Assembly: GCF_003781945.1 (NCBI RefSeq) | Contig: NZ_RJJW01000002.1 | Location: 15-64,014, forward strand | Direction of reading: 5' to 3' | DNA length: 64,000 bases | Origin: Halorubrum sp. CSM-61 | GTDB taxonomy: Archaea; Halobacteriota; Halobacteria; Halobacteriales; Haloferacaceae | Shown here: positions 1 through 64,000 of the stretch, piece by piece | Position numbering within the stretch: position 1 is the stretch's first letter | Layout: each line of letters begins with the position of its first letter | Translations under genes and position numbers: made by a program | The notes under the pieces: generated by a model | What the model was told of the DNA's origin: nothing | The model's database searches: none | The model's input: only the letters and a program-made list of their open reading frames with translations

Positions 1-1146
1 GCCCGCCTCTGCACGGCTCGCGCGTGGGCTGCCGCCGCCGTGCGGAGTCCGCCGCTCGCGGACTCGAACGGTGTGGGCGGTCTCGGTCGCGTCGTCGACG
101 ACGAGCGCCTCGCCAGTCCCGCCCGGGAGACGGGAGGCGAGGTCGCCGGCGAGGTAGGTCGCCTCCGCCTCGGCGAGCCGGTCGAGGTCGCGCTCGGCGG
201 TGAGTCGGTGAGCGACGATGAGATCCGACTGCGAGACGGCGACGCTCGGCAGCGCGCCGGGGCGCTGCGTCGCACAGACGAGCGAGACGCCGGGCGCGCG
301 GCCGCGGGTCAAAAGCGTCCGGAGCGCGGGGTCGGCGACCCCGCCGAAGAAGGCGTGCGCCTCGTCGACGAGCAGCCACGGGAGCCGGCCGAGGTCGCCG
401 TCGATCCGAGCGTCGTAGAGCCCGCGAGCGACCGCCCTGACGACCGCGGCCGCGGCCGCCTCCGGGGCGCCGGCGAGGTCGAGCACGGTCGGGTCCCCGT
501 CGCCGACGAGTCGGACGATCGGCGGCGCGTCCGCGTCGAACACGTCCCACGACTCGGCGAGCCGCAGGTGGTTCGCGGCCGCACGGCGGTCCGCCGCGGG
601 CGCGTCCGCGTCGTCGACGCGATCGCGAAGCGCCGCGATCGAGAGCGACGGTTCGCCGGACCCCTCCGAGCCGTCTCCGGTAGCGTTGCCGGCGGCGTCG
701 AGGGCGTCGGCGACGACCCGCCACAGCAGGCTCCCCGGGCCGCTCGACGGATCGAGGCCGAGCAGATCCGGCCACGCCTCAGGTGGGATCGCAGCCGGAC
801 GGACCCGCGGTTCGACCACCTCGCCGCCGGCCGCCCGGAGCCCGCCGAAGACGCCCATGGGATCGATCACGACCGGCGCGACGCCGCGCAACGCGGCGAG
901 CCCCTCCGCGAGGACGCCGAGCGTGTACGACTTCCCGGTGCCGCGCTTGCCGAAGACGACGCCGGCGTGCGGGCCGTCGGCGTCCACGCCGACCGGGGCG
1001 CCGGCGCTGCCGTCGCGCGCGAGAAACGATCCGAGCCGGACGGTCGGGAGCCGTTCTCCGTCCGTCCCGTCACTCGCGCCGGTAGAGGCGGTCCCATCAG
1101 GGGCGTCCCCGTCGTCCGAACCGGAGTCGCGTCCGAGCACGTGCAT
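1..1146 (-). CDS. HerA/FtsK-type P-loop ATPase, truncated by window edge
   Basis: The frame is open for 382 codons from ATG at 1146 to base 1, so the C-terminus lies outside the window. Walker A (GKRGTGKS) is at residues ~66-73 and Walker B (LLVDEAH) at ~257-263, followed by a CATQRP segment of the kind found in HerA/VirB4/DUF87 ATPases. These couple ATP hydrolysis to moving DNA or protein; the substrate here is unknown. The first ~40 residues are acidic and low in complexity. The gene is divergent from the gene at 1242 and shares a symmetric promoter region with it. A more exact family assignment is not possible from this fragment. Confidence 0.85.
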   Translation of the reverse strand, partial: MHVLGRDSGSDDGDAPDGTASTGASDGTDGERLPTVRLGSFLARDGSAGAPVGVDADGPHAGVVFGKRGTGKSYTLGVLAEGLAALRGVAPVVIDPMGVFGGLRAAGGEVVEPRVRPAAIPPEAWPDLLGLDPSSGPGSLLWRVVADALDAAGNATGDGSEGSGEPSLSIAALRDRVDDADAPAADRRAAANHLRLAESWDVFDADAPPIVRLVGDGDPTVLDLAGAPEAAAAAVVRAVARGLYDARIDGDLGRLPWLLVDEAHAFFGGVADPALRTLLTRGRAPGVSLVCATQRPGALPSVAVSQSDLIVAHRLTAERDLDRLAEAEATYLAGDLASRLPGGTGEALVVDDATETAHTVRVRERRTPHGGGSPRASRAEAG

Positions 1147-1152
1147 AGCCGC

Positions 1153-1236
1153 GGTGGCCGCGGTATCGCACAAAAAGGTCGGGACCGGACGCCTACCGAT
1201 CCGTCCGACCCTTTATCAGTGATACCGCGGCCACCG
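1153..1236. promoter_or_regulatory. Divergent promoter region with 15-bp perfect inverted repeat
   Basis: GGTGGCCGCGGTATC at 1153-1167 is repeated in exact inverse orientation at 1222-1236. Each copy stops 5-6 bases before the start codon of its own gene (1146 minus, 1242 plus). A TATA-like tract lies ~28 bases upstream of each start (CTTTATCAG at 1211-1219 for plus; TTTTTG near 1173-1179 on minus). If transcripts are leaderless, each copy sits between TATA box and transcription start, where a repressor would act. No known regulator is assigned. Confidence 0.55.
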
Positions 1237-1241
1237 ACGGT

Positions 1242-1718
1242 ATGTCGCACTCGAAACGGGACGGACGCACCGCGAACGACCGATCGTTTCGCTCTGACCG
1301 TCGGGCCATCGAGGGCCTGCCGGTCAGGCTGGTGATCGCCCTCGTCGTCGGCGTCGCGAGCCTCAGCGTGATGATGGGGATGATCGGCGACATCGAGGGA
1401 CTGTCGGCGACGGAGCTGGACGCGCAGCCGCAGCCGGAGGTGACGACGCCGGGCGACCAATCGATCGAGGTCGCCGTCCTCGATCCGGACGGGTCTCGGG
1501 TCGCGGACGCGACGGTGATCGTGCGAAGCGGATCGGCGCAGATAGACGGCGTGGCCACCGGAACGACGAACTCCGACGGGGTCGCGACGATCGACGTCGA
1601 CCCGGAGCTCGGACCGAACCAGCCGGACGGCACGCTCACCGTCGAGGTGAAACCGCCGGCGGAAGGGGACTACGTCGACGAGCGCGGGAACACCGAGGTG
1701 CTGGTGGTCGCGGAGTGA
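1242..1718 (+). CDS. Membrane-anchored protein with Ig-like/carboxypeptidase-regulatory-type domain
   Basis: This 158-residue protein has a charged N-terminus, one hydrophobic segment (~29-48, RLVIALVVGVASLSVMMGMI) and a C-terminal domain (~70-158). The domain carries IEVAVLDPDGSRVADATV and TNSDGVATIDVD patterns, as in carboxypeptidase-regulatory-like beta-sandwich repeats that display an adhesive or structural domain outside the membrane. The short N-terminus before the hydrophobic helix is also compatible with a pilin-like precursor, but no clear prepilin peptidase site is seen. ATG 1242 is ~27 bases after a TATA-like box. The precise role is unknown. Confidence 0.75.
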   Translation: MSHSKRDGRTANDRSFRSDRRAIEGLPVRLVIALVVGVASLSVMMGMIGDIEGLSATELDAQPQPEVTTPGDQSIEVAVLDPDGSRVADATVIVRSGSAQIDGVATGTTNSDGVATIDVDPELGPNQPDGTLTVEVKPPAEGDYVDERGNTEVLVVAE

Positions 1719-1748
1719 CCAGAGCTGGTGGTCGCGGAGTGATCAGAG
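1701..1748. repeat. 24-bp tandem duplication at converging gene ends
   Basis: A 24-base unit beginning CTGGTGGTCGCGGAGTGA is present twice in tandem (1701-1724, 1725-1748) with one difference. The first copy carries the last codons and stop of the plus gene. The second holds the stop of the minus gene (1743-1745). The duplication therefore forms the whole spacer between two convergent genes. Confidence 0.85.
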
Positions 1749-2546
1749 TCGGTCGTCCCAGTCGATCCAGTCCTGCTCCCAGCCGTGGCGCGCGAAGTGG
1801 CCCTGCTCGGCGCGCTCGGCGTCCTCGCGGCGCGTGCGGTTCCGCTCGACGCCGCGCTGCTCGCCGTCGACGAGCATCGGCTGGAGCCGCGCCGGGCCGC
1901 CCGTCTCCACCGTCCGGAACCCTTTCGGTGCGTCATCGTCGTCCGCCGTGCCGCCGGACGCCGCTCCCTCCGGATCGGGTTCGATCGCGGCGATCGTCTG
2001 GACCGCGGTCCCGCGGGGGTAGACGATCCGACCCCTCTCGGCCAGCTGGTCGCGGAGCGCGCGCGGCGGCTCGACGACCCCGGCTTCGAGGAGGATCCGG
2101 TCGTACGGGGCGTACTCGGGGAGTCCGTTCGCACCGTCGCGCCGGTCGACGAGGACGGCGCCGTATCCGGCGGTCGAGAGGTTCGAACGGGCGATCGCGA
2201 CCGCCTCGCGGTCGATGTCGACCGCGTGGACGCGCTTCGCGCCCGCGATCTCGGCGAGCAGCGCGACCGAGTAGCCGACGCCCGCGCCCACGACGAGCAC
2301 CTCGTCGCCCTCGGCGGCGTCGAGCGCGGAGATCAGTCGCACGACGGTCGAAAGCTCGAGCGACCGGTCTCCGTTCCCGCCGCCCCCGCCTCCCGGGCTT
2401 GTCTCGTCCCCGGTCGTCGAGGCGTCGTCGACGAACGGGTCCCGGGAGACCCGCTGGAGCGCCGCCAGCACGGGCTCGTCCAGCGTCTCGCCGATCTGGT
2501 GTTCGAGCCCCTCGATCATGTCGGCCCGAAGCGACGCCTCGTCCAT
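1743..2546 (-). CDS. Protein-L-isoaspartate methyltransferase-like paralogue
   Basis: The protein has 267 residues from ATG 2546; a longer reading frame exists, but this start gives the usual DEASLRADMI beginning. It has an SAM-binding Rossmann fold with motif I as VVGAGVGYS. The TISAPHM-type acceptor motif of true isoaspartate methyltransferases is replaced by LELSTVVR, and an acidic/glycine-rich insert lies near residue 50. It follows the canonical enzyme (2614-3246) on the same strand with a 67-base gap. It is probably a diverged partner or paralogue; catalytic activity on isoaspartate is uncertain. Confidence 0.8.
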   Translation of the reverse strand: MDEASLRADMIEGLEHQIGETLDEPVLAALQRVSRDPFVDDASTTGDETSPGGGGGGNGDRSLELSTVVRLISALDAAEGDEVLVVGAGVGYSVALLAEIAGAKRVHAVDIDREAVAIARSNLSTAGYGAVLVDRRDGANGLPEYAPYDRILLEAGVVEPPRALRDQLAERGRIVYPRGTAVQTIAAIEPDPEGAASGGTADDDDAPKGFRTVETGGPARLQPMLVDGEQRGVERNRTRREDAERAEQGHFARHGWEQDWIDWDDRL

Positions 2547-2613
2547 GGCCCGACTCGGTGCTCGGTCCTCTAAAACCGCTCGCTCGGCGCCGTGTCGCTT
2601 GCCACCACGCGCC

Positions 2614-3246
2614 TCACTGCATCGGGACGAACCGGACGCCGCCGTGGTCCTCGCGGTCGACGCCCTCATCGCCGATCGTCAGTCTGACGAGCCGCTGTGC
2701 GCCGGCGCGGCCGACCGGGGCGACGATCCGGCCGCCGGTCCGCACGCGGTCGACGATCTGGTCGGGAACGCCCCCCGTCGGTGCGCAGGTCAGATACGCC
2801 GCGTCGAACGGGGGCTCGTCCGGGAACGCCGTCCGCCCGTCGCCGGCACGGACGGTCACGTCGTACCCAAGTCGTCGGAGCCGCTCGCGGGCCGTCTCGG
2901 CCAGCTCCGGGACGTACTCGACGCTGTAGACGTTTCCCGGCCCGACGACTTCGGCGATGACAGCGGCGTGGTAGCCGCAGCCCGTGCCGACCTCGAACAC
3001 CCGGTCGCCGGGTCCGACGTCGAGCAGATCGGTCATGACCGCGACCATGTGGGGCGCGCTGATCGTCTGGTCGTGGCCGATCGGAAGCGGCCGGTCCGCG
3101 TAGGCGCGCGACCGGTCGCGCTCGGGGACGAACGCGTGTCGCGGCACCGACTCGATCGCGGCGAGCGTCCGCTCGTCGACGTCGAGCCGACGGCGGAGCC
3201 CGGCGACGAGCGCGCGGCGCGCCGCGTCGTAGTCGGCGTCGTCCAT
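2614..3246 (-). CDS. pcm: Protein-L-isoaspartate O-methyltransferase
   Basis: This protein (210 residues from ATG 3246) repairs damaged proteins by methylating isoaspartyl residues with S-adenosylmethionine. It shows the family signature: HDQTISAPHMVA for substrate binding, motif I EVGTGCGYHAA, then the SVEY acidic ribose-binding region. Length matches the family (~210-220). I prefer ATG 3246 over the upstream in-frame ATG at 3261 because it yields the common MDDADYDAAR-type start. It is the first gene of a two-gene set with the paralogue at 1743-2546. Confidence 0.92.
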   Translation of the reverse strand: MDDADYDAARRALVAGLRRRLDVDERTLAAIESVPRHAFVPERDRSRAYADRPLPIGHDQTISAPHMVAVMTDLLDVGPGDRVFEVGTGCGYHAAVIAEVVGPGNVYSVEYVPELAETARERLRRLGYDVTVRAGDGRTAFPDEPPFDAAYLTCAPTGGVPDQIVDRVRTGGRIVAPVGRAGAQRLVRLTIGDEGVDREDHGGVRFVPMQ

Positions 3247-3321
3247 GGGTCGATGTAGCACGCGACGCGTGGAGAAAGTGTCGGGGGAGGGGAGAAAGCG
3301 GGAGGCGGGGACAGACCGGTC

Positions 3322-3750
3322 CTACGCCACGTCGATCCGGTGGCCGCCGTCTGCCTCGTCGGCGGCCTTCGGAAGCGTGACCGTGAGCACGCCGTGGCGG
3401 TACGTCGCGCTCGCGTCCTCGTCGACGACGTGTCCCGGAAGGTCGACGGACCGGGTGATCGACTCGTGGCGTCGCTCGCGTCGGAGGTATCGTCGGTCCG
3501 CGTCCTCGCTCTCCGCGGCCTCTCGCTCCGCGTCGCGCTCGGCGGTGATCGTGAGCCGCCCGTCCGTCGCGCGCACGTCGATGTCCTCGCGGTCGTATCC
3601 CGGGAGGTCGGCCATGACGACGAACTCGTCGTCGTACTCGGCCACGTCGATGTCGGTGGTCCGGAGGTCACGTCCCCACGCGCGGTCGCCGCCGAAGGAG
3701 GTGCGGCCGAGGAACTGCTCGATCTCGTCGAAGGGGTTGGTTCTGTTCAT
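3322..3750 (-). CDS. Small heat-shock protein, Hsp20/alpha-crystallin family
   Basis: This 142-residue ATP-independent chaperone binds unfolding proteins. The N-terminal arm has NPFDEIEQFLGR. The alpha-crystallin domain spans ~33-135, with VMADLPGYDREDIDV and the end-strand GVLTVTLPK. The tail HRIDVA includes an I-x-V/I anchoring motif. A second, diverged copy lies just downstream on the same strand (3871-4371). A TATA-like box at 3781-3789 is ~35 bases before the start. Confidence 0.93.
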   Translation of the reverse strand: MNRTNPFDEIEQFLGRTSFGGDRAWGRDLRTTDIDVAEYDDEFVVMADLPGYDREDIDVRATDGRLTITAERDAEREAAESEDADRRYLRRERRHESITRSVDLPGHVVDEDASATYRHGVLTVTLPKAADEADGGHRIDVA

Positions 3751-3780
3751 AATTGCTCACCCTATAGACGAACTCTGTGG

Positions 3781-3789
3781 TATTAAAGA
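3781..3789 (-). promoter_or_regulatory. TATA box of the hsp20 gene
   Basis: Read on the minus strand, TCTTTAATA lies 31-39 bases before ATG 3750 in a locally AT-rich stretch, matching the spacing of archaeal promoters. No separate heat-shock operator is evident. Confidence 0.5.
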
Positions 3790-3870
3790 CGACAGGATAA
3801 GTGATAGCTCGCGTCAGCCGGCTCGGAGGGCGCGAAACGACGGCGACGAGAGAATCCGATCGCGGGCCGA

Positions 3871-4371
3871 TCAGTTCACGTCGATGCTGTGGCCGGCGGA
3901 GTCCGACGGCGATCGCTTGGGGAGGGTGACGGTGAGCACGCCGTCGTCGTACGAGGCCGTCGTCCCGTCGCGGTCGACCGGCTCGGGGAGGGATATCCGT
4001 CGCGACACCGCTCGACGGCGGCGCTCGCGGCGGTGGTAGCGAACGTCCCCGTCGCTTGCTGCGTCACCCTCGGTCGCGTCGCTCTCGCCGACGGTCGCCT
4101 CCGCGTCTCGCGTCTCCTCGCGGGTGGCCGCGATCGAGAGGGCGTCGTCGTGGAGCTCCACCTCGATCTCGTCAGTGTCGAAGCCGGGGAGGTCGGCGCG
4201 CACGGTGATCTCCTCGTCGTCCTCGATCACGTCGACGGCGACGTCGCGGCCGGCCGGGTATCCGGGGACGCCGGGTCCCGGGGCGTCGAGCGTGCCGCCG
4301 AGCTCCTCGAACTCCCGCCCCATTCGTTCGATCAGGTCCTCTATCTCGGTGAACGGATCGCGTCGCGTCAT
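3871..4371 (-). CDS. Small heat-shock protein, Hsp20 family (second copy)
   Basis: This 166-residue paralogue of the neighbouring Hsp20 has the same order of parts: N-terminal arm DPFTEIEDLIER, alpha-crystallin domain with VRADLPGFDTDEIEVELHD and GVLTVTLPK, and tail HSIDVN with the I-x-V motif. An extra acidic insert near residues 95-115 makes it longer. The two copies have diverged considerably, so the duplication is not recent. They could form mixed oligomers. Confidence 0.92.
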   Translation of the reverse strand: MTRRDPFTEIEDLIERMGREFEELGGTLDAPGPGVPGYPAGRDVAVDVIEDDEEITVRADLPGFDTDEIEVELHDDALSIAATREETRDAEATVGESDATEGDAASDGDVRYHRRERRRRAVSRRISLPEPVDRDGTTASYDDGVLTVTLPKRSPSDSAGHSIDVN

Positions 4372-4477
4372 ACAGGTCAGGATTCGGGACGGAGAGACTT
4401 GAACGTACGGGCGGGAGTCGAAGGCACGCGTCGAACGCGCGGAAACGGGCGGCGGCGGACCGCGAGGCGCCGGGCCC

Positions 4478-5986
4478 TTAGAGGAACGGCCGCCAGTAGT
4501 AGGGGCTGACGAATCCCTCGATGAGCGCGGCGACAGCGATCAACGCGCCGACCCCCATCAGCACCCAGAAGCCGTTCTCAAGCGCGTCGGCGAACGCCTC
4601 GCGGGACAGGCGGCCGCGGAACGCCCGCCACGAGACGATCCCGAGGTGGATCCCCAGCGCGCCGGAGACGAACAGCGCGGGGATCTCGAGGATCCCGTGG
4701 GGGACGACGAACGCGAGCAGCGCGGCGAGGTTCTCCTCTAACGCCGCGGTGGCGCCGAGCGCGAGCCCGTTGAACGCGATCGACGAGAGCGCGGGGACCA
4801 CGAGCGCGACGCCGCCGAAGGAGGTCGCGATCGCGACCGACCAGTTGTTTCCGAAGAAGTTGAGCGCGGCCGCCGGCGGGAGATGGCCGACCAGCCGCGC
4901 CTCGATCGACGTGGTGACCGCGCCGACGAACGGATCGACGGCGAGCCAGCCGAGCGCGCCGAATCCGACGCCGACGAGGATGGTGATCGCGTGTAGCCCC
5001 GGCGTTCGTCTGACGAATCCGGTCATCTCACGCCAGCCGCGGCGGACGCCGCCAACGAACTGGTCGCGGAGGCGGGCGTCGACCGGCTCAACCGGGGCGA
5101 CCGCGCCGCGGTGGTCGCCGTACAGGACGGTCTTGAGCAGGTCGAGCGCGGGGGCGACGACGACCGCGCTGACGAGCGCGACGACGGCTCCGCCCCCGAG
5201 GAACGCGAGCGCGGACGCCGCCGAGGAGATCGCCACGAGCACGCCGACGGCGACGACGAGGTACGCGAGGGCGTCGACGGGGTTCGACCGGATGAATCCG
5301 CCCGCGCCCTTGACGGCGCCGACCACGCCGGCCTCGTCGATGACGACCGCGGCCGGCGCGAAGGCGAACACCGCGCGGACGAGGAGCAGGACGACCAGCC
5401 CGACCAAGAGCGCGACCAGCGCGACCAGCGCGCCGAGGAAGGGATTGACGAGGAACGCCCCGGCGATCGCGAGTCCGGCGAGCAGTGACACCCCCACCCA
5501 CAGCAGGAGCTCGGCGACGTAGAGGCCGAGGAACGTGAGCCAGCGTCCGCGCACGCCGGCGATCCCGGCGGTGAGCCCGCGGCCGCCGCGGACGCGTCCC
5601 GCGACCGCCGACATCTGCCCGGCGGAGACCGCGGCGTACGTGAGGATCGCCAACAGGAGGGTCGCGAGCGCGCCGACGGTCACGAGGAGGATCGCGGTCG
5701 GCGACGCGAGGGGTTCGAGCGCCGGGGCGACGCTCTCGGCCCAGGCCTGGACGGCCTCTGGGTCCTGCGCGTCGGGCGGCGTCAGATCTAGCTCGGCGAG
5801 CGCCCGGCGCGCGTCGTCGAGCCGACCGGTCAGCTCGTAGTGGAGGTACGTCCCGGCGAGGGCGACGAAGAGGCCCATCCGGGCGACGACGGGGACCGAC
5901 ATGCCGAGGAAATAAAACGGGAGCAGGTCGGCGGGGCGCCGTCGGAGGGTCGAGGCGGTGGCGGAGACCGCGGATGACAGATCCAT
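4478..5986 (-). CDS. SpoIIM (DUF95)-family multi-pass membrane protein
   Basis: This 502-residue integral membrane protein has about ten hydrophobic segments. The C-terminal part (~310-500) carries the SpoIIM-type pattern FGNNWSVAIATSFGG and VVPHGILEIPALFVSGALG. In bacteria SpoIIM acts in spore engulfment; the archaeal homologues have no established role and may act in membrane remodelling. The N-terminal half (~60-290) resembles a separate multi-helix membrane domain. The gene stands alone on the minus strand. Confidence 0.8.
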   Translation of the reverse strand: MDLSSAVSATASTLRRRPADLLPFYFLGMSVPVVARMGLFVALAGTYLHYELTGRLDDARRALAELDLTPPDAQDPEAVQAWAESVAPALEPLASPTAILLVTVGALATLLLAILTYAAVSAGQMSAVAGRVRGGRGLTAGIAGVRGRWLTFLGLYVAELLLWVGVSLLAGLAIAGAFLVNPFLGALVALVALLVGLVVLLLVRAVFAFAPAAVVIDEAGVVGAVKGAGGFIRSNPVDALAYLVVAVGVLVAISSAASALAFLGGGAVVALVSAVVVAPALDLLKTVLYGDHRGAVAPVEPVDARLRDQFVGGVRRGWREMTGFVRRTPGLHAITILVGVGFGALGWLAVDPFVGAVTTSIEARLVGHLPPAAALNFFGNNWSVAIATSFGGVALVVPALSSIAFNGLALGATAALEENLAALLAFVVPHGILEIPALFVSGALGIHLGIVSWRAFRGRLSREAFADALENGFWVLMGVGALIAVAALIEGFVSPYYWRPFL

Positions 5987-6037
5987 GCGAACCGGTTCGG
6001 CCGTCCGGTACTTAAGAAACCCGAGCGATTCGGTCGG

Positions 6038-7483
6038 TCACTCCGAGGCGCGGTCCGGCGGATCGTCCGGCGCTGGGCCGTCCGCCGACGACCCGTCGCC
6101 GGCGTCGCCGCTCCCGCGCTCTGCCATCATCTCCGCGGCGCGATCGGCCCACTCGGAGTACCGGAAGCCGGCGACGACGACGAGCGCCATCCACGCGTAC
6201 GCGAGGAACACGCCGACATACGCCCCCTGCGGGCCGAACCCGGCCGTGCGCCCGAGCAGCCACGATGCCCCGAGGAAGAGGCCGAACATCCCGGAGACGC
6301 GGGCGACGAGCGGGATCCGCGTCTCGCTCGCCCCCTGTAGCGCTCCGGAGAGCGCGGAGAAGCAGACCAAGGCGGTGCCGGCGAGCCCGTAGACGCGGGC
6401 GAAGTCGATCGCGTACCCAATCGTGGGGCCGTCGTCGGTGAACAGCGGGACGAGCCGGGGTGCGAGCGCGACGAGGGCGAGCCCGATCGCCCCGACAGTG
6501 AGCGCGCCCAGCCCGGCGACGGCCCACCCGTTGAACCGCGCCTCGCTCGGGTCGCCAGCGCCGAGCGACTGCCCGACCAGCACCGAAGCGGCGACGTTGT
6601 ACCCGCGAGAGAGCGGCCCGGTCACCTGCTGGTACACCCGCCGTCCGATCTGGAACCCGGCGTTGACCGACTCGCCGAAGCCCAAGAGAAGCGCGTTGAA
6701 GGGGAACTCGGCGATCTCCGAGCCGAACCCCTCCAGCACGCGGGGGGCGCTCACCCGGAGGAGCTGGCTCGCGATCGTGAGGTCCCGGGGACGCGCGAAC
6801 GACGCCTCGGTCCACGGACCGCGGATGGCGAGACAGAGGAGCCCGGCCGTGAGCACGTTGGCGCCGGCGGTCGCGAGGCCGACGCCGACGACCTCCAGCC
6901 GCGGGAGGCCGAACAGCCCCAACCCGAGGGCGACCGACCCGGCGATGTTGACGGAGTTGGCGGCGACGTTGACGTACATCGGGGTTCGGGTGTCGCCGGT
7001 TCCCTGCAGCGCGCGGGCGGCGACCAGGGCGACGTGGCGCGCGGGGGCCGTCGCGAAGACGATCCCGAGGTACGTCGAGCCGAGGGAGACGACTTCCGGC
7101 GAGGTCCGCTCGCCCACGAGCCGCCCGAACACGTCGATCGCCTGCTCGCCGAAGAGGAGCCCGAAGAGCGCGAAGGGGATCCCCGCGAGCGCGCCGACGA
7201 GGATGGCCTGCGTCACCGCCTCGTCGCGGGTGTCGGTCGCGCCGGCGCCGGTGTCCTGCGAGGAGAGCGCGATCGCCCCGCCGCCGAGCCCGAGCCCGAT
7301 CCGGAGGGGAAACCGGGCGTAGAGGTCGGCGAGGCCGATCGCGACCACGGCCGCCGGCGAGAACAGCGCGGTGACGAGGACGTCGGTCGTCCGCATCGCG
7401 GTGCGGAACGTCTGTTCCGCCATGACCGGCCACGCGAGCGAGAACACGCGCGTCCAGACGCGCCGCAGCCGCGGGAGGTCCAT
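6038..7483 (-). CDS. MATE-family multidrug/cation efflux transporter
   Basis: This 481-residue protein has the twelve-helix MATE architecture made of two similar halves. Features include an N-terminal LAWPVMAEQTFRTAMRTTDV helix and recurring GxQ/GA-rich helices (VLVGQSLGAGDP). Such proteins expel drugs, dyes or metabolites in exchange for Na+ or H+; in this salt-loving host Na+ is plausible. The C-terminal ~30 residues are acidic. Substrate is not predictable from the sequence. Confidence 0.9.
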   Translation of the reverse strand: MDLPRLRRVWTRVFSLAWPVMAEQTFRTAMRTTDVLVTALFSPAAVVAIGLADLYARFPLRIGLGLGGGAIALSSQDTGAGATDTRDEAVTQAILVGALAGIPFALFGLLFGEQAIDVFGRLVGERTSPEVVSLGSTYLGIVFATAPARHVALVAARALQGTGDTRTPMYVNVAANSVNIAGSVALGLGLFGLPRLEVVGVGLATAGANVLTAGLLCLAIRGPWTEASFARPRDLTIASQLLRVSAPRVLEGFGSEIAEFPFNALLLGFGESVNAGFQIGRRVYQQVTGPLSRGYNVAASVLVGQSLGAGDPSEARFNGWAVAGLGALTVGAIGLALVALAPRLVPLFTDDGPTIGYAIDFARVYGLAGTALVCFSALSGALQGASETRIPLVARVSGMFGLFLGASWLLGRTAGFGPQGAYVGVFLAYAWMALVVVAGFRYSEWADRAAEMMAERGSGDAGDGSSADGPAPDDPPDRASE

Positions 7484-7631
7484 GTGTCACCGCGGAGGGA
7501 CGGCCGGGGTTTTTACGTGTCGGAGCCGGCGGCCCCCGCCGATACGGCTCGCTCGCCGAAAGCGGCTCGCTCTCCGCTCCGAGACGCCGCGCCGCCAGAA
7601 CGTTGAAGCGTGTGAACGACACACATGGAAC

Positions 7632-8105
7632 ATGGACGTCTTCGTGTACGGAACGCTCACCGAGCCGGAGCGGGTCGCCGAGGTGCTCGACTCGTACGTG
7701 TACGTCGGGCCGGCGACGCTGTTCGGACTCCGTCTCGTCGAAGGGCGATATCCGACGCTCGCGCCCGGCGGCGAGACGGCTGGGCGGCTCCTCCGCACCG
7801 AGGAGCTGGAGACCCTCGACGAGTACGAGTGCGTCGGAGAGGGTCTCTACCGTCGGATATCGGTTCCGCTCGACGCGTCCGATGGGCATCCCGAGGAGGC
7901 GGCGGTGTACGTCGGCGACCCGGATCGGCTCGACGCGGACGCGACGTGGCCGGGCGAGGTGGACGGCGAAGCGGGAGCGGCGGAGAGCGACGGCGGCGAG
8001 GGTTACCGCGAAGGTGGCCAGGGCGGCCGCGAAAGTCTCGGGTTCGCCGAGCGGGTCGATCGCTACCTAAAACGAGAGGACGTCCGGGTCCGTCTGACCC
8101 CCTGA
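7632..8105 (+). CDS. Gamma-glutamylcyclotransferase (AIG2-like) family protein
   Basis: The protein is 157 residues from ATG 7632. The N-terminus MDVFVYGTLTEPERV contains the YGTL motif that forms the substrate loop of this fold, followed by GRYPTLAPGG and LDEYECVGEGLYRR, typical of the family. These enzymes release 5-oxoproline from gamma-glutamyl compounds. The glycine/glutamate-rich stretch near residues 115-140 is a haloarchaeal-style insert. The upstream in-frame extension lacks family similarity, so the internal ATG is chosen. Confidence 0.85.
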   Translation: MDVFVYGTLTEPERVAEVLDSYVYVGPATLFGLRLVEGRYPTLAPGGETAGRLLRTEELETLDEYECVGEGLYRRISVPLDASDGHPEEAAVYVGDPDRLDADATWPGEVDGEAGAAESDGGEGYREGGQGGRESLGFAERVDRYLKREDVRVRLTP

Positions 8106-8146
8106 GATCCCGTCTGACGGAGGTATGACGGCGCCGCAGTCGTGCG

Positions 8147-8256
8147 GTTTCACTTTCACTCCGCTAGCCCTACCTTTTTGTATTCGGCACGTTTCGTTCT
8201 ACTTGCACGTCACACGCGTGCATTCCCCCTTTCACAAACGGCGAGCCTTTGGCTCG
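8147..8256. other. Intergenic pyrimidine repeat, T-tract and short hairpin
   Basis: The 272-base gap before the threonine deaminase gene contains GTTTCACTTTCACT (8147-8160), a T-tract CCTTTTTG (8173-8180) that could end transcription of the upstream gene, and a six-pair hairpin CGAGCC/GGCTCG with a three-base loop (8242-8256). The stretch is more AT-rich than its surroundings. No gene is seen. Confidence 0.4.
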
Positions 8257-8377
8257 GTCACGGACGGCGAGCCCGCGGATCGGCCTCCGCGCGGTCTCGG
8301 CTCGCCCCGTTCGTGCGTTCGGCGGCGAGACGGAACGGACCGGAACCGATTAGCGCCCGGCGTAGCGATACCCGCGC

Positions 8378-9589
8378 ATGATCAGCCTCTCCGACGTTCG
8401 CGAGGCGCGCGAGCGCGTCGGCGACGCCGCCCGCCACACCCCCTTAGAGCGGTCGCGGACCTTCTCCGAGATGAGCGGCGCGGACGTCCACCTCAAGCTG
8501 GAGAACTTCCAGCGCACCGGCGCGTTCAAGATCCGCGGGGCGATGAACCGGATCGCGACGCTCTCCGAGAGCGAGCGCGAGGCCGGCGTGGTCACCGCGA
8601 GCGCGGGCAACCACGCACAGGGCGTCGCCCTCGCGGCCGACCGCGCGGGCGTCGACGCCACCGTCGTGATGCCGAAGTTCGCGCCCGTCTCCAAGGTGAA
8701 GGCCACCCGCGGGTACGGCGCCAGCGTCCGTCTGGAGGGCGTCGACTACGACGAGGCGCAGGCGTACGCTCACGAGCTGGAACGCGAGGAGGGCCGGACC
8801 TACGTCCACGCGTTCGACGACCCCCTGGTGATGGCCGGGCAGGGGACGCTCGGCTTGGAGATCGTCGACGACTGCCCCGATCTCGACACGGTCGTCGTCC
8901 CGATCGGCGGCGGCGGGCTCATCTCGGGCGTCGCGGTCGCGATCAAAGAACAGCTCCCGGACGTGCGGGTCGTCGGGGTGCAGGCCGAGGGCGCGGCCTC
9001 GGCCGGCGAGTCGCTGAAGAAGGGCGAGGTCCACGAGATCGACAGCGTCGACACGATCGCCGACGGGATCGCCACCCGGTCGATCGGCCAGCAGACCCTC
9101 GAAGTCATGGCGGAGTACGTCGACGAGGTCGTCACGGTCGACGACCGCGAGATCGCCTTAGCGCTCACGCTCCTCTTGGAGCGGTCGAAGACCCTCGTGG
9201 AGGGGGCCGGCGCGGTCGCGCTCGCGGCCGTCCTTTCGCAGGCGTTCGAGTACGACGACGAGGAGACGATCGTCGCCGCGCTCTGCGGCGGCAACATCGA
9301 CCTCAACCGCCTCGGCACCGTGATCCGGCGCGGACTGGTCCAGATGGGCCGGTACCTCAAGATCACGATCGACCTGAAGGACCGCCCGGGGGAGCTGGAG
9401 CGGGTCTCCAGCATCGTCGCGCGCACCGGCGCGAACGTGTACGCGGTCCACCACGACCGGACTTCGCGGGACGTGGCCGTCAACGCCGCGGAACTGGAAC
9501 TGGAACTGGAGACCGACGACGCCGAGCACGCCGCCGACATCGTCGATGCCCTCGAAGCCGACGGGTACGTGGTCGAGATCCTCTCGTGA
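8378..9589 (+). CDS. ilvA: Threonine ammonia-lyase (threonine deaminase)
   Basis: This 403-residue PLP enzyme turns threonine into 2-oxobutanoate for isoleucine synthesis. The PLP lysine is in FQRTGAFKIRGAMN (~residues 46-59). The glycine-rich phosphate loop is IGGGGLISG, and SAGNHAQG is present. A C-terminal ACT domain (~325-403, beginning LKITIDLKDRPGEL) marks the allosterically controlled form. ATG 8378 fits the family's usual beginning. The next features downstream are non-coding repeats, so the gene is probably transcribed alone. Confidence 0.95.
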   Translation: MISLSDVREARERVGDAARHTPLERSRTFSEMSGADVHLKLENFQRTGAFKIRGAMNRIATLSESEREAGVVTASAGNHAQGVALAADRAGVDATVVMPKFAPVSKVKATRGYGASVRLEGVDYDEAQAYAHELEREEGRTYVHAFDDPLVMAGQGTLGLEIVDDCPDLDTVVVPIGGGGLISGVAVAIKEQLPDVRVVGVQAEGAASAGESLKKGEVHEIDSVDTIADGIATRSIGQQTLEVMAEYVDEVVTVDDREIALALTLLLERSKTLVEGAGAVALAAVLSQAFEYDDEETIVAALCGGNIDLNRLGTVIRRGLVQMGRYLKITIDLKDRPGELERVSSIVARTGANVYAVHHDRTSRDVAVNAAELELELETDDAEHAADIVDALEADGYVVEILS

Positions 9590-9602
9590 ACTCCGACGAC
9601 TA

Positions 9603-10057
9603 CTTATAAACATATGTGCGGTGGCGCGTGCCTCTGAGCGCCCCTCTGGGCGCGAGGAGCACGCGCGAGGGACGCCGCGAGCGCTTTTAAGCGCGAGCGG
9701 CGAGGCTGGGGAGGTGTGAGGTGCTGTGCGGCGCGGTCGGGGTGGGACTCAAAGGGGCAGCCGGCGAGGGCGACGCTCGACGACGTAAGCACCGCAACGA
9801 GGGAGCGAACAGCGTGAGCGACCGAGTGAGGAGCACAGCGAGTCGCGCGAGTCGTCGCCGGTGGGGCTTTGGAGGTGTTCACCGCGTGGTTGACGACGTG
9901 TGAACAGTTGACAGCAGCCACTTATAAGCGAGCGGCTGGGGCTTTGGAGGTGTTCACCGCGTGGTTGACGACGTGTGAACAGTTGACAGCAGCCACTTAT
10001 AAGCGAGCGGCTGGGGCTTTGGACGTGTTCACCGCAACATCGGCGATCACTTATAAA
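9603..10057 (+). repeat. Dispersed structured element A (non-coding, multicopy)
   Basis: This is one of six related elements in the window. It runs from a CTTATAAA box (9603) to another (10050-10057). In order it contains GCGGTGGCGCG; a hairpin around GAGGAGCACGCG; a second hairpin (9674-9701, GCCGC/GCGGC with internal GA/GA); the invariant core with GACTCAAAGGGGCAG (9746-9760); a variable arm; and the tail GGGGCTTTGGAGGTGTTCAC, here repeated in tandem. It fills the gap between the converging ilvA and zinc-ribbon genes. Reading frames inside give only low-complexity peptides. A structured RNA or a mobile repeat is inferred. Confidence 0.85.
9863..10034 (+). repeat. 75-bp tandem repeat of the element tail
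   Basis: Two complete, nearly identical 75-base units (9863-9937 and 9938-10012) and a third partial copy (from 10013) each begin GGGGCTTTGGA(G/C)GTGTTCACCGC. The complete units contain a GTTCAC/GTGAAC inverted repeat and end with a CTTATAAGCGA box. The tail of the dispersed element was thus amplified locally, and each unit brings its own TATA-like box. Confidence 0.95.
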
Positions 10058-10098
10058 CAGCCGAGCGCAAAATCACCCGCCTATCGACGCTAAAGCCG

Positions 10099-10236
10099 CT
10101 ACTCGTCGTCGAAGTCCTCCTCGCTGGCCGGGGTCGTACAGACCGGGCAGCCGGTGGCGAGGATCGTCTCCCGCATCTCGTCGTTGACCTCGATGGTCTG
10201 CATGCAGTCCGAGCAGGTGAATTGAACGGTGGGCAA
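10099..10236 (-). CDS. Small zinc-ribbon protein (45 aa)
   Basis: From TTG 10236 this encodes a 45-residue protein with two Cys pairs (CSDC near residue 8, CPVC near residue 30), which should bind one zinc. I chose the rare TTG start because a TATA-like box (TTTATATCG on the minus strand, 10271-10279) predicts transcription from ~10248, and the protein then begins MPTVQFTCSDC like its paralogue at 18680-18832. Both share the TIEVNDEMRETILATGC pattern. The function of this haloarchaeal family is unknown. Confidence 0.75.
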   Translation of the reverse strand: MPTVQFTCSDCMQTIEVNDEMRETILATGCPVCTTPASEEDFDDE

Positions 10237-10373
10237 CGCTTTCCCTCTGGTTGTCGGGGACGGCGTCGGCCGATATAAATGACCGGCTTCCGTGTCGGGA
10301 CCTGAAAATCCCGCGTCGGGATCGAGAGGAACCGCGGCGCTCGCGTCCGAGAGCTCCCAGACCGACCCGTCTC

Positions 10374-11129
10374 TCAGTCCGTCCGCGGGACCGCGTACGC
10401 CCCCAGCGCGAGGAACGCGACGGCGAGGCCCGACAGCACCGCCAGATCGCCGACCCACGGCCCCGGCTCGTAGACGATCGCTCGCGTCCCCCGCGCGAAG
10501 TACGTCAGCGGCGAGGCGGCGACGGCCGGCAGGAACCACTCCGGCAGCATCTCGGGCGAGACGAACGTCTCGGAGAGGAACAGCAGGGGGAGCGCGACCG
10601 TGTTGCTTGCCGCGATCACGCCGTCCTGCGAGTCCGAGAGCGCGCCGAGTAACGCGCCGAGCCCGCAAAAGAGCGCGACAGCGACCGCGACGAAGACGGG
10701 GAGCGCCGCGAGCGCGGGCGATATCACGAGCTCCGCGTCAGTCACGACCACGACGAGCCCGAGGATGAGCAGGCTCGCCGCGCCGATGATCGCGACGTTG
10801 ACCAGCGTGTGTGCCAGCAGCCACTCGGCGCGCGAGAGCGGGGTCGTCGCCAGCTTCTCGAACCGACCCCCGTCGCGGTGGCGAGCGATCTCGGAGCCGA
10901 CGCGCGACAGCGGCGTAAAGAGCACGACGACCGCGAGGTAGCCGGGGACGTAGTAGCCGGCCGGCTCCGCGAACAGCCCGCCGCCGGTCGGTTGCGTCTG
11001 AACCAGCGCGCCGAAGATCACGACGAGGATCACGGGGAAGAAGAAGGTGAAGAACACCGCCGTCCGCCGGCGGAGGAACGACCGCGACGCCGCGCTCGCC
11101 TCGGTCGCGATCCGCCCGAACCGGCTCAT
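10374..11129 (-). CDS. ABC-2-type transporter permease
   Basis: This 251-residue membrane protein has six hydrophobic segments. The first (TAVFFTFFFPVILVVIFGAL) follows a basic N-terminus, as in ABC-2 exporters of the NodJ/DrrB type. SPLTYFARGTR near the C-terminus is a usual ABC-2 feature. It overlaps the ATPase gene by four bases (start 11129, ATPase stop 11126), showing translational coupling and a two-gene exporter. The cargo may be a drug, lipid or polysaccharide. Confidence 0.9.
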   Translation of the reverse strand: MSRFGRIATEASAASRSFLRRRTAVFFTFFFPVILVVIFGALVQTQPTGGGLFAEPAGYYVPGYLAVVVLFTPLSRVGSEIARHRDGGRFEKLATTPLSRAEWLLAHTLVNVAIIGAASLLILGLVVVVTDAELVISPALAALPVFVAVAVALFCGLGALLGALSDSQDGVIAASNTVALPLLFLSETFVSPEMLPEWFLPAVAASPLTYFARGTRAIVYEPGPWVGDLAVLSGLAVAFLALGAYAVPRTD

Positions 11130-12208
11130 CGGTCGCCCCCGTCGGGGCTCTCCTCATCGACCGCCCCCGACCGCGGCGAATACTCTTCGCCCGTGAGCCG
11201 GAGGTACACGTCCTCGAGCGAGGGCTCGGACCACGCGAGCGACTCGAAGGCGATCCCGGCCGCCTCCAGCGCGTCGACCGCGTCGCCGATCCCCTCGGGT
11301 CGGACGCCCGCGATCCGGAGGCCCGCGCGGGTGGACTCGACTGCAGACGAGGACGCGCCCGCGACCCCCTCTGAGATCGTCCCCCGAAGCGCCTCCCGAA
11401 CCGCCTCGGCGTCCGCCTCGGACGCGGGCCCGTCGAGCGTGACGTCCAAGCTCGGCTCGCCCCCGTGCTCGGCGACCAGCTCGTCGGGGGCGCCGACCGC
11501 GACGACCGCGCCGTCCCGGAGGAGCGCGACGCGGTCGGCCAGCCGCTCGACCTCGTCCATCGCGTGGCTCGTGAGGAAGACGGTGGTCCCGTCGTCGGCG
11601 AGCCGCTCGATCAGCCGGTGGATCGACCGCCGGCCGGCCGGGTCGATCCCCGTGGTCGGCTCGTCCAAAAAAAGGAGATCGGGGTCGTTGACGACCGCGG
11701 TGGCGACGCAGGTCCGGCGCTTCTGTCCGCCCGAGAGCGTCTCGTACCACGCGTCGGCGTCGTCGGCCATCCCCACGTCCCGGAGGACGGAGTCGGTGTC
11801 GCGCGCCGCGTCGTACAGCCCGCCGTAGTAGTCGACCAGCTCGGAGGCCGTGAGCCGCTCCGGCGGGTCGAACGACTGCGGGAGCAGCCCGATGCGCTGC
11901 GGGGCGACCTCTCGCGGCGGGGCGCCGAACACCCGCAGGTCGCCCTCGGCCTCGGTCGTCCCCGTCAGCGCGCGGACCAAGGTCGTCTTCCCCGCGCCGT
12001 TGGGACCGATGAGCCCGAACACCTCGCCGGGCTCGACCCGGAGGTCGACGCCGTCGAGCGCGACGACCTCGCCGTACGTCTTGCGGACGCCCTCGCCGAC
12101 GACGACCGGGGAGGAGTCGGTGGCGGCGTCGGAACCGGCGGCGTCGGCGTCGCGGTCCGGGTCCCCGTCCTCGGCCGCGGACGTCGACGCGGCCGCACTC
12201 TCGTTCAT
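11126..12208 (-). CDS. ABC transporter ATP-binding protein
   Basis: This 360-residue ATPase subunit powers the permease encoded next. It has Walker A GPNGAGKTTL, signature LSGGQKRR, Walker B LLFLDEPTTG and the H-loop TSHAMDEVE. The ATPase domain fills ~35-250. The remaining ~110 residues form the C-terminal domain often seen in ABC-2 exporters (DrrA/CcmA type). The first ~35 residues are acidic and low in complexity. It is the leading gene of the pair. Confidence 0.93.
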   Translation of the reverse strand: MNESAAASTSAAEDGDPDRDADAAGSDAATDSSPVVVGEGVRKTYGEVVALDGVDLRVEPGEVFGLIGPNGAGKTTLVRALTGTTEAEGDLRVFGAPPREVAPQRIGLLPQSFDPPERLTASELVDYYGGLYDAARDTDSVLRDVGMADDADAWYETLSGGQKRRTCVATAVVNDPDLLFLDEPTTGIDPAGRRSIHRLIERLADDGTTVFLTSHAMDEVERLADRVALLRDGAVVAVGAPDELVAEHGGEPSLDVTLDGPASEADAEAVREALRGTISEGVAGASSSAVESTRAGLRIAGVRPEGIGDAVDALEAAGIAFESLAWSEPSLEDVYLRLTGEEYSPRSGAVDEESPDGGDR

Positions 12209-12342
12209 GTGAACGCGTCGGGATGCCGCGCGCGTAAGGGTTGCTCTTCCGAGCGGGGCGGGTCGACGAGAGAAGCCGGGGCGTAGGGCCGCGATCGCCC
12301 CGGTCCGTTACGCATAAGCGACGGCGAGCCGACCCACGGCGT

Positions 12343-15024
12343 ATGCACTACCACGAGGCGGCGGCGTTCCTCTTCGACCTCCGCCGCTTCTCGGTGAAGC
12401 CGGGGACCGAGCGCGTGGCGGCCCTCCTCGACCATCTCGGGAACCCGGAAGAAGACGTGTCGTTCGTGCAGGTCGCCGGCTCGAACGGGAAGGGGAGCAC
12501 CGCGCGCATGACCGAGTCGGTCCTGCGCGAGGCCGGGCTCTCGGTCGGCCTCTACACATCCCCGCACCTCTCCGCGCTCGCCGAGCGGATCCGGGTCGAC
12601 GGGCTGGCGATGACCGAGGCGGCGATCGCCGACTTCGTCGAAGAAGCGAAACCGTGGCTCGTCGAGCGCGCCGCGGCCGGCGAACCGCTCACCTTCTTCG
12701 AGGTCGTGACGGCGATGGCGATCCACGACTTCGCGCGCCGCGAGGTCGACGTGGCGGTCTTGGAGGTCGGGCTCGGCGGCGAGTACGACGCCACCAGCGC
12801 GGTCGACCCCGTCGCGACCGCGGTCACCAACGTCTCGCTCGAACACACCGCGGTCCTCGGCGACACGATCGCGGAGATCGCCCGCACCAAAGCGCGGATC
12901 GCCGGCGCGGGCGCGCCCCTCGTCACCGCCTGCGAGGGCGAGGCGCTCTCGGTCGTCCGCGAGGTCGCCGACGACGCGGGCGCCCCGGTCGCGACGGTCG
13001 CGAGGGCGGGCGAGGGCGGGGACGCGGACGGGAACGACGAGGCCGACCCCGCCCTCTCCGTCGCCTACGAGGGGCGCGTGAGCCCGACCGACGCCGAGGT
13101 GACGCTGTCCGGCGAGGTGACCGGGACCTACCGGATCCCCCTCGTCGGCGGCCATCAGGCGACGAACGCGGGGATCGCGGTCGCGCTCGCCCGGCGCACC
13201 GTGGCCGCCCTCGGGGGCAGATCCGGCGGTTCCTCCCCCGCCCTCCCCGACGCCGCGGTCCGCGACGGCCTCGCGCGGGCGACGTGGCCCGGCCGGTTCG
13301 AGGTCGTCGACACCGCCCCGCTGACGGTGCTCGACGGCGCGCACAACCCGGCCGCCTGCCGGACCCTCGCGGGGACCCTCGCCGAGTACGACTACGACGA
13401 CCTCCACCTCGTGTACGGCGCGATGCACGACAAGGACCACGCGAGCGCCGCGAGCGCGCTCCCCGACGCCGCCTCGGCGGTCACCTGTCGCCCCGACCTC
13501 GACCGCGCGGAGGACCCCGAGGTGTTGGCCGCCGCGCTCCGGACCGCCGGCGTCGACGGCGTGACCGCCGGCGGCGACGTGGCCGCCGCCCTCGAGACCG
13601 CGGTCGAGCGCGCCGGCCCCGACGACTGCGTGCTGCTCGTCGGCTCGCTGTTCGCGGTCGCGGAGGCGCGCGCGGCGCGCATGCGGACCGTGACGCCGCG
13701 GTCGGTCGGGGGAGGGAACGACCCGGCCGCGAAGGCGGCCCGCGCGCTCGACGCCGGGGGAGTGCCGCCGGACGAGATCGAATCCGGCGCGAACCGACGG
13801 CGACGCGACGGGATCGACCACCGCGTCCTCTCCCTCCGGCTCCGCGGCGACCGGGCGGAGCGGATCGCCGCCGCCCTCCGCGGAGTCGGCGGCGCCGCCG
13901 CGATCGGCGGGCTCGGCGCCGGCGAGGGGCGCGTTCCGGGCGGCGAGCGCGTGCCGGTCACGCTCGCGGGGACGGTGGCCGAGTACCGCGAGCTGCTCGA
14001 CCGGCTCCGCGAGCGCGAGGGGGAGGGGTTCGACGGGATCGCGGACGACATCGCCGACCGGCTCGGGATCGGCGGTTCCGACGGCGGCGCTGTCGGCGAC
14101 GACGACTCCGACGCCGACGATTCCGCCCCCGACGACTACCCCTGGACCGACGGCACCGCGGTCATGGGCGTGCTCAACGTCACGCCCGACTCGTTCCACG
14201 ACGGGGGACGACACGCCGGTCTCGACGACGCGGTCGCGGGCGTCGAGCGGATGGTCGAGGCGGGCGTCGACGTCGTCGACGTGGGCGGCGAGTCGACGCG
14301 ACCGGGCGCCGAGCCCGTCCCGGTCGACGAGGAGATCGACCGGGTGGTTCCGACCATCGATGCGATCCGGTCGGTGCCGGCGGTCGCCGACGGCGACGTG
14401 CTGGTCTCGGTCGACACGCGGAAGCCGGCGGTCGCGGCGGCGGCGCTGGAGGCGGGCGCCGACGTCATCAACGACGTGACCGGGCTGGCGGACCCGGAGA
14501 TGCGCGAGGTCGTCGCCGACGCCGGCTGCCCGGTCGTGGTGATGCACAGCCTCGACGCCCCGGTCGACCCAACGAACGACCCCGAGTACGACGACGCCGT
14601 CGACGACGTGATCGCGGCGCTCCGCGAGCGGCTCGCGCTGGCCGAGACCGCCGGGATCGACCGCGAGAAGGTGATCGTCGACCCGGGGATCGGCTTCGGC
14701 AAGTCGGCCGCCGAGGCGTTCGAACTGATCGACCGCGCCGGGGAGTTCGACGCGCTCGACTGCCCGGTGCTGATCGGGCACTCCCACAAGTCGATGTACG
14801 GCGCGGTCGACCGAGGGCCGGAGGACCGCGAGCACGCCACCGTCGCCGCGACCGCGCTCGCCGCCGATCGGGGGGCGGACATCGTCCGAGTCCACGACGT
14901 CGCCGAGAACCGCGCCGCGGTCGACGTCGCGGCCGCGGTGAACGGGTCCCTGCGCGGGGGCGGGGAGCGAGGGGTCAGGGAGGGCCCCGAAGACGACGCC
15001 GAGGGGAACGGCCCCGCGGAATGA
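12343..15024 (+). CDS. folCP: Bifunctional FolC-FolP: folylpolyglutamate synthase / dihydropteroate synthase
   Basis: This 893-residue fusion unites two steps of folate synthesis. The FolC/Mur-ligase-type part (~1-445) has the P-loop AGSNGKGSTA at ~44-53 and EVGLGGEYDATS. A middle section (~450-600) contains a small alpha/beta stretch and an acidic linker. The dihydropteroate synthase part (~603-890) has GVLNVTPDSFHDGG, ESTRPGA and GIGFGKS, the pterin and substrate loops of a TIM barrel. Such FolCP fusions are known from Haloferax. ATG 12343 gives the conserved MHYHEAAAFLF beginning. A DHH-family gene follows after 36 bases. Confidence 0.95.
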   Translation: MHYHEAAAFLFDLRRFSVKPGTERVAALLDHLGNPEEDVSFVQVAGSNGKGSTARMTESVLREAGLSVGLYTSPHLSALAERIRVDGLAMTEAAIADFVEEAKPWLVERAAAGEPLTFFEVVTAMAIHDFARREVDVAVLEVGLGGEYDATSAVDPVATAVTNVSLEHTAVLGDTIAEIARTKARIAGAGAPLVTACEGEALSVVREVADDAGAPVATVARAGEGGDADGNDEADPALSVAYEGRVSPTDAEVTLSGEVTGTYRIPLVGGHQATNAGIAVALARRTVAALGGRSGGSSPALPDAAVRDGLARATWPGRFEVVDTAPLTVLDGAHNPAACRTLAGTLAEYDYDDLHLVYGAMHDKDHASAASALPDAASAVTCRPDLDRAEDPEVLAAALRTAGVDGVTAGGDVAAALETAVERAGPDDCVLLVGSLFAVAEARAARMRTVTPRSVGGGNDPAAKAARALDAGGVPPDEIESGANRRRRDGIDHRVLSLRLRGDRAERIAAALRGVGGAAAIGGLGAGEGRVPGGERVPVTLAGTVAEYRELLDRLREREGEGFDGIADDIADRLGIGGSDGGAVGDDDSDADDSAPDDYPWTDGTAVMGVLNVTPDSFHDGGRHAGLDDAVAGVERMVEAGVDVVDVGGESTRPGAEPVPVDEEIDRVVPTIDAIRSVPAVADGDVLVSVDTRKPAVAAAALEAGADVINDVTGLADPEMREVVADAGCPVVVMHSLDAPVDPTNDPEYDDAVDDVIAALRERLALAETAGIDREKVIVDPGIGFGKSAAEAFELIDRAGEFDALDCPVLIGHSHKSMYGAVDRGPEDREHATVAATALAADRGADIVRVHDVAENRAAVDVAAAVNGSLRGGGERGVREGPEDDAEGNGPAE

Positions 15025-15060
15025 CGGCAGCGTTTTGCGTCGCGGACCCCTCTCGCCGGT

Positions 15061-16497
15061 ATGGCCCGGCGTCTGCTGCTCGGCTGTAGCGCGGTCGGGA
15101 ACACGCTCGTCGAGCGCACCCGCGAGGAGCGCGGCGAGCTCGTCGCGATCACCGACGACACCGGGTGGGTCTCGACCCTGCGCGACCGCAACGTCGCCAC
15201 CGTGGAGGCCGATCCGACCGACCCCGCGACGTACCCCGACAGCGCCGCTGTCGTGCTGGTCGCGAGCGACGACCCAGCGCGGAACGTCGCCGCCGCGGAG
15301 GCCGCGCGGCGCCGCTACCCGGACGCGATGATCGTCGCGCACGTCGGCACGAACCCGACCGCGGCCCAGCAGGAGGCGCTGGAGGCGGTCGCCGACCGCG
15401 TCGTCGACCCCGTCGAGGCCGTCGTCTCCCGGGTCCGCGAGGCGACCGGCGTCGACGCCGACGAGGAGCCGGTCCGGCTGCTGCGAGCGCTCCGGAACCT
15501 CTCCGGCCCCCTCCTCGTCGTCGCGCACGACAACCCCGACCCCGACGCCATCGCGAGCGCGATCGGGCTGGCGCGGGTCGCCGAAGAGGTCGGCGTCCCC
15601 GCCGACGCCTGTTACGGCGGCGAGATCGCCCATCAGGAGAACCGCGCGATGGTGAACCTGCTGGACCTCTCGTTGCGGACCTTCGACGACATCGACCTCG
15701 ACGACTACGACGGGGTCGCCCTGGTCGACCACTCCCGCGCCGGGATCAACGACAGCCTTCCCGAGGGGTATCCGGTCACTATCGTCGTCGACCACCACCC
15801 GCCGCGGGGGCCCGTCGCCGGGGAGTTCGTCGACATCCGGCCGGACGCGGGCGCGACGAGCACGCTGATCGAGGAGTACCTCTCGCGGCTCGGGGTCGAG
15901 CCGGACCGGGGGCTCGCGACCGCGCTGTTGTACGGGATCCGGATCGACACGAAGGACTTCACGCGGTCGACCTCGATCCCGGACTTCGAGGCGGCCGCGT
16001 CGCTGTCGACCTACGCCGACGAGTCGACGCTCGAGCGCGTCGAGAGCCCGAGCGTGAGCCCGGAGACGCTCCGCGTGCTCGCGCGCGCCATCGAGGGACG
16101 CGACGTCCGCGGCTCGACCGTCGCCTCCTGCGTCGGCGAGATCGCCGACCGGGACGCCCTCGCGCAGGCGGCCGATCGTCTCCTCGATCTGGAGGGGATC
16201 GCGGTGACGTTCGTGTTCGGCTACACGGACGGAGTGATCTACGGGTCCGCGCGGGCGCGCAGCGCGGACCTCGACGTTGGGGAACTGCTCCGCGACGCGC
16301 TCGATCCGGTGGGCTCCGCCGGCGGCCACGCGACCATGGCCGGCGCGCAGGTCCCGCTCGGCATCCTCCAAGAGGTCTCGGACGAGGAGTCGCTCGAAGA
16401 CGTCGTCGAGGCGTTCGTCGCCGGGCGCTTCTTCGAGGCGCTCGACGACGCCCCCTCGCCGCCGACGGGCGGGCTGCCGGAGTTCCCGACCGACTGA
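15061..16497 (+). CDS. DHH-family phosphoesterase with N-terminal Rossmann-like domain
   Basis: This 478-residue protein has two parts. Residues 1-~135 resemble a TrkA-N/Rossmann fold (LLLGCSAVGNTL, then alternating strands). Residues ~150-470 form a DHH/DHHA1 phosphoesterase with AHDNPDPDA (~156-164), VDHHPP (~244-249) and GGHATMAG (~421-428). DHH enzymes cleave small nucleotides such as pApA or cyclic di-AMP products, but the substrate of this archaeal combination is not established. It lies 36 bases after folCP and is probably cotranscribed. Confidence 0.88.
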   Translation: MARRLLLGCSAVGNTLVERTREERGELVAITDDTGWVSTLRDRNVATVEADPTDPATYPDSAAVVLVASDDPARNVAAAEAARRRYPDAMIVAHVGTNPTAAQQEALEAVADRVVDPVEAVVSRVREATGVDADEEPVRLLRALRNLSGPLLVVAHDNPDPDAIASAIGLARVAEEVGVPADACYGGEIAHQENRAMVNLLDLSLRTFDDIDLDDYDGVALVDHSRAGINDSLPEGYPVTIVVDHHPPRGPVAGEFVDIRPDAGATSTLIEEYLSRLGVEPDRGLATALLYGIRIDTKDFTRSTSIPDFEAAASLSTYADESTLERVESPSVSPETLRVLARAIEGRDVRGSTVASCVGEIADRDALAQAADRLLDLEGIAVTFVFGYTDGVIYGSARARSADLDVGELLRDALDPVGSAGGHATMAGAQVPLGILQEVSDEESLEDVVEAFVAGRFFEALDDAPSPPTGGLPEFPTD

Positions 16498-16586
16498 GTC
16501 GGTGCGTCTCGGACGCGGATCCCGGTTTGCCGCCGCCAGCGTCCGAGGGCGCAACCTACATACTTCGCGACGGCGAAGCGGTATCC

Positions 16587-17657
16587 ATGACCGACGACAC
16601 CGTCGAACACCGCCGACTGATGATCGCCGGCACGGGAATCGCGGGGCTCTCCGCCGCGATCTACGCCGCGCGGTCGAACAACGACCCCCTGCTCATCGAG
16701 GGCGACGAGCCGGGCGGCCAGCTCACGCTCACCACCGACGTGGAGAACTACCCCGGCTTCCCCGAGGGGATCTCCGGGCCGGAGCTGATCAACGACATGA
16801 AAGCGCAGGCGACGAAGTTCGGCGCCGAGACCCGAAACGGGGTCATCGTCGACGTCACCAAAGAGCCCGCGGGCCACTTCCGCGTCGAGCTCTCCGACGG
16901 CGACGTCTACACCGCCGACGCCTTCATCGCCGCCTCGGGCGCCAGCGCCCGCACCCTCGGCGTCCCCGGCGAGGACGAGCTGATGGGGTACGGGCTCTCG
17001 ACCTGTGCGACCTGCGACGGCGCGTTCTTCCGCGACGAGGACATGCTCGTCGTCGGCGGCGGCGACGCCGCGATGGAGGAGGCGAACTTCCTGACGAAGT
17101 TCGCGGACACCGTCTACGTCGCCCACCGGCGCGAGGAGTTCCGCGCCGAGGACGTCTGGATCGAGCGCACGATGGAGAAGGTCGAGGACGGCGAGATCGA
17201 GCTCCTCTTGAACACCGAGCTCACCGAGATCCACGGCACCCCCGAGGACGGGATCGACCGCGTGACCCTCGTCGAGCACCCGGACGGCCACCCGAAGGAG
17301 AAACTGGAGGACCCCGCCACCGCCGACGAGGTCGACGAGTACGACTTCGACGTGGGCGCCGTCTTCTTCGCCATCGGCCACACCCCGAACACGGACTTCC
17401 TGGAGGGGACCGGGATCGAGACCGACGAGGACGGCTACCTGATCACCGAGGGCGGCCGCGGCGGGAACCAGACCGCGACCGGCGTCGAGGGCCTCTTCGG
17501 CGCGGGCGACGTGGTCGACTTCCACTACCAGCAGGCGGCCACGGCCAGCGGGATGGGCGTGCAGGCCGCGCTCGACGTCGACGCGTACCTCACCGAACGC
17601 GAGCGCGCCGGCGAGCTGTACGAGCCGACCGCCGACGCCGCGGCCGCGGACGACTGA
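16587..17657 (+). CDS. trxB: Thioredoxin-disulfide reductase
   Basis: This 356-residue flavoenzyme passes electrons from a nicotinamide nucleotide to thioredoxin. It has the FAD motif GTGIAGLSAAIY (~15-26), the redox-active CATC (~141-144) just before CDGAFFRDEDM, the nucleotide motif GGGDAAMEEA, and the C-terminal GAGDVVDFHYQQAATASG flavin motif. The start ATG 16587 gives the normal length with a short N-terminal extension. Repeat element B lies immediately downstream. Confidence 0.93.
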   Translation: MTDDTVEHRRLMIAGTGIAGLSAAIYAARSNNDPLLIEGDEPGGQLTLTTDVENYPGFPEGISGPELINDMKAQATKFGAETRNGVIVDVTKEPAGHFRVELSDGDVYTADAFIAASGASARTLGVPGEDELMGYGLSTCATCDGAFFRDEDMLVVGGGDAAMEEANFLTKFADTVYVAHRREEFRAEDVWIERTMEKVEDGEIELLLNTELTEIHGTPEDGIDRVTLVEHPDGHPKEKLEDPATADEVDEYDFDVGAVFFAIGHTPNTDFLEGTGIETDEDGYLITEGGRGGNQTATGVEGLFGAGDVVDFHYQQAATASGMGVQAALDVDAYLTERERAGELYEPTADAAAADD

Positions 17658-17676
17658 GCGACACCGGTAGCGACTC

Positions 17677-17980
17677 TTTATAAACAGATTCTGCCGTCGG
17701 CGCGCGCCTCCGAGCGCCCTGATAAGGGCGCGAGGAGCGCCGCGCGAGGGACGCCGCGAGCGAAGCGAGCGGCGAGGCTGGGGAGGTATGAGGCTGCGGT
17801 TGCTGTGCGGTGCGGGGTGGGACTCAAAGGGGCAGCCGGCGAGGCGGGCGCAGGCGACGCAAGCACTGCAAGGAGCGAGCACCGCGAGCGACTGAAGCGC
17901 GCAGCGAGCGTGCGCCCGCCTCACCGGTTGGGGCTTTGGAGGTGTTCACCGCAGTGTCACCGGAGTCCTTTTATAAGCGA
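17677..17980 (+). repeat. Dispersed structured element B
   Basis: This element is bordered by TTTATAAA (17677-17684) and TTTTATAAGCGA (17969-17980). It has the same plan as A: GCGCGCCTCCGAG...GAGGAGC hairpin, GCCGC/GCGGC hairpin (17753-17773), core GACTCAAAGGGGCAG (17821-17835), variable arm, and tail GGGGCTTTGGAGGTGTTCAC once. The arm strands 17833-17852 and 17911-17930 pair at 18 of 20 positions plus one G-U. It lies between converging trxB and 18013-18480. No protein is supported. Confidence 0.85.
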
Positions 17981-18012
17981 TCGGCGAAAAACCGATTCAA
18001 ACCGACGGATTC

Positions 18013-18480
18013 CTACTCTGCGTCGCGATCCACCACGACCGTCCGCCCGGTGAGTCGCTCGGGCTCGAACCGGTACAGCTCGATGTCGAGGTCCGCCTTC
18101 CCTTCCGCCCAGATCTCGAACAGGGGGCGTTGGGCCTCGCCGTACTGCGCGATCGTCTCGGGCGTGAGATCGTCGAGTTCGACCCGGCGGAGGGTGCCGA
18201 CGCCGACGACGCTCGCGTACTCCTCGCGGTCACCCTCGCCGCCCTCCTCGTACACCACGATCCGGGCCTGCGGGTCGGACGCGAGGAACTCCCGCTTCTC
18301 GCTGTCGGGCGTCGACACGAGCCGAAGGAAGGCGGTCCGCGACTCCTCGTCGAACCCGTACGAGATGGGGATCGCGTACGGGGTCTCGTCTCGCGCGAGG
18401 GACAGCACTCCGGTCTCGTGCCGGGACAGGAGCGCGTCGACCTCCGCGTCGGACATCTCGACCTCGCTTCTCGTCGCCAT
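18013..18480 (-). CDS. Pyridoxamine 5'-phosphate oxidase-family (split-barrel FMN-binding) protein
   Basis: The 155-residue protein carries the split-barrel pattern of this family: N-terminal SDAEVDALLSRHETGVLSLA, then PYAIPISYGFDEE, with strands up to ~residue 110. Relatives bind FMN, haem or F420 and include small reductases. It lacks enough features to name a substrate and is probably not the vitamin B6 enzyme itself. The stop lies just after repeat element B. Confidence 0.85.
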   Translation of the reverse strand: MATRSEVEMSDAEVDALLSRHETGVLSLARDETPYAIPISYGFDEESRTAFLRLVSTPDSEKREFLASDPQARIVVYEEGGEGDREEYASVVGVGTLRRVELDDLTPETIAQYGEAQRPLFEIWAEGKADLDIELYRFEPERLTGRTVVVDRDAE

Positions 18481-18679
18481 ACGCTATCTCTCTGGGTACG
18501 AGGGGATAAAGGACACGAGACCGGGCGAGACGGAGCCGGCGGCCGTTGGCGGCCGTCGACGGAGGGAGGGGCCGCGGAACCGGTCCGCGGCTGCGGGGGG
18601 GATCTGCGGTGGGGCGGGATCCGCGGCGGCGGGGACCCGCGACGAGAGCGAGGGATCCGGGCGGACCCGGCGACGATCC

Positions 18680-18832
18680 CTACGCGGTCTGCGGCTCCCC
18701 GATGTCGCCCTCGGTGATGGGCGCGCCGCAGACGACACAGCCCGTCTCGATCAGCGTCGCCCGCATCTCGTCGTCCACCTCGATCGAGCGGCGACACTCC
18801 GGGCAGACGAAAGTGTGCGTCCGTGGGCTCAT
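18680..18832 (-). CDS. Small zinc-ribbon protein (50 aa), paralogue of 10099-10236
   Basis: From ATG 18832 it encodes 50 residues with two Cys pairs: CPEC (~11) and CVVC (~33). The segment SIEVDDEMRATLIETGC closely parallels the 45-residue protein near 10.1 kb, so the two are paralogues. One zinc ion should be bound. The upstream in-frame extension from 18904 is unlikely because homology begins at the chosen ATG. The role could be nucleic-acid or protein binding. Confidence 0.75.
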   Translation of the reverse strand: MSPRTHTFVCPECRRSIEVDDEMRATLIETGCVVCGAPITEGDIGEPQTA

Positions 18833-18968
18833 ACTCCCGAGTACGTCACCGACCCACATGAAGGATGGTTCGGATTTCGAACCCACAGGAATCCGACTGA
18901 TCATGAGGATCGAAGGTGAAGGATCGCCCGACTGAGGGCCCGAATGACCGCCGGGCGGCTCTCCCGAC

Positions 18969-19604
18969 CTAGTCGAGCAGCGTCGAGAGCAGCTTCCGCT
19001 GTGCGGCCGCCATGTGCTCCGAGAACGTCGACCGGTCGATGCCGAGCGACGCCGCGACCTCGCCGGCGTTGGCCCCCTTCGGGTGGTCGAAGTAGCCGGC
19101 GTCGTAGGCGGCGGTGAGCACCTCGCGCTGGCGCTCGGTCAGCTCGCTCCGGTCGACGGTGACCAGGTCCGACTCCTCGGGCGTCGACGACGACTGGAGC
19201 AGCCGCAACACCTGCATGTCGGCACAGGACTCGCGGAACTCGTCGAGCACGGAGCGGAGCGTCGGCAGGTCGGTCGCGTGGAAGGTGACGAGCAGGCGCC
19301 CGTCCCGGATCGTGGTCTCCGAGGCGGGGACGCCGTGCCGGTCGAGCACCGCGAACGGCGACGCCTCGACCCACGGCGCCTCGAACCGGTAGGCGGCCTT
19401 GGCGCCGTAGTCGAACACGACCTCGACGCCGTCGGGGACCGTGAGGTCCGCGTCGGCGATGAACTCGAGGACGACCGTCTCCGGGTCCTCGGTCGACGCG
19501 CTGCGCGCGACGCTGTAGATCGGCGTCGACCCGTCGACCACGCCGTCGAACGGGGCGGGCGCCGCCGTCGGAAGCGAGACCTCCGCCCTGATTCCGGATC
19601 CCAT
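18969..19604 (-). CDS. HTH-10 (Bat-type) transcriptional regulator
   Basis: This 211-residue haloarchaeal regulator has an N-terminal sensory-like region (~1-150) of unknown ligand and a C-terminal helix-turn-helix (~152-211). The latter has ELTERQREVLTAAYDAGYFDHPKGANAGEVA and GIDRSTFSEHMAAAQRKLL, the pattern of bacterio-opsin activator-type HTH-10 domains. The start codon at 19604 lies only a few bases from the end of an insertion sequence, so its native promoter has probably been displaced. Confidence 0.9.
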   Translation of the reverse strand: MGSGIRAEVSLPTAAPAPFDGVVDGSTPIYSVARSASTEDPETVVLEFIADADLTVPDGVEVVFDYGAKAAYRFEAPWVEASPFAVLDRHGVPASETTIRDGRLLVTFHATDLPTLRSVLDEFRESCADMQVLRLLQSSSTPEESDLVTVDRSELTERQREVLTAAYDAGYFDHPKGANAGEVAASLGIDRSTFSEHMAAAQRKLLSTLLD

Positions 19605-19670
19605 CTTAATTCAAGCAGGGAATCCGGGCCTTCAGGCCGGGAGGGAATGCGACACTGTACTGAGTGACCA

Positions 19671-19808
19671 TTATTCGATAGCAGGGCCGGAATCTAACTC
19701 CCGTTGCGCATGGAGTAGCATCCCGCGCCACGTCAGCCCGTGACGCTTTTTTGTGTCTTTCAGACTCTCGTACTGTCCTTCGTCTACCTCGATGTTGATG
19801 TTCTTCAC
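19671..19808 (-). CDS. Small ribbon-helix-helix-like protein (45 aa) of the insertion sequence
   Basis: From GTG 19808 this encodes 45 residues: a short beta-strand (MKNINIEVDEGQY) followed by helices (ESLKDTKKRHGLTWRGMLL), the layout of ribbon-helix-helix DNA-binding proteins. It is transcribed away from the tnpB-like gene, with a 20-base dyad in between (19831-19850). I infer a small repressor that may control the element's own genes. An overlapping longer frame on the same strand gives a low-quality basic peptide and was not preferred. Confidence 0.6.
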   Translation of the reverse strand: MKNINIEVDEGQYESLKDTKKRHGLTWRGMLLHAQRELDSGPAIE

Positions 19809-19830
19809 GTCTCATGGTTTATGGCCGATG

Positions 19831-19850
19831 GTGTTAAGTGTAACTAACAC
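19831..19850. promoter_or_regulatory. Dyad between the divergent small regulator and tnpB
   Basis: GTGTTA and TAACAC flank an eight-base centre that itself contains GTGTAAC. The dyad lies 23 bases upstream of the leftward GTG start and 13 bases before the rightward GTG start. It is the best candidate operator for the ribbon-helix-helix protein encoded alongside. Confidence 0.45.
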
Positions 19851-19862
19851 TATCGTAGCATT

Positions 19863-21072
19863 GTGTCCGAGGCGGTGACAAAGACGCTACAGGCCACGCT
19901 TGCAACGCCCACGACGGGCAAAGAGCAACGCCTACAGCGACTCTTGGACACCTATCGGGAAGCACTCCACGACGCCTTCGATAACCGGGCGGACACAATG
20001 TCTGCCGTCAACGACGTTGTGACCCCCTACGACCTGCCATATCAGGCCAAAGACGCGCTCAAATCCTACGTCTCGAAACTCCGCTCGACGTACAACGCCG
20101 AGGATTTAGACGACGAGCATCCACTTCGACTCGTTAATCGAGCCGCGAAATTCGACTACTCTGACGAGCGCAAACACGGCTTTGTGTGGCAGGTTCCGCA
20201 ACCCGGACGCGGGACGAACTTCTGGATTCCACTTCGGATCAATCCCGAACAGGAATCGCTGTGGTTCGACCTGCTTAACGGAGACGCGAAGGCGGGTGAA
20301 TTACGGCTACAGCGACACCGAACGTCGTGGGAGTTGCATGTCACCGTCAAATACTCGGTTGACAAACCGACCGACTCGGACAATGAGACGTACATCGGTT
20401 TCGACGTAGGCGAGAGCGCGTTGATAACGGGCTGTGCCCTCAAACGCGACGTACCACGGAAACCGATGCTCGTCAGCGGCAGTCGAGCACGACACCTCCG
20501 CAAAGAGATGTTCACTACGCTCCGGCGGCTCCAGTCGAGAGACGCCGCCGAATGGCGCGTGGACAAACGATTCGACCACTACCAAAACGCACTGACCGAT
20601 ATTGTCGAGAAAGCCTCTCGACAAGCCATCGAATACGCCCGTTCCTTCGAGAATCCGGTTATCGTTCTCGAAGACCTGTCGTATATCCGCGAGCAGCTGG
20701 ACTACGGCAAGTGGATGAACCGACGCCTCCACTCGTGGGCGTTCGCTCGGCTACAGGGTCGGATCGAAGACAAAGCGACTGAAGCGGGAATTCGCGTCGA
20801 GTACGTCAACGCGGCGTACACCTCGCAGATCTGCCACGCTTGCGGTCATCTCGGTCGGCGGAGTCAACAAGCGGAGTTCGGTGTGTCCGCATGACGACTG
20901 CCACGTATCAGAGTTTCAAGCAGATATTAACGCGGCGGCGAACATCGCACGTCGCGTCAACCCGTGGGGAGAGAGCGTCCGTTGGGAACCCGGACACGAT
21001 GACTCGCCACAGGACGGGAGCGCCCGTGACAGCGCCACAGTCCACCGAGAGAGGAGCGAGACACCCTCGTAG
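19863..21072 (+). pseudogene. tnpB: TnpB RNA-guided nuclease, frameshifted
   Basis: The first frame (GTG 19863 to a stop at ~20894) gives 343 residues with the RuvC residues Asp in GFDVGES (~180) and Glu in VLEDLS (~270) plus the first zinc pair CHAC (~324). It then goes out of frame near 20876-20881. The shifted frame to 21072 supplies the second zinc pair CPHDDC and ADINAAANIARR with the third RuvC Asp. The total length (~400) equals an intact TnpB. One inserted base after GCGGAGTTC explains the break. A programmed shift is not excluded, but no slippery run is visible. Confidence 0.85.
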
Positions 21073-21166
21073 ATGACGCTCTCGGCGCACTCGGACTGAA
21101 ACCTGCCAAGCCAGATTCCCCTCGTAGGGGAAGCCCCGCCGGTCACGGCGGGGAGGATGTCACCTG
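21073..21166 (+). ncRNA. Candidate omega (reRNA) scaffold at the right end of the insertion sequence
   Basis: Downstream of the tnpB frame there are two compact hairpins (CCCCTCGTAGGGG; CCCCGCC/GGCGGGG) ending in GAGGATGTCAC. Known TnpB systems make a guide RNA from this position, with the guide being the bases just outside the element (from ~21167). The assignment rests on position and structure only, and the partner nuclease is broken. Confidence 0.5.
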
Positions 21167-21325
21167 CGTCCGTTCGTATTCTCCCCCCGGCAAAACGTTG
21201 ACGCCGTCCGCGCGTCGGCGGGGACGGAGCGCGCGTCTTCGAAGGTCGCCGATCGGCGCTTCCTTATAAAGCACCCCACATATACAGGGCCGGTGTTGGG
21301 GAGGACGGAGCCGGTACCTACATCC

Positions 21326-21715
21326 ATGAAGCGAAACGCGCCGCAGTCGACCGGACCGACGACCGCGACGGAAGGAGACGAGACCCTCGACGACACGTTC
21401 GAGGCGCTGGCGGACCCCGACTGCCGGGCGATCCTCGGGGCCGCCGACACCGCGATGACGACGAGCGAGCTGGCCGAGGCGTGCGACATCGCGCTCTCGA
21501 CCGCGTACCGCAAGGTCGAGCGGCTCAGCGAGACGCCCCTGCTGGTCGAGGGCGTCCGCTTCGACCCCGACGGCGACCACGCAGCGGAGTACACGCGCGG
21601 CGCGACCGGCGCCGCCGTCGAGCTCGGCGAGGGCGGCGTCACGCTGACCGTCGACGACTCGGCGGCCGACCCGGTGAACGCCGCGTTCGACACCACCGGC
21701 GTCTCGGCCGACTGA
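21326..21715 (+). CDS. Small winged-helix (ArsR-like) transcriptional regulator
   Basis: The 129-residue protein has a helix-turn-helix core: TFEALADPDCRAILGAAD, then MTTSELAEACDIALSTAYRKVERLSETPLL, as in haloarchaeal ArsR-type regulators. The C-terminal third is a short beta-rich segment (TRGATGAAVELGEGGVTL). ATG 21326 is chosen, with a TATA-like CTTATAAAG at 21263-21271 predicting a leader of ~30 bases. It precedes the PAS histidine kinase by 70 bases, so the two may form a signalling pair. Confidence 0.8.
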   Translation: MKRNAPQSTGPTTATEGDETLDDTFEALADPDCRAILGAADTAMTTSELAEACDIALSTAYRKVERLSETPLLVEGVRFDPDGDHAAEYTRGATGAAVELGEGGVTLTVDDSAADPVNAAFDTTGVSAD

Positions 21716-21785
21716 GCGGCGAGAAATTTCTCACGTGATAATCGGGCGAGTAGCCTTATCAATCGCCTCGGAAAGCGGTACCCGT

Positions 21786-23492
21786 ATGGCCGAGTCTCCG
21801 GATCCAGCCGTCCTCCTGGATCTCGCCGGAGACAAGATCGCCGTTCTCGACGAAGACGGGATCTACCGCCACCTCAACGCGTCCGTCGCCGACCTGCTCG
21901 GGTTTCGATCGGACGAGCTCGTCGGGACGGACGCTTTGGCGCGAGCGCACCCGGACGACGAAGAGTGGCTCCGAGAGACCTTCGCACGGGTCGTCGACGG
22001 GGAGCTGGGAGTCGTCGAGTCGCTGGAGTACCGGTACCGCACCGCCGACGACGAGTGGGTGTGGCTCCGGACGACGGTTCATCCGCCCGACGAGACGGGA
22101 ATCGACGGCTACGTGATGACCTCGCGGGACATCACGGCCGAGGTCGAGTCCCGGCGGCGACTGGAGACGATCGCGTCCGTGTCGTCCGACGTGTTCTGGA
22201 TGTTCTCGGCGGAGTGGGACGAGCTCCTGTTCGTCAACGACGCCGTCGAGGAGATCTTCGGCGTGTCGCCGGAGACGCTCGAACGGCGACCCCAGGGCTT
22301 TCTCGACGCGGTCCATCCCGACGACCGTCCGTACGTCGAGCGGGCGATGACGCGGCTCTCGAACGGGGAGTCGACGCTGATCGACTATCGGCTCGGCTCC
22401 GCCGACGGGACCACGAAGTGGGTCCGGGTGCCCGGCGAGCCGGTGATCGAAAACGGCGAAGTCGTCGCCGTCACGGGGTTCGCGCGCGACGTCACCGACG
22501 AGTACCGCCGCGAGCGACAGCTCGCCGTGATGGACAACCTCCTGCGGCACACGATCCGCAACGACATGAACATCGTCGACGGGACCGCGGAGCGCATCGC
22601 CGATTCCATCGACGCCGCGGACGCGGTCGACCCCGACGCCCTCGCCGAGCTCGGCGCGGACGTCCGGGAGCACGCGGAGACGATCCGCCGGGTCGCCTCC
22701 GACCTGCTGACGACCGCGGAGAAGCAGCGCGGCGTGATCGACCTGCTGCGACAGCGCGGGTCGCCCCGGACCGTCGAGGTCGCGCCCGTGGTCGAGGAGG
22801 CGCTCGGCATGGTCGTCGACGACTGCGGCGAGGCGATCGACGTCGCGTATCGCGACCCGATCGACGACGGGGACGCCGCGGAGACCGGTCCAGGAGACGG
22901 GGCCGACATCGGGGGCTGGATGGCCGACGAGGGAACGGCGGGCGAGGGGACGGCGGATGGCGACGCGGCACTCCCGCACGTGTCGGTCTCGTACCCGCCG
23001 AACGCGAGGGCGTTCACGCACCCGGAGCTGGACTACGCGATCGCGGAACTGGTCGAGAACGCCCTCGAACACGCGGAGTCGACGCCGCGGGTCCGGATCG
23101 ACGTGTGCGAGACGGACGAGGCGGTCGAGGTGTCGATCCGCGATAACTGCCCGCCGATCCCGGTCGAGGAGCGGTACGTCATCACCGACCGGTGGGAGAT
23201 GGACGACCTCCGTCACACCGGCGGCATGGGCCTGTGGCTCGTGTACTGGGTCGCCAACCGGTCGGGCGGCGACCTGACCTTCGACACCCACGCCGACGGG
23301 AACGTCGTGACCCTCTCCGTCCCGAACGCGAAGTGCGACGCGACCGACGGGGGCTCCCTCGGGGCGACTCCCTCGAACCGCCCGCTGACCGCGGGTGCGG
23401 AGGGATCGGGATTCCGGATGCGAACGGACGGGTCCGCGCCTTCGGACCCCGACCGCGGTGCGGAGCCCGAGGGCGGCGACGACGCGGACTGA
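21786..23492 (+). CDS. PAS-domain sensor histidine kinase
   Basis: This 568-residue soluble kinase (no membrane segment seen) has two PAS domains (~5-125 and ~130-245). The haloarchaeal phospho-acceptor region LLRHTIRNDMN follows (~251-261), then a HATPase domain with N-box ELVENALEHA, an RDNCPPIP stretch and G-box MGLWLVYW. An acidic insert interrupts the region before the N-box, and the C-terminal ~60 residues are low in complexity. No cognate receiver-domain gene is adjacent; the small HTH gene upstream is the nearest possible output. Confidence 0.9.
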   Translation: MAESPDPAVLLDLAGDKIAVLDEDGIYRHLNASVADLLGFRSDELVGTDALARAHPDDEEWLRETFARVVDGELGVVESLEYRYRTADDEWVWLRTTVHPPDETGIDGYVMTSRDITAEVESRRRLETIASVSSDVFWMFSAEWDELLFVNDAVEEIFGVSPETLERRPQGFLDAVHPDDRPYVERAMTRLSNGESTLIDYRLGSADGTTKWVRVPGEPVIENGEVVAVTGFARDVTDEYRRERQLAVMDNLLRHTIRNDMNIVDGTAERIADSIDAADAVDPDALAELGADVREHAETIRRVASDLLTTAEKQRGVIDLLRQRGSPRTVEVAPVVEEALGMVVDDCGEAIDVAYRDPIDDGDAAETGPGDGADIGGWMADEGTAGEGTADGDAALPHVSVSYPPNARAFTHPELDYAIAELVENALEHAESTPRVRIDVCETDEAVEVSIRDNCPPIPVEERYVITDRWEMDDLRHTGGMGLWLVYWVANRSGGDLTFDTHADGNVVTLSVPNAKCDATDGGSLGATPSNRPLTAGAEGSGFRMRTDGSAPSDPDRGAEPEGGDDAD

Positions 23493-23684
23493 ACGGCGGG
23501 TCGGATCGCTCGGCGGCGCGAGAACGAGGGGAGATCCGAAACGTGAGAATGCGAGATGGAGTGTGTAGACGCCTCGCCGATCCTCAAGCGAGCCGGGAGC
23601 GATTCGAACGGTCGTTCATTAATATTCAGGAGATGAGAACGCTCCCGTCGATCTTAAGCCGTCGGTGCGTATACTCACGTACCG

Positions 23685-25823
23685 ATGGGTACGCTCAACG
23701 AGTTGTTCGACCCGGACCGGGTCGCCGTCGTCGGCGCGACCGCCCGAGAGGGGGCCGTCGGGCGCGCCGTCACGTCGAATCTGCTCGACGACTTCGACGG
23801 CGACACCGTTCCGGTCAACCCGAACTACGACGAGGTGCTCGGGACGGCCTGCGTCGACGAGGTGGCCGACGCCGACGCCGACGTCGCCGTGATCGTCGTG
23901 CCGCCGTCGATCGTGTTGGACGCGATCGAGGCGTGCGGCGAGGCCGGCGTCCGGAACGTCGTCGTGATCACCGCCGGGTTCGGCGAGACGGGAGAGGACG
24001 GGGCCGCGAGGGAACGGCGCCTCGCGGAGCTAGCCGGCGAGTACGACCTGAACCTCGTCGGCCCCAACAGCCTGGGGATCATGTCGACGCCCTCGGGCAT
24101 GAACGCGACGTTCGGCCCGGAGAACGCGCTCCCGGGCGGGCTCTCCTTTATGAGCCAGTCCGGCGCGTTCGTCACCGCGGTCCTCGACTGGGCCAACGAC
24201 AACGGGATCGGCTTCAAGGACGTGGTCTCGCTGGGCAACAAGGCGGTCTTAGACGAGACCGACTTCGTCGACCACTGGGGCGACGACGAGGAGACCGACG
24301 TGATCATCGGCTACCTCGAGGGGATCGAGGAGGGCCGCGAGTTCATCGAGACCGCCCGCGAGACGACGCAGGACACTCCGATCGTCGCCGTGAAGTCCGG
24401 CCGGACGAGCGCGGGGGCGCAGGCCGCCTCCTCGCACACCGGCACGCTCGCCGGCTCCGACAAGGCGTACGAGGCCGGCCTCGATCAGGCGGGCGTCATC
24501 CGCGCCGAGTCGGTCGACGAGCTGTTCGACTCGGCGGGCATCCTCGGGAGCCAGCCGCTCCCCGACACCGACAGCGTCGCCATCGTCACCAACGCCGGCG
24601 GCCCCGGCGTGATGGCGACCGACGCGGTCGGCGACGCCGACCTCGACATGGCGTCGTTCACGGCCGAGACCACCGACGCCCTCGCCGAGTCGATGCCGGA
24701 GGAGGCGAACATCCACAACCCGGTCGACGTGATCGGCGACGCCGACGTGGAGCGGTTCCGCGAGGCCTTAGAGATCACCGTCGCCGACGACAACGTCGGC
24801 GCCGCCCTCGTGTTGGCCGCGCCGACCGCCACCATCGACTTCGACGAGCTCGCGGACGCGATCACCGGCGTGAGCGACGAGATGGACGCGCCCGTCGCCG
24901 CCTGCCTGATGGGCGGCGACCGGACGCGCGAGCCGAAACAGCGGCTCCAGTCGAAGGGGATCCCCTCCTACTTCGACCCCGCTCGCGGGATCGAGAGCCT
25001 CGCGACGCTCGCGGAGTACCGCGACATCAAGGAGCGAGAGTACGCTCCCCCCATGGAGTTCGACGTCGACCGCGAGCGCGCCCGGGAGATCCTCGGCACG
25101 GTGCGCGACCGCGACGACAACCGGCTCGGCGTCGAGGCGATGGAGCTGTTAGACGCCTACGGCATCCCCACTCCCGCCGGCGAGATCGTCGACTCGCCGG
25201 AGCGCGCCCGCGAGGTCGCCGCCGACATCGACGGCGGCGTGGTGATGAAGATCGTCTCGCCGGACATCCTCCACAAGTCCGACATCGGCGGCGTCGCCGT
25301 CGGCGTCGAGGACGGGGAGGTGGCCGACACCTACGAGGACCTGATCACGCGCGCGCGGAACTACCAGCCGGACGCGACCGTGCTCGGCGTCCAGGTCCAG
25401 GAGATGGTCGACTTAGACGACGGCGTCGAGACGATCGTCGGCATGAACCGCGACCCGCAGTTCGGCCCGCTTCTGATGTTCGGGCTCGGCGGCATCTTCG
25501 TGGAGGTGATGGAGGACACCACCTTCCGCGTCGCGCCCGTCTCCGAGCCGGAGGCCCGCGAGATGACCGAGGAGATCCAGTCGGCGCCGCTGCTACGGGG
25601 CGCCCGCGGCCGCGACCCGGTCGACGTCGACGCCGTCATCGAGACGATCGGCCGGCTCTCGCAGCTGGTCACCGACTTCCCGGCAATTCTCGAACTCGAC
25701 ATCAACCCGCTCGTCGCACTGCCCGACGCCGACGGCGGCACGAACGCCGCCGCCGTCGACGTGAGACTCACCGTCGACCCGGAGGAACTCGACACACTCG
25801 ACTCGGAGGAACTCGACCAATGA
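23685..25823 (+). CDS. acd: Acetate-CoA ligase (ADP-forming), fused alpha/beta
   Basis: This 712-residue enzyme converts acetyl-CoA, ADP and phosphate to acetate, CoA and ATP, the main archaeal route for ATP from acetyl-CoA. It has a CoA-binding domain (~1-130, VAVVGATAREGAVG), succinyl-CoA-synthetase-like domains with the phospho-histidine in SSHTGTLAG (His ~251), and a C-terminal ATP-grasp part (~480-712). A CTTAAG box ~30 bases before the ATG suggests a leaderless message. The downstream P-loop gene overlaps its stop. Confidence 0.93.
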   Translation: MGTLNELFDPDRVAVVGATAREGAVGRAVTSNLLDDFDGDTVPVNPNYDEVLGTACVDEVADADADVAVIVVPPSIVLDAIEACGEAGVRNVVVITAGFGETGEDGAARERRLAELAGEYDLNLVGPNSLGIMSTPSGMNATFGPENALPGGLSFMSQSGAFVTAVLDWANDNGIGFKDVVSLGNKAVLDETDFVDHWGDDEETDVIIGYLEGIEEGREFIETARETTQDTPIVAVKSGRTSAGAQAASSHTGTLAGSDKAYEAGLDQAGVIRAESVDELFDSAGILGSQPLPDTDSVAIVTNAGGPGVMATDAVGDADLDMASFTAETTDALAESMPEEANIHNPVDVIGDADVERFREALEITVADDNVGAALVLAAPTATIDFDELADAITGVSDEMDAPVAACLMGGDRTREPKQRLQSKGIPSYFDPARGIESLATLAEYRDIKEREYAPPMEFDVDRERAREILGTVRDRDDNRLGVEAMELLDAYGIPTPAGEIVDSPERAREVAADIDGGVVMKIVSPDILHKSDIGGVAVGVEDGEVADTYEDLITRARNYQPDATVLGVQVQEMVDLDDGVETIVGMNRDPQFGPLLMFGLGGIFVEVMEDTTFRVAPVSEPEAREMTEEIQSAPLLRGARGRDPVDVDAVIETIGRLSQLVTDFPAILELDINPLVALPDADGGTNAAAVDVRLTVDPEELDTLDSEELDQ

Positions 25824-26881
25824 CAGACACCACCACGACACTCGTCACCGCGACCGGAGACAGCGCCGGAAAGACAGCGATCACCGTCGCCTTGGCGCGG
25901 CTCGCCGCCGACCGCGACCGCAGCGTCGGCTACATGAAGCCGAAGGGGACGCGGCTCCAGTCGAACGTCGGCAAGACGCTCGACCAGGACCCCATGCTCG
26001 CCCGCGAGGTGCTCGGCCTCGACGCCGAGATGCACCAGATGGAGCCCGTCGTCTACTCGCCGACCTTCGTGGAGGGCGCGATCCGCGGCACCGAGGACGC
26101 CGGTGCGCTCCGCGACCGGATCCGCGAGGAGTACGAGGAGCTCGCCGCCGACCGCGACCACATGTTCATCGAGGGGGGCGGGCGCTGGACCACCGGCGGC
26201 GTCGTCGACCTCACCGACGTGGACGTGGCGGAGCTGCTCGACGCGCGGGTCGTGCTGGTCGCCGGGTACGACTCCCCGAACGACCTCGACGAGGTGCTCG
26301 CGGCCGCCGACGCGTTCGGCGACCGACTCGCCGGCGTCGTGTTCAACAAGGTCTCGGACGACGCGTTCGAGTCGCTCGATCAGGACGGGATCCCGTTCCT
26401 CGAGTCGAAGGGGATCACCGTGTTCGGCGCCGTCCCGTCCGAGAAGGAGCTGGCCGGCGTCACCGTCGGCGAGCTCGCCGACGAGCTCGGTGCGGAGCTG
26501 CTCACCGACGCCCCGACCGACGGCTTCGTCGAGCGCTTCCTCGTCGGCGCGATGGGCGGCGACGAGGCGCTCCGCTACTTCCGACGCGCCCGCGACGCCG
26601 CCGTCATCACCGGCGGTGACCGCGCCGACGTGCAGACCGCGGCGCTCGAGGCCTCGGGCGTCGCCTGCCTCGTGTTGACCGGCGGTCACCGCCCCTCGGG
26701 CGCCGTGCTCGGGAAGGCGGCCGACGCCGGAAAGCCCGTCCTCGCGGTGAACACCGACACGGTCACCGCGATCGACCGCGCCGAGGGGATCGTCCGCGGC
26801 GGTCGCACCCGCGACGCGCGCACCGTCGACCGGATGGCGGAGCTGCTCGGCGCGCACGTCGACGTGGACGCGCTGGTCTGA
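25820..26881 (+). CDS. Phosphotransacetylase-related P-loop (BioD/CobB-like plus DRTGG-type) protein
   Basis: The 353-residue protein starts with a dethiobiotin-synthetase-like P-loop domain (TATGDSAGKTAITVAL, ~9-24) and continues into the DRTGG-type region (~210-340). These are the N-terminal parts of long bacterial phosphotransacetylases, without the catalytic phosphotransacetylase domain. It overlaps the acetate-CoA ligase gene by four bases (ATGA), so it is translationally coupled and probably serves acetyl-CoA/acetate metabolism as a sensor or regulator. Direct catalytic activity is not evident. Confidence 0.85.
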   Translation: MTDTTTTLVTATGDSAGKTAITVALARLAADRDRSVGYMKPKGTRLQSNVGKTLDQDPMLAREVLGLDAEMHQMEPVVYSPTFVEGAIRGTEDAGALRDRIREEYEELAADRDHMFIEGGGRWTTGGVVDLTDVDVAELLDARVVLVAGYDSPNDLDEVLAAADAFGDRLAGVVFNKVSDDAFESLDQDGIPFLESKGITVFGAVPSEKELAGVTVGELADELGAELLTDAPTDGFVERFLVGAMGGDEALRYFRRARDAAVITGGDRADVQTAALEASGVACLVLTGGHRPSGAVLGKAADAGKPVLAVNTDTVTAIDRAEGIVRGGRTRDARTVDRMAELLGAHVDVDALV

Positions 26882-26992
26882 GGCGGTGACCCGAGGCGGA
26901 CCGGCCGCCGATCGGGGGGCACCCCCCTCGCGTCCCCCGTCGCGGGCGAACGTCTGACATACTGTTTTCAGTGAGGACGACGTAGGGCTCGT

Positions 26993-28000
26993 ATGACCAG
27001 TCTCTCGGAGGCGTACGGCGGGCGGGGGCGCTCCGAGGTCGACCCGCGCCGACTGTACCTCGGTGTGGGCTCGTTCGTCGCCGGAACGCTGCTCCTCGTC
27101 GCCGGAATCCTCGTGGCCGCGGAGGTCGTCCTCCCGAGCGGCTACACCTCCGGCGAGGCGCGGCAGCTGGGCGGCGTGCTCGGCGGCGTGGGCGTCCCCC
27201 TCGTGTTGCTCGGCGTGATGACCGTCCTCCCGGCGGACCGCAACACCCGCGTCGCGGCGATCGTCGGCGCGGGCGTGATGTGTCTCGGCGTCGCGCTGTT
27301 CGCGTACGCGTACCCCGAGCGATGGGTCGGCGGCCCCCGCCCGGACCTCCCGAACCTCACCCTCCATACCGCGGGGCTGTACTTCGTCGGCGCCGCGACG
27401 ACGCTGTGGAGCGTGTTCGTCGGCGTCGCCAACTTCAAGACCCGGAACGACCCCGGCGGCACCGTCACGATGCAGGTGACCCACAAGGGCGAGACGAAGG
27501 TGATCGAGGTCGACCGCGCCGATCTCAACCGCGGCGGCGGCGTCGGCCTGCTCGGCGGCACTCCCGACGGCAACGTGGAGACGCAGACGAACCGGCAGAG
27601 CGGCTCCGGGTCCGGTTCCGACTCGCGGTCCGGATCGAACTCGACCGGATCCTCCGGTTCCCCCGGCACCTCCAGTTCGAACGGGTCCGCCGGCGGATCG
27701 CGCTCGGCCGGGACGAGCCGGCCGGCCGGCGTGAGCGACGGCGGCGCGACCGAGACCGACATCCGGTCCCCGCTCGACGGAACGGGCGGCGGGACCGATC
27801 CCGACGGCCCGTCAGGTCCCGACGGGCCGGTCACCCCCGGCGTCTCGCCCGAGGCGCGCGACGGCCCGGGCGACACCTACTGCGGGAACTGCGCCCAGTT
27901 CGACTACGTGCGCACGGATCAGGGGATGCAGCCGTACTGCGGGCACCACGACGCGCTGATGGAGGACATGGACGCCTGCGAGGAGTGGACGCCGCGGTGA
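26993..28000 (+). CDS. Four-helix membrane protein with C-terminal Cys/His zinc-binding-like tail
   Basis: This is a conserved-looking haloarchaeal protein of 335 residues without a recognised function. Four hydrophobic segments occur at ~24-45, ~58-79, ~84-105 and ~121-142. They are followed by a short soluble domain (VTMQVTHKGETKVIEV), a Gly/Ser/Asp-rich linker (~200-290), and a tail with CGNC, CGHH and a final CEEW, likely to bind a metal. It stands alone after the acetate operon. A membrane-tethered adaptor is the most that can be inferred. Confidence 0.75.
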   Translation: MTSLSEAYGGRGRSEVDPRRLYLGVGSFVAGTLLLVAGILVAAEVVLPSGYTSGEARQLGGVLGGVGVPLVLLGVMTVLPADRNTRVAAIVGAGVMCLGVALFAYAYPERWVGGPRPDLPNLTLHTAGLYFVGAATTLWSVFVGVANFKTRNDPGGTVTMQVTHKGETKVIEVDRADLNRGGGVGLLGGTPDGNVETQTNRQSGSGSGSDSRSGSNSTGSSGSPGTSSSNGSAGGSRSAGTSRPAGVSDGGATETDIRSPLDGTGGGTDPDGPSGPDGPVTPGVSPEARDGPGDTYCGNCAQFDYVRTDQGMQPYCGHHDALMEDMDACEEWTPR

Positions 28001-28035
28001 CTCGGTCGGAAGCGGGCGCCTGAGTCGTCGCCTTT

Positions 28036-29145
28036 TCAAGCCGGATCCGCCGACGGGAGCTGCGACTCCGCGACCGCGAACGCGAGCGTGCTCAACACGG
28101 CGGTGAGCGTTCCCGCCGCGAGCGCCATCGCGAGGTCGGGGAGTCCGAGCGAGGTCACGCCCGGGGCCGCCGGCAGGAAGAACCCGGAGACGGCGTACAG
28201 CACGACCGCGATCGAGAGCACGTAGAAGGGCGCGTTGAGGTACCGCCACCGGAACCGACCCGCGAGGTACTCGTCGGTGATCTGGCCGAGGCTGGAGGTG
28301 ATCCCGGCGACCGCGAGCCACTGGACGAACCCGTGGACGAACGCCGCGAGCGCGACGCCGACGGTGACGCCCCCGCCGCGGACGCCGCGGACGGTATCGA
28401 TCGTCTCCATCCCCTGGACGCCGCCGACGACGATCAGCGCGAGCGCGACGACGTAGGTGACGAGCGTCACCCGCCCGGTGTAGAGCACGTTGCGGACGGA
28501 CGCAGCCGCGCCGTCGACGGTGTCCTCCAGTCCGAGCCCGCGGAACAGCGAGTAGAGTCCGACGACCCCGGAGAGGATTCCGAGGACGGCCGCGCCGGCG
28601 ACGTCGAACAGGTTGGCGACGACGACGAGCGGGTAGATCAGGAGGAGGACGCCGAGCGGCACCAGGATCGTGCCGCGGGTCTCCGGGTCCGCGAGCACCT
28701 GCTTGATCGTGTAGTAGAGCGACTCGAGGTCCTGCGCCTGCCGCACGACCACCCGGCGCATCCCGTCGATCGGCATCCGCGAGCGGATCACCGGGAGCAC
28801 TGACTCGTCCTGTGCGCCGTCGGTGATGACGACCGCCGAGACCTCCTCGCCGGTCGACAGCTCCGCGAGCACGCGGTCGACCTCCTGTCCCACCGCGCGG
28901 TTCGCCTTCACGTCGGAGCCGTCGACGCCGGTGACCGCGGCGACCTCGACCGCCTCGCCGCCGGCCGCCAGCTCGTCGTAGACGTTGACGCCCTGAAACA
29001 GGACGTTCACGTCGGAGTCCTCCGGGTCGGCCGTCGCGAGCGCGACCGCGGCCTCGGTGACCTCGTCGGCGCCGATAACGGGGGTGGGGATCCCCGTCTT
29101 CCGGCCGAGGTCGTCGTCGAGGTCGACGCAGAGGACGAGCAGCAT
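28036..29145 (-). CDS. DUF373-family membrane protein
   Basis: The 369-residue protein begins LVLCVDLDDDLGRKTGIPTPV, the hallmark start of DUF373 proteins. It has a soluble nucleotide-binding-like domain (~1-150, with DGAQDESVLPVI) and then about six to seven hydrophobic helices up to the C-terminus. The family is widespread in archaea with no proven role. It converges with the preceding plus-strand gene (gap 35 bases). Confidence 0.85.
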   Translation of the reverse strand: MLLVLCVDLDDDLGRKTGIPTPVIGADEVTEAAVALATADPEDSDVNVLFQGVNVYDELAAGGEAVEVAAVTGVDGSDVKANRAVGQEVDRVLAELSTGEEVSAVVITDGAQDESVLPVIRSRMPIDGMRRVVVRQAQDLESLYYTIKQVLADPETRGTILVPLGVLLLIYPLVVVANLFDVAGAAVLGILSGVVGLYSLFRGLGLEDTVDGAAASVRNVLYTGRVTLVTYVVALALIVVGGVQGMETIDTVRGVRGGGVTVGVALAAFVHGFVQWLAVAGITSSLGQITDEYLAGRFRWRYLNAPFYVLSIAVVLYAVSGFFLPAAPGVTSLGLPDLAMALAAGTLTAVLSTLAFAVAESQLPSADPA

Positions 29146-29268
29146 CGTACGAAGGTACGCGGGGGGTCGGCATATGTTTTCGGCTCGGCGCGACGCGTCG
29201 CAAATCCGCCGACCGCTTCGGCGTTTCCGTCAATTCTCGTCGCGCTCCGCTGGTTCTCGCCGGGTTCG

Positions 29269-29976
29269 TCAGTTCTCGTCGGACTGCTCGTGTTCGATCC
29301 CGTTCATCATGGCGCGGACGTTCTCGCCGTCGCCGAACGACGCCGGGTACGCGGCCAGCGGGACGACGTAGTCGTCGCCGGCCTCGACGGCGGACCCGAC
29401 GTGGAACTCGAGCTCGACGCTCACGCCGGTTCCCCGGATCTCCCCGTCGGCCGAGTACACGACGACCTCCGCGTCCGAGCCGAGCACCTCCGTGGTGTAC
29501 TCGGAGCCGCGTTCGAGGTCGCTGACGCCCTCGTACCGGTCCGCGATCAGCGCGGCGCGCTCGTCCGGGCTCATGTCGGCGACCGGATTGAACGTCTGGC
29601 CGAGGACCTCCACGCGCGGGGTCGCGAGCACGGAGAACACGGCCGCCTGGTAGCGCTCGCCGAACAGCTCAACCGCCTTGTCGTACTCGGCGACGGTGTT
29701 CGTCACCCGAACCTCTCGGGTCGAACCGGCCACCTCGAACTCGCGCGTGACGGTCTCTTCCGAGACCTCGTTGAGCTCGTAACCCGTCTCGGAGAGGGTC
29801 TCGTCGGCGACCGTCGCCGTGCCCGCGGCGAACTCGGCCGGCTCGCCGGTGGCGACGTCGAGCGCGGTACAGCCGGCGAGGCCGGCCGCGCCGACCGCGC
29901 CGCCGGCGGCGAGCGCGCGGCGGCGGGTGAACGCTCCGGTATCGGTCGTCTCGTCGGCGATCGGCTCTCTGCTCAT
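29269..29976 (-). CDS. Tat-exported lipoprotein (DUF6517-like), function unknown
   Basis: The 235-residue protein has a twin-arginine type signal (FTRRRALAAGG) leading into a lipobox LAGC with Cys36 as the likely lipidated residue, so the mature domain is anchored outside the cell. The rest is beta-rich and acidic (TREFEVAGSTREVRVTNTVAEYDK). I match it only loosely to a haloarchaeal uncharacterised family. ATG 29976 is chosen because the signal follows in a normal position. Confidence 0.8.
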   Translation of the reverse strand: MSREPIADETTDTGAFTRRRALAAGGAVGAAGLAGCTALDVATGEPAEFAAGTATVADETLSETGYELNEVSEETVTREFEVAGSTREVRVTNTVAEYDKAVELFGERYQAAVFSVLATPRVEVLGQTFNPVADMSPDERAALIADRYEGVSDLERGSEYTTEVLGSDAEVVVYSADGEIRGTGVSVELEFHVGSAVEAGDDYVVPLAAYPASFGDGENVRAMMNGIEHEQSDEN

Positions 29977-30127
29977 ACCCGTCGTCGCGCGGGCGGAGGT
30001 ACATACTTTGTGATCGTTTCGGGGAACGGAAGCGATACGCGGCCCTGCGGACTCCCCGTGACAACGGATCACCCGGGAACGCGCGGTTCGGACGCTTTTT
30101 GAGGCCGCGGCCGGTAGAAGGGGGTAG

Positions 30128-31126
30128 ATGATCTCCAAGGGCTGTGAACAGTGCGCCAAGGGCGGGAAGATGGTGCTTTTCGTCTACGGGTACTGCGACC
30201 AGCGGGACTGCTTCTACTGCCCCCTCGGAGAGAACCGGAAGAACGTCACCGACGTGTACGCCAACGAGCGGAAAGTCGAGTCCGACGAGGACGTAATCCA
30301 AGAGGCCAAGCGCATGAGCGCGCTCGGCACCTCGATCACCGGCGGCGAGCCGCAGGAGGCGATGGCGAAGACCTGCCGGTACCTCGAACTGCTGAAAGAC
30401 GAGTTCGGCGAGGACCACCACACGCACCTCTACACCGGGATCACGGGCGGGCGCGAGAACATGCGCCGCCTCTCGGAGGCGGGGCTTGACGAGATCCGCT
30501 TCCACCCGCCGCTGGAGATGTGGGGCGACATGCACGGCACCGAGTGGGAGGAGATCCTCCACATCGCCCGCGAGGAGGGGCTCACGCCCGCCTTCGAGAT
30601 CCCCGGCATCCGCGCGGAGCCGGAGTTCCTGGACTTTTTGGACGAGGGCGCCGCCGAGTTCTGTAACATCAACGAGTTCGAGATGTCCGACGGGAACTAC
30701 CGCCGGATGCAGGAGGAGGGCTTCGAACTGCAGGAGGGTCACATGTCCGCCGTCGAGGGGTCGAAGGACGACGCGATCGTCTCCGAGATGGCGAGCCACG
30801 AGAAGGTGTACTTCTGTACGTCGGTGTTCAAGGACGCCGCCCAGCACCGGAACCGCCTGAAGCGGATGGCGAAGAACATCCGGCGCGAGTTCGACGAGGT
30901 GACCGACGACGGCACCCTCGTCTACGGGAAGGCGTTCGCCGACGCCGACCGCTTCGAGGCGCTCGGCGTCCCCGAGGAGTTCTACACCGTCAAGTCCGAG
31001 CACGTCGAGGTCGCGTGGTGGCTCCTCGAGGAGATGGTCGAGGACGGCGACTTAGCGGAGGGCGAGATCGTCGAGCAGTACCCGACCGTGAACGGCACGG
31101 TCGTCGAGCGCACGCCGGTCGCCTGA
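30128..31126 (+). CDS. Radical SAM protein with CX4CX2C cluster motif
   Basis: This 332-residue protein has a radical-SAM barrel beginning at KMVLFVYGYC. The cluster cysteines are C23, C28 and C31 (CDQRDCFYC), a CX4CX2C spacing rather than the usual CX3CX2C. Two more cysteines lie just before (CEQC, C6 and C9). GGEP (the SAM-binding loop) is present. The substrate is unknown. A TATA-like CTTTTTG at ~30092 predicts a short or absent leader, and an eight-pair hairpin follows the stop codon. Confidence 0.88.
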   Translation: MISKGCEQCAKGGKMVLFVYGYCDQRDCFYCPLGENRKNVTDVYANERKVESDEDVIQEAKRMSALGTSITGGEPQEAMAKTCRYLELLKDEFGEDHHTHLYTGITGGRENMRRLSEAGLDEIRFHPPLEMWGDMHGTEWEEILHIAREEGLTPAFEIPGIRAEPEFLDFLDEGAAEFCNINEFEMSDGNYRRMQEEGFELQEGHMSAVEGSKDDAIVSEMASHEKVYFCTSVFKDAAQHRNRLKRMAKNIRREFDEVTDDGTLVYGKAFADADRFEALGVPEEFYTVKSEHVEVAWWLLEEMVEDGDLAEGEIVEQYPTVNGTVVERTPVA

Positions 31127-31147
31127 ACAGACGTTTGAGGTCTGTTC
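31125..31147 (+). terminator. Hairpin overlapping the stop of the radical SAM gene
   Basis: GAACAGAC and GTCTGTTC (eight perfect pairs, seven-base loop) begin within the stop codon of the upstream gene. It may end or stabilise the message. No T-run follows, so true termination is uncertain. Confidence 0.45.
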
Positions 31148-31200
31148 GGGTCGGTTGTTCGGTGTTATAGGGCGACGTGTATTAGGGGCGAGTGACCACG

Positions 31201-31580
31201 CGATTTCGGTGCGGCGCGTGCCGGCGAGCGGCCGAAGGCCGCGAGCCGCACGCGCGAGGGAGTCGGCCGGCGCTTATAAGCGCCGGCCGACGAGGCTGGG
31301 GAGGCGTGAGGTGCCGTGCGGTGCGGTCGGGTGGGACTCAAAGGGGCAGCCGCGAGGCGGGCGCAGGCGTTCACGAGAGCGGAGCTCTCGTGAGCCAATC
31401 AGAACGCGGAGCGTTCTGATGACGACGTAAGCACTGCAGGGAGCGAGCATCGCGAGCGACTGAAGCGCGCAGCGAGCGTGCGCCCGCCTCGCGGCTGGGG
31501 CTTTGGAAGTGTCCACCGTCGATCCGCGATCAACTACGTATGGCCGAGCGGTTAGAGCTTTGCAGTCGTCCACAGCCTTT
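31201..31580 (+). repeat. Dispersed structured element C
   Basis: This element shares the plan of A and B. A 30-base perfect palindrome with TTATAA at its centre forms the second hairpin (31262-31291). The core GACTCAAAGGGGCAG is at 31335-31349. The long arm 31347-31365 pairs perfectly over 19 bases with 31479-31497. Two extra hairpins (GAGAGCGGAGCTCTC; AGAACGC/GCGTTCT) sit inside the arm. The tail occurs once clearly and once degenerate (~31557). It is the only element between codirectional genes. Bases 31148-31200 hold nothing recognisable apart from weak TTATAG/TATTAG boxes. Confidence 0.85.
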
Positions 31581-31677
31581 CAGCCGTCAACGCGGGGCGT
31601 CGCCGACACTGACGCTTCGTCGATGTGTCGCGCTATCGACTACCACACTTATGAAGGATCGACGCGTAGAGCCGCGC

Positions 31678-31974
31678 ATGGCCTCCGAAGACCCCGTATT
31701 CGCCGACGTGAGCATCGGACAGGCGGTGTACGACGAGGACGGCGAGAAGCTCGGGTCGGTTCGCGGCGTCGACGACGACGGCTTCTACGTCTCGTCGCCC
31801 TCCGGTTCGGAGCCGCTGACGCTCACGGACGCCCGCGACGTGTTCGGCACCGCCTACGTGATGTGGCGCTGTTGGGAGTGCGGCGAGATGGGCGAGATCG
31901 GGAAGGAGCTCCCCGCGAACTGCCCGAACTGCGACGCGCCCCGCGAGGAGCTGTACTACTGGGCCGAGGACTGA
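31678..31974 (+). CDS. Rubredoxin-like zinc-ribbon protein (98 aa)
   Basis: The 98-residue protein has an N-terminal PRC-barrel-like beta section (VSIGQAVYDEDGEKLGSVRGV) and a C-terminal ribbon with CWEC and CPNC, the latter like the metal site of rubredoxin/rubrerythrin (ELPANCPNCDAPREELYYWAED). It could bind iron or zinc, with electron transfer or a regulatory role. ATG 31678 lies ~28 bases after an ACTTATGA box, fitting a leaderless message. Confidence 0.8.
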   Translation: MASEDPVFADVSIGQAVYDEDGEKLGSVRGVDDDGFYVSSPSGSEPLTLTDARDVFGTAYVMWRCWECGEMGEIGKELPANCPNCDAPREELYYWAED

Positions 31975-32008
31975 TCGGGAATCGGCGTCGTAGCCGGAGA
32001 GGCGGTCG

Positions 32009-32373
32009 TTTTTATGCGATCGGTGGCGTTGTAACTACGTCCGAAGACCCAGCCGTTCGGCTGTACGAGGCTGTTCTTGCTTAGAAACCGCCGATCGACA
32101 CGAACGCTCCCGAAGCCCCAGCCGCGAGGCGCAAAGCGCCTCTGGCAGCGAGGGACACTGTCCCTCGGGCAACCGGGCGAAGCCCGGTGACAGCCGGCGG
32201 CGGAGCCGCCGGCGACTGCCCCTTCGAGTCCCGCCCCGCACCGCCCCGCACAGCACCTCACGCCTCCCCAGCCTCGCGGCTCCCTCCGCGTCGCTCCGGT
32301 CGCCGCGTCCCTCGCGGGCGGTTCGCGCCCGAAGGGCGCGAACCGGCGCGCCACCGCCTCGATCGCTTAAAAG
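32009..32373 (-). repeat. Dispersed structured element D (minus orientation)
   Basis: Read on the minus strand it begins with CCTTTTAAGCGATC (5' box at ~32364-32373), then GGCGGTGGCGCG, hairpins, the core GACTCGAAGGGGCAG (32216-32230, one base different from A-C and F), and an arm with three strong hairpins (GCCGGCGGC/GCCGCCGGC; ACCGGGC/GCCCGGT; AGGGACA/TGTCCCT). The tail GGGGCTTCGGG near 32110 follows, and a second degenerate tail near 32041-32051. It ends at a TTTTTATGCGATC box. It fills the gap between two convergent genes. Confidence 0.8.
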
Positions 32374-32378
32374 GGTCG

Positions 32379-33704
32379 CTATCCGGCGTCGACGAAGTCG
32401 CCGAGGTTCGCCTGCAGTCCGGCCGCCATCGTCGACTTCCGCCGCAGGCGACCCAACGGGACCGGGAGGTGCTCGGCGACGCCGCGGACCGCCTCCCCGA
32501 ACGTCTCGGCCGTGCCGCGCTCGCCTTCGAAGGCGTTCCGGACCGCCTCGCGCACCTGCCAGACGCCGACGGGGCCCCAGTAGTCGTCGGAGACGTGGCG
32601 TAAGACGAGCGCCTTCGCCTGTCGCCCGCGGTCGTCGAGGTGCTCCAGAACTCCCAGCCGGGACGCGTAGTAGGCGCCCGCGGTCTCCTCGACGTAGCCG
32701 GTCCGGCCCTCGCGGCCCTCGCTCGCGGCCGCGAGGTAGACGCCCGCCTCGGGGTCGGGGTTCCAGATCGAGCCGGGCGACTTCATCTCGACGAGCTCGT
32801 ACTCCCACCGTCCCGGCACGAGAATCACCCAGAAGGCGTTGCCGAGGTACTCGTTCCGGTGGACCTCGATCCGGTCGACCGTCGGGTTGTCGCGGATCGA
32901 CCCACGGAGGAACTGCCCGACCGTGTCGTCGACCGCCGTGATCGACCAGCGCGTCGGGACGAGCCGTCGGTTCTCCCCTCGCCCGAGCGCGCCCGCGGAG
33001 AGGATCGTGTTTATCTCGTACACGTCGAACCCGCGCCGGTAGAGGTACGTCATGGCCCCCTCGGCACGCCAGTCGTCGTCCTCGAGCGTCTTCTTCACCG
33101 GGCGGGGGACGTGCGGGTTCTCGCCCAAGTCGGCGGTCCGGGCCGCAGCGCGCGGGCCGGTCGGCGTCTTGATGTCCTCCGCGCCGATCTCGAAGTCGAG
33201 GTCGGGAGTGCCGTCGAGTCCGATCTCCACGTCGACCGGGCGGTCCGCGATCGCGACCTCGCGTTGAACGCCGAGCCAGCCGTTCCACGCGTCGTGGACG
33301 CTCTCGGCCGGGCCGTCACCACCGACCGACTTCACTCCGCCGGTCGCGCCGGCGTCCGCCACGTCGACGCCGCGCGTCGAGTTGAGCAGGCTCGTCCGCC
33401 GGTCGAACACGTCGGCGATGGAGACGCCCTCGTCGTACCACGCCGCGGAGGTCTCGAAGCTCGCGGCGCGCTCCTCGCGACCGACCGGCGAGAGCAGCCC
33501 GGTCGAGACGTTGGGGTAGTTCGAGCGCCCGACGAAGATGGAGGGCGAGACGCTGCCGACCACGGCGTCGTCGGAGACGTGCTCCTCGAAGCGCCGCTCG
33601 AAGGAGTCGAGGTAGTCGAGAATCCCGTAGTCCTTCTCGGCGGCGAGGCGCCGCCGCTCGGCGCGCTCGTTCGCCTCGAACTCGATGAACTCGTCGAGCC
33701 GCAT
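32379..33704 (-). CDS. nreA: DNA repair protein NreA
   Basis: This 441-residue archaeal protein matches NreA, which acts with PCNA in the DNA-damage response. The N-terminus (RLDEFIEFEANERAERRRLAA, ~1-25), the VGSVSPSIFVGRSNYPNVSTG block (~60-80) and the long C-terminal half (VYEINTILSAGALG) are characteristic. The last residues LQANLGDFVDAG resemble the Q-x-x-L-x-x-F-x PCNA-interacting motif known at NreA C-termini. ATG 33704 is chosen over the upstream frame because homology begins there. Element D abuts its stop codon. Confidence 0.9.
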   Translation of the reverse strand: MRLDEFIEFEANERAERRRLAAEKDYGILDYLDSFERRFEEHVSDDAVVGSVSPSIFVGRSNYPNVSTGLLSPVGREERAASFETSAAWYDEGVSIADVFDRRTSLLNSTRGVDVADAGATGGVKSVGGDGPAESVHDAWNGWLGVQREVAIADRPVDVEIGLDGTPDLDFEIGAEDIKTPTGPRAAARTADLGENPHVPRPVKKTLEDDDWRAEGAMTYLYRRGFDVYEINTILSAGALGRGENRRLVPTRWSITAVDDTVGQFLRGSIRDNPTVDRIEVHRNEYLGNAFWVILVPGRWEYELVEMKSPGSIWNPDPEAGVYLAAASEGREGRTGYVEETAGAYYASRLGVLEHLDDRGRQAKALVLRHVSDDYWGPVGVWQVREAVRNAFEGERGTAETFGEAVRGVAEHLPVPLGRLRRKSTMAAGLQANLGDFVDAG

Positions 33705-33799
33705 TCGGATCGGAGTTGGCGGCGCGGCGGCTTGAACGTTGCTGGCGAGCGCGACGACGAAGAGAAGATACAACGAGGAGACGGAGCCGCCGCCGACGC

Positions 33800-34801
33800 C
33801 TAGCTGTGGATCCCCATCGCTTCGATCTGCTCTTGGTACCGGTTGCGGATGGTGACCTCGGTGACCTGCGCGACGTCGGCGACCTCGCGCTGGGTCTTCT
33901 TCTCGTTACACAGCAGGGAGGCGGCGTAGATCGCGGCGGCCGCGTATCCGGTGGGGGATTTCCCGGAGAGCAGTCCCTTCTCGGCGGTCGTCTCGATGAT
34001 CTCGTTGGCCTTCGACTGCACCTCCTCGCTCAGTTCGAGCTCGGAGGAGAAGCGGGGGACGTACTTCTTCGGGTCTACCGGGCGCATCTCTAAGCCGAGC
34101 TCTTGGGAGATGTAGCGGTACGTGCGCCCGATCTCCTTGCGCTCGACCCGAGACACGTCGGAGATCTCCTCCAGCGAGCGCGGGATTCCCTCCTTGCGAC
34201 AGGCGGCGTAGAGGGCGGCGGTGGAGACGCCCTCGATCGAGCGCCCGCGGATGAGGTCCTCGTTGAGCGCGCGTCGGTAGATGACCGAGGCGACCTCGCG
34301 TACCGATCGGGGGACGCCGAGGGCGCTCGCCATGCGGTCGATCTCCGAGAGCGCGAACTGGAGGTTGCGCTCGCCGGCGTCCTTTGTCCGAATGCGCTCC
34401 TGCCATTTCCGCAGGCGGTGCATCTGTGACCGCTTTTTCGAGGAAATAGAGCGCCCGTAGGCGTCCTTGTCCTTCCAGTCGATCGTCGTCGTCAGCCCCT
34501 TGTCGTGCATCGTCTTCGTCGTCGGGGCGCCGACGCGCGACTTCGACTGCCGCTCCGAGTGGTTGAACGCGCGCCACTCCGGGCCGGGATCGATCTGCTC
34601 CTCCTCGATGATGATCCCCGTCTCCTCGTGTATCAGCTCCCCGTCGGCCGTCCGGGTGAGCTCCTCCGGGTCGAAGTCCTCGGGGTCCAACTCGTCGGCG
34701 TCGACCCCCTCGACCCCCTCGGCGTCGGTTTCAGTCTCGTCGGCGTCCTCGTCCCGCACACGCTGCCGGTCGTGATCCCGTTGCCGGGTTGGCCGTGTCA
34801 T
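33800..34801 (-). CDS. tfb: Transcription initiation factor TFB lacking zinc-ribbon cysteines
   Basis: This 333-residue general factor recruits RNA polymerase to TATA-bound TBP. Two cyclin folds (~135-330) are well conserved ([43 protein letters not shown]), and the B-reader/linker region [25 protein letters not shown] is intact. However, the segment where CxxC...CxxC normally sits (~45-75) has no cysteine and reads [23 protein letters not shown]. The N-terminal ~45 residues are acidic. A TATA-like CTTTTAAGT lies ~35 bases upstream of ATG 34801. One of several TFBs expected in a haloarchaeon. Confidence 0.93.
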
Positions 34802-35009
34802 CGCATTTATATACTATCCAAACGAATTAACTTAAAAGTTCGTGGGAATTGCGGTTTGTGACGCCTAAATTCTTCTTGATATAAACAGCCAGCGGCGAGA
34901 TCGACTCGCCGACGCGGCCACCTCGTCGGCCGTTCCGCACATGTTCGGCACCGCGGATCGGCGCGGCGGACGGACAGCCCTTTGTCCCGCGAGCGCGGAC
35001 CCCGATCGA

Positions 35010-35606
35010 ATGCCGACGATCGACTGCGACCCGACGACCGCGCGCTCTCGGTTGGCGGACGCCGGCGTCCGGATCGAGGAGGGGAACACCGCCCACGAGC
35101 GGTGGCGCGCCGAGCGGGAGGGCGCCGTCGCCGTCGCGTACGACGACAAGGTCGTCGTGCAGGGGAGCGATCCGACCCGCCTGACGGCCCTCATGAGCGA
35201 GGGCGGCGGACGCGCGCACGTGTACTTCGACGGCGCCTCGCGCGGGAATCCCGGCCCGGCCGGGGTCGGCTGGTGTCTGGTCACCTCGGACGGGATCGTC
35301 GCCGAGGGCGGCGAGCGGATCGGCCGCGCCACCAACAACCAGGCCGAGTACGCCGCGCTGATCCGGGCGCTGGAGGCCGCCGACGAGTACGGGTTCGACG
35401 AGATCGACGTGCGCGGCGACTCCCAGCTGATCGTCAAGCAGGTGCGCGGCGAGTGGGACGCCAACGACCCGGAGCTCCGAGAGAAGCGAGTCCGCGTTCG
35501 GGAGCTGTTGGAGCGGTTCGACCGGTGGTCGATCGGCCACGTTCCGCGAGAGATAAACGAACGCGCCGACGATCTGGCGAACGAGGCACTCGATGACGCG
35601 AACTGA
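35010..35606 (+). CDS. rnhA: Ribonuclease HI
   Basis: This 198-residue enzyme cuts the RNA strand of RNA-DNA hybrids. The RNase H fold covers ~70-195 with the metal ligands in YFDGASRGNPGPAG (Asp), NNQAEYAAL (Glu), VRGDSQLIV (Asp) and ERADDLAN (Asp). A ~65-residue N-terminal domain typical of haloarchaeal RNase HI precedes it. ATG 35010 gives the MPTIDCDP start; a longer frame from 34941 lacks support. The next gene overlaps by 14 bases. Confidence 0.93.
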   Translation: MPTIDCDPTTARSRLADAGVRIEEGNTAHERWRAEREGAVAVAYDDKVVVQGSDPTRLTALMSEGGGRAHVYFDGASRGNPGPAGVGWCLVTSDGIVAEGGERIGRATNNQAEYAALIRALEAADEYGFDEIDVRGDSQLIVKQVRGEWDANDPELREKRVRVRELLERFDRWSIGHVPREINERADDLANEALDDAN

Positions 35607-36285
35607 CGACGAACCACCGGAGTGGGCGAAGGAACGGGCGCGCGAAGTGATGGCGGCGGAAGAATCGGGCGAAGACGGGGAGACGGGAGGAGCCGACGAC
35701 GACGGCACAGAGGGCGCCGACGACGACCGCGTCCCCGACGTGCCGGCCGAGACCGTCGACGAGGCGGAGCGGCTCACCCGGCTCGCTCGGCAGACCGAGG
35801 ACGAGGCGGCCGCCGAGTTCTACCGCGATCGCCGCGACGAGCTGGTCGAGAGCCACGACTACGTCCCGCGGCTCCGCGAGGAGGACGACACGCTCGTGTT
35901 GTACCCCGACGAGTGGATGGACGACGGGACGGTGCAGCTCGACCGGATCGAGACAACCGACCGGGCCGTCGAGGTGTCGCTGTCGGGACCGGGCGACGCC
36001 GACCGCTACCGCGAGGTCGCCGCGTACAACGACGCGGTCGCCGACGCGGTCGCCGACGCGCACGGCGAGCCGCACGCCGAGACCGCCCGGAGCTTCGCGG
36101 CGTTCATGAGCAACCACTACGTGCGCGCGGTGGACGACGCAGCCCCCAACGTGCGCGCGGAGTTCCGCGAGGAGTACTTCCCGCGGAACGGCTGGCCGAG
36201 CGACGAGCAGCTGGCCGTCGTCGACGAGTCGCTGGACCTGATCGAGTCGGTCGCGGCGGACGTGGACGGTCCCGAGGAGTCGTGA
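35593..36285 (+). CDS. rnhA-operon acidic protein of unknown function
   Basis: This 230-residue protein is coupled to rnhA by a 14-base overlap, an arrangement seen in haloarchaea, where it is known only as the rnhA operon protein. It is highly acidic and mainly helical, with an Asp/Glu-rich N-terminus (~20-50). A folded region (~60-215) contains EFYRDRRDELVESHDYVPRL and FREEYFPRNGWPSDEQ. No catalytic motif is visible. It may assist RNase HI or act in the same stress response. Confidence 0.8.
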   Translation: MTRTDDEPPEWAKERAREVMAAEESGEDGETGGADDDGTEGADDDRVPDVPAETVDEAERLTRLARQTEDEAAAEFYRDRRDELVESHDYVPRLREEDDTLVLYPDEWMDDGTVQLDRIETTDRAVEVSLSGPGDADRYREVAAYNDAVADAVADAHGEPHAETARSFAAFMSNHYVRAVDDAAPNVRAEFREEYFPRNGWPSDEQLAVVDESLDLIESVAADVDGPEES

Positions 36286-36332
36286 GGGAGGCGATCGGAG
36301 GTCGATAGGGCCGACGCTCGCCGATCGAGCGT

Positions 36333-36350
36333 GCGCGGCTTTCGCCGCGC
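36333..36350. terminator. Hairpin between convergent genes
   Basis: GCGCGGC and GCCGCGC form seven perfect pairs around a TTTC loop, midway in the 118-base gap between two converging genes. Position and strength suggest a bidirectional transcript end; no T-run adjoins it. Confidence 0.45.
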
Positions 36351-36403
36351 GCGTGTGCCAAAAGTGTCGGTTACCGCGCGAGACCTCCACGAGGCGGTCG
36401 CCG

Positions 36404-36763
36404 TTACTCGCCGAGCAGCGCACGGACCTCGTCCGCGCGCTCCTCGTCGGTGGCGAACCGGTCGAGGACCCACTCCAACTGGCCGAGAACGGCGTCGTGT
36501 CCCGCCTCGGTGAGCTCGTACTGGTTGGTCCGCTTGTCCAGCTCGCTCTTCTCGACGAGCCCGTCCTCGACGAGGTCGTCGAGGTTCGGGTAGAGCCGCC
36601 CGTGGTTCACCTCGGAGCCGTAGTACGACTCCAGCTCGCGTTTGATCGCGAGCCCGTACATGGGCTCTTCCGCGAGGATCGCGAGGATATTCTGCTGGAA
36701 CGCCGTCAGGTCCGCCGCCGTCCGCGTCGTCGAGTCGTCGGTAACTGATTGTGCCTCTGACAT
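36404..36763 (-). CDS. PadR-family transcriptional regulator
   Basis: The 119-residue winged-helix protein shows the PadR pattern: LTAFQQNILAILAEEPMYGLAIKRELES, GRLYPNLDDLVEDGLVEK and TNQYELTEAG. PadR proteins usually repress nearby efflux or stress genes and often themselves. ATG 36763 is chosen because a TTATAA box (36785-36792) lies ~25 bases upstream, predicting a leaderless message. A dyad (36791-36806) adjoins that box, so autoregulation is likely. Confidence 0.9.
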   Translation of the reverse strand: MSEAQSVTDDSTTRTAADLTAFQQNILAILAEEPMYGLAIKRELESYYGSEVNHGRLYPNLDDLVEDGLVEKSELDKRTNQYELTEAGHDAVLGQLEWVLDRFATDEERADEVRALLGE

Positions 36764-36784
36764 AGCTTGATGAAGGTAACCCGA

Positions 36785-36806
36785 ACTTATAACCTTTCTC
36801 AAGGTT
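36785..36806 (-). promoter_or_regulatory. TATA box and adjacent dyad of the padR gene
   Basis: The TATA box reads TTATAAGT on the minus strand (36785-36792). It touches an inverted repeat AACCTT-N4-AAGGTT (36791-36806), placed over the BRE side. A regulator bound there would block TBP/TFB, fitting PadR self-repression. Confidence 0.5.
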
Positions 36807-37229
36807 CACGAACGTTTTAATGCTTCATCGCCCGTGGAACCAGTGATTCGTGCCGATATCTATGGGAGGAGCGTCGAGCGCTCCGATTTGTCGCTATCTC
36901 GCTATCGAGTGATCTGCCATCGTAAACGCGGATACACGACAATTCGTCGACGGAATCGGGCCGTTTGTATACGATAAGTCACCCGTGGTAGCGGTGTATC
37001 TCGCCGGAAACAACGTGTCTCACGGGAAACATACGGCGTTGTGGGGGGCGATATCGACCCGTAGAGCGCGGTTTTGAGCCGTGTAGTGTCGTATTCCTCC
37101 CACAACGTGCGGCGTTCGGTCGAGACAGGGAGATCCACGCCCGAAAGCCGTGAAGGAGGGAGACCGACGACGGGAGTCACGGCGAGAACCCGAAAGGACT
37201 TTGCGACCGATGGACGGAGTACGCCGTAC
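36807..37229. other. Intergenic region without recognisable gene
   Basis: About 420 bases, less GC-rich than average, lie between the divergent padR and pyrophosphatase genes. Short AT-rich boxes occur (GTTTTAATG near 36815, GTATACGATAAG near 36967). No start-to-stop frame with coding character is seen. It probably holds the pyrophosphatase promoter. Confidence 0.5.
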
Positions 37230-37763
37230 ATGGCCAACCTCTGGGAAGATCTCGAGACGGGACCGAACGCGCCGGACGAGATCTACGCAGTCGTCGAGTG
37301 TCTCAAAGGCGAGCGGAACAAGTACGAGTACGACAAGGACATCCCCGGCGTCGTCCTCGACCGCGTGCTCCACTCGAACGTCCACTACCCGTACGACTAC
37401 GGCTTCATCCCGCAGTCGTACTACGACGACGAGGACCCGTTCGACGTGATGGTGCTCGTCGAGGACCAGACGTTCCCCGGCTGCGTGATCGAAGCCCGTC
37501 CCGTCGCGCTGATGAAGATGGACGACGACGGCGAGCAGGACGACAAGGTGATCGCGGTGCCGACCGAGGACCCGCGGTTCGACCACATCGACGGCCTCGA
37601 AGACATCCCCCAGCAGACGCTCGACGAGATTGACGAGTTCTTCTCGACGTACAAGAACCTCGAAGCGGGCAAGGAGGTCGAGACCCTCGGGTGGGAAGAC
37701 AAGCAGGCCGCCAAGGACGCGATCGAACACGCGCAGGACCTCTACGACGAGGAGTTCCGGTAG
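37230..37763 (+). CDS. ppa: Inorganic pyrophosphatase (family I)
   Basis: The 177-residue enzyme splits pyrophosphate to pull biosynthesis forward. It has the family I signature: ERNKYEYDKDIPGVVLDR, YPYDYGFIPQSYYDDEDPFDVMVLVE (containing the metal-binding D-x-D-P-x-D-type site) and DPRFDHIDGLEDIP. The length is normal for soluble hexameric forms. ATG 37230 begins MANLWEDLETGP, the usual haloarchaeal start. Confidence 0.95.
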   Translation: MANLWEDLETGPNAPDEIYAVVECLKGERNKYEYDKDIPGVVLDRVLHSNVHYPYDYGFIPQSYYDDEDPFDVMVLVEDQTFPGCVIEARPVALMKMDDDGEQDDKVIAVPTEDPRFDHIDGLEDIPQQTLDEIDEFFSTYKNLEAGKEVETLGWEDKQAAKDAIEHAQDLYDEEFR

Positions 37764-37830
37764 ATCGACTGCGGGTCGGACGGCTCCGACTCGCCGCGAT
37801 CCATAACCGTTGGGCATACCTACCCGCGCC

Positions 37831-37861
37831 GGGCATACGTTATGCCCATGGGTAATTTTTA
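37831..37861 (+). promoter_or_regulatory. Palindrome and TATA box before the 37-residue ORF
   Basis: GGGCATACGTTATGCCC (37831-37847) is a near-perfect palindrome, GGGCATA/TATGCCC, with a further GGGCATA half-site at 37812. TAATTTTTAG at 37852-37861 is a TATA-like box ~35 bases before ATG 37893. The palindrome lies just upstream of the box, a usual place for an activator or BRE-competing regulator. Confidence 0.5.
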
Positions 37862-37892
37862 GAGGGTGGACCGGGTACGCGTAGGTAGAGCC

Positions 37893-38006
37893 ATGAGCGC
37901 ACACAGCCAGCCGTCCGTCGGCATCGACCACCCGACGGTCGTCCCCGCCAACTTCGATCCCGAAGACGATCTCGACGAGGCGCCCGACGGTGAGGAAGAG
38001 GCGTAG
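37893..38006 (+). CDS. Very small acidic protein (37 aa)
   Basis: This frame encodes 37 residues with many Asp/Glu (SVGIDHPTVVPANFDPED, then DLDEAPDGEEEA). Support comes from its own TATA box, the upstream palindrome, a haloarchaeal-like amino-acid composition, and an end clear of the converging regulator gene (stop 38016). No motif or function is recognised. It could be a small regulatory or stress protein. Confidence 0.45.
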   Translation: MSAHSQPSVGIDHPTVVPANFDPEDDLDEAPDGEEEA

Positions 38007-38015
38007 CTGACCCGA

Positions 38016-38813
38016 CTAAGCGTTCTCGACGACCCCGGAGAGACACTGCGCTTCGGAGACGAACGACTCGAACCGGTCGTTGACCCACTCGATCACCGCT
38101 TGGTCCGTCGATTCGAGCACGCATCGTGGGTTGTTTCTGCGGTCGTAGGCGGTCACGCACGCGACGTCGTCGTACCGGAAGAGCCCGTATTCGATCGGCT
38201 CCGGGGAGACGTACACCTTCGCGCGGTCGTCGTGAAGCGCCCGGTCGGTCGCCGGGCCGAACTCCGCGATCGACTCCTCGACCACGTCGCGGTCGATGAC
38301 GAGTTCGATCTCGGCGCCCGCGTCGATCGCCTCCGCCGCCGCGTCGTTGAACTGCTGGATGACGACGGGCGAGACGGCGAATATCTCCGAGCCGCCCCCC
38401 TCGCGCAGCAGTTCGGTGAGCCGATCGACGGCGGCGAGGGGGTTCCGGTCGGCCGCGACGGTCAGCTCCCCGGCGTCGATCGCCGAGGGCGGGAAGTCGG
38501 CGCCGACGCGCTCGAGGTCGGCGGCGAACTGCCCGTACCGGTCCGCGACCTCGACCTCGTCGAGCAGCGCCTCGTACGCGTCGTGGACCCGCTTCCCGGT
38601 CGGCGTCACGCGGTAGGCGGCGTCGCGCTTGACGACCCAGTCCCGCTCGCCGAACCCGGAGAGGATGCGCTGAACCGTCGTCCGCGTCGCGTCGACCGCG
38701 GCCGTGAGGTCCGCCGGACGGCGGGGTTCCTCTCGGATCGCTCGGAGCATCGCGACCCGGACGGGTGACCCGGCGAGGTACTGTGCGCCGTCGTGTCCGT
38801 CGTCGGCCGTCAT
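38016..38813 (-). CDS. HTH transcriptional regulator with FilR1-like C-terminal domain
   Basis: The 265-residue protein has an N-terminal winged helix (~10-90: YLAGSPVRVAMLRAIREEPRRPADL, TRTTVQRILSGF, VTPTGKRVHDAY). A C-terminal domain (~130-260) of the methanogenesis/haloarchaeal FilR1 (DUF1724) type follows, with EIFAVSPVVIQQFNDAAAEAI and FGLFRYDD-like strands; it is thought to sense a ligand. ATG 38813 is preferred to the upstream start at 38837. Target genes are unknown. Confidence 0.87.
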   Translation of the reverse strand: MTADDGHDGAQYLAGSPVRVAMLRAIREEPRRPADLTAAVDATRTTVQRILSGFGERDWVVKRDAAYRVTPTGKRVHDAYEALLDEVEVADRYGQFAADLERVGADFPPSAIDAGELTVAADRNPLAAVDRLTELLREGGGSEIFAVSPVVIQQFNDAAAEAIDAGAEIELVIDRDVVEESIAEFGPATDRALHDDRAKVYVSPEPIEYGLFRYDDVACVTAYDRRNNPRCVLESTDQAVIEWVNDRFESFVSEAQCLSGVVENA

Positions 38814-38910
38814 CCTGTGATCCCCGTGTACGGACACCGAACGGTTAACAATACCGCGTTATCCTGTGACGGAGCGATGATGAACGGCGTCGAACTGGCC
38901 CGCGACCCGC

Positions 38911-39159
38911 TCACGGTCGGTACCGGAACGAGACGACGGTGCCGATGGTGTCCTCGCCGTCGATGGCCTCGGTGGCGACGGTCGCGGCGACGACCGCGTC
39001 CGCGCCGAGCGCCTCCTCGATCACCGCGGTGAGCGCGTCGGGGTCGGCGCCCTGCTGGAGCACCGGCACCCGGACCTGTCGCCGGTTGACGGCGACGTCG
39101 CCGAGGTCGTAGTCGGTGTGCTCGAACGCGTCGCGGATCGCGGCGTGAACGTCGGTCAT
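38911..39159 (-). CDS. Hypothetical small alpha/beta protein (82 aa)
   Basis: This 82-residue acidic protein has a plausible helix-strand-helix-strand pattern (MTDVHAAIRDAFEHTDYDL, then QVRVPVLQQGADPDALTAVIEEALGADAV, ending TVVSFRYRP). No family is recognised. It sits between the FilR1-type regulator (97 bases downstream on the same strand) and the AT-rich CHAT/peptide cassette. It could be a stand-alone haloarchaeal protein. Confidence 0.6.
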   Translation of the reverse strand: MTDVHAAIRDAFEHTDYDLGDVAVNRRQVRVPVLQQGADPDALTAVIEEALGADAVVAATVATEAIDGEDTIGTVVSFRYRP

Positions 39160-39340
39160 GGCACCACCTCGGCCGGGGAGGCTGAAAAAACGGTGGGGGA
39201 GAGCCCGAAACCGGCTTCACGATGCGGGTCGTAAACCTGGACGGAGAAACGGACCAAGTAGCGTCTCGAAACGGAGCATTAATTTATTATTTATTTAGTA
39301 TTCAAATATCTGAGAACGGTTGGCGCAAAACGGGTTCGAT

Positions 39341-39358
39341 GTTAATATCACGCGATAT
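39341..39358 (+). promoter_or_regulatory. TATA box with overlapping ATATC/GATAT dyad
   Basis: GTTAATA (39341-39347) lies ~25 bases before ATG 39369, right for a leaderless message. ATATC-ACGC-GATAT (39345-39358) overlaps it and could be a repressor site. The sequence upstream (39278-39309) is an unusually long AT run. Confidence 0.5.
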
Positions 39359-39368
39359 CTTGTGTAAT

Positions 39369-39500
39369 ATGCACGAAAGTGTTGCAGACTACGTGGCAGA
39401 GCACCCGAAGATGGCCGGCGTCCTGTTCACCGCGCTCCTTCTGCTGACGCAGGCGGCTCCCGCGGCGGCGAACATTGCTGGCGCAAACCCGGGCCCTTAA
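39369..39500 (+). CDS. 43-residue hydrophobic peptide next to CHAT protease
   Basis: The frame encodes 43 residues: a charged N-terminus (MHESVADYVAEHPK), a hydrophobic stretch (MAGVLFTALLLLTQ), an Ala-rich AAPAAA stretch and an end NIAGANPGP. It may be a single membrane helix. Alternatively it is a signal peptide whose A-x-A site would free a nine-residue peptide. A leaderless promoter supports reality. Its stop overlaps the stop of the CHAT gene by four bases, tail to tail, and both lie in the same AT-rich tract. Short haloarchaeal peptides with this layout exist, but I know no established function. Confidence 0.7.
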   Translation: MHESVADYVAEHPKMAGVLFTALLLLTQAAPAAANIAGANPGP

Positions 39501-41614
39501 TCAAATTTTAGATTTTCACTCCAAACAAGTTCGTCATTATAGAAAACCGGTACTAGCTCCAAGTCGAGGAGATCAGACAGTTCTCCTTTGTGTACGTCCT
39601 TGTGCTCGAATTTCTCCGGGACATAATAATTAGAGTTGGCTACATCCAAATTAAGCCACGCAAGAGATCCCACTCCATGGTTTCTATTTGGGAAAAATTG
39701 TGCTGATAAGTCCCATTTCGAATTATCTTTTTTTGATGCATTGCACACAACTGCGATTCCGCTGCGGCTCTGACAGATCGTCGTCCCCCCGTCACCAACC
39801 ACGATGTACTGGTGGCCGGTGATCAGCTCCCGCTTGGCGACGTGGAGCGCGGTGCGCAGGTTGAATCCGCTGTTCATCAGGCGGGCGACGATGCGACCGA
39901 GCTGGGTCGCCGGCGAGTTCGCCACGTCGGAGAGGGTGACGATACCTCCGCGGGAGCCGCGGTGGACGAGGGCCTCGCCCTGCTGGTAGGACTGGCAGGC
40001 GTTGAGCAGGAAGGCGCTGACGCCGACGTCGAGGTCCTCAGTAGTGAGGTCAAGATAGCTATCATCACACTGCATCCCGCGGTCGTCGACGTGGCCGATG
40101 TAGTGGAGGAAGTCCACGTCGGACCGTAGGGCCTCGCGCATCTCCTCGCGGGTGAGGTCGTGGCGAACCTCGATGTCGAACTGGACCATGTCGCGGAGGC
40201 CGTACAGGTCCGCGACCTCCCCCTCCTCGCGCATCTGCTCGTCGTTGCAGACGACGAGGACGGAGATCCGCGACTGCTCGACCGCGCCGGCCTCCAACCG
40301 ACGGTGGTACGCGTCGAGGGTGGCCTTGTTGGCGTCGAGCGGGACGCCGGCGCCGACCCACGCGTGCTCGACGGTGTCGACGGGCTCGGGCCGCACGAAG
40401 TCGGCGTCGGTCGGCACCGCGCCGCGCTCCGCCGAGGCGTCGGCACCGCGGGTGGGTTCGGTCCCGGCGGCGCCGCCCCGGACGAACTCGTCCGGACCGA
40501 GGGGTGCCTCGTTAGCCTGGGGCCCACGGAAGAACCCGACCCCGTCGCCCTCGCCGGCCGTCGCGGGGGTAACCGTCTCCGGCGACCGGACGATCGACAG
40601 CTCGCCGGCCACGAACGGGAGCATCTCCACGTTCTCGGGGTCGGGGCGCACGTCGGTCGTCAGCGTCCACTGGGGGAGCTCCGGCTCGACGCGCTCGAAG
40701 GCGACCGCGAGGTACTCGCCGAGCCGCTCCGTGAGCGGGAGGCCGTACAGCCGGCCCCAGTCGAGGTCGAGGTCGGTGGCCTCGCGCTCGTGGAGGTCGA
40801 CCGGGTAAAAGCCCTCCGTGCGCGCGAGGCAGTCGAAGTGGAACGCCTGCCGGAGCACCTCGGCGGTCCGACGTTCGAATTCGGGCTCTAGGGGATGGGT
40901 CCAGCCGTCTCCCTCGATTCGGGGCGCGTCGCCCGGGACCACGTCGGCAGCGAAGTAGTACGCCAGCGATACCACCGGGTAGAGGTAGCGGTACTCCGGG
41001 GGGACGACGATCCGAATCCCGGAGTCGAGCGGCTCGACCCGATCGGGGACGCGGAGCTCTTCGCCCGGCTCGATCAGCGGCGGGTGCCCGCGGAGGGTGG
41101 GGAAGGAGCGCTCCGGGCTCGTCGTCTGAAGCGCGGAGCCGAGCAGGGAGACCGCGTCCATCAGCGACTCGGGGTCGGTCGGCGTCTCGATCGTCCCCGC
41201 CGGCACCTGGTGGAGCGACCGGAACCCGAGCGTCACCTCGGCGGGGGCGTCGAGGTCGATCCGAGTCGTCCGCTCCGTCGTCGACACGGAGAAGGGCGAC
41301 GCGAACGCGAGGTACAGCTTCGTCGGCGCGGGGTCGATGCCGACGTGGTACGTCCCCGCCGGCATCGCGTAGGAGTCGCCGCGGGTGAGCAGCGTCCCGT
41401 CGCCGGAGCGGGTCTCCACGACCGCGACGCGGGGGATCTCGACGGATCCGGTCTCGACGGTCACGCTCGCGTCGACCGGGAAGTAGTGGGCGTCCTCGGG
41501 GCTCGCGGTCGGCTCGACCGGTCGGTCGGTGTACACCTCGAACTGCGTGTTCTCGATGTGGTCCGTGACGGTGAGTCCGGCCGCGTCGGACAGCGGGTCG
41601 ATGTCGATACTCAT
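39497..41614 (-). CDS. CHAT-domain (caspase-like) protease
   Basis: The 705-residue protein has a long N-terminal beta-rich region (~1-330), a low-complexity stretch (~345-410) and a C-terminal CHAT peptidase domain (~430-620). The catalytic pair is His508 in YIGHVDD and Cys540 in LLNACQSYQQG. CHAT proteases act in prokaryotic defence or programmed death by cutting a partner protein. The last ~98 codons (39497-39790) are strikingly AT-rich and rich in Asn/Lys, unlike the rest, which suggests the C-terminus was exchanged. The gene for a hydrophobic peptide ends on its stop. A TATA-like GCTTTATCG near 41712-41720 may be its promoter. Confidence 0.9.
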   Translation of the reverse strand: MSIDIDPLSDAAGLTVTDHIENTQFEVYTDRPVEPTASPEDAHYFPVDASVTVETGSVEIPRVAVVETRSGDGTLLTRGDSYAMPAGTYHVGIDPAPTKLYLAFASPFSVSTTERTTRIDLDAPAEVTLGFRSLHQVPAGTIETPTDPESLMDAVSLLGSALQTTSPERSFPTLRGHPPLIEPGEELRVPDRVEPLDSGIRIVVPPEYRYLYPVVSLAYYFAADVVPGDAPRIEGDGWTHPLEPEFERRTAEVLRQAFHFDCLARTEGFYPVDLHEREATDLDLDWGRLYGLPLTERLGEYLAVAFERVEPELPQWTLTTDVRPDPENVEMLPFVAGELSIVRSPETVTPATAGEGDGVGFFRGPQANEAPLGPDEFVRGGAAGTEPTRGADASAERGAVPTDADFVRPEPVDTVEHAWVGAGVPLDANKATLDAYHRRLEAGAVEQSRISVLVVCNDEQMREEGEVADLYGLRDMVQFDIEVRHDLTREEMREALRSDVDFLHYIGHVDDRGMQCDDSYLDLTTEDLDVGVSAFLLNACQSYQQGEALVHRGSRGGIVTLSDVANSPATQLGRIVARLMNSGFNLRTALHVAKRELITGHQYIVVGDGGTTICQSRSGIAVVCNASKKDNSKWDLSAQFFPNRNHGVGSLAWLNLDVANSNYYVPEKFEHKDVHKGELSDLLDLELVPVFYNDELVWSENLKFD

Positions 41615-41648
41615 GAGGGGGACCGCGTTCGGTCGGCGTCGGGGTAGT

Positions 41649-41676
41649 CGCGACGAGGGTGACGCGACGAGGGTGA
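41649..41676. repeat. 14-bp tandem duplication upstream of the CHAT gene
   Basis: CGCGACGAGGGTGA occurs twice in direct succession (41649-41662, 41663-41676), 35 bases before the CHAT start codon, in the spacer from the divergent gene at 41782. It may be a regulator site or simple slippage. Confidence 0.7.
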
Positions 41677-41781
41677 CGCGGCCGTCGTTACCGAATTCTG
41701 GAGCGATGCGGCGATAAAGCTTGTGTCGGTGGATCGCCGCGGACCGAACGGATAAAGGGGCGGCCGGCCCACGTTCGCGTA

Positions 41782-42738
41782 ATGATCACGCTTGGAACGG
41801 CTCGCGCCCGGCCGGGCGAGACGGACACGGGCCGTCTCGAAGTCGGCGAGACGCGGGACGGGAGTCCCGTCCGACTGCCGGTGGCGGTCGTCAACGGCGC
41901 CGAGGACGGCGAGACGCTGTACATGCAGGCGGTCAGCGACGGCGACGAGCTCAACGGGCTCGGCGTCGTCAACCGCGTCGTCCCCCGGCTCGATCCGGCG
42001 GAGCTGTCCGGGGCCGTGCTCGTCGTCGGCGTCGTCAACTACTTCGGGTTCCAGGTCGCCGAGCACCGGAACCCGATCGACGACCGGAAGATGAACCGCG
42101 GGTACCCCGGCGACGAGAACGGAACGACGAGCGAGCGCATCGCTCACGCGACGTTTCAGGCCGCGAAGCGGGCCGACCTCATCCTCGACCTCCACCAGGG
42201 ATCGACCAGCCGGATGATAAACGAGACGCGGGTCCGCTGCGGGATCCGCCACCACCTCCACGGCGACTGCTTAGAGCTGGCGAAGGCCTTCGGCTGCGGT
42301 CACGTCCTCGACATCAAGGGACCGGACGGACAGCTCGCGCGCGTCGGACCGGAACACGGCATCCCGACCGTCGACCCCGAGCTCGGCGGCTGCGTCGGCT
42401 GGGACGAGGAGTCGATCCGGTACGGCGTCGAGGGCGTGTTCAACGTGCTCCGCCACTACGGCTTCCTCGACGGCGGACACGACCTCGAACGACAGACGAG
42501 GGCGCGCGGCTTCGACCAGTACGGATCGCCGGCGGGCGGGCTGGTCCGGTTCGAGCGCGAGCTCGGCGAGCGCGTCTCCACCGGGGACCTTCTCTTCGAG
42601 GTAACCGACGTGTTCGGCGAGCTCAAGGGGCGGGTGACCGCCGACGACGACGGCGTCTTCTGGCGCACCCGTCGCCTCCCGCAGGTCGCCGCGGGCGAGT
42701 ACGTCTGCTCGGTCGGGACCAACGTCGACTCGTACTAA
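41782..42738 (+). CDS. Aspartoacylase/succinylglutamate desuccinylase-like protein
   Basis: This 318-residue member of the M14-related deacylase fold should bind zinc. The third-ligand motif DLHQGS (~134-139) is present, but the first motif, normally H-G-D-E, reads DGDELNG (QAVSDGDELNGLG), replacing the zinc His with Asp. NRGYPGDE (~110-117) matches the substrate region. A C-terminal beta-barrel-like section (~225-318, VSTGDLLFEVTDVFGE) completes the usual architecture. The product likely deacylates a small molecule. It overlaps the next gene by one base (TAATG). Confidence 0.82.
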   Translation: MITLGTARARPGETDTGRLEVGETRDGSPVRLPVAVVNGAEDGETLYMQAVSDGDELNGLGVVNRVVPRLDPAELSGAVLVVGVVNYFGFQVAEHRNPIDDRKMNRGYPGDENGTTSERIAHATFQAAKRADLILDLHQGSTSRMINETRVRCGIRHHLHGDCLELAKAFGCGHVLDIKGPDGQLARVGPEHGIPTVDPELGGCVGWDEESIRYGVEGVFNVLRHYGFLDGGHDLERQTRARGFDQYGSPAGGLVRFERELGERVSTGDLLFEVTDVFGELKGRVTADDDGVFWRTRRLPQVAAGEYVCSVGTNVDSY

Positions 42739-43955
42739 TGGCCGGCGACCCCGGCCGGGGATCGATCCGATCCCTCGCCTGCCCCGAGTGCGGCGCGACC
42801 GTCCGAGACCGGTGGCGCTGCGAGTGCGGCGCCCCGCTGGAGTTCGCCGACCCGCCGGTTCCGGAGGGGTCGGCCCCGGATTCGGAGGGCGGAGGGGGCG
42901 ACGCGGTAGACGCCCGCGACGGCCTCTGGGCGTTCGAGTCCCTGATCGCCGTCGGCGACGACCCCGCCGACCGGGTGACGCTCGGCGAGGGGATGACGCC
43001 GCTTGTCGACGCGGACGCGGCGGCGAAGGGCGACGAGAGCGACTCGTCCGACGCCGACCGCTGGAACGCCGCGTTCAAACTGGAGTACGTCTTTCCCACC
43101 GGCTCGTTCAAGGACCGCGGGGCGACGACGACGCTCACGCGGGCCCGCGAACTGGGGGTCGAGCGCGTCGTCGAGGACTCCTCCGGCAACGCCGGCGCCG
43201 CGATCGCGACGTACGCGGCCCGCGCCGGGATCGACGCCGCGGTGTACGTCCCGGCCGACGTCAAGGATTCGAAGCTCCGCGCGATCCGCCGAGCCGGCGC
43301 CGAGCCGATCCGGATCGAGGGCTCTCGCGCGGACGTGACCGAGGCGTGCGTGGCCGCGCTCGGCGAGGGCGGCGAGGGCGGACGAAAAGGCGACTCCGCC
43401 GACTCCGCGTGGTACGCCAGCCACGCGTGGAACCCGGCGTTCTTCGAGGGGACCGCCACCGTCGCCTACGAGATCGCCGCCCAGCGCGGCTGGGAGGCCC
43501 CCGACGCGGTCGTGACCCCGCTCGGGCACGGCACCCTGTTTCTCGGCGCCTATCGCGGCTTCCGGCGGCTGGAGCGCGCGGGCTGGATCGACGAGGTCCC
43601 GCGCCTGTTCGGCGCGCAGGCCGCCGGGATCGCGCCGATCGTCCGCGAGCTCCACGGGGCGGACGCGGCCGATCCAGAGGGGCGCGTCAACGCGGCCGCC
43701 GACGGGATCCAGATCGCCGAGCCGGTCCGGAGACGGGAGATCCTCGACGCCGTCGCCGACACCGACGGCGACGCCGTCGCGGTCACGCAGTCGGCGGCCG
43801 AGCGCGAGCTCGACCGGCTCCACGCGGCGGGGTTTTACACCGAACCGACCTGCGCCGTCGCGCCGGCGGCACTTTGCGAGCTCCGCGAGCGGGGCGTCCT
43901 CGCGCCCGACGGCGACGTGGTCGTCCCCCTGACCGGGAGCGGGCTGAAGGGGTAA
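42738..43955 (+). CDS. thrC: Threonine synthase-like PLP enzyme
   Basis: This 405-residue fold-type II PLP enzyme begins with a Cys-rich zinc-like segment (CPECGATVRDRWRCECG). The PLP lysine lies in FPTGSFKDRGATT (~118-130), EDSSGNAGAAIATYA follows, and the phosphate loop is TPLGHGTLFLG. The arrangement fits threonine synthase, which makes threonine from O-phosphohomoserine; related PLP lyases are possible because haloarchaea carry several paralogues. It starts at the one-base overlap with the upstream gene. Confidence 0.85.
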   Translation: MAGDPGRGSIRSLACPECGATVRDRWRCECGAPLEFADPPVPEGSAPDSEGGGGDAVDARDGLWAFESLIAVGDDPADRVTLGEGMTPLVDADAAAKGDESDSSDADRWNAAFKLEYVFPTGSFKDRGATTTLTRARELGVERVVEDSSGNAGAAIATYAARAGIDAAVYVPADVKDSKLRAIRRAGAEPIRIEGSRADVTEACVAALGEGGEGGRKGDSADSAWYASHAWNPAFFEGTATVAYEIAAQRGWEAPDAVVTPLGHGTLFLGAYRGFRRLERAGWIDEVPRLFGAQAAGIAPIVRELHGADAADPEGRVNAAADGIQIAEPVRRREILDAVADTDGDAVAVTQSAAERELDRLHAAGFYTEPTCAVAPAALCELRERGVLAPDGDVVVPLTGSGLKG

Positions 43956-44029
43956 CTCGGAGCGACCGACGGGCGTCGACCCCCGGTCCCACCGCCATCG
44001 CTTTTCGGTCTCGCCCCGTGGGAAGGGGT

Positions 44030-44959
44030 ATGGAGATACTCGTCTACGGCGCGGGCGCGCTGGGGGGCCTCGTCGGCGGGCTGCTGGCGCGTGCCCACGA
44101 GGTCACGCTCGTCGGGCGCGACCCCCACATGCGACGGGTGCGGGAGGACGGGCTCCGGATCGACGGCGAGATCGACGCGCACGTTCGCCCGCGCGCGCTC
44201 ACCGACGGGACGCACCGCTCCGCCGACCTCGCGGTGGTCACGACGAAGGCGTACGACACGGACGCGGCCGCGCGCACGCTCGCGACCGGCGAGTACGACG
44301 CGGTCTGCTCGCTCCAGAACGGCTTCACCGAGGAGCGGCTGGTCGCGGCGCTCGACCCCACCGTGCTCGCGGGCACCGCGAGCTACGGCGCCCGGTTCGT
44401 CGAGCCCGGTCGGGTGACCTGCACCGGCGTCGGCGAGGTCGTCGTCGGGCCGCTTTCGGGGGGCAACGACCCGCTCGCGCAGCGCGTCGGGGGCGCGTTC
44501 GACGAGGCCGGGATCGAGGCGACGGTCGCCGCGGACATGCCCCGGCGCCGGTACGAGAAGCTCGCGGTCAACGCGGGGATCAACGGTCCCTCGGCGCTCG
44601 CGCGGCTCACGAACGGGGAGACCCTCGACGGGCCGGGCGGCGAGGCGGCCCGGGAGGCGGCCCGGGAGGTCGCGCGGGTCGCCCGGGCCGACGGGGTCGG
44701 CCTCGGCGACGACGAGGCGGTCGCCGCCGTCGAGCGCGTCGCCGCCGACACCGCCGCCAACCGGTCGTCGATGCGCGAGGACGTGGCCGCGGGCCGCCGG
44801 ACCGAGGTCGACGCGATATACGGCGCCGCGACCGAGCGCGCCGACCGGTTCGGGGTGGCGGCGCCGACGTGTCGGACGGTCGCGTCGCTGATCAGGGCCT
44901 GGGAAGTCGGTGCCGGCGTTCGGCCCGCGGCCGACGCCGACGAAGCGGGCGGGGAGTGA
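44030..44959 (+). CDS. panE: 2-dehydropantoate 2-reductase (ketopantoate reductase)
   Basis: This 309-residue NAD(P)-dependent enzyme reduces ketopantoate to pantoate for CoA synthesis. The N-terminal dinucleotide motif GAGALGGLVGGLLA follows directly after MEILVY. LQNGFTEE holds the conserved Asn, and the catalytic Lys is in RRRYEKLAVNAGINGPSAL. The C-terminal helical domain (~175-300) is complete. ATG 44030 gives the normal start. The end converges on a small haloarchaeal gene with a 46-base gap. Confidence 0.9.
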   Translation: MEILVYGAGALGGLVGGLLARAHEVTLVGRDPHMRRVREDGLRIDGEIDAHVRPRALTDGTHRSADLAVVTTKAYDTDAAARTLATGEYDAVCSLQNGFTEERLVAALDPTVLAGTASYGARFVEPGRVTCTGVGEVVVGPLSGGNDPLAQRVGGAFDEAGIEATVAADMPRRRYEKLAVNAGINGPSALARLTNGETLDGPGGEAAREAAREVARVARADGVGLGDDEAVAAVERVAADTAANRSSMREDVAAGRRTEVDAIYGAATERADRFGVAAPTCRTVASLIRAWEVGAGVRPAADADEAGGE

Positions 44960-45005
44960 CCGCGAGCGGCAGAGAAGGGGGACTTCTACGGCGGAATCGT
45001 CGAGG

Positions 45006-45227
45006 TCAACACCACTCTTCGAGGACGGTGGCGTCGGTCTCGTCCACCGAGACCCACGCGTTCTCCCGCGAGACGTCCGCGATCACGAGCTCCGGTCGCG
45101 ACGCCGAGGAGTCGATGGACGCCATCACGTCCGGCGACTCGTCGGCGTCGAGGGCCGGATCCGTCGGCAGCGCCGTCCGGCGGTGATCGGGGTCCGGGTC
45201 GTCCCATGGAGTGGAACTCCGTGACAT
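45006..45227 (-). CDS. Conserved haloarchaeal small protein (73 aa)
   Basis: The 73-residue protein has a low-complexity polar N-terminus and a conserved-looking C-terminus (VMASIDSSASRPELVIADVS, then AWVSVDETDATVLEEWC) that ends in a lone Cys. I recognise this pattern as a haloarchaeal family of unknown function. ATG 45227 is ~25 bases from a TATA box (45249-45256), giving a leaderless message, and a dyad between box and start suggests regulation. Confidence 0.8.
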   Translation of the reverse strand: MSRSSTPWDDPDPDHRRTALPTDPALDADESPDVMASIDSSASRPELVIADVSRENAWVSVDETDATVLEEWC

Positions 45228-45230
45228 GAT

Positions 45231-45256
45231 TGTGAATTGTTCACAGTACGTATAAG
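45231..45256 (-). promoter_or_regulatory. TATA box and TGTGAA/TTCACA operator-like dyad
   Basis: The TATA box reads CTTATACG on the minus strand (45249-45256). TGTGAA-N3-TTCACA (45231-45245) lies between the box and the predicted start of the leaderless message at 45227, the classic place for a repressor that blocks polymerase. Confidence 0.55.
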
Positions 45257-45510
45257 GGTTCCGGACCGGGGGCGTCCGCCGTCGGCGGATCGGCGTTTCG
45301 AGGCGATAATCGGGGACGAGACGCCCTGTCAGCCGTCGATCACGGGGGAATTGTCGGCATAGAGCGTCGATCCGTCGAACAGATCGGATCGTTGTCAGGG
45401 TCGCGGTTCGTCGGCGGCGAGACGCACACGCGCCGCGAGGGCCTTCGGGGCCCGGCGATCGCCGCGTTCTCCCCTCCCCCGCGGGAGCGACTCGCGGACC
45501 GCCATCGCGG
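45257..45510. other. Intergenic region without recognisable gene
   Basis: This stretch separates the divergent 73-residue gene and the CBS-glyS operon. I see no coding frame, hairpin or repeat beyond the promoter parts listed at either end. Confidence 0.5.
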
Positions 45511-45555
45511 TTACGGACCACCTTCGCAGTTACGGACCACCTTCGCAGTATACAA
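45511..45555 (+). promoter_or_regulatory. 19-bp tandem duplication upstream of the CBS-glyS promoter
   Basis: TTACGGACCACCTTCGCAG is repeated exactly twice (45511-45529, 45530-45548), with a third weak match in GGACCGCCATCGCGG just before. It adjoins a TATA-like GTATACAAG (45547-45555) that lies ~30 bases before ATG 45581. Two tandem sites next to BRE/TATA suggest a dimeric regulator. Confidence 0.6.
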
Positions 45556-45580
45556 GAGGTGCCACGCTGAAAGACGGTGC

Positions 45581-46429
45581 ATGAACGTATCAGACGCCAT
45601 GACGCCGCGGTCGGATCTCGTCGTCGTCGAGATCCCGGGGAGCCGGAACGACGTGCTGGAGTACATCCAGGAGTACGGTTTCTCGTCGGTGCCGGTCGTC
45701 AAAGACGTCGACGGCGACGAGGTGTACCGCGGGCTCGTCTCCCGCGACGACCTGATCGAACAGCCCGACGAGGACCAGCTCGCGCTGCTGATGCGCGAGG
45801 TGCCGACGGTGGGCGCCGACGACGCGATCGGCGACGCCGCCGCCACGATGGCCGCCGAGGACTCCCGGCGGCTCCCGGTCGTCGACGGCGACGAGCTGGT
45901 CGGCATCATCACCGTCACCGACGTGGTGCGGGCCATCGCCCGCGGCGAGATCGACGGCGACACCGAGGTCGGCGGGCTCGCGACCAGCGCGATCAACGCG
46001 ACCTACACGGAGACCCCGCTGCCGGTCGCGGAACGCGAGATCGGGTTAGCGAACGTCCCCTACGCCGTGGTTCTCGACGACGACGCCGGACTCGCCGGCA
46101 TCCTCACCGAGGTCGACGTGCTGGAGGTCGCCCGGGTCGTCGAGGGCGAGGCCAGCACGGGCGACTCCATCGCCGAGCAGGACTCCGAGTGGTCGTGGGA
46201 GGGGATCAAGGCGACCGGCGCCCGCTACCTCCCGACCCGCAACGTGGAGCTTCCGGTGGGGGCGGTCCGCCACTTCATGACCGGGGACCTCGTCACCGTC
46301 AGCGGCACGCGGACCGCCAAGGAGGTCGCACAGGAGCTCATCAGCAACGACATCGAGCAGGTCCCGCTGGTCAACGGCACCGACCTCGACGGCATCGTGC
46401 GCGACGTGGACCTGCTGGAGGGGTTGTAG
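45581..46429 (+). CDS. Four-CBS-domain regulatory protein
   Basis: The 282-residue protein consists of four CBS repeats (for example VSDAMTPRSDLVVVEI, MREVPTVGADDAIGDAA and VRHFMTGDLVTVSGTRTAKEVAQ), with SRRLPVVDGDELVGIITVTDV as the clearest repeat core. CBS pairs bind adenosine nucleotides or SAM and report energy state. The stop codon ends exactly one base before the glycyl-tRNA synthetase ATG (46430), so the two are surely cotranscribed. Confidence 0.92.
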   Translation: MNVSDAMTPRSDLVVVEIPGSRNDVLEYIQEYGFSSVPVVKDVDGDEVYRGLVSRDDLIEQPDEDQLALLMREVPTVGADDAIGDAAATMAAEDSRRLPVVDGDELVGIITVTDVVRAIARGEIDGDTEVGGLATSAINATYTETPLPVAEREIGLANVPYAVVLDDDAGLAGILTEVDVLEVARVVEGEASTGDSIAEQDSEWSWEGIKATGARYLPTRNVELPVGAVRHFMTGDLVTVSGTRTAKEVAQELISNDIEQVPLVNGTDLDGIVRDVDLLEGL

Positions 46430-48226
46430 ATGGCGTCCGAGGAGATCGTCGAGCTGGCGAAGCGGCGCGGGTTCTTCTTCGGCTCGAACGGCGCGTACGG
46501 CGGCACCGCCGGCTTCTACACCTTCGGCCCGCAGGGCGCGGCGCTGAAGAAGAACCTCGAGGACGCGTGGCGCGACCGGTTCACCATCCGCGAGGGGAAC
46601 CGCGAGATCGAGGCGCCGACGGTCATGCCGGAGCCCGTCTTCGAGGCGTCCGGCCACCTGGAGGGGTTCGACGACATGCTCGTCGAGTGCCCCGAGTGCG
46701 GCGAGTCCCACCGCGCCGACCACCTCGTCGAGGCGGTCACGGACATCGAGGACGCGGAGGCGTTGCCCGGCGAGGAGGTCGAGGAGCTCATCGCCGACAA
46801 CGACATCGCCTGCCCGTCCTGCGGCACCGCGCTCGCGGGCGTGACGGCCGAGGACTTCAACCTCATGTTCGCGACCGACATCGGCCCCGGCGACGGCCAG
46901 CCGGGCTACCTGCGACCGGAGACGGCACAGGGGATCTTCGTGGAGTTCCCGCGGCTGAAGGAGTACGCCCGCGGGAACCTCCCGTTCGGGATCACCCAGA
47001 TCGGTCCCGCCTACCGCAACGAGATCTCGCCGCGCGGCGGGCTCCTCCGGCTGCGCGAGTTCACGCAGGCCGAACTCGAGCAGTTCATCGACCCCGAGGA
47101 CGACGAGCCGCCGCTGGACCGCGTGCGCGACGTCGAGGTCCGGCTGTACCCCGCCGCCGAGCAGGAGGCCGAGGACGGCGAGTACGTCGAGACCACCGTC
47201 GGCGAGGCGGTCGACGAGGGGGTCATCGGCTCCCCGTGGGTCGGCTACTACCTCGGCGTCGCGAAGCGGTGGTACGACCGGGTCGGCGTCGACCTCGACC
47301 GCTTCCGGTTCCGGCAGCACCTCGCGGGCGAGCGCGCCCACTACGCCGCCGACTGCTGGGACGCCGAGAGCGAGGTCGACGGCGACTGGATCGAGATCGC
47401 GGGCTTCTCGTACCGGTCCGACTACGACCTCTCGAAACACGACGCGCACGGCGACGACGCCTTCACCGTGTTCAAGCGCTACGACGAGCCGAAGACGGTC
47501 GAGCGCGCGACGGTCGACCCCGACATGTCCGTGCTCGGTCCCGCGTTCGGCGGGGACGCCGCCGCGGTGGCCGAGGCCCTCGAGACCCTCGCCGAGCGCG
47601 ACCCCGACGCGTTCGACGGCGAGACGGTTTCGGTCGAGGTCGGTGAGGGCGACGGCGCCGAGACCCACGAGGTCGACGCCGACGTGGCGAACTTCTCGGT
47701 CGAGACGGTGACCGAGAACGGCGAGCACCTCACCCCGCACGTCGTCGAGCCCTCCTTCGGCGTGGGGCGGACGGTCCAGACCCTGCTGGCGCACGCCTAC
47801 AGCGAGGACGAGGTCGACGGCGAGGAGCGGACCTACCTCTCCTTGGAGCCCGAGATCGCGCCGCAGGACGCCGCGGTCTTCCCGCTGGTGACCAACGACG
47901 ACCGGCTCACCGATCTGGCCGACCGCGTCGCCGCGGACCTCCGCGAGGCGGGGCTGGCGGTCGCGTACGACGACTCCGGCTCGATCGGGCGGCGCTACCG
48001 CCGACAGGACGAGGTCGGTACCCCGTTCTGCGTCACGATCGACCGCGACGGGATCGAGGGCGACGGCGACGACACGGTGACCGTCCGTGAGCGCGACTCC
48101 GCGGCGCAGGTCCGGGTCCCGGCCGCGAAGCTGGCCGAGGAGCTGGCCGCGCTCCGCGCGGGCGGCGAGTTCGACGCGCTGCTGGACCGCTACGAGACCG
48201 TGGCGACCGACGTCGAGACCAACTGA
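46430..48226 (+). CDS. glyS: Glycine-tRNA ligase
   Basis: This 598-residue class II synthetase charges tRNA-Gly. It begins LAKRRGFFFGSNGAYGGTAGFYTFGPQGAALK, the archaeal/eukaryotic-type motif 1 region. A zinc-like insert with CPECGES and CPSCGTA (~84-135), motif 2 (AYRNEISPRGGLLRLREFTQAELE), motif 3 (EPSFGVGRTVQTLL) and a C-terminal anticodon-binding domain (~480-590) follow. It is preceded without gap by the CBS gene and followed after two bases by a dolichol kinase-type gene. Confidence 0.95.
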   Translation: MASEEIVELAKRRGFFFGSNGAYGGTAGFYTFGPQGAALKKNLEDAWRDRFTIREGNREIEAPTVMPEPVFEASGHLEGFDDMLVECPECGESHRADHLVEAVTDIEDAEALPGEEVEELIADNDIACPSCGTALAGVTAEDFNLMFATDIGPGDGQPGYLRPETAQGIFVEFPRLKEYARGNLPFGITQIGPAYRNEISPRGGLLRLREFTQAELEQFIDPEDDEPPLDRVRDVEVRLYPAAEQEAEDGEYVETTVGEAVDEGVIGSPWVGYYLGVAKRWYDRVGVDLDRFRFRQHLAGERAHYAADCWDAESEVDGDWIEIAGFSYRSDYDLSKHDAHGDDAFTVFKRYDEPKTVERATVDPDMSVLGPAFGGDAAAVAEALETLAERDPDAFDGETVSVEVGEGDGAETHEVDADVANFSVETVTENGEHLTPHVVEPSFGVGRTVQTLLAHAYSEDEVDGEERTYLSLEPEIAPQDAAVFPLVTNDDRLTDLADRVAADLREAGLAVAYDDSGSIGRRYRRQDEVGTPFCVTIDRDGIEGDGDDTVTVRERDSAAQVRVPAAKLAEELAALRAGGEFDALLDRYETVATDVETN

Positions 48227-48228
48227 CC

Positions 48229-48873
48229 GTGCCCCTCCCGGCGGCGGAGTGGCGGGCCGAGGTGGAGTTCGAGCGACGGCTGGTCCACGCGAGCGGCACG
48301 CTCTTCCCGGTCCCGTACCTGCTCGGGTGGCTCACGTGGACCGAGACGGCGGCGGTCCTCGCGCTCGGCGTCGCGGTCGTCGGTCTGCTCGAGTTCCTCC
48401 GGCTCGTCGTCGGGTTCGATCACGCCGTCTACCGGCATCTCACGCGGGAGTACGAGTCCGACAGCGTCGCCGGCTACGCGATGTACCAGGTCAGCACCGC
48501 GGCGGTCGGGGTCGCCGCGGTCCCCGCGCTGGGGATCCCCGGCATGACGCCGACGCTCGCGGTCCCCGCGATCTGGATGGTGTCGCTCGGCGACCCCGTC
48601 AGCGGCGCGCTCGGGGACAACGACGCGACCGAGTCGAAACGGCCCGTCGCGTGGATCGCGATGTTCCTCGTCAGTCTCGCCTTGGCGATCCCCTTTACCG
48701 TGCCGGCGTTCGGGGCCGGCGTCGGCGTCGCCGTCGCGCTCGCCGGCGCGGTCCCCGCCGCGGTCGCCGACGGCCTCCCGCCGGTCATCCGCGGCGTCGC
48801 CGTCGACGACAACCTGACCATCCCGCCGGCCGCGGCCGGCGGGATGCTCCTCGCCGTCACGGTGTTGGCGTAG
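48229..48873 (+). CDS. Dolichol kinase-like / phosphatidate cytidylyltransferase-family membrane protein
   Basis: The 214-residue protein has about six hydrophobic segments. It contains ERRLVHASGTLFPVPYLLGW near the start and SLGDPVSGALGDND (~120-133), the polar motif of CTP-dependent lipid kinases (SEC59/dolichol kinase and the CDP-alcohol-type family). Haloarchaea use dolichol phosphate for N-glycosylation, so such a kinase would serve glycan carriers. GTG 48229 starts two bases after glyS. Confidence 0.85.
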   Translation: MPLPAAEWRAEVEFERRLVHASGTLFPVPYLLGWLTWTETAAVLALGVAVVGLLEFLRLVVGFDHAVYRHLTREYESDSVAGYAMYQVSTAAVGVAAVPALGIPGMTPTLAVPAIWMVSLGDPVSGALGDNDATESKRPVAWIAMFLVSLALAIPFTVPAFGAGVGVAVALAGAVPAAVADGLPPVIRGVAVDDNLTIPPAAAGGMLLAVTVLA

Positions 48874-48933
48874 GCGGTCGATCGGCGGACTGGCGGCGGT
48901 CACGAGAGCTGTGAACGGGATCGTACTCCGAGA

Positions 48934-49024
48934 TTTTTATAACCCACAGCGGTGGCCCGCGCCGCCGAACGGCCGGGGTTTGGAGGTGTTCACCGCCGAT
49001 CCGGCATCAACGGCTTATAAGCGA
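48934..49024 (+). repeat. Dispersed element E: minimal copy (ends and tail only)
   Basis: In only ~90 bases this copy keeps the 5' TTTTTATAA box (48934-48942), AGCGGTGGC, the tail GGGGTTTGGAGGTGTTCAC and the 3' CTTATAAGCGATCAC box (49014-49024+). The core GACTCAAAGGGGCAG and the variable arms are absent. The 3' box includes the stop codon of the converging antiporter gene (49015-49017). It shows that the box and tail can exist without the structured core. Confidence 0.75.
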
Positions 49025-50256
49025 TCACTCTCGCCGTCCCCCGCGTCCCGTTCCAGCCACGAGGTCGCGACCGACTCGAACGGATCGGAGTACTGCATCA
49101 GCGTCGTGCCGAGAATCGCCATCACGAGCACGTAGCCGACCGCGAACGCGTTGATCGTCTGTGCGACCGCCGGGTCGAACGCCCCGGCCTCGCCGGCGGT
49201 CACCGCGATCGTCGCGATGATCAGCGAGAACTCCCCGCGGGTGGTCATCCCGAGCGCGACGCGGGTCGATCGGCGGGCGTTCAGGTCGAACGCGCGCCCG
49301 GCGAGGAAGCCGGTAACGAGCTTCGTCGGCGTCGTCACGACCACCGCGAGCGCGATCAGCGCCGCCACCCCGCCGAACAAAAGCGGGTCGGTGACGAGCC
49401 CGATCCAGAAGAAGAACACCGCCGCGAACGTGTCGCGGACGGGTTCGAGCAGCGCCTCGATCTCGTGGGCGTACTCCGTCGAGGCGAACGCCATCCCGAC
49501 GAAGAAGGCGGCGACCGCCTCGCTGACGCCGAGCGCGAGCGCGCCGCCCGCGACGAGCACCACGGCCGCGATCGACCGCAGCGCGACGAACTCCCGGTTG
49601 TCCGTCTCGACGAGCCGGTCGAACGCGGGCGTGCCGAACCACACGAGCCCCAAGAGGCCGAAGATGAACCCGATCGCGATCCCGATGTCGGCGAGGGCCG
49701 CGCCCACGTCGCCGCCGCCGAGCGCGAGCGCGGACGCGACGGCGAGGTACACCGCGATGAACAGGTCCTCGTAGACGAGGGTTCCGAGCATCGGCTCCGC
49801 CTCGTCGTTGGCGATCCAGCCGAGGTCGATGAGCGACTTCGTGATCACCGCCGACGAGGAGATGTACACGATGCCGGCGATCAGAAACGCCGGCAGGAAC
49901 GCGCCGAAGACGAGCCAGCCGAGGACGAGCCCGGCGCCGAAGTTCGCCAGGTCGATCGTTCCGGCGGTCCCGATCTGGCGCCGCCGCGCGAGCAGGCGAT
50001 CGATGTTGAACTCCAGTCCGAGGAAAAACAGGAGGAAGACGATTCCGAGCTCCGCGCCGATCGCGATGAACTCCGACTCGGGGACGTACGCGGTCCCGAG
50101 AACCGGCAGCGAGAGGCGTCCGAGCACGAACTCGCCGAGCGCCATCCCGCTCACGATGTAGAAGGGGATCACCGACTGGCCGAGCCGATTGGCGAGGGCC
50201 CCGACGCCCGCGATCGCGGCGAACATGATCCCCAGTTCGAGGAGGGCGTCAGCCAC
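49015..50256 (-). CDS. Kef-type (CPA2) cation:proton antiporter
   Basis: This 413-residue membrane protein has about twelve helices. It shows the CPA2 pattern with GIVFLLFFLGLEFN, SSSAVITKSLIDLG and DLFIAVYLAVASA. It exchanges K+ or Na+ for H+ and helps ion balance. It has no C-terminal RCK domain of its own; that function is in the gene at 50305-50784, 48 bases upstream on the same strand. The last codons (ESDRL) and stop are formed by the end of repeat element E. Confidence 0.92.
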   Translation of the reverse strand: MADALLELGIMFAAIAGVGALANRLGQSVIPFYIVSGMALGEFVLGRLSLPVLGTAYVPESEFIAIGAELGIVFLLFFLGLEFNIDRLLARRRQIGTAGTIDLANFGAGLVLGWLVFGAFLPAFLIAGIVYISSSAVITKSLIDLGWIANDEAEPMLGTLVYEDLFIAVYLAVASALALGGGDVGAALADIGIAIGFIFGLLGLVWFGTPAFDRLVETDNREFVALRSIAAVVLVAGGALALGVSEAVAAFFVGMAFASTEYAHEIEALLEPVRDTFAAVFFFWIGLVTDPLLFGGVAALIALAVVVTTPTKLVTGFLAGRAFDLNARRSTRVALGMTTRGEFSLIIATIAVTAGEAGAFDPAVAQTINAFAVGYVLVMAILGTTLMQYSDPFESVATSWLERDAGDGESDRL

Positions 50257-50304
50257 CGGTCGGTACCTCCGCGGTGGTCGGGTCTGTCGCGATGAGTCCG
50301 ACGC

Positions 50305-50784
50305 TCATCCGGTGAGAAGCTCCTCGAACGCCTCGCAGTTCTCCGGCGTCCCGACCCCGATCAGCGTGTCGCCCTCGCGGAGGGTGGTCTCGGCGTCCGG
50401 GCTGTCGATGACCTCGTCGCCGCGCTGGATCGCGACGATCGCGAGGCCGGTCCGGTTCCCGATGTCGGCGCTCTCCAGCGTTTCGTCGATGAGCGGAGAG
50501 CCCGGGGGGAGCTCGTACCACTCCAGCAGAATTCCCCCCGGCAGGGTCGTCTCGCGGGAGTCCGGTTCGATCGGCTGGAAGTACGCCCCCTCGATGATCG
50601 ACCCTATCGTCCGAGCGAGGTCGTCGCCGAACTCGAACACCTTCTCGGAGTCGGCGTCCGAGTCCGGCCGGCGGAACACCTCGCGTTTCCCGGTGTTGTG
50701 GATGACGACGATCATCTCGCCGTCCCTGAGGTCGATCTCGAACTTCTTCCCGACGCCCGGGAGGTCGGATTCCGTGATCGGCAT
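50305..50784 (-). CDS. RCK_C (TrkA-C) regulatory subunit of the antiporter
   Basis: The 159-residue protein has an N-terminal region (~1-70) of unknown fold (KFEIDLRDGEMIVVIHNTGKREVF) and a C-terminal TrkA-C/RCK_C domain (~85-157: ESADIGNRTGLAIVAIQRGD and LREGDTLIGVG). Such domains bind nucleotide or metal and gate cation transporters. It precedes and probably controls the CPA2 antiporter. ATG 50784 is chosen as the conserved MPITESDLPGVG start. Confidence 0.9.
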   Translation of the reverse strand: MPITESDLPGVGKKFEIDLRDGEMIVVIHNTGKREVFRRPDSDADSEKVFEFGDDLARTIGSIIEGAYFQPIEPDSRETTLPGGILLEWYELPPGSPLIDETLESADIGNRTGLAIVAIQRGDEVIDSPDAETTLREGDTLIGVGTPENCEAFEELLTG

Positions 50785-50915
50785 ACCGGAGGCAAACGGG
50801 GCCACGGTATTAGTAGTGTAGTTCGGCGGCGGCCGAGCGGCTCGGAGCCGCGCTCCGTCCGACGGGCGTCTGCCGCGCACCAAACGCTAAGTGCGCCGGG
50901 TCCGAGGGAACGGAC

Positions 50916-51224
50916 ATGTGGCGCTCCCGGAAGAACCGGGACCGGCGGACGGTGATCTGCATCGCGTGCGGCGACTCCGTGCTGCGCGAGGACGCGCGCG
51001 AGTACGACAAGGAGGGGGACCGCTGGAACCGGCGCGACAAGGAGTTCGAGTACCTCTGTACCGACTGCGACGACCAGATCTGCCACCAGCCGCGCGACGG
51101 GCTCGAATCGCTGCTCCTCTCGATCGAGTCGGACGGGCTCTCCCGCGAGGAGTTCCTCGACCGCTACGCCGACGCCGTCTCCGACGCCGGCGAGTCGCCC
51201 GGTCGCTCGGAGCGCGACCGGTAG
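50916..51224 (+). CDS. Small zinc-finger protein (102 aa)
   Basis: The 102-residue basic/acidic protein has CIAC (~15-18) and CTDC (~48-51), two pairs that should bind one zinc. Helical segments follow (ESLLLSIESDGLSREEFLDRY). The N-terminus MWRSRKNRDRRTV is basic. It is likely a haloarchaeal nucleic-acid or protein binder of unknown role. It starts 131 bases after the divergent RCK_C gene. Confidence 0.75.
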   Translation: MWRSRKNRDRRTVICIACGDSVLREDAREYDKEGDRWNRRDKEFEYLCTDCDDQICHQPRDGLESLLLSIESDGLSREEFLDRYADAVSDAGESPGRSERDR

Positions 51225-51274
51225 CGACCCCGACCGACACGCCTTCCTTCCGCCGTTCGAAACCCGAGTGACGC

Positions 51275-52147
51275 ATGCCCCTCCACTCCACGCCCGCGGC
51301 CCCTCCGAGTCCCCTCCAGACCGCGATCGATCCCCTCCCGACCCTGATCGGCGTCGCCGCGCTGCTCGTCGGTCTCGCGTTCCTCGCCCGCGGGGGACGC
51401 GGATCCCTCGACGCCGTCCGCGTCGCCCGCGCGACCGCGACCGATCCCCGATCGCTGCAGGCCGGCGACCGCCGGGTGCAGATTACCGGGCGCGCCGAAA
51501 CCGTCTCGGAGGCACGCGGCGGACCCGACGGCGACGGAGGCGCTTCCGAGACCCTCCCCGCCCCGTTCACCGACGAGGACTGCCTCTGTTGTTCCTACGA
51601 CGTGTCGGAGTACCGCAGTCAGGGGAAGGGTCGGTCGTGGGTGTCGATCGACTCCGGCGAGGCGGGAGTCCCGTTCCGCGTCGTCGTCGACGGCGTCGGC
51701 GTCCGCGTCGACCCCGCGGCCGCCGACTTCGCGTTCAGCGTCGACGAGGACGTCGAGGTCGCGGCCGACGAGACGCCGCCCGAGCGCGTCCGCCGGTTCA
51801 CGGACGCGGTGGAGGCGGTCGACGAGTCGGAGGCGGGCTGGAAACTCGGTCCGCTCACGGTCGGAAACGACCCCGAGCGCAGGTATCGCCAGCGAGTCCT
51901 CCGCTCCGGCGACGACGTGACGGTGGTCGGCGACGCGACCGCCTTCCCGGCGGCTCCGGTCGGCGAGGTGAAAGCGCGGATCGAGGGCGGTTCGCCGTTC
52001 GTGATCGGGGACGCGAGCGCGCGCCGGACCGCGCTCCGGCTGGTCGGGCGGTCGGCGGTTCCGGTCGTCCTCGGTCTCGTCGCGCTGACGGTCGCGGCGC
52101 TGGCGCTCTCGCCGGTCCTCGGCGCGGTCGTCGGGATCGCCGGATGA
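51275..52147 (+). CDS. GIDE-domain membrane protein
   Basis: The 290-residue protein has a hydrophobic helix near ~23-42 and a C-terminal pair (~250-290). Between them is a domain with CCSYDVSEY, SWVSIDSGEAGVPFRV and VGVRVDP, the pattern of the GIDE/MULAN-type domain (C-x-x-Y..., VPF...V-DP). No RING finger is present, so ubiquitin-ligase activity is not implied. Prokaryotic relatives are membrane proteins of unknown function. Confidence 0.72.
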   Translation: MPLHSTPAAPPSPLQTAIDPLPTLIGVAALLVGLAFLARGGRGSLDAVRVARATATDPRSLQAGDRRVQITGRAETVSEARGGPDGDGGASETLPAPFTDEDCLCCSYDVSEYRSQGKGRSWVSIDSGEAGVPFRVVVDGVGVRVDPAAADFAFSVDEDVEVAADETPPERVRRFTDAVEAVDESEAGWKLGPLTVGNDPERRYRQRVLRSGDDVTVVGDATAFPAAPVGEVKARIEGGSPFVIGDASARRTALRLVGRSAVPVVLGLVALTVAALALSPVLGAVVGIAG

Positions 52148-52209
52148 ACGGGGACGCCCCTGCTCCCTTCCCCGACAGGCCTTTCTAACGGACACGCGTT
52201 GGTCACCGT

Positions 52210-53511
52210 ATGTCAGACGACGAGCCGAAACCGGGGTCCGCGGAGGACCAGGGGCCCGTGACGATCACGCCGGAGCTGGCCGACCGCCTCGCCGAGAAGC
52301 GGGCGGAGCTGTTCGAGGAGTTCGAGATCCGCGACGAGTTCCCGAGCGAGGTCATCCGCGAGGCCGAGGCCCGGACCGAGGACGTGTACGAGGAGATCGA
52401 AGCCGAGATCGACGAGCGCGAGGACCTCCGCGATCTCACGACGTGGACCACCGACCCGGTCGACGCGCAGGACTTCGACGACGCCATCTCGATAAAGCGG
52501 GAGGAGGGCGCCTACCGCCTGTGGGTCCACATCGCCGACGTGACCCACTACGTCACCCCGGACACCGCGATGTGGGAGGAGGCGGTCCAGCGGGCCAACA
52601 CCGTCTACCTGCCCGACTACACGATCCACATGCTCCCGCCGGTGCTCGCGGAGACCGTCTGCTCGCTCGTCCCGAACGAGGACCGGCTCGCGCACACCGT
52701 CGAGATGGAGATCGACGACGAGACGCTCTCGTTCGAGGACATCGACATCTACAAGTCCGTCATCAACTCCGACGAGCGGCTCACCTACTCGGAGTGTGAG
52801 AACCGCCTCGAAGACCCCTCGCTCCCGCTCGGCGAGGAGAACGCGCTCGCCTTCGAGCTCGCCGACAGCATGCACGAACAGCGCAAGGAGGACGGCTCGC
52901 TCGTGTTAAACCCCCGGCGGGACCGCGCACACACCATCATCGAGGAGTCGATGCTGAAGGCGAACAAGGCGGTCACGCACACGCTGATGTGGGACCGCGG
53001 CGTCGAGGCGATGTACCGCGTCCACCCGCAGCCGACCCCCGATCAGTGGAGCGAGGCGCTCAAGGAGATCCAGGAGCTCGACGGCGTCTCCATCCCCGGC
53101 GACGCGTGGGGCGACGACCCGCGGAAGGCGGTCAACGCCGCCCTCGAAGAGTCGCCCGACCGCCAGCTCAACAAGATCCAGCGCGCCGTGCTGAAGGTGA
53201 TGCCCCGTGCGAAGTACATGAACGACCCGTTCGGCGGTCACCACGCGCTCAACTTCGACATCTACGGGCACTTCACCTCGCCCATCCGCCGGCTCTCGGA
53301 CACGATCAACCACTGGATCGTCCACGAGAACGACGTGCCGGAGAATATCCTCGAACTCTGTGACCACGCCAGCGACAAGCAGAAGGACGGCGAGACCGCG
53401 GAGCGGCTCTACAAGCAGTTCCTCCAGGAGGTCGGCCTCGATCCCCACGCCGTCAACAACCGCGGCGTCGAGGTCGTCGACGACCCCGAGGAAGCGAAGC
53501 ACACGGTCTGA
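52210..53511 (+). CDS. rnr: RNB-domain exoribonuclease (archaeal RNase R-like)
   Basis: The 433-residue protein consists mostly of an RNB domain (~75-410) with the acidic metal site DPVDAQDFDDAISI (~82-95), AYRLWVHIADVTHYV and the H-F-T-S-P-I-R-R-type block GHFTSPIRRLSDTI (~356-369). It degrades RNA 3' to 5'. It lacks the cold-shock and S1 domains of bacterial RNase R, as haloarchaeal RNase R does. A MmgE/PrpD gene follows after 96 bases. Confidence 0.92.
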   Translation: MSDDEPKPGSAEDQGPVTITPELADRLAEKRAELFEEFEIRDEFPSEVIREAEARTEDVYEEIEAEIDEREDLRDLTTWTTDPVDAQDFDDAISIKREEGAYRLWVHIADVTHYVTPDTAMWEEAVQRANTVYLPDYTIHMLPPVLAETVCSLVPNEDRLAHTVEMEIDDETLSFEDIDIYKSVINSDERLTYSECENRLEDPSLPLGEENALAFELADSMHEQRKEDGSLVLNPRRDRAHTIIEESMLKANKAVTHTLMWDRGVEAMYRVHPQPTPDQWSEALKEIQELDGVSIPGDAWGDDPRKAVNAALEESPDRQLNKIQRAVLKVMPRAKYMNDPFGGHHALNFDIYGHFTSPIRRLSDTINHWIVHENDVPENILELCDHASDKQKDGETAERLYKQFLQEVGLDPHAVNNRGVEVVDDPEEAKHTV

Positions 53512-53607
53512 ACGTCTCGGACATCTCTTCGCGCTCGCCTTCTCGCGCCCGTCGCCCCCGCCTGCCGTCAGCCGAACCTTGATGCGGTCGGCCCTCCACC
53601 CGTCGAC

Positions 53608-54987
53608 ATGGTTACCGACCGCATCGTCGACCACTGCGCGACCGTCGACGGCGACCGTCCGGACCTGCCGGCGCACCTCCTCGACTGGTTCGCCGTCGCG
53701 ATCGGCGGGGCGGCCCACGCCGACTCCTCGCCCGCCGTCCGCGACGGGATCGACCGGATCGCGGGGCCGACTCCCGACCCGGCGACCGACGAGACGGCCA
53801 CCGTCCTCCCGACCGGCGAACTGATGACGCCCGCGGACGCCGCGTTCGCGAACGGCGCGCTCGCGCACAGCCTCGACTTCGACGACACGCACCTCCCCTC
53901 CTCGCTGCACCCGGGCGCGCCGACGGTCGCGGCCGCGCTCGCGGCCGCCGAGGCCGCCGACGCGAGCGCGGACCGATTCCTCGCGGCGGTCGCGGCCGGC
54001 TACGACGTGGCCTGCACCGTCGGCGAGGCGGTCGGCCCCGACTCCCACTACGACCGCGGGTTCCACGTGACCGCCACCTGCGGGACCTTCGGCGCGGTCG
54101 CGGCCGCGGGGGTGGCGCGCGGGCTCGACGGCGACGCGCTCCGGAACGCCCTCGGGATCGCCGGGAGCCAGGCGGCCGGCTCCCTCCAGTTCCTCGCGAA
54201 CGGCGCGTGGAACAAGCGGCTCCACCCGGGGCTCGCCGCCCGCCGCGCGATCGAGGCGACGGATCTGGCGGCCGCCGGCGTCGTCGGCGCGGCCGACCCC
54301 CTCGACGGCGAGCACGGCTTCTTTACGGGCTACAGCGACGACCCGAACCCCGCGGCGTTCGACCGGCTCGGCGAGCGCGACGCGGTCGCGGAGACGGGGC
54401 GCAAGCCGTACCCCTGCTGTCGCTACCTCCACTCCGCGATCGACGGGCTCCGGGAGATCGCGCCCGCGGTCGACCCCGCCGACGTGGAGTCGGTCGAGAT
54501 CGCGATCCCGAGCGCCGGCGTCAGGCTCACCGGCGACCCGATCGAAGCGAAGCGGCGCCCCGAGAGCTTCGTCGACTGCCAGTTCTCGGGCCCCTTCGCC
54601 GCCGCGCTGACGCTGACCGAGGGGTCGGCCGGCGCCGAGCCGTTCCTGCGCGCCGTCGGCCGGTTCGACGACCCGCCGCGCTGGGACGACCCCGAGATCC
54701 GTCGGCTGATGGACGCCACGACCGTGACGACCGACGAGGCGATCGAGCGTCGGTTCCCGGAGGAGTGGGGCGCGGAGGTGGCCGTGACCGCCGGGGGCGA
54801 GACGCACGAGCGCTCCGTGAGCGTCCCGCTCGGCGAGCCCGAGAAGCCGATGTCCGACGCCGACGCGCGGGCGAAGGCCGAGGGGTTACTCGCCGGGACC
54901 GGCGTCGACGCCGACCGCCTGACGGCGGCGATCGAGTCGCTCGGGGACCGGTCGCTCGCGGAGCTGGTGGACGCGGCGACTGCCTGA
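53608..54987 (+). CDS. MmgE/PrpD-family protein
   Basis: The 459-residue protein spans the whole MmgE/PrpD fold, beginning TDRIVDHCATVDGDRPDLPA. It contains ANGALAHSLDFDDTHLPSSLHPGA, AAVAAGYDVACTVGEA and NKRLHPGLAARRAIEA. The family includes 2-methylcitrate dehydratase and itaconate decarboxylase, so it acts on tricarboxylic-type acids; which one cannot be told. The gene is plus-stranded and followed by a converging universal stress gene. Confidence 0.88.
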   Translation: MVTDRIVDHCATVDGDRPDLPAHLLDWFAVAIGGAAHADSSPAVRDGIDRIAGPTPDPATDETATVLPTGELMTPADAAFANGALAHSLDFDDTHLPSSLHPGAPTVAAALAAAEAADASADRFLAAVAAGYDVACTVGEAVGPDSHYDRGFHVTATCGTFGAVAAAGVARGLDGDALRNALGIAGSQAAGSLQFLANGAWNKRLHPGLAARRAIEATDLAAAGVVGAADPLDGEHGFFTGYSDDPNPAAFDRLGERDAVAETGRKPYPCCRYLHSAIDGLREIAPAVDPADVESVEIAIPSAGVRLTGDPIEAKRRPESFVDCQFSGPFAAALTLTEGSAGAEPFLRAVGRFDDPPRWDDPEIRRLMDATTVTTDEAIERRFPEEWGAEVAVTAGGETHERSVSVPLGEPEKPMSDADARAKAEGLLAGTGVDADRLTAAIESLGDRSLAELVDAATA

Positions 54988-55038
54988 AAAAGGGGTTCGG
55001 TCGGCGATCTTGAGACCGTTCGCCGACGGCCCGGAGCC

Positions 55039-55491
55039 CTACTCGTCCTCGTTCGGCTTCCCGACGATCACCGGCCGGTCGGCGTTGAGCAGGACGGTCT
55101 GGCTGACGCTGCCGAACAGCGCCTTCCCGACCGGCGAGCGCTTGCGCATCCCGAGGACGATCGCGTCCACGTCTCGGTCGCCGGCGACCGCGAGGATCGC
55201 CTCGGCGGCGTCGCCGACGTGGAGCTCCCGGTCGTGGGCGATCCCGAGCGCGTCGAGCCGCGCCTCCACGTCGGTGAGCGAGTCGGGGATCCCGCGGAGC
55301 TCCTCGATGGACTCGTTGACCTCGTCGATGACGGACGACCCGGCCTCATCGGCCGGCGCGTCGACCGACTCGTACACGTGCAACAGCGTGACCTCGACTT
55401 CTTCCGGGTCGACGGGGAGCGATTCGAGGATGTCGACCTGCGAGAGCGCGCGCTTCGCCTCGATGTCGACCGGCAACAGGACGTGGTACAT
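55039..55491 (-). CDS. Universal stress protein (UspA family)
   Basis: The 150-residue protein begins MYHVLLPVD and shows the alpha/beta UspA fold with an ATP-binding-type end [30 protein letters not shown] (G-x2-x-G-S/T pattern). It helps survival under stress by binding nucleotide. ATG 55491 is chosen, since a CTTAAAAT-type box lies ~20-25 bases upstream in the 47-base gap before the MFS gene. Confidence 0.9.
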
Positions 55492-55538
55492 ATCCCACGA
55501 TTCATCACGGGCGCTCTTAAAATCGGTCGTCGCCACAA

Positions 55539-56807
55539 TCAGTCTCGCCGCGTCGCGAACCGCGAGACCGCGGCGGCCGAGAGCGCGCCGAGCGCCGCGA
55601 TCCCCGCGAGGACGAGGAACAGCTCTCGCGGACCGGCTCGGGTGAGGACCGCGCCCGCGAGCGCGGCGCCCAGCGACCCGACGCCGAAGATCCCGAGGTA
55701 CGTGTAGCCGAACGAGATCCCGCGCGCCTCGCTCGGGGAGTAGGCCGCGACCGTCGCCTGCGAGAGCGGCTGGACCGTGAACAGCGCGACGCCGAGCGCG
55801 AGCGCGGCCGTGACGAACGTCGCCGTGGTCCGCCCGGCGGGCACGAACAGGAGCGCGAGGACCGCCAGAATTCCCATCAACGCCATCAGCCCGCGCTCCG
55901 GCGGCACGCGGTCGGCGATCCGTCCGCCGAGGTACTGGCCGAACACGCCGACGGTGAGGACCGCCACATACAGGTACCGTCCCACGTCGAACTCCTCGGC
56001 GTACGGGCTCTCGGGGTCGATGAGCTGCACGTCGATCAGCCCGCCGAGCACGTCGCCGAGGAGGTCCGGGAGGAACGTGAGGAACGTCCGGTAGTAGAGC
56101 CCACTGAACGTGACGAACGCGAACACGATCAGGAATCCCCCGGCGAGCAGCACGCGGGTGTCCTCGGCGATCGTCGAGACCGATACCTCGCCTTTGGTGC
56201 CGCCGGAGCCGCCGTTACCGCCACCGTCGCCGCTCTCTTCCTCCGTATCCGGCATCGCGTCGTCGACGTCGACGGTCGCCCCGTAGGCGGCGACGACGAC
56301 CACGGGGGCCGTGAGCGCGGCCGCGACGATCCGCCAGTCGAAGGCCAAGAGGAGGAGCGCGGTCGCCAGCGGTCCCAGCGCGATCCCGAGGTTCCCGCCG
56401 ATCCCGTGGTAGCCGAGCGCGGTTCCCCGCTGGTCGACCGCCTTCGAGAGCAGGGACAGCCCGGCCGGGTGGTAGACGCTCGCGGTGACGCCCCACGCCC
56501 CGATCGCGACCGCGAGCGTGAGGAGGTTGGGCGCGACGCTCACCAGCAGGAACGAGCCGGCCATCCCGGCGAGACACGCGAGGATGAGCGGTTTCGACCC
56601 GAAGCGGTCGACCAGGATGCCGCCGGGGAGCGCACCGACCCCGAACAGCCCGTACCCCACGGTCACGACGAGCCCGAGGGCGGCCGCAGTCGTCGAAAAC
56701 TCCCCGATCCACACGGTCAACAGGATCGGGATCGACAGCTCGTAGGTGTGGACGAGCCCGTGGGAGCCGGCGGTAAAGGCCACGATCCGTCGTTCGGCCG
56801 AGTCCAT
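55539..56807 (-). CDS. MFS transporter
   Basis: The 422-residue membrane protein shows about twelve helices and a central acidic/Gly-rich loop (~185-215). It has the MFS pattern with [22 protein letters not shown] (an A-motif-like region between helices 2 and 3). Such carriers move sugars, drugs or organic acids; the substrate is not evident. It is the gene upstream of the stress protein on the same strand. Confidence 0.88.
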
Positions 56808-56915
56808 TGGAAGCCGGTTCTCCGTCGCTCGTGAAAGGTCCGGGGGTACCCGCCGCCGTTGCCGCGAGGCGGGGGATGGCGGATGCGGTCGCGGGGGCGG
56901 GGACGGGTGCAGGGG

Positions 56916-58109
56916 TCACTCCGCCATCGCCGTCTCCCCCACCGGCGGGTCAGACCGGATGACGGCGACGACGAGGACCGCGGCGACGAGACACACCCCG
57001 GAGAGCAGCGTCCAGCTCGCCTGGTAGTCGAAGACGTCCGCGAGGTAGCCGAACGCCGGCGGCGCGAACAGCGCACCCGAGGTCAACGCGAGCTGGCAGC
57101 CCGCGGTCGCGCTCCCCATCTGATCGGAGGGAACGAGCGTCGCCATACAGGAGTAGTAGACGCCGGTGAAGCCGAGGACGAAGAAGCCGAGCGCCGCGAA
57201 CGCGACCCCGGCGTTGGTAGGGGTCGAGGTCCGCGCGACCACGAGGAACAGGACCGCGCTGGCGACCGTCTGCACCAGCAGAATCGCGCCGATCCGGGTC
57301 TGGGGGTCGCCGGGGAGGTGATCGGAGAGCCAGCCGCCGAGCAGCCGCCCGCCGCTCCCGAACAGCTGGACGATCGCGAGCACGACGCCGCTGAACGCGA
57401 CCGACGCGCCGATCGATTCCTCGACGTAGAGCACGGTGTACCCCGTCGTCGTGAACAGCGCGGCGCCGAGGAACAGCCCGGAGACGGCCAACAGCGCGTA
57501 CGGGCGGTTCGACGCCAGCCCGTGGAGGTCCGGGTAGCTGCTCGCCCCGCCGCCCGCGCCGCGGTAGAAGGCGTAGAAGCCGGCGGCGACGACGACGCCG
57601 AGCGCGGCCGCGATGAGGAACCCGATCTCCCAGAAGAAGTAGCCCGCGAGCCCGGTGACGAGCAGCGCGCTGATCCCGCTGCCGCCGGTGACCCCGACCT
57701 GCTTGATCCCCATCGCGGTGTTCTGCCTGCCGGGCGCGACGCTGTCGTACACCGCCTTGTTCGTCCCGGGCATCGCGGTGCTGTACACGGAGCCGAGCAG
57801 GAAGACGGCCGCCAGAAGCAGCGCGTACGTGGGCGCGCCGGCGACGAGCACCATCCCGGCCGCGAGCCCGACGAGCCCGAGAGAGAGGGTCCGCCGCTCG
57901 CCGAACCGGTCCGTGAGCGCGCCCACCGGAAGCAGGAACACCGCGTAGCCGAGGGTGAGCGTCGTGACGACGATGCCGACCCTGAACCGCGAGAGCCCGA
58001 ACTCGTCGCGGAAGAAGGGCGTCGCCGCGAAGACGGTGTAGTAACAGATGCTCGCCGACACCTGCCACAGCGTGACCAGCGAGACCGTCCGCCAGTAGGC
58101 GCGATCCAT
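56916..58109 (-). CDS. MFS transporter (second)
   Basis: This 397-residue protein has twelve hydrophobic segments. It shows PVGALTDRFGERRTLSLG, the MFS A-motif between helices 2 and 3, and GGRLLGGWLSDHLPGD for the matching motif in the second half. It is not closely similar to the MFS gene next to it (gap 108 bases, same strand), so they may have separate substrates. The divergent gene at 58268 encodes an acyl-CoA dehydrogenase. Confidence 0.88.
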   Translation of the reverse strand: MDRAYWRTVSLVTLWQVSASICYYTVFAATPFFRDEFGLSRFRVGIVVTTLTLGYAVFLLPVGALTDRFGERRTLSLGLVGLAAGMVLVAGAPTYALLLAAVFLLGSVYSTAMPGTNKAVYDSVAPGRQNTAMGIKQVGVTGGSGISALLVTGLAGYFFWEIGFLIAAALGVVVAAGFYAFYRGAGGGASSYPDLHGLASNRPYALLAVSGLFLGAALFTTTGYTVLYVEESIGASVAFSGVVLAIVQLFGSGGRLLGGWLSDHLPGDPQTRIGAILLVQTVASAVLFLVVARTSTPTNAGVAFAALGFFVLGFTGVYYSCMATLVPSDQMGSATAGCQLALTSGALFAPPAFGYLADVFDYQASWTLLSGVCLVAAVLVVAVIRSDPPVGETAMAE

Positions 58110-58267
58110 TCACCATCAGGCACCGCATCCCGATTCATAAGCGGTCCGCTCTCGGCAAACGGCGGCCGTCGCGGCCGGGGATTTCGGACGGCCGCGGGCC
58201 CCGCCGCCGGCTCGCACGGATCGCCACGACGCTAACCCTTATGCGACGCCGTAGCCCACGTGGGCGC

Positions 58268-59470
58268 ATGCCACGAGACTGGCGCGACTCGGTCGATCTC
58301 ACCGAACGGCAGGCGCTCGTTCGGCGGAGCGTCCGCGACCTCTGTTCGGAGTTCGACGACGAGTACTGGCGGGAGCGCGACCGCACGGCCACCTATCCGC
58401 AGGAGTTCGTCGACCGGCTCGCGGCCGACGGCTGGCTCGGCATGCTGATCCCAGAGGAGTACGGGGGCGTCGGGATGTCGACCAGCGAGGCGGTCGTGAT
58501 GATGGAGGAGATCGCGGCCAGCGGCGGCGGGTTCGCGGCGCCCCAGTCGATCCACGGCGGGATCTACAACTCCGTCCCCATCGTGAAGTACGCCGACGAG
58601 GAGCTGAAGGAGGAGCTGCTTCCGAAGGTCGCCGCGGGCGAGGAGACGATTCAGGCGTTCGGGCTGACCGAGCCGAACGCGGGCTCCGACTCGACGGCGA
58701 TGGAGACTCGAGCACGACGCGACGGCGACGAGTACGTGATCAACGGCGAGAAGGTGTGGATCTCGCGGGTCGAGGACAGCGACTACCTGCTGTTGATGGC
58801 GCGGACGACCCCACGCGAGGAGGTCGAGAAGCGCACGCGCGGCATCTCGATGATCCTCGTCGACCTGGAGGACGCCTACGCCGACGGGCTGGAGATCGAG
58901 CGCATTCCGAAGACGGCGAGCCGGGCGGTCCACTCCTACCAGCTCTACTTCGACGACGTGCACGTCCCGGCGCGGAACCTCGTCGGCGAGGAGGGCGAGG
59001 GGTTCTATCAGATGCTCGACGGGCTCAACGAGGAGCGGCTGGTGATCGCCGCGGAGTGTCTGGGGCTCGGCGAGACGGCGCTGGAAAGCGGGATCGACTA
59101 CGCCAACGAGCGCGAGGTGTTCGGCGGTCCGATCGGCGCCAACCAGGCGATCCAGCACCCGCTCGCGGAGGCGTACGCCGACTTACTCGCCGCGAAGAAG
59201 GTGATCTACGACGCGGCCGACCGGCTCGACGACCTCGACCGGACCGAGGCCGGCGCCGAGGCGAACGTCGCGAAGTACCTCGCGGCCGAGGCCGCGTTCG
59301 ACGCGGCCGACGCCGCGGTCCAGACGCACGGCGGCTTCGGCGTCGCCCGCGAGTACGACGTGGAACGGTACTTCCGCGAGGCGCGGCTGACCCGGCTCGT
59401 CCCGGTGACCCAGCAGCTCGCCTTGAACTACCTCGGCGAGCGCGTGCTCGGGCTCCCGCGGTCGTACTGA
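58268..59470 (+). CDS. Acyl-CoA dehydrogenase
   Basis: This 400-residue FAD enzyme oxidises acyl-CoA at the alpha-beta bond. It has GMLIPEEYGGVG near the N-terminus, AFGLTEPNAGSDSTAME (~136-152), the signature region KVWISRVEDSDY, and QTHGGFGVAREYDVERYFREARL (~357-379) close to the C-terminus. ATG 58268 is chosen because homology begins MPRDWRDSV; a longer frame from 58241 adds only basic residues. The exact acyl chain specificity is not clear. Confidence 0.92.
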   Translation: MPRDWRDSVDLTERQALVRRSVRDLCSEFDDEYWRERDRTATYPQEFVDRLAADGWLGMLIPEEYGGVGMSTSEAVVMMEEIAASGGGFAAPQSIHGGIYNSVPIVKYADEELKEELLPKVAAGEETIQAFGLTEPNAGSDSTAMETRARRDGDEYVINGEKVWISRVEDSDYLLLMARTTPREEVEKRTRGISMILVDLEDAYADGLEIERIPKTASRAVHSYQLYFDDVHVPARNLVGEEGEGFYQMLDGLNEERLVIAAECLGLGETALESGIDYANEREVFGGPIGANQAIQHPLAEAYADLLAAKKVIYDAADRLDDLDRTEAGAEANVAKYLAAEAAFDAADAAVQTHGGFGVAREYDVERYFREARLTRLVPVTQQLALNYLGERVLGLPRSY

Positions 59471-59584
59471 CTCACCCGCTTCCGTTCGATATCGACCCGT
59501 CGACGAACGATACCGGGAGTGAGTATTGCAGATCGGTGGCGGCGAAACAGTACTTAAACGAGCTACGAGCGACAGCGACGATCG
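59471..59584. other. Short spacer before element F
   Basis: The region has little of note beyond AGTACTTAAACGAG near 59550, a further TATA-like box, and GATCGGTGGCGG, which may be a degenerate start of another repeat element. Confidence 0.35.
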
Positions 59585-59928
59585 CTTATAAATGACAGGC
59601 GGTGGCGTCGCCGGCGGCAGAGCCGCCGGCTGCAAGAGGCGCGTTGCGCCTCCCTGCGTGCCTCCGAGCGGCCGACAGGCCGCGAGGAGCACGCGCGAGG
59701 GAGTCGCTGGCGGCTATCGCCGCCAGCGACGAGGCTGGGGAGGTGTGAGGCTGCGGTGCTGAGCGGTCGGGTGGGACTCAAAGGGGCAGCCGCTGTGGAC
59801 GGCGCAGGCGACGCGAGCACCGCAACGAGGGAGCAACGCGACCGAGTGAGGCGCGCGGCGAGCGTGCGCCGTCCACAGCGGCTGGGGCTTTGCAGGTCTT
59901 CACCGCAATACCGTCGATCACTTATAAA
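59585..59928 (+). repeat. Dispersed structured element F
   Basis: This is the clearest copy. It has the 5' box CTTATAAA (59585), GGCGGTGGCG, hairpins GCCGGCGGC/GCCGCCGGC and GCGTGCC...GGAGCACGC, and the second main hairpin (59703-59714 with 59719-59730, 12 perfect pairs). The core GACTCAAAGGGGCAG is at 59775-59789. The long arm 59787-59806 pairs perfectly over 20 bases with 59865-59884; its sequence differs from the matching arm in C. The tail is GGGGCTTTGCAGGTCTTCACC, and the 3' box CTTATAAA ends at 59928. It lies between two convergent genes. An extra CTTATAAA follows at 59955-59962. Confidence 0.88.
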
Positions 59929-60115
59929 CAGCCGCCAGCAACACCACTCGATCGCTTATAAACAACCGATCAACCAATGTGCTATACCCACTCCCGCCAT
60001 CGATCAAGGGCTGTTTCGCGAGAGGAGACCGCCAAAGAAGCGGATCGCGACGGCGTCGAACTCCTCTCTCGCCTGACGATCGAGCGACGAAAGCGCCCGC
60101 TGCCGCTTTCGCCCG
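59929..60115. other. Spacer after element F
   Basis: The spacer contains one more CTTATAAACAACCG box (59955-59968) and otherwise no recognisable gene or structure up to the stop codon of the TRAP permease gene. Confidence 0.4.
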
Positions 60116-62434
60116 CTACTGCTTCCGGCCGGGAAGCATGCCGGCCGCCCCGCGGATGGCGCCGAGCGGGTTCGGCCGCCCGACGGCGATCTGTAGGGCG
60201 TACAGTGCGCCGACGGCCGCGAGCGCACCGACCTGCACGATCTGTGTCGGGTGGACCATCGCCACTACGCCGGCGACGAAGAAGGCCACGCGGAGCCCGT
60301 ACGTCTGGCCGCGGCCGAAGACGAACCGGTAGTTGATCCCGTGGATGATCGCCAGCGCGCCGACCATCGCGATCGCCCCGGCCGACAGCGACGCGTAGTC
60401 GAACGTCCCGGAGACGAGCTCCGGGTGGTAGACGAAGGCGAACGGGAGGACGAACAACGGCGCGGAGATCCGCAGCGCCTCCTTACAACTGCCCCAGAAC
60501 CCGCCGCCGGAGATGCCGCAGGTGACCGCGACACACGTCGCGATCGGCGGCGTCAGCCCGGCCAGGATCGCGGCGTAGAACACGAAGAAGTGCGCCGCGA
60601 GCTCCGGAACGAGGAACTGGCTGATGAGCGTCGGCGCGACCAGTAGCGCGACCACGGTGTACGCCGCGGTCGTCGGCATCCCGAGCCCGAGGATGATACA
60701 GATGATCATCGCCAGCACGAACGCGACGATCGGGATCCCGCCCGACAGGTCGAGCAGGGTGAGCGAGATCGCCGTCGGAACGCCGGTCGCCATCAGGATG
60801 TCGACGACGCCGTTGATCGCCGCGAGGATGATAGTCACCGGCGCGACGACGATGACGCCCTCTCGGAACCCGTCTACCGTCTGCTCTAAGGTCTCGAACA
60901 GCGCCTCCTTGTTGCTCTCGCCGTCGAGCGCCGCCTGGACCTGGGGGATCCCGATCCCGAAGGCGATCATCGACACCGCCGTGTACAGCGCGGCGGTCAT
61001 CACGGTGTACTGCAGGACACCGAGGATGTAGATCAGGATGAGGAGCGGAACCCCGTACTTCACCGACTCCAGCGCCATCGTGCGCCGGTCCATCTTGTCG
61101 CCGATGAGTCCCTTCATCTCGGGGTTCTCGATCTGCGGGGCGGCCACGTAGTGAACCGCGATGACGATGGAGACGACGAGGATGGCCGCCGGGATCAGCC
61201 CGGCGACGATGACGTCGACGTAGGTGATCCCGGTGATGAGCGACGCCATGATGAACGCGCCGGCCCCCATCACGGGCGGGAGCACCTGTCCGGACGTGGA
61301 GGCGACCGCCTCGATACCGCCGGCGGTCTCCGGTTTGATCCCGTTCTCCTTCATCAGCGGGATCGTGAACGAGCCGGTCATCCCGGCGTTGGCGGTCTGG
61401 CTCCCGTTGACCGAGCCGATGACCGCGCTGGCGACCACGGCGGTCTGGGCGATGCCCGAGTCGACGTACTTCGCCGAGCGCACCGCGAGCCGGAGGATCA
61501 GGTCGAACGCGCCGTACGCCTTCAACAGCCCGGCGTACAGGAGGAAGAGGGCGATCCACGCCGCCACGAGGCGCGTGAGGAACCCGTAGAACCCGTCGAC
61601 GCTCACCACGAGGATCCGGAGCATGCGCGTGCCGGAGAGCCCGCCGTGGCTCAGCGCGCCGGGCATGAACGGACCGGCGAACCCGTAGCCGATCCCGATG
61701 AGGACGACCGCGAGGAAGGTGATTCCGAACGACCGCCACGTCAGGTAGATCATCGCGAGCGTGAACGCGAACGCCATCGCGAGCTGCGGCTCGGACGCGC
61801 GTCCGACCGTGGAGACCGCGACCTCCTGGTAGTTCACGAAGAGGTACCCGCTGGTGCCCAGCGAGACGAGCCCGGACCCGATCAGCAGCGCCACCTCGCC
61901 CCAGTTACGCTCGATGAGCGGGTCGTCGAGCTCCGAGATCACGTACAGCCCGAGGATGCCGCCGAGGAACGCGACCGCGTACTGCCCGCGGGGCATCAGC
62001 TGGGTGTACGAGTACCACATCACGATCATCCAGAACGGGATCGAAAAGGAGATGAGCGCCATCCGGAGCCGCTCTTCGATCCCGGACCCGAGCCGGAGGA
62101 TGAGAACCGACACCCCCGCGACGCCGAGCGCGGCGCCGACTCCGAGGATCGTGGTCGCCGACTCTTCGAGCGCGGTCGCGAGTCCCGCCGGATCGTCGAA
62201 CAGGAGCGAAGGCAGCGCGGCGCCGTACGCCCCCGACAGGAAGTTCGGGACGATCAGCGTCGGCAGGAAGATGACGAGGAACCAGAACGGGAGCGAGAGG
62301 AGGTACAGCCAGAGCTGTTTGCGACCGCGGTCGTCGGGAGCGAGTTCCAGCGATACCTGGTCATCGAGCAGTCCCGCGTCCGGGTCCTCGGACGGGTCTA
62401 TCGGATCGGTCGTATTGTCGGGATTGGTGGCCAT
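60116..62434 (-). CDS. Fused TRAP transporter permease (DctQ-DctM type)
   Basis: The 772-residue membrane protein unites small and large TRAP subunits: about four N-terminal helices (~30-200) and then a DctM-type large domain (~210-700). Motifs include LPPVMGAGAFIMASLITG, GIGIPQVQ and GLGMPTTAAYTVVALLVAP. Fused permeases of this kind work with TAXI binding proteins, which are encoded 45 bases upstream on the same strand. They use an ion gradient, here probably Na+. The substrate is unknown. Confidence 0.92.
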   Translation of the reverse strand: MATNPDNTTDPIDPSEDPDAGLLDDQVSLELAPDDRGRKQLWLYLLSLPFWFLVIFLPTLIVPNFLSGAYGAALPSLLFDDPAGLATALEESATTILGVGAALGVAGVSVLILRLGSGIEERLRMALISFSIPFWMIVMWYSYTQLMPRGQYAVAFLGGILGLYVISELDDPLIERNWGEVALLIGSGLVSLGTSGYLFVNYQEVAVSTVGRASEPQLAMAFAFTLAMIYLTWRSFGITFLAVVLIGIGYGFAGPFMPGALSHGGLSGTRMLRILVVSVDGFYGFLTRLVAAWIALFLLYAGLLKAYGAFDLILRLAVRSAKYVDSGIAQTAVVASAVIGSVNGSQTANAGMTGSFTIPLMKENGIKPETAGGIEAVASTSGQVLPPVMGAGAFIMASLITGITYVDVIVAGLIPAAILVVSIVIAVHYVAAPQIENPEMKGLIGDKMDRRTMALESVKYGVPLLILIYILGVLQYTVMTAALYTAVSMIAFGIGIPQVQAALDGESNKEALFETLEQTVDGFREGVIVVAPVTIILAAINGVVDILMATGVPTAISLTLLDLSGGIPIVAFVLAMIICIILGLGMPTTAAYTVVALLVAPTLISQFLVPELAAHFFVFYAAILAGLTPPIATCVAVTCGISGGGFWGSCKEALRISAPLFVLPFAFVYHPELVSGTFDYASLSAGAIAMVGALAIIHGINYRFVFGRGQTYGLRVAFFVAGVVAMVHPTQIVQVGALAAVGALYALQIAVGRPNPLGAIRGAAGMLPGRKQ

Positions 62435-62479
62435 CCGTCGTGAAATATGGGAGGTGTTCGGGTAGTCAGGCGGCCGGTA

Positions 62480-63601
62480 CTACTCGTCGCCGCGGCTCCA
62501 GGAGTCGTCCCAGACGTCGTTCTCCTCGAAGAAGTTCGCGACGCCGGCGTGGATGTCGATCTCCGGGATGACCGTCTGCGTCATCGCCTCGGGCGAGTAC
62601 TCGAGGGTCGTCGGGTCGGACTCGCGGAGCGTGTCCTCGTGCTCCATGGCGAGCCGGCAGACCTCTTCGGTCGCCCGCGCCGGGATGTCCGGGCTGAACG
62701 CCCACTGACCGGCCAGCGACCACGTCGTCATCGTGTCGGTGTAGGCGGTGACCTCCTGCTCGTACCCGTACGGCTCGATCTCCTCTAAGATCGCGCCGGG
62801 GTGGTCCTCGATGACCTGGCGGAACTCGTCGTCGACCTCCAGCAGGTTCAGACCGCCGCCGCTACGCACGTCCACCTCCTGACACCAACCGGAGAGGTTG
62901 ACGCCGTTGGCGCCGTACAGACAGAGCGCGTCGACGCGCCCCTCCTCGACGGCGCCCGGGATGTCGCCCGTGTCCACGTTGAGGATCTCGTTCGGCTCCC
63001 ACATGCCGGCCTCCTGGAGGATCTCCTCGGTGAGCAGTCGCGTCCCGAACCCGGGCTGGATCGGATAGATCGTGTAGCCCCCCTCGCGGAGGTCGGCGAC
63101 CGACTCGACGTCGCTGTCGTCGAGCCCGACCCAGTGAATCTGCAGCGACGTGAACAGGAATCCCTGGTTCGGGAGGGTGTCAACCGGGTCCTCCGCGAAC
63201 GGCCCCTCCTCGTTGAGCGCCTTCGCCAGCGAGTTGTTGTCGACGCCCATCGCCGGGATCTGCCCGCTGTCGTACTCGTAGAGGTTCGCGGTCCAGCCCT
63301 GCGTCTCCTGGACGGAGATGTTGAGGAAGTCGCTGTGCTGCTGTGCCGCGCGGGCGAGGGCCTGTCCGGCCGCCTGCGTCGAGCTGCCGGTCGACGTGCC
63401 GCCGATCGTGATCGTTACGTCTCCGCCGCCGTCGCCGCCGTCGCCGCCGTCGCTACCGTCCGAACCGTCCGAGCCGTCCGAGCCGTCCGAGCCGTCCGAA
63501 CCGTCACCGCCGTTTCCGGAACAGCCGGCCAGTCCGACTGTGCCGAGCGTCGCCGCACCTTTTACTACGTCGCGCCGCGTCGTCTTGTCACCATCTATCA
63601 T
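62480..63601 (-). CDS. TAXI-family TRAP substrate-binding lipoprotein
   Basis: This 373-residue protein captures substrate outside the cell. It starts with a twin-arginine signal (TTRRDVVKGAATLGTVGLAG) and a lipobox Cys at ~27, followed by a long Gly/Ser/Asp repeat linker (~28-58) that sets the binding domain off the membrane. The domain (~60-370) matches TAXI proteins (TIGGTSTGSSTQAAGQALARA and GGYTIYPIQPGFGTRLL). It is the first gene of the TRAP operon. Similar TAXI systems often carry glutamate or other organic acids, but this cannot be settled here. Confidence 0.9.
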   Translation of the reverse strand: MIDGDKTTRRDVVKGAATLGTVGLAGCSGNGGDGSDGSDGSDGSDGSDGSDGGDGGDGGGDVTITIGGTSTGSSTQAAGQALARAAQQHSDFLNISVQETQGWTANLYEYDSGQIPAMGVDNNSLAKALNEEGPFAEDPVDTLPNQGFLFTSLQIHWVGLDDSDVESVADLREGGYTIYPIQPGFGTRLLTEEILQEAGMWEPNEILNVDTGDIPGAVEEGRVDALCLYGANGVNLSGWCQEVDVRSGGGLNLLEVDDEFRQVIEDHPGAILEEIEPYGYEQEVTAYTDTMTTWSLAGQWAFSPDIPARATEEVCRLAMEHEDTLRESDPTTLEYSPEAMTQTVIPEIDIHAGVANFFEENDVWDDSWSRGDE

Positions 63602-63755
63602 GTAGCTCAGCCCTACACGTCGATTAATAAAAGCGTGTCGTAGGAGGGGAGAATTTCACCGCCGCCGCCGGTCGATTTGACTGTACTCACTAGGGACCGA
63701 GTCAATCCTCCGTTATTTCTCCGATTCACTGTGTGAAACCTTCTGAAACGGGCTG

Positions 63756-64000
63756 TTAGTTGTCACCTCGTTTCCACGAGAACGCCGTCTCGAGATCGTG
63801 CGGCGTGTTGCCGCCACCGCCCGCGGCCCGCTCGCGGTACGCGTCGAGGTCGTCGCGGAAGGACGGGTCGGCCACCGCCACGAGCGCCTCGGCCCGCTCC
63901 CGCGGCGAGAGTCCGCGGAGGTCGGCGACGCCGTGTTCCGTGACGATCACGCTCGCGTCGTGTTCCGTGTGGTCGACGTGCGGCGTCAGCGGTACGATCC
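63756..64000 (-). CDS. Acetyl-CoA hydrolase/CoA-transferase, C-terminal end (truncated by window edge)
   Basis: The visible C-terminal ~81 residues run from the window edge to the TAA at 63756 and include HTEHDASVIVTEHGVADLRGLSPRERAEALVAVADPSF. This is the conserved end of the acetyl-CoA hydrolase/4-hydroxybutyrate CoA-transferase family (V-T-E-x-G-V-A-D-L-R-G-x-S). The start lies outside the window. Its 3' end lies upstream of the TRAP/TAXI operon on the same strand, across a 154-base gap; an operon link is not supported. Confidence 0.85.
   Translation of the reverse strand, partial: IVPLTPHVDHTEHDASVIVTEHGVADLRGLSPRERAEALVAVADPSFRDDLDAYRERAAGGGGNTPHDLETAFSWKRGDN

Follow-up and report, generated by a model that had tools for sequence, protein, structure and literature searches.

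In Halorubrum sp. CSM-61, a gene for a CHAT-type protease meets, end to end, a gene encoding only 43 residues. The locus raises the question of whether the two products act together and, if so, which part of each would be responsible. The window analyzed is a 64,000-nucleotide stretch of contig NZ_RJJW01000002.1, and all coordinates are positions within it. The first-pass annotation had put the two genes forward as a possible undescribed pair, in which the protease either cuts the hydrophobic peptide to release a pore, toxin or signal or senses the peptide as a signal through its large N-terminal region.

Results

Layout of the locus

The stops of the two open reading frames share 4 bases (39497–39500) in a tail-to-tail arrangement, exactly as first described. 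The product of the shorter frame is MHESVADYVAEHPKMAGVLFTALLLLTQAAPAAANIAGANPGP. The features of the locus are collected in Table 1. In the AlphaFold (AF2) model of the protease the N-terminal region is followed by a disordered linker (residues 346–410). The TATA-like sequence TTAATAT lies about 24 bp upstream of the peptide ATG, a position that would fit a leaderless promoter, and AT-rich stretches are also found upstream of the peptide gene in relatives; a search for a TTTAAAT-type promoter pattern gave no match. The neighbors scanned in the window were AspA-like, a pyrophosphatase and a FilR1-like regulator. An 82-residue open reading frame that adjoins the peptide gene (38911–39159) was without any Pfam match.

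Table 1. Features of the protease-peptide locus, with the evidence for each
Feature	Position	Strand	Evidence or remark
CHAT (caspase-fold) protease gene, 705 aa	39497..41614	-	ORF call, Pfam, alignments, AF2 model, Foldseek
N-terminal region, residues 1-345, conserved, without Pfam family	40580..41614	-	Pfam, conservation, AF2 model
Protease domain, about residues 411-619	39758..40384	-	AF2 model, Foldseek
Catalytic His508 codon	40091..40093	-	Invariant in relatives
Catalytic Cys540 codon	39995..39997	-	Invariant in relatives
C-terminal domain, residues 620-705, hypervariable, beta-rich; proposed tail reader	39500..39757	-	Conservation, synonymous divergence, AF2 model
Peptide gene, Pfam PF24335 (DUF7503), 43 aa	39369..39500	+	ORF call, Pfam
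Leader (codons 1-35) with n-, h- and c-regions like those of a signal peptide; small-x-small end	39369..39473	+	Conservation, synonymous/nonsynonymous; putative signal-peptide function
Tail, codons 36-43, IAGANPGP: residues 36-41 hypervariable, then Gly-Pro	39474..39497	+	Alignment of relatives
AT-rich hypervariable block spanning the convergent junction (CHAT codon 620 to peptide codon 36)	39474..39757	.	~285 bp
Candidate leaderless promoter for the peptide gene (TATA-like TTAATAT)	39342..39348	+	Sequence; putative

Identity of the two products

The protease scored 20.5 bits against the Pfam CHAT family (PF12770), below the gathering cut-off of 24. Nevertheless, two alignments, one with 22 and one with 48 relatives, showed no change at His508 or Cys540; the closest relatives are from Halorubrum. 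The AlphaFold model (pLDDT 86) was matched by Foldseek to PDB structures of SAVED-CHAT, separase, gingipain, Craspase TPR-CHAT and caspase. By its modeled caspase-like fold and His-Cys dyad the protein is a CHAT/caspase-fold cysteine protease, as first annotated, and proteolysis is predicted. A search by sequence found no solved relative of the protease. For the C-terminal domain the PDB gave no confident fold match, hence none indicative of peptide binding, and no export signal was evident in the protein.

The peptide is a member of DUF7503, with 73 bits against a cut-off of 27 and alignment to positions 1–42 of the 42-position profile. DUF7503 is a family of unknown function for which we found no published link to CHAT proteins; the literature searched contained no paper on DUF7503, PF24335 or the leader motif, and no description of the CHAT-peptide pair. 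Canonical peptides consist of a leader that resembles a signal peptide, which the tail arrays described below do not have, and a short variable remainder. The leader ends in a small-x-small motif, and the peptide itself in Gly-Pro, each in 192 of 193 relatives. In the peptide's own genome, no other protein ends in ANPGP. A few paired peptides lack the Gly-Pro end (L279, L280 and L285), terminating in ..NGGGIR or ..GGTIR or reading through.

Pairing across the Halobacteria

Of 391 halobacterial genomes, 335 gave a DUF7503 match, Haloferax volcanii among them, and 365 had CHAT relatives. The surroundings of the best 150 DUF7503 places were resolved from coordinates (41 places) or from retrieved sequence (109 places), and a CHAT gene lay tail-to-tail with the peptide gene in 149 of them, mostly no more than 100 bp away; the exception was L124. 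Starting from the protease, a peptide was found beside about 90% of 78 GTDB loci. Pairing is thus near-obligate, and to the question of whether the peptide occurs mostly away from a CHAT neighbor the answer is no. Among weaker or extra-copy peptides, 26 of 30 loci were convergent with a CHAT gene; in the others the CHAT match was on the opposite strand in a different arrangement (L272 and L275), the locus was cut by a contig end (L273) or no CHAT gene was nearby (L274). In genomes carrying four to six peptides, almost all of the copies examined had a CHAT gene of their own.

Because this pairing recurs across the class and the peptide belongs to PF24335, a chance open reading frame is ruled out, and the proposal of an undescribed pair is strongly supported. 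Diverged convergent peptides ending in Gly-Pro occur in DUF7503-negative genomes (L294, L295 and L298); since both these and the tail arrays escape the DUF7503 model, Pfam under-counts the pair. The locus is syntenic across Halorubrum, at a fixed chromosomal position, and no DUF7503 or CHAT relative was confirmed in viral contigs; a mobile or viral origin was therefore rejected. Membership in a known defense system was likewise rejected, there being no PADLOC hit for the CHAT protein. The pair is, moreover, close to universal in the class, and a role in defense would be hypothetical.

A hypervariable block at the junction

Conservation was profiled over 39 Halorubrum-type loci. CHAT residues 1–619 were mostly 75–96% identical except in the linker, and residues 626–700 were 33–46% identical in a nearly gapless alignment. 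The peptide was near-invariant up to residue 35, variable at residues 36–41 and again invariant at its Gly-Pro end. Identity thus falls sharply at CHAT 619/620 and at peptide 35/36, the two borders of one block. In 154 close pairs, synonymous divergence was 0.25 in the CHAT core, 0.69 at residues 620–640 and 0.79 at 640–705; it was 0.74 in the peptide tail and 0.12–0.25 in the leader. Divergence at synonymous sites in the block is near-saturated, and its GC content drops to 0.43–0.54 from about 0.70. Because the jump affects the protease end and the tail together and spares the leader, the block gives the impression of having been replaced, not of having drifted, and seems to move as a single allele. 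As a control, a paralogous CHAT subfamily without a peptide had a C-terminal pS about equal to its core pS and a nearly flat GC profile, and so carries no such block. As sources of the variation, silent donor cassettes were rejected, and so was a diversity-generating template; the block has one match in its own genome.

Within the block, the tail and the protease end co-vary. C-terminal distance was hardly related to core distance (r = 0.15). The partial Mantel correlation between C-terminus and tail, given core and leader, was 0.256 in Halorubrum (maximum of 2000 permutations, 0.209) and 0.233 outside Halorubrum, and across nine lineages tail diversity rose with excess C-terminal divergence (Spearman 0.72, p = 0.03). 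Per-column coupling to the tail was higher in residues 620–705 than in the rest of the protease at matched diversity, although weak. Tail and C-terminus belong to one physically linked block, so that hitch-hiking, and not contact, could lie behind their co-variation.

Tail arrays in Haloplanus-type genomes

CHAT genes of one genus (g13) often lack a DUF7503 partner and instead face, stop against stop, a gene made of tandem tails. The genus appears to be Haloplanus, because a Haloplanus contig (L251) shows the same feature. Such genes were found at L172–L175, L251 and L291–L293 with 2–13 tail copies: 13 of GNSGGISGP, 7 of GNGSGISGP, 7 and 10 of GNGGGISGP, 5 of GNSSGISGP, 4 of GNGGGISGP and 2 of GNGGAVSGP. 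The units are separated by spacers of the YTAD/FTAD/MTAD/YNAD type, and Gly-Pro stands at the very end. The L172 gene matched no Pfam family above cut-off. Units inside one array gene are identical in protein and differ at synonymous sites (pS 0.54 and pN 0 in L172); the tail is under selection. The CHAT C-termini of these genomes are not hypervariable (pS 0.47 versus 0.41). Two g13 genomes (L016 and L020) keep a canonical DUF7503 peptide, with the tails GNSGAISGP and SNGAATSGP.

The arrays have no hydrophobic leader, signal peptide or transmembrane stretch, and they appear to be cytosolic, as does the CHAT protein. With the hydrophobic part absent and the tail multiplied, the short tail with its free Gly-Pro carboxyl end emerges as the functional unit.

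Discussion

Taken from comparative sequence data, the explanation that we consider rather probable is that the pair forms a ligand-sensor recognition module, in which the tail would be the cognate ligand of the CHAT C-terminal domain and its binding would set protease activity. The functional part of the peptide would be its last 8–9 residues with the free Gly-Pro carboxyl end; residues 620–705 would recognize it, and lineages and paralogous loci would carry differing tail and reader alleles. The convergent layout sets both specificity ends side by side, and therefore one recombination event would replace both. At its simplest, the C-terminal domain would recognize the free Gly-Pro end, which would imply physical binding of the tail. 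We favor a direction of effect in which a self-marker or signal, by its presence or mismatch, would switch the protease, and the module may serve self/non-self (kin) recognition or peptide signaling; in canonical peptides, signal peptidase may cleave the leader. The early suggestion that the protease senses a signal fits these data. Its placement of the sensor in the large N-terminal region does not, that region being conserved and the hypervariable residues 620–705 the most likely sensor.

Two specific versions of this module can be distinguished by where the tail would act. It is a tentative possibility that the tail is an intracellular self-marker holding its own CHAT protein inactive. The protease would then be freed when a fusing cell or a virus brings in a tail or takes one away, which would make the system an archaeal counterpart of heterokaryon incompatibility in fungi. 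The apparently cytosolic location of both the arrays and the protease agrees with this, as do the polymorphism and block exchange and the preference of haloarchaea to fuse with their own species, the mechanism of which is partly known (PMC5496957); against it, CHAT proteins without a peptide keep their His and Cys, so that lack of the cognate tail need not make the protease lethal. Cast as archaeal kin recognition, with a Gly-Pro-ended self-mark, a matched caspase-like protease and a mismatch after fusion or infection that triggers it, the idea is likewise only a tentative one. More doubtful is a secreted pheromone: a prepropeptide would be cut at an A-x-A site and re-imported in the manner of Phr and AimP peptides, and the CHAT protein would read it in the cytosol. 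The Sec-like leader with its conserved small-x-small end, the short variable mature part with a fixed C-terminal end and the multi-copy precursors reminiscent of alpha-factor would suit a pheromone. However, the arrays have no leader, so export is apparently unneeded there, which argues against the simple secreted version, and the CHAT protein has no evident export signal of its own.

Known CHAT proteases cut partners, and the hydrophobic helix of the peptide would suit a protease that cuts it into a pore or toxin, as first proposed. The hydrophobic part is nevertheless dispensable in Haloplanus-type genomes, where tail repeats alone remain, and the unit that is both selected and variable is the tail; we regard such an activity as very improbable. 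A neutral hotspot, in which weakly constrained gene ends at a recombination- or mutation-prone junction vary without functional match, would account for the AT-rich block at a gene junction and for co-variation, which linkage alone would produce, but is improbable in view of the near-universal Gly-Pro end, the array units with pN of 0 at pS up to 0.54, the absence of hypervariability from peptide-less paralogues and a genome without a second block copy to serve as donor cassette or template.

In bacterial quorum sensing by peptides, the hypervariable signal and receptor blocks of agr and comQXP likewise combine a conserved precursor, the source of a variable short peptide, with a neighboring receptor region that co-diversifies with this peptide; the present pair differs in being archaeal and convergent, in having no histidine kinase or modification enzyme and in its candidate receptor, a caspase-fold protease. 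The CHAT-protease defense systems (bacterial gasdermin, Craspase TPR-CHAT/Csx30 and SAVED-CHAT) share with it the CHAT fold and His-Cys dyad. However, no gasdermin, CRISPR or SAVED partner was seen here, the partner being a 43-residue DUF7503 peptide. Fungal allorecognition (heterokaryon incompatibility) also relies on neighboring genes that are polymorphic, such as HET-Q1/HET-Q2, and some of these pairs include a protease; the present pair is archaeal, has no gasdermin and is not known to kill. Yeast alpha-factor precursors resemble the Haloplanus-type arrays in their tandem identical units and short spacers, but the arrays have neither a signal sequence nor Kex2-type spacers and are paired with a protease gene.

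Cell-cell signaling in haloarchaea has been described as largely unexplored (PMC10223598). If the proposed module is real, it would be a class-wide archaeal system of peptide recognition with a caspase-fold protease as reader, and DUF7503 would gain both a partner and a functional part. With two small genes and a set of short synthetic peptides, haloarchaeal cell-cell communication and the same-species preference in fusion could then be put to the test.

Some CHAT proteins with intact His and Cys residues occur without a recognizable peptide, which counts against the proposed module; they may have another partner. The same proteins bear on a possible toxin-antitoxin pair, in which the effector would be lethal in the absence of its partner. 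At L138, L152, L164, L104 and L133 a second CHAT gene without a recognizable peptide lies near a gene that is ribosomal protein S7-like by its translated sequence, and two genomes of one genus (G124 and G345) contain 10–12 CHAT matches each.

Follow-up and report, generated by a model that had tools for sequence, protein, structure and literature searches.

REP and BIME elements are high-copy, structured palindromic repeats that lie between the genes of bacteria and are found there in both orientations.

Three further systems are close to the locus described here. Inversions flanked by inverted repeats, with reuse of the same breakpoints, are reported for Pseudomonas aeruginosa and Escherichia coli in the passages cited of PMC5372343. 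For the haloarchaeon Haloquadratum walsbyi, MITEs, PATEs and SMRs are described, and the two genomes compared in the passages cited are presented there as free of inversions (PMC3119063). The Class I intergenic repeats (56-58 bp) of halovirus HF2 have been shown to be promoters, again according to the passages cited (PMC8707807).

The locus considered here, element E, lies between two convergent genes of Halorubrum sp. CSM-61, and it probably marks the place where two dispersed copies of a structured haloarchaeal repeat underwent homologous recombination, the joint having since eroded. The window that was analysed, that is the whole stretch of 64,000 nucleotides, covers positions 15 to 64014 of a 540-kb contig (C23) in a 3.7-Mb genome.

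Element E and its parts

The element and the two genes beside it comprise the following features, given in window positions:

48229 to 48873, plus strand: gene of 214 aa, the convergent neighbour of the antiporter gene across E, with orthologues in 52 of 52 genus genomes including its own
48934 to 48956, plus strand: 5' box (TTTTTATAACCCACA) and GCGGTGGC, forming the 5' end of E on the side facing the 214-aa gene
48957 to 48969, plus strand: short filler which, compared with full copies, replaces the missing core of approximately 220 bases (hairpins, GGTGGGACTCAAAGGGGCAGCCG)
48970 to 48997, plus strand: tail CGGCCGGGGTTTGGAGGTGTTCACCGCC, the 3' strand of helices that are conserved in full copies
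49014 to 49028, plus strand: 3' box CTTATAAGCGATCAC, the complement of which, AGT GAT CGC TTA TAA, reads Ser-Asp-Arg-Leu-stop of the antiporter
49015 to 50256, minus strand: gene of a putative antiporter-like membrane protein, 413 aa, ending GDGESDRL* in the 3' box

Read directly, E extends from 48934, where it begins with TTTTTATAACCCACAGCGGTGGCC, to 49028 (approximately 95 bases) and consists of the 5' box, GCGGTGGC, the tail and CTTATAAGCGATCAC. A sequence-only reading had described the same boxes and tail without a structured core, which both the direct reading and the copy-number controls confirmed. It placed the start correctly but closed the element at 49024, cutting four bases off the 3' box. 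It had also placed the end of the antiporter gene, its last codons with the stop, in that box, and the open reading frame does end there.

Full copies belong to a family of approximately 300-bp repeats and are ordered as a TTATAA box, GCGGTGGC, hairpin domains, GAGGCTGGGGAGG, GGTGGGACTCAAAGGGGCAGCCG, a long hairpin with variable arms, GGCTGGGGCTTTGGAGGTGTTCACCG, a spacer and a second TTATAA box. The 5' TTATAA box is present in 28 of the 46 full copies, and a 3' TTATAA box is found no more than 55 bases away in 33 of them. Compared with the order of 5' box, core, tail and 3' box, E retains both boxes and the tail and has lost the core, and is thus a derivative and not a full member of the family. 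Its tail is one base short, with GGGGTTTGG in place of GGGGCTTTGG, and the partner strand of the tail is mostly gone. The distance from TTTATA to the end of GCGG is 17 bases in E, a spacing shared by 7 of the 28 full copies in which the box is present, while 13 of the 28 have 18 bases. At three or fewer mismatches, the 5' box with GCGGTGGC is matched in the window by E alone and by nothing in 100 shuffles.

Element orientation and the antiporter C-terminus

Orthologues of the antiporter (E <= 1e-100) were found in 43 of the 52 genus genomes including its own, and the ends of all 43 genes were read. Of the 43 genomes, 22 have an element no more than 450 bases behind the gene, and in the other 21 none was recognised there. 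The core is retained in 17 of the 43, tail towards the gene, which supports the earlier description of E as a deletion derivative. Behind the 214-aa gene, an element was seen at 11 of the 30 loci read. With E included, all 22 elements behind the antiporter are tail-first and all 11 behind the 214-aa gene are 5'-first, although these counts are not independent, since the orientations share ancestry, and several of the remnants are recognised only at 5 edits. Independent insertions are disfavoured by this constant orientation.

Standing between the two genes, E is 5'-first for the 214-aa gene and tail-first for the antiporter at once. It carries the half expected on each side and is therefore taken as a recombination joint that was later eroded. 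The left flank of E aligns with the element behind the 214-aa gene of genome G028 at a score of 51, the best of 500 shuffles reaching 40; against G024 the alignment is not significant, 29 of 500 shuffles being as good. For the right half of E and the element behind the antiporter of G028 the score is 52, against 35 for the best of 500 shuffles.

The sequence-only reading had tied this C-terminus of the antiporter to the element. The tie holds in so far as DRL-stop occurs in 8 of the 22 genomes with an element against 1 of the 21 without a recognised one; the single exception is G024, where a decayed relic can be seen by eye. The stop has drifted from the TTATAA form in G009, G036 and G024. Several members of a second clade were seen by eye to have a TTATAA box approximately 20-40 bases past an earlier stop, and the basal genomes without the element have a different antiporter C-terminus.

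All nine DRL-stop genomes fall inside one clade of 17 genomes in the antiporter tree (support 95/93). Because DRL-stop is confined to that clade, the 3' box most likely reached the antiporter gene in an ancestor and not by insertion in Halorubrum sp. CSM-61. An insertion that changed the end of the protein in this strain, as had been supposed, is accordingly disfavoured, the box being common to a clade. The genome itself is nested in a clade of eight genomes (100/98) with mixed states. Element labels on the tree require six changes, at least two of them forced, and do not show a single origin; these labels were set by eye and differ from the motif-based calls for G002, G050 and G024, where no element was recognised. 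It had further been proposed to look for an empty site and a target duplication; no duplication was found, and by eye the C-terminal regions without the element are too diverged for an empty site to be defined.

Gene order and breakpoints

None of the seven other members of the eight-genome clade (G014, G016, G017, G019, G024, G028 and G037) has the 214-aa gene next to the antiporter gene. The two are separated by approximately 31 kb in G024, 34 kb in G016 and 23 kb in G028, and lie on separate contigs in G014. In G005, G007, G012, G013 and G023 the two genes are convergent and, by their coordinates, approximately 1.6 kb apart.

When the region is divided into blocks, the order in Halorubrum sp. 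CSM-61 is A, 1, 2, 3, 4, 5, D and that in G028 is A, -3, -5, +1, -4, +2, D. One shortest path of reversals between the two, of four steps, runs via the orders of G016 and G024, the stretches of which stop short of block 5. The breakpoint of the window's genome against G028, G024 and G016 (48888/48962) falls in E. Elements were found at 4 of its 6 junctions (random mean 0.35; 3 of 20000 draws as high) and likewise at 4 of the 6 junctions of G028 (random mean 0.17; 0 of 20000 as high). Within its own order a repeat copy is present at junctions 2/3, 3/4 and 5/D, and there is none at 1/2 and 4/5. No recognisable element was present at its breakpoints 72845/72937 and 103710/104278, and the reciprocal joints were not seen.

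At 9 of the 9 block ends where an element was recognised in at least two of four genomes, those genomes agree on which half is turned towards the block. The counts are again not independent, since the block ends have ancestry in common and a single element serves two of them. The antiporter block end among these nine was taken from the reading of gene ends, as the alignment runs into the element, and the other eight came from the block comparison. At seven of the nine, the neighbouring block varies between genomes.

Pooled over eight relatives compared with the window's genome, and with gaps above 3 kb and alignments below 500 bits omitted, an element is present at 15 of 51 junctions against 1.3 expected. 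The remaining 36 of the 51 are without one, including two that involve the window's own order, and the counts are low in G024 (1 of 3), G037 (1 of 8), G017 (1 of 10) and G001 (0 of 9). The excess is smaller when junctions (29%) are compared with gaps in collinear alignments (12%, 24 of 193; one-sided Fisher p = 0.005).

Two side observations concern these gene orders. At G028:C15:351494-351715, a rearrangement junction that was left out of the junction counts, a degenerate core-less box-plus-tail was seen by eye; G016 and G019 share the junction and have tails there. The window stretch 53513-71006 (C23:53527-71020) places approximately 17 kb between blocks that are no more than 0.6 kb apart in G024 and G028; parts of it lie beside the same block in G009 and G017 and elsewhere in G001.

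A history that would account for these orders starts with an element inserted between the 214-aa gene and the antiporter gene. Recombination with other copies, presumably by RadA, would then have split the element so that each gene kept one half, the tail-side box having probably been taken into the end of the antiporter reading frame, as its last codons and stop, already in the ancestor, as the restriction of DRL-stop to one clade suggests. A later recombination between those two elements would have rejoined the genes in the lineage of the window, in keeping with the changed orders and matching halves that are seen, and the core would have been lost by deletion after the joining.

The two genes may instead never have been parted in this lineage, E being a deletion derivative of an element that always lay between them, while other genomes lost the adjacency and their halves were split from it. 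The genes are convergent neighbours with no element between them in the basal genomes G001 and G043, and a single insertion between convergent genes would explain the constant sides of the later copies. However, separate losses would then be needed within the eight-genome clade to part the genes in all seven other members, and the window's own order is itself partly derived: a junction 1b/-4 is shared by G001, G009, G016, G017, G019, G024, G028 and G037 and is absent from it. We consider retained adjacency unlikely, though not negligible.

RNA-like structure of full copies

The conserved helices of full copies were assessed in two sets. For the first, 17 plus-strand full copies hand-picked from the 46, the consensus contains 56 pairs and 97.6% of cells pair against 89.9 when shuffled, a comparison that is tilted towards the structure because it was built from that very alignment. 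Both sides have changed at 21 of its pairs (11.4 shuffled) and in 75 cells (22.8 shuffled, at most 7 in slid versions), and slid controls drop to 29-47% paired. Its G-U and A-C cells number 100 to 8, compared with 126 to 33 when shuffled. In the second set, 26 non-redundant copies of the 32 kept from the 46, the corresponding figures, at pairs that most often take a Watson-Crick form, are 64 to 8, and still 24 to 5 for pairs chosen from the fold of the other strand (58.9 to 40.6 shuffled).

Greater stability was found for the plus strand in 30 of 30 comparisons. Judged from such sequence comparisons, the strand bias and the covariation fit an RNA that would run from the 5' box to the tail in full copies, and the element behind E most likely acted as an RNA of that direction before it was eroded. 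A known RNA family was not recognised, Rfam giving no match in the window at the gathering threshold; two matches appeared at a relaxed threshold, with 14.4 and 12.5 bits against gathering thresholds of 35 and 70.

Another conceivable reading is that selection maintains E because it terminates transcription, or forms a stabilising hairpin, between the convergent genes. Its convergent position and the two hairpins of its predicted fold are what such a role would lead one to expect, yet 32 and 37 of 200 dinucleotide shuffles fold as well (z -0.94 and -0.84), and the site has no recognised element in the 21 genomes mentioned above. This role is therefore improbable, and E itself most likely now does nothing beyond ending a reading frame.

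The repeat family

Four other members of the family in the window serve as points of reference:

9741 to 10034, plus strand: full copy, running from the core motif through three tandem tails (period 75; tails at 9863 to 10034)
17816 to 17951, plus strand: full copy, core motif to tail
31330 to 31518, plus strand: full copy, core motif to tail
59513 to 59997, plus strand: MITE-like copy with outer terminal inverted repeats (repeat matches at C23:59527 and C23:60011)

At three or fewer mismatches, the core motif has 177 sites in the genome and the tail motif 210, against none for the reversed control of either. The core motif was found in every one of 30 congeneric Halorubrum genomes, at 9-190 sites each, and at least one match is present in 101 of 242 genomes of the class Halobacteria. 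Among the matches listed in the core-motif scan, 79 of 80 loci belong to Halorubrum and one to an uncultured archaeon. Beyond this genus, multiple copies of the core motif or of a variant, GGTGGGACTGAAAGGGGC, were observed in further genera and families of the class, for example in G225 (90 matches), G071, G208 and G183.

Tails are sometimes arranged in tandem, with periods of, for example, 54, 57, 60 and 75 bases. The longest array among the matches listed, at G000:C23:251264-251570, has six tail units with an exact period of 57 bases. The tandem tails of the window gave no match against 50,697 phage records. In copies L061, L065, L072 and L073, the variable arms contain extra perfect palindromes, one of which has GGCGCTTATAAGCGCC at its centre; they give the impression that the hairpins had received insertions of smaller palindromes.

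An outer terminal repeat of the GCGGGAGTGGGTAT type has 62 sites in the genome. The core is present in all 30 of the outer-repeat loci read, and the 26 for which the other end was found span 420-531 bases. From their sequence, the copies flanked by such inverted repeats have the appearance of a transposable subfamily. Carriage by a virus or a plasmid was considered and set aside: the tandem tails lack phage matches, as given above, and the MITE-like copy of the window has five weak partial matches in haloarchaeal plasmids (17-34% covered, 72-77% identity).

E could in principle be a minimal mobile form that inserted by itself, as the sequence-only reading had offered as its other option, since like MITEs and SMRs it has ends without an inside. 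It is, however, the sole core-less box-plus-tail among the 47 tails of the contig: at four or fewer mismatches the core is absent within 700 bases upstream of two tails, E and C23:270936, and of these only E is preceded, at a distance of up to 60 bases, by a sequence resembling GCGGTGGC. E also lacks the outer inverted repeats that the 420-531-bp copies have. Its two TTATAA boxes are inverted-repeat-like but short, and no target duplication was recognised, so that E differs from MITEs as defined by terminal inverted repeats and target duplication. With the antiporter side common to a clade as well, a mobile form is very improbable.

That TATA-like boxes came together by chance at the end of a gene is a negligible possibility, for although TTTATAA-like boxes are frequent (the 3' box alone, the weakest part of E, has nine window matches at three or fewer mismatches including E, against 0.24 expected), it is refuted by the copy numbers, namely those of the tail motif and the 62 further genomic matches, 56 of them with E < 1e-3, to the whole of E.

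Comparison with known systems

The family as a whole resembles REP and BIME elements in being high-copy, intergenic, structured and present in both orientations, and differs from them in its greater length, its many helices and its tandem tails. There is also a likeness to the HF2 repeats, which belong to a Halorubrum virus, measure approximately 57 bp and have an AT box, much as the tandem tails here have periods of 54-75 bases and a TTATAA box; the motifs printed in the passages cited, for example TCTTTAAGTC, nevertheless differ from the tail (PMC8707807). With the repeats of H. walsbyi the family shares its short length, its haloarchaeal host and the lack of a transposase, and some of its copies have an outer terminal repeat. 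Unlike the MITEs described there, E has no such repeats, and covarying RNA-like helices are not mentioned in the passages cited (PMC3119063).

The repeat family was not recognised in listings of the open-access literature surveyed by motif or topic, and the words repeat and inversion are absent from the main text of PMC11078007. We tentatively suggest, at a little short of an even chance, that the family is an undescribed, very high-copy haloarchaeal structured RNA (up to 190 core sites per Halorubrum genome, with variants in other genera), in which pairing on one strand would be kept by selection and the copies of which would be sites of recombination through which gene order is reshuffled. 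E would then be a fossil of one such event, rejoining genes that had been split earlier at the same element.

Read as an eroded joint, E indicates that a dispersed structured repeat can serve as an inversion site, erode, and contribute codons and a stop to a gene beside it. It offers a concrete and testable case for what alters gene order in Halorubrum, and it draws attention to a large repeat family that covaries as an RNA would and has no Rfam match.

The nearest parallel is with the bacterial inversions of PMC5372343, where, as here, pairs of repeats stand at the inversion ends, the ends of the inverted regions are unchanged and breakpoints are reused. In contrast to the bacterial repeats in the passages cited, the element is archaeal, intergenic, approximately 300 bp long and covarying, and the joint has been worn down to approximately 95 bases and ends a gene. 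E is a worn case of a known type of event, the repeat-flanked inversion with reused breakpoints, while the family behind it may be new.
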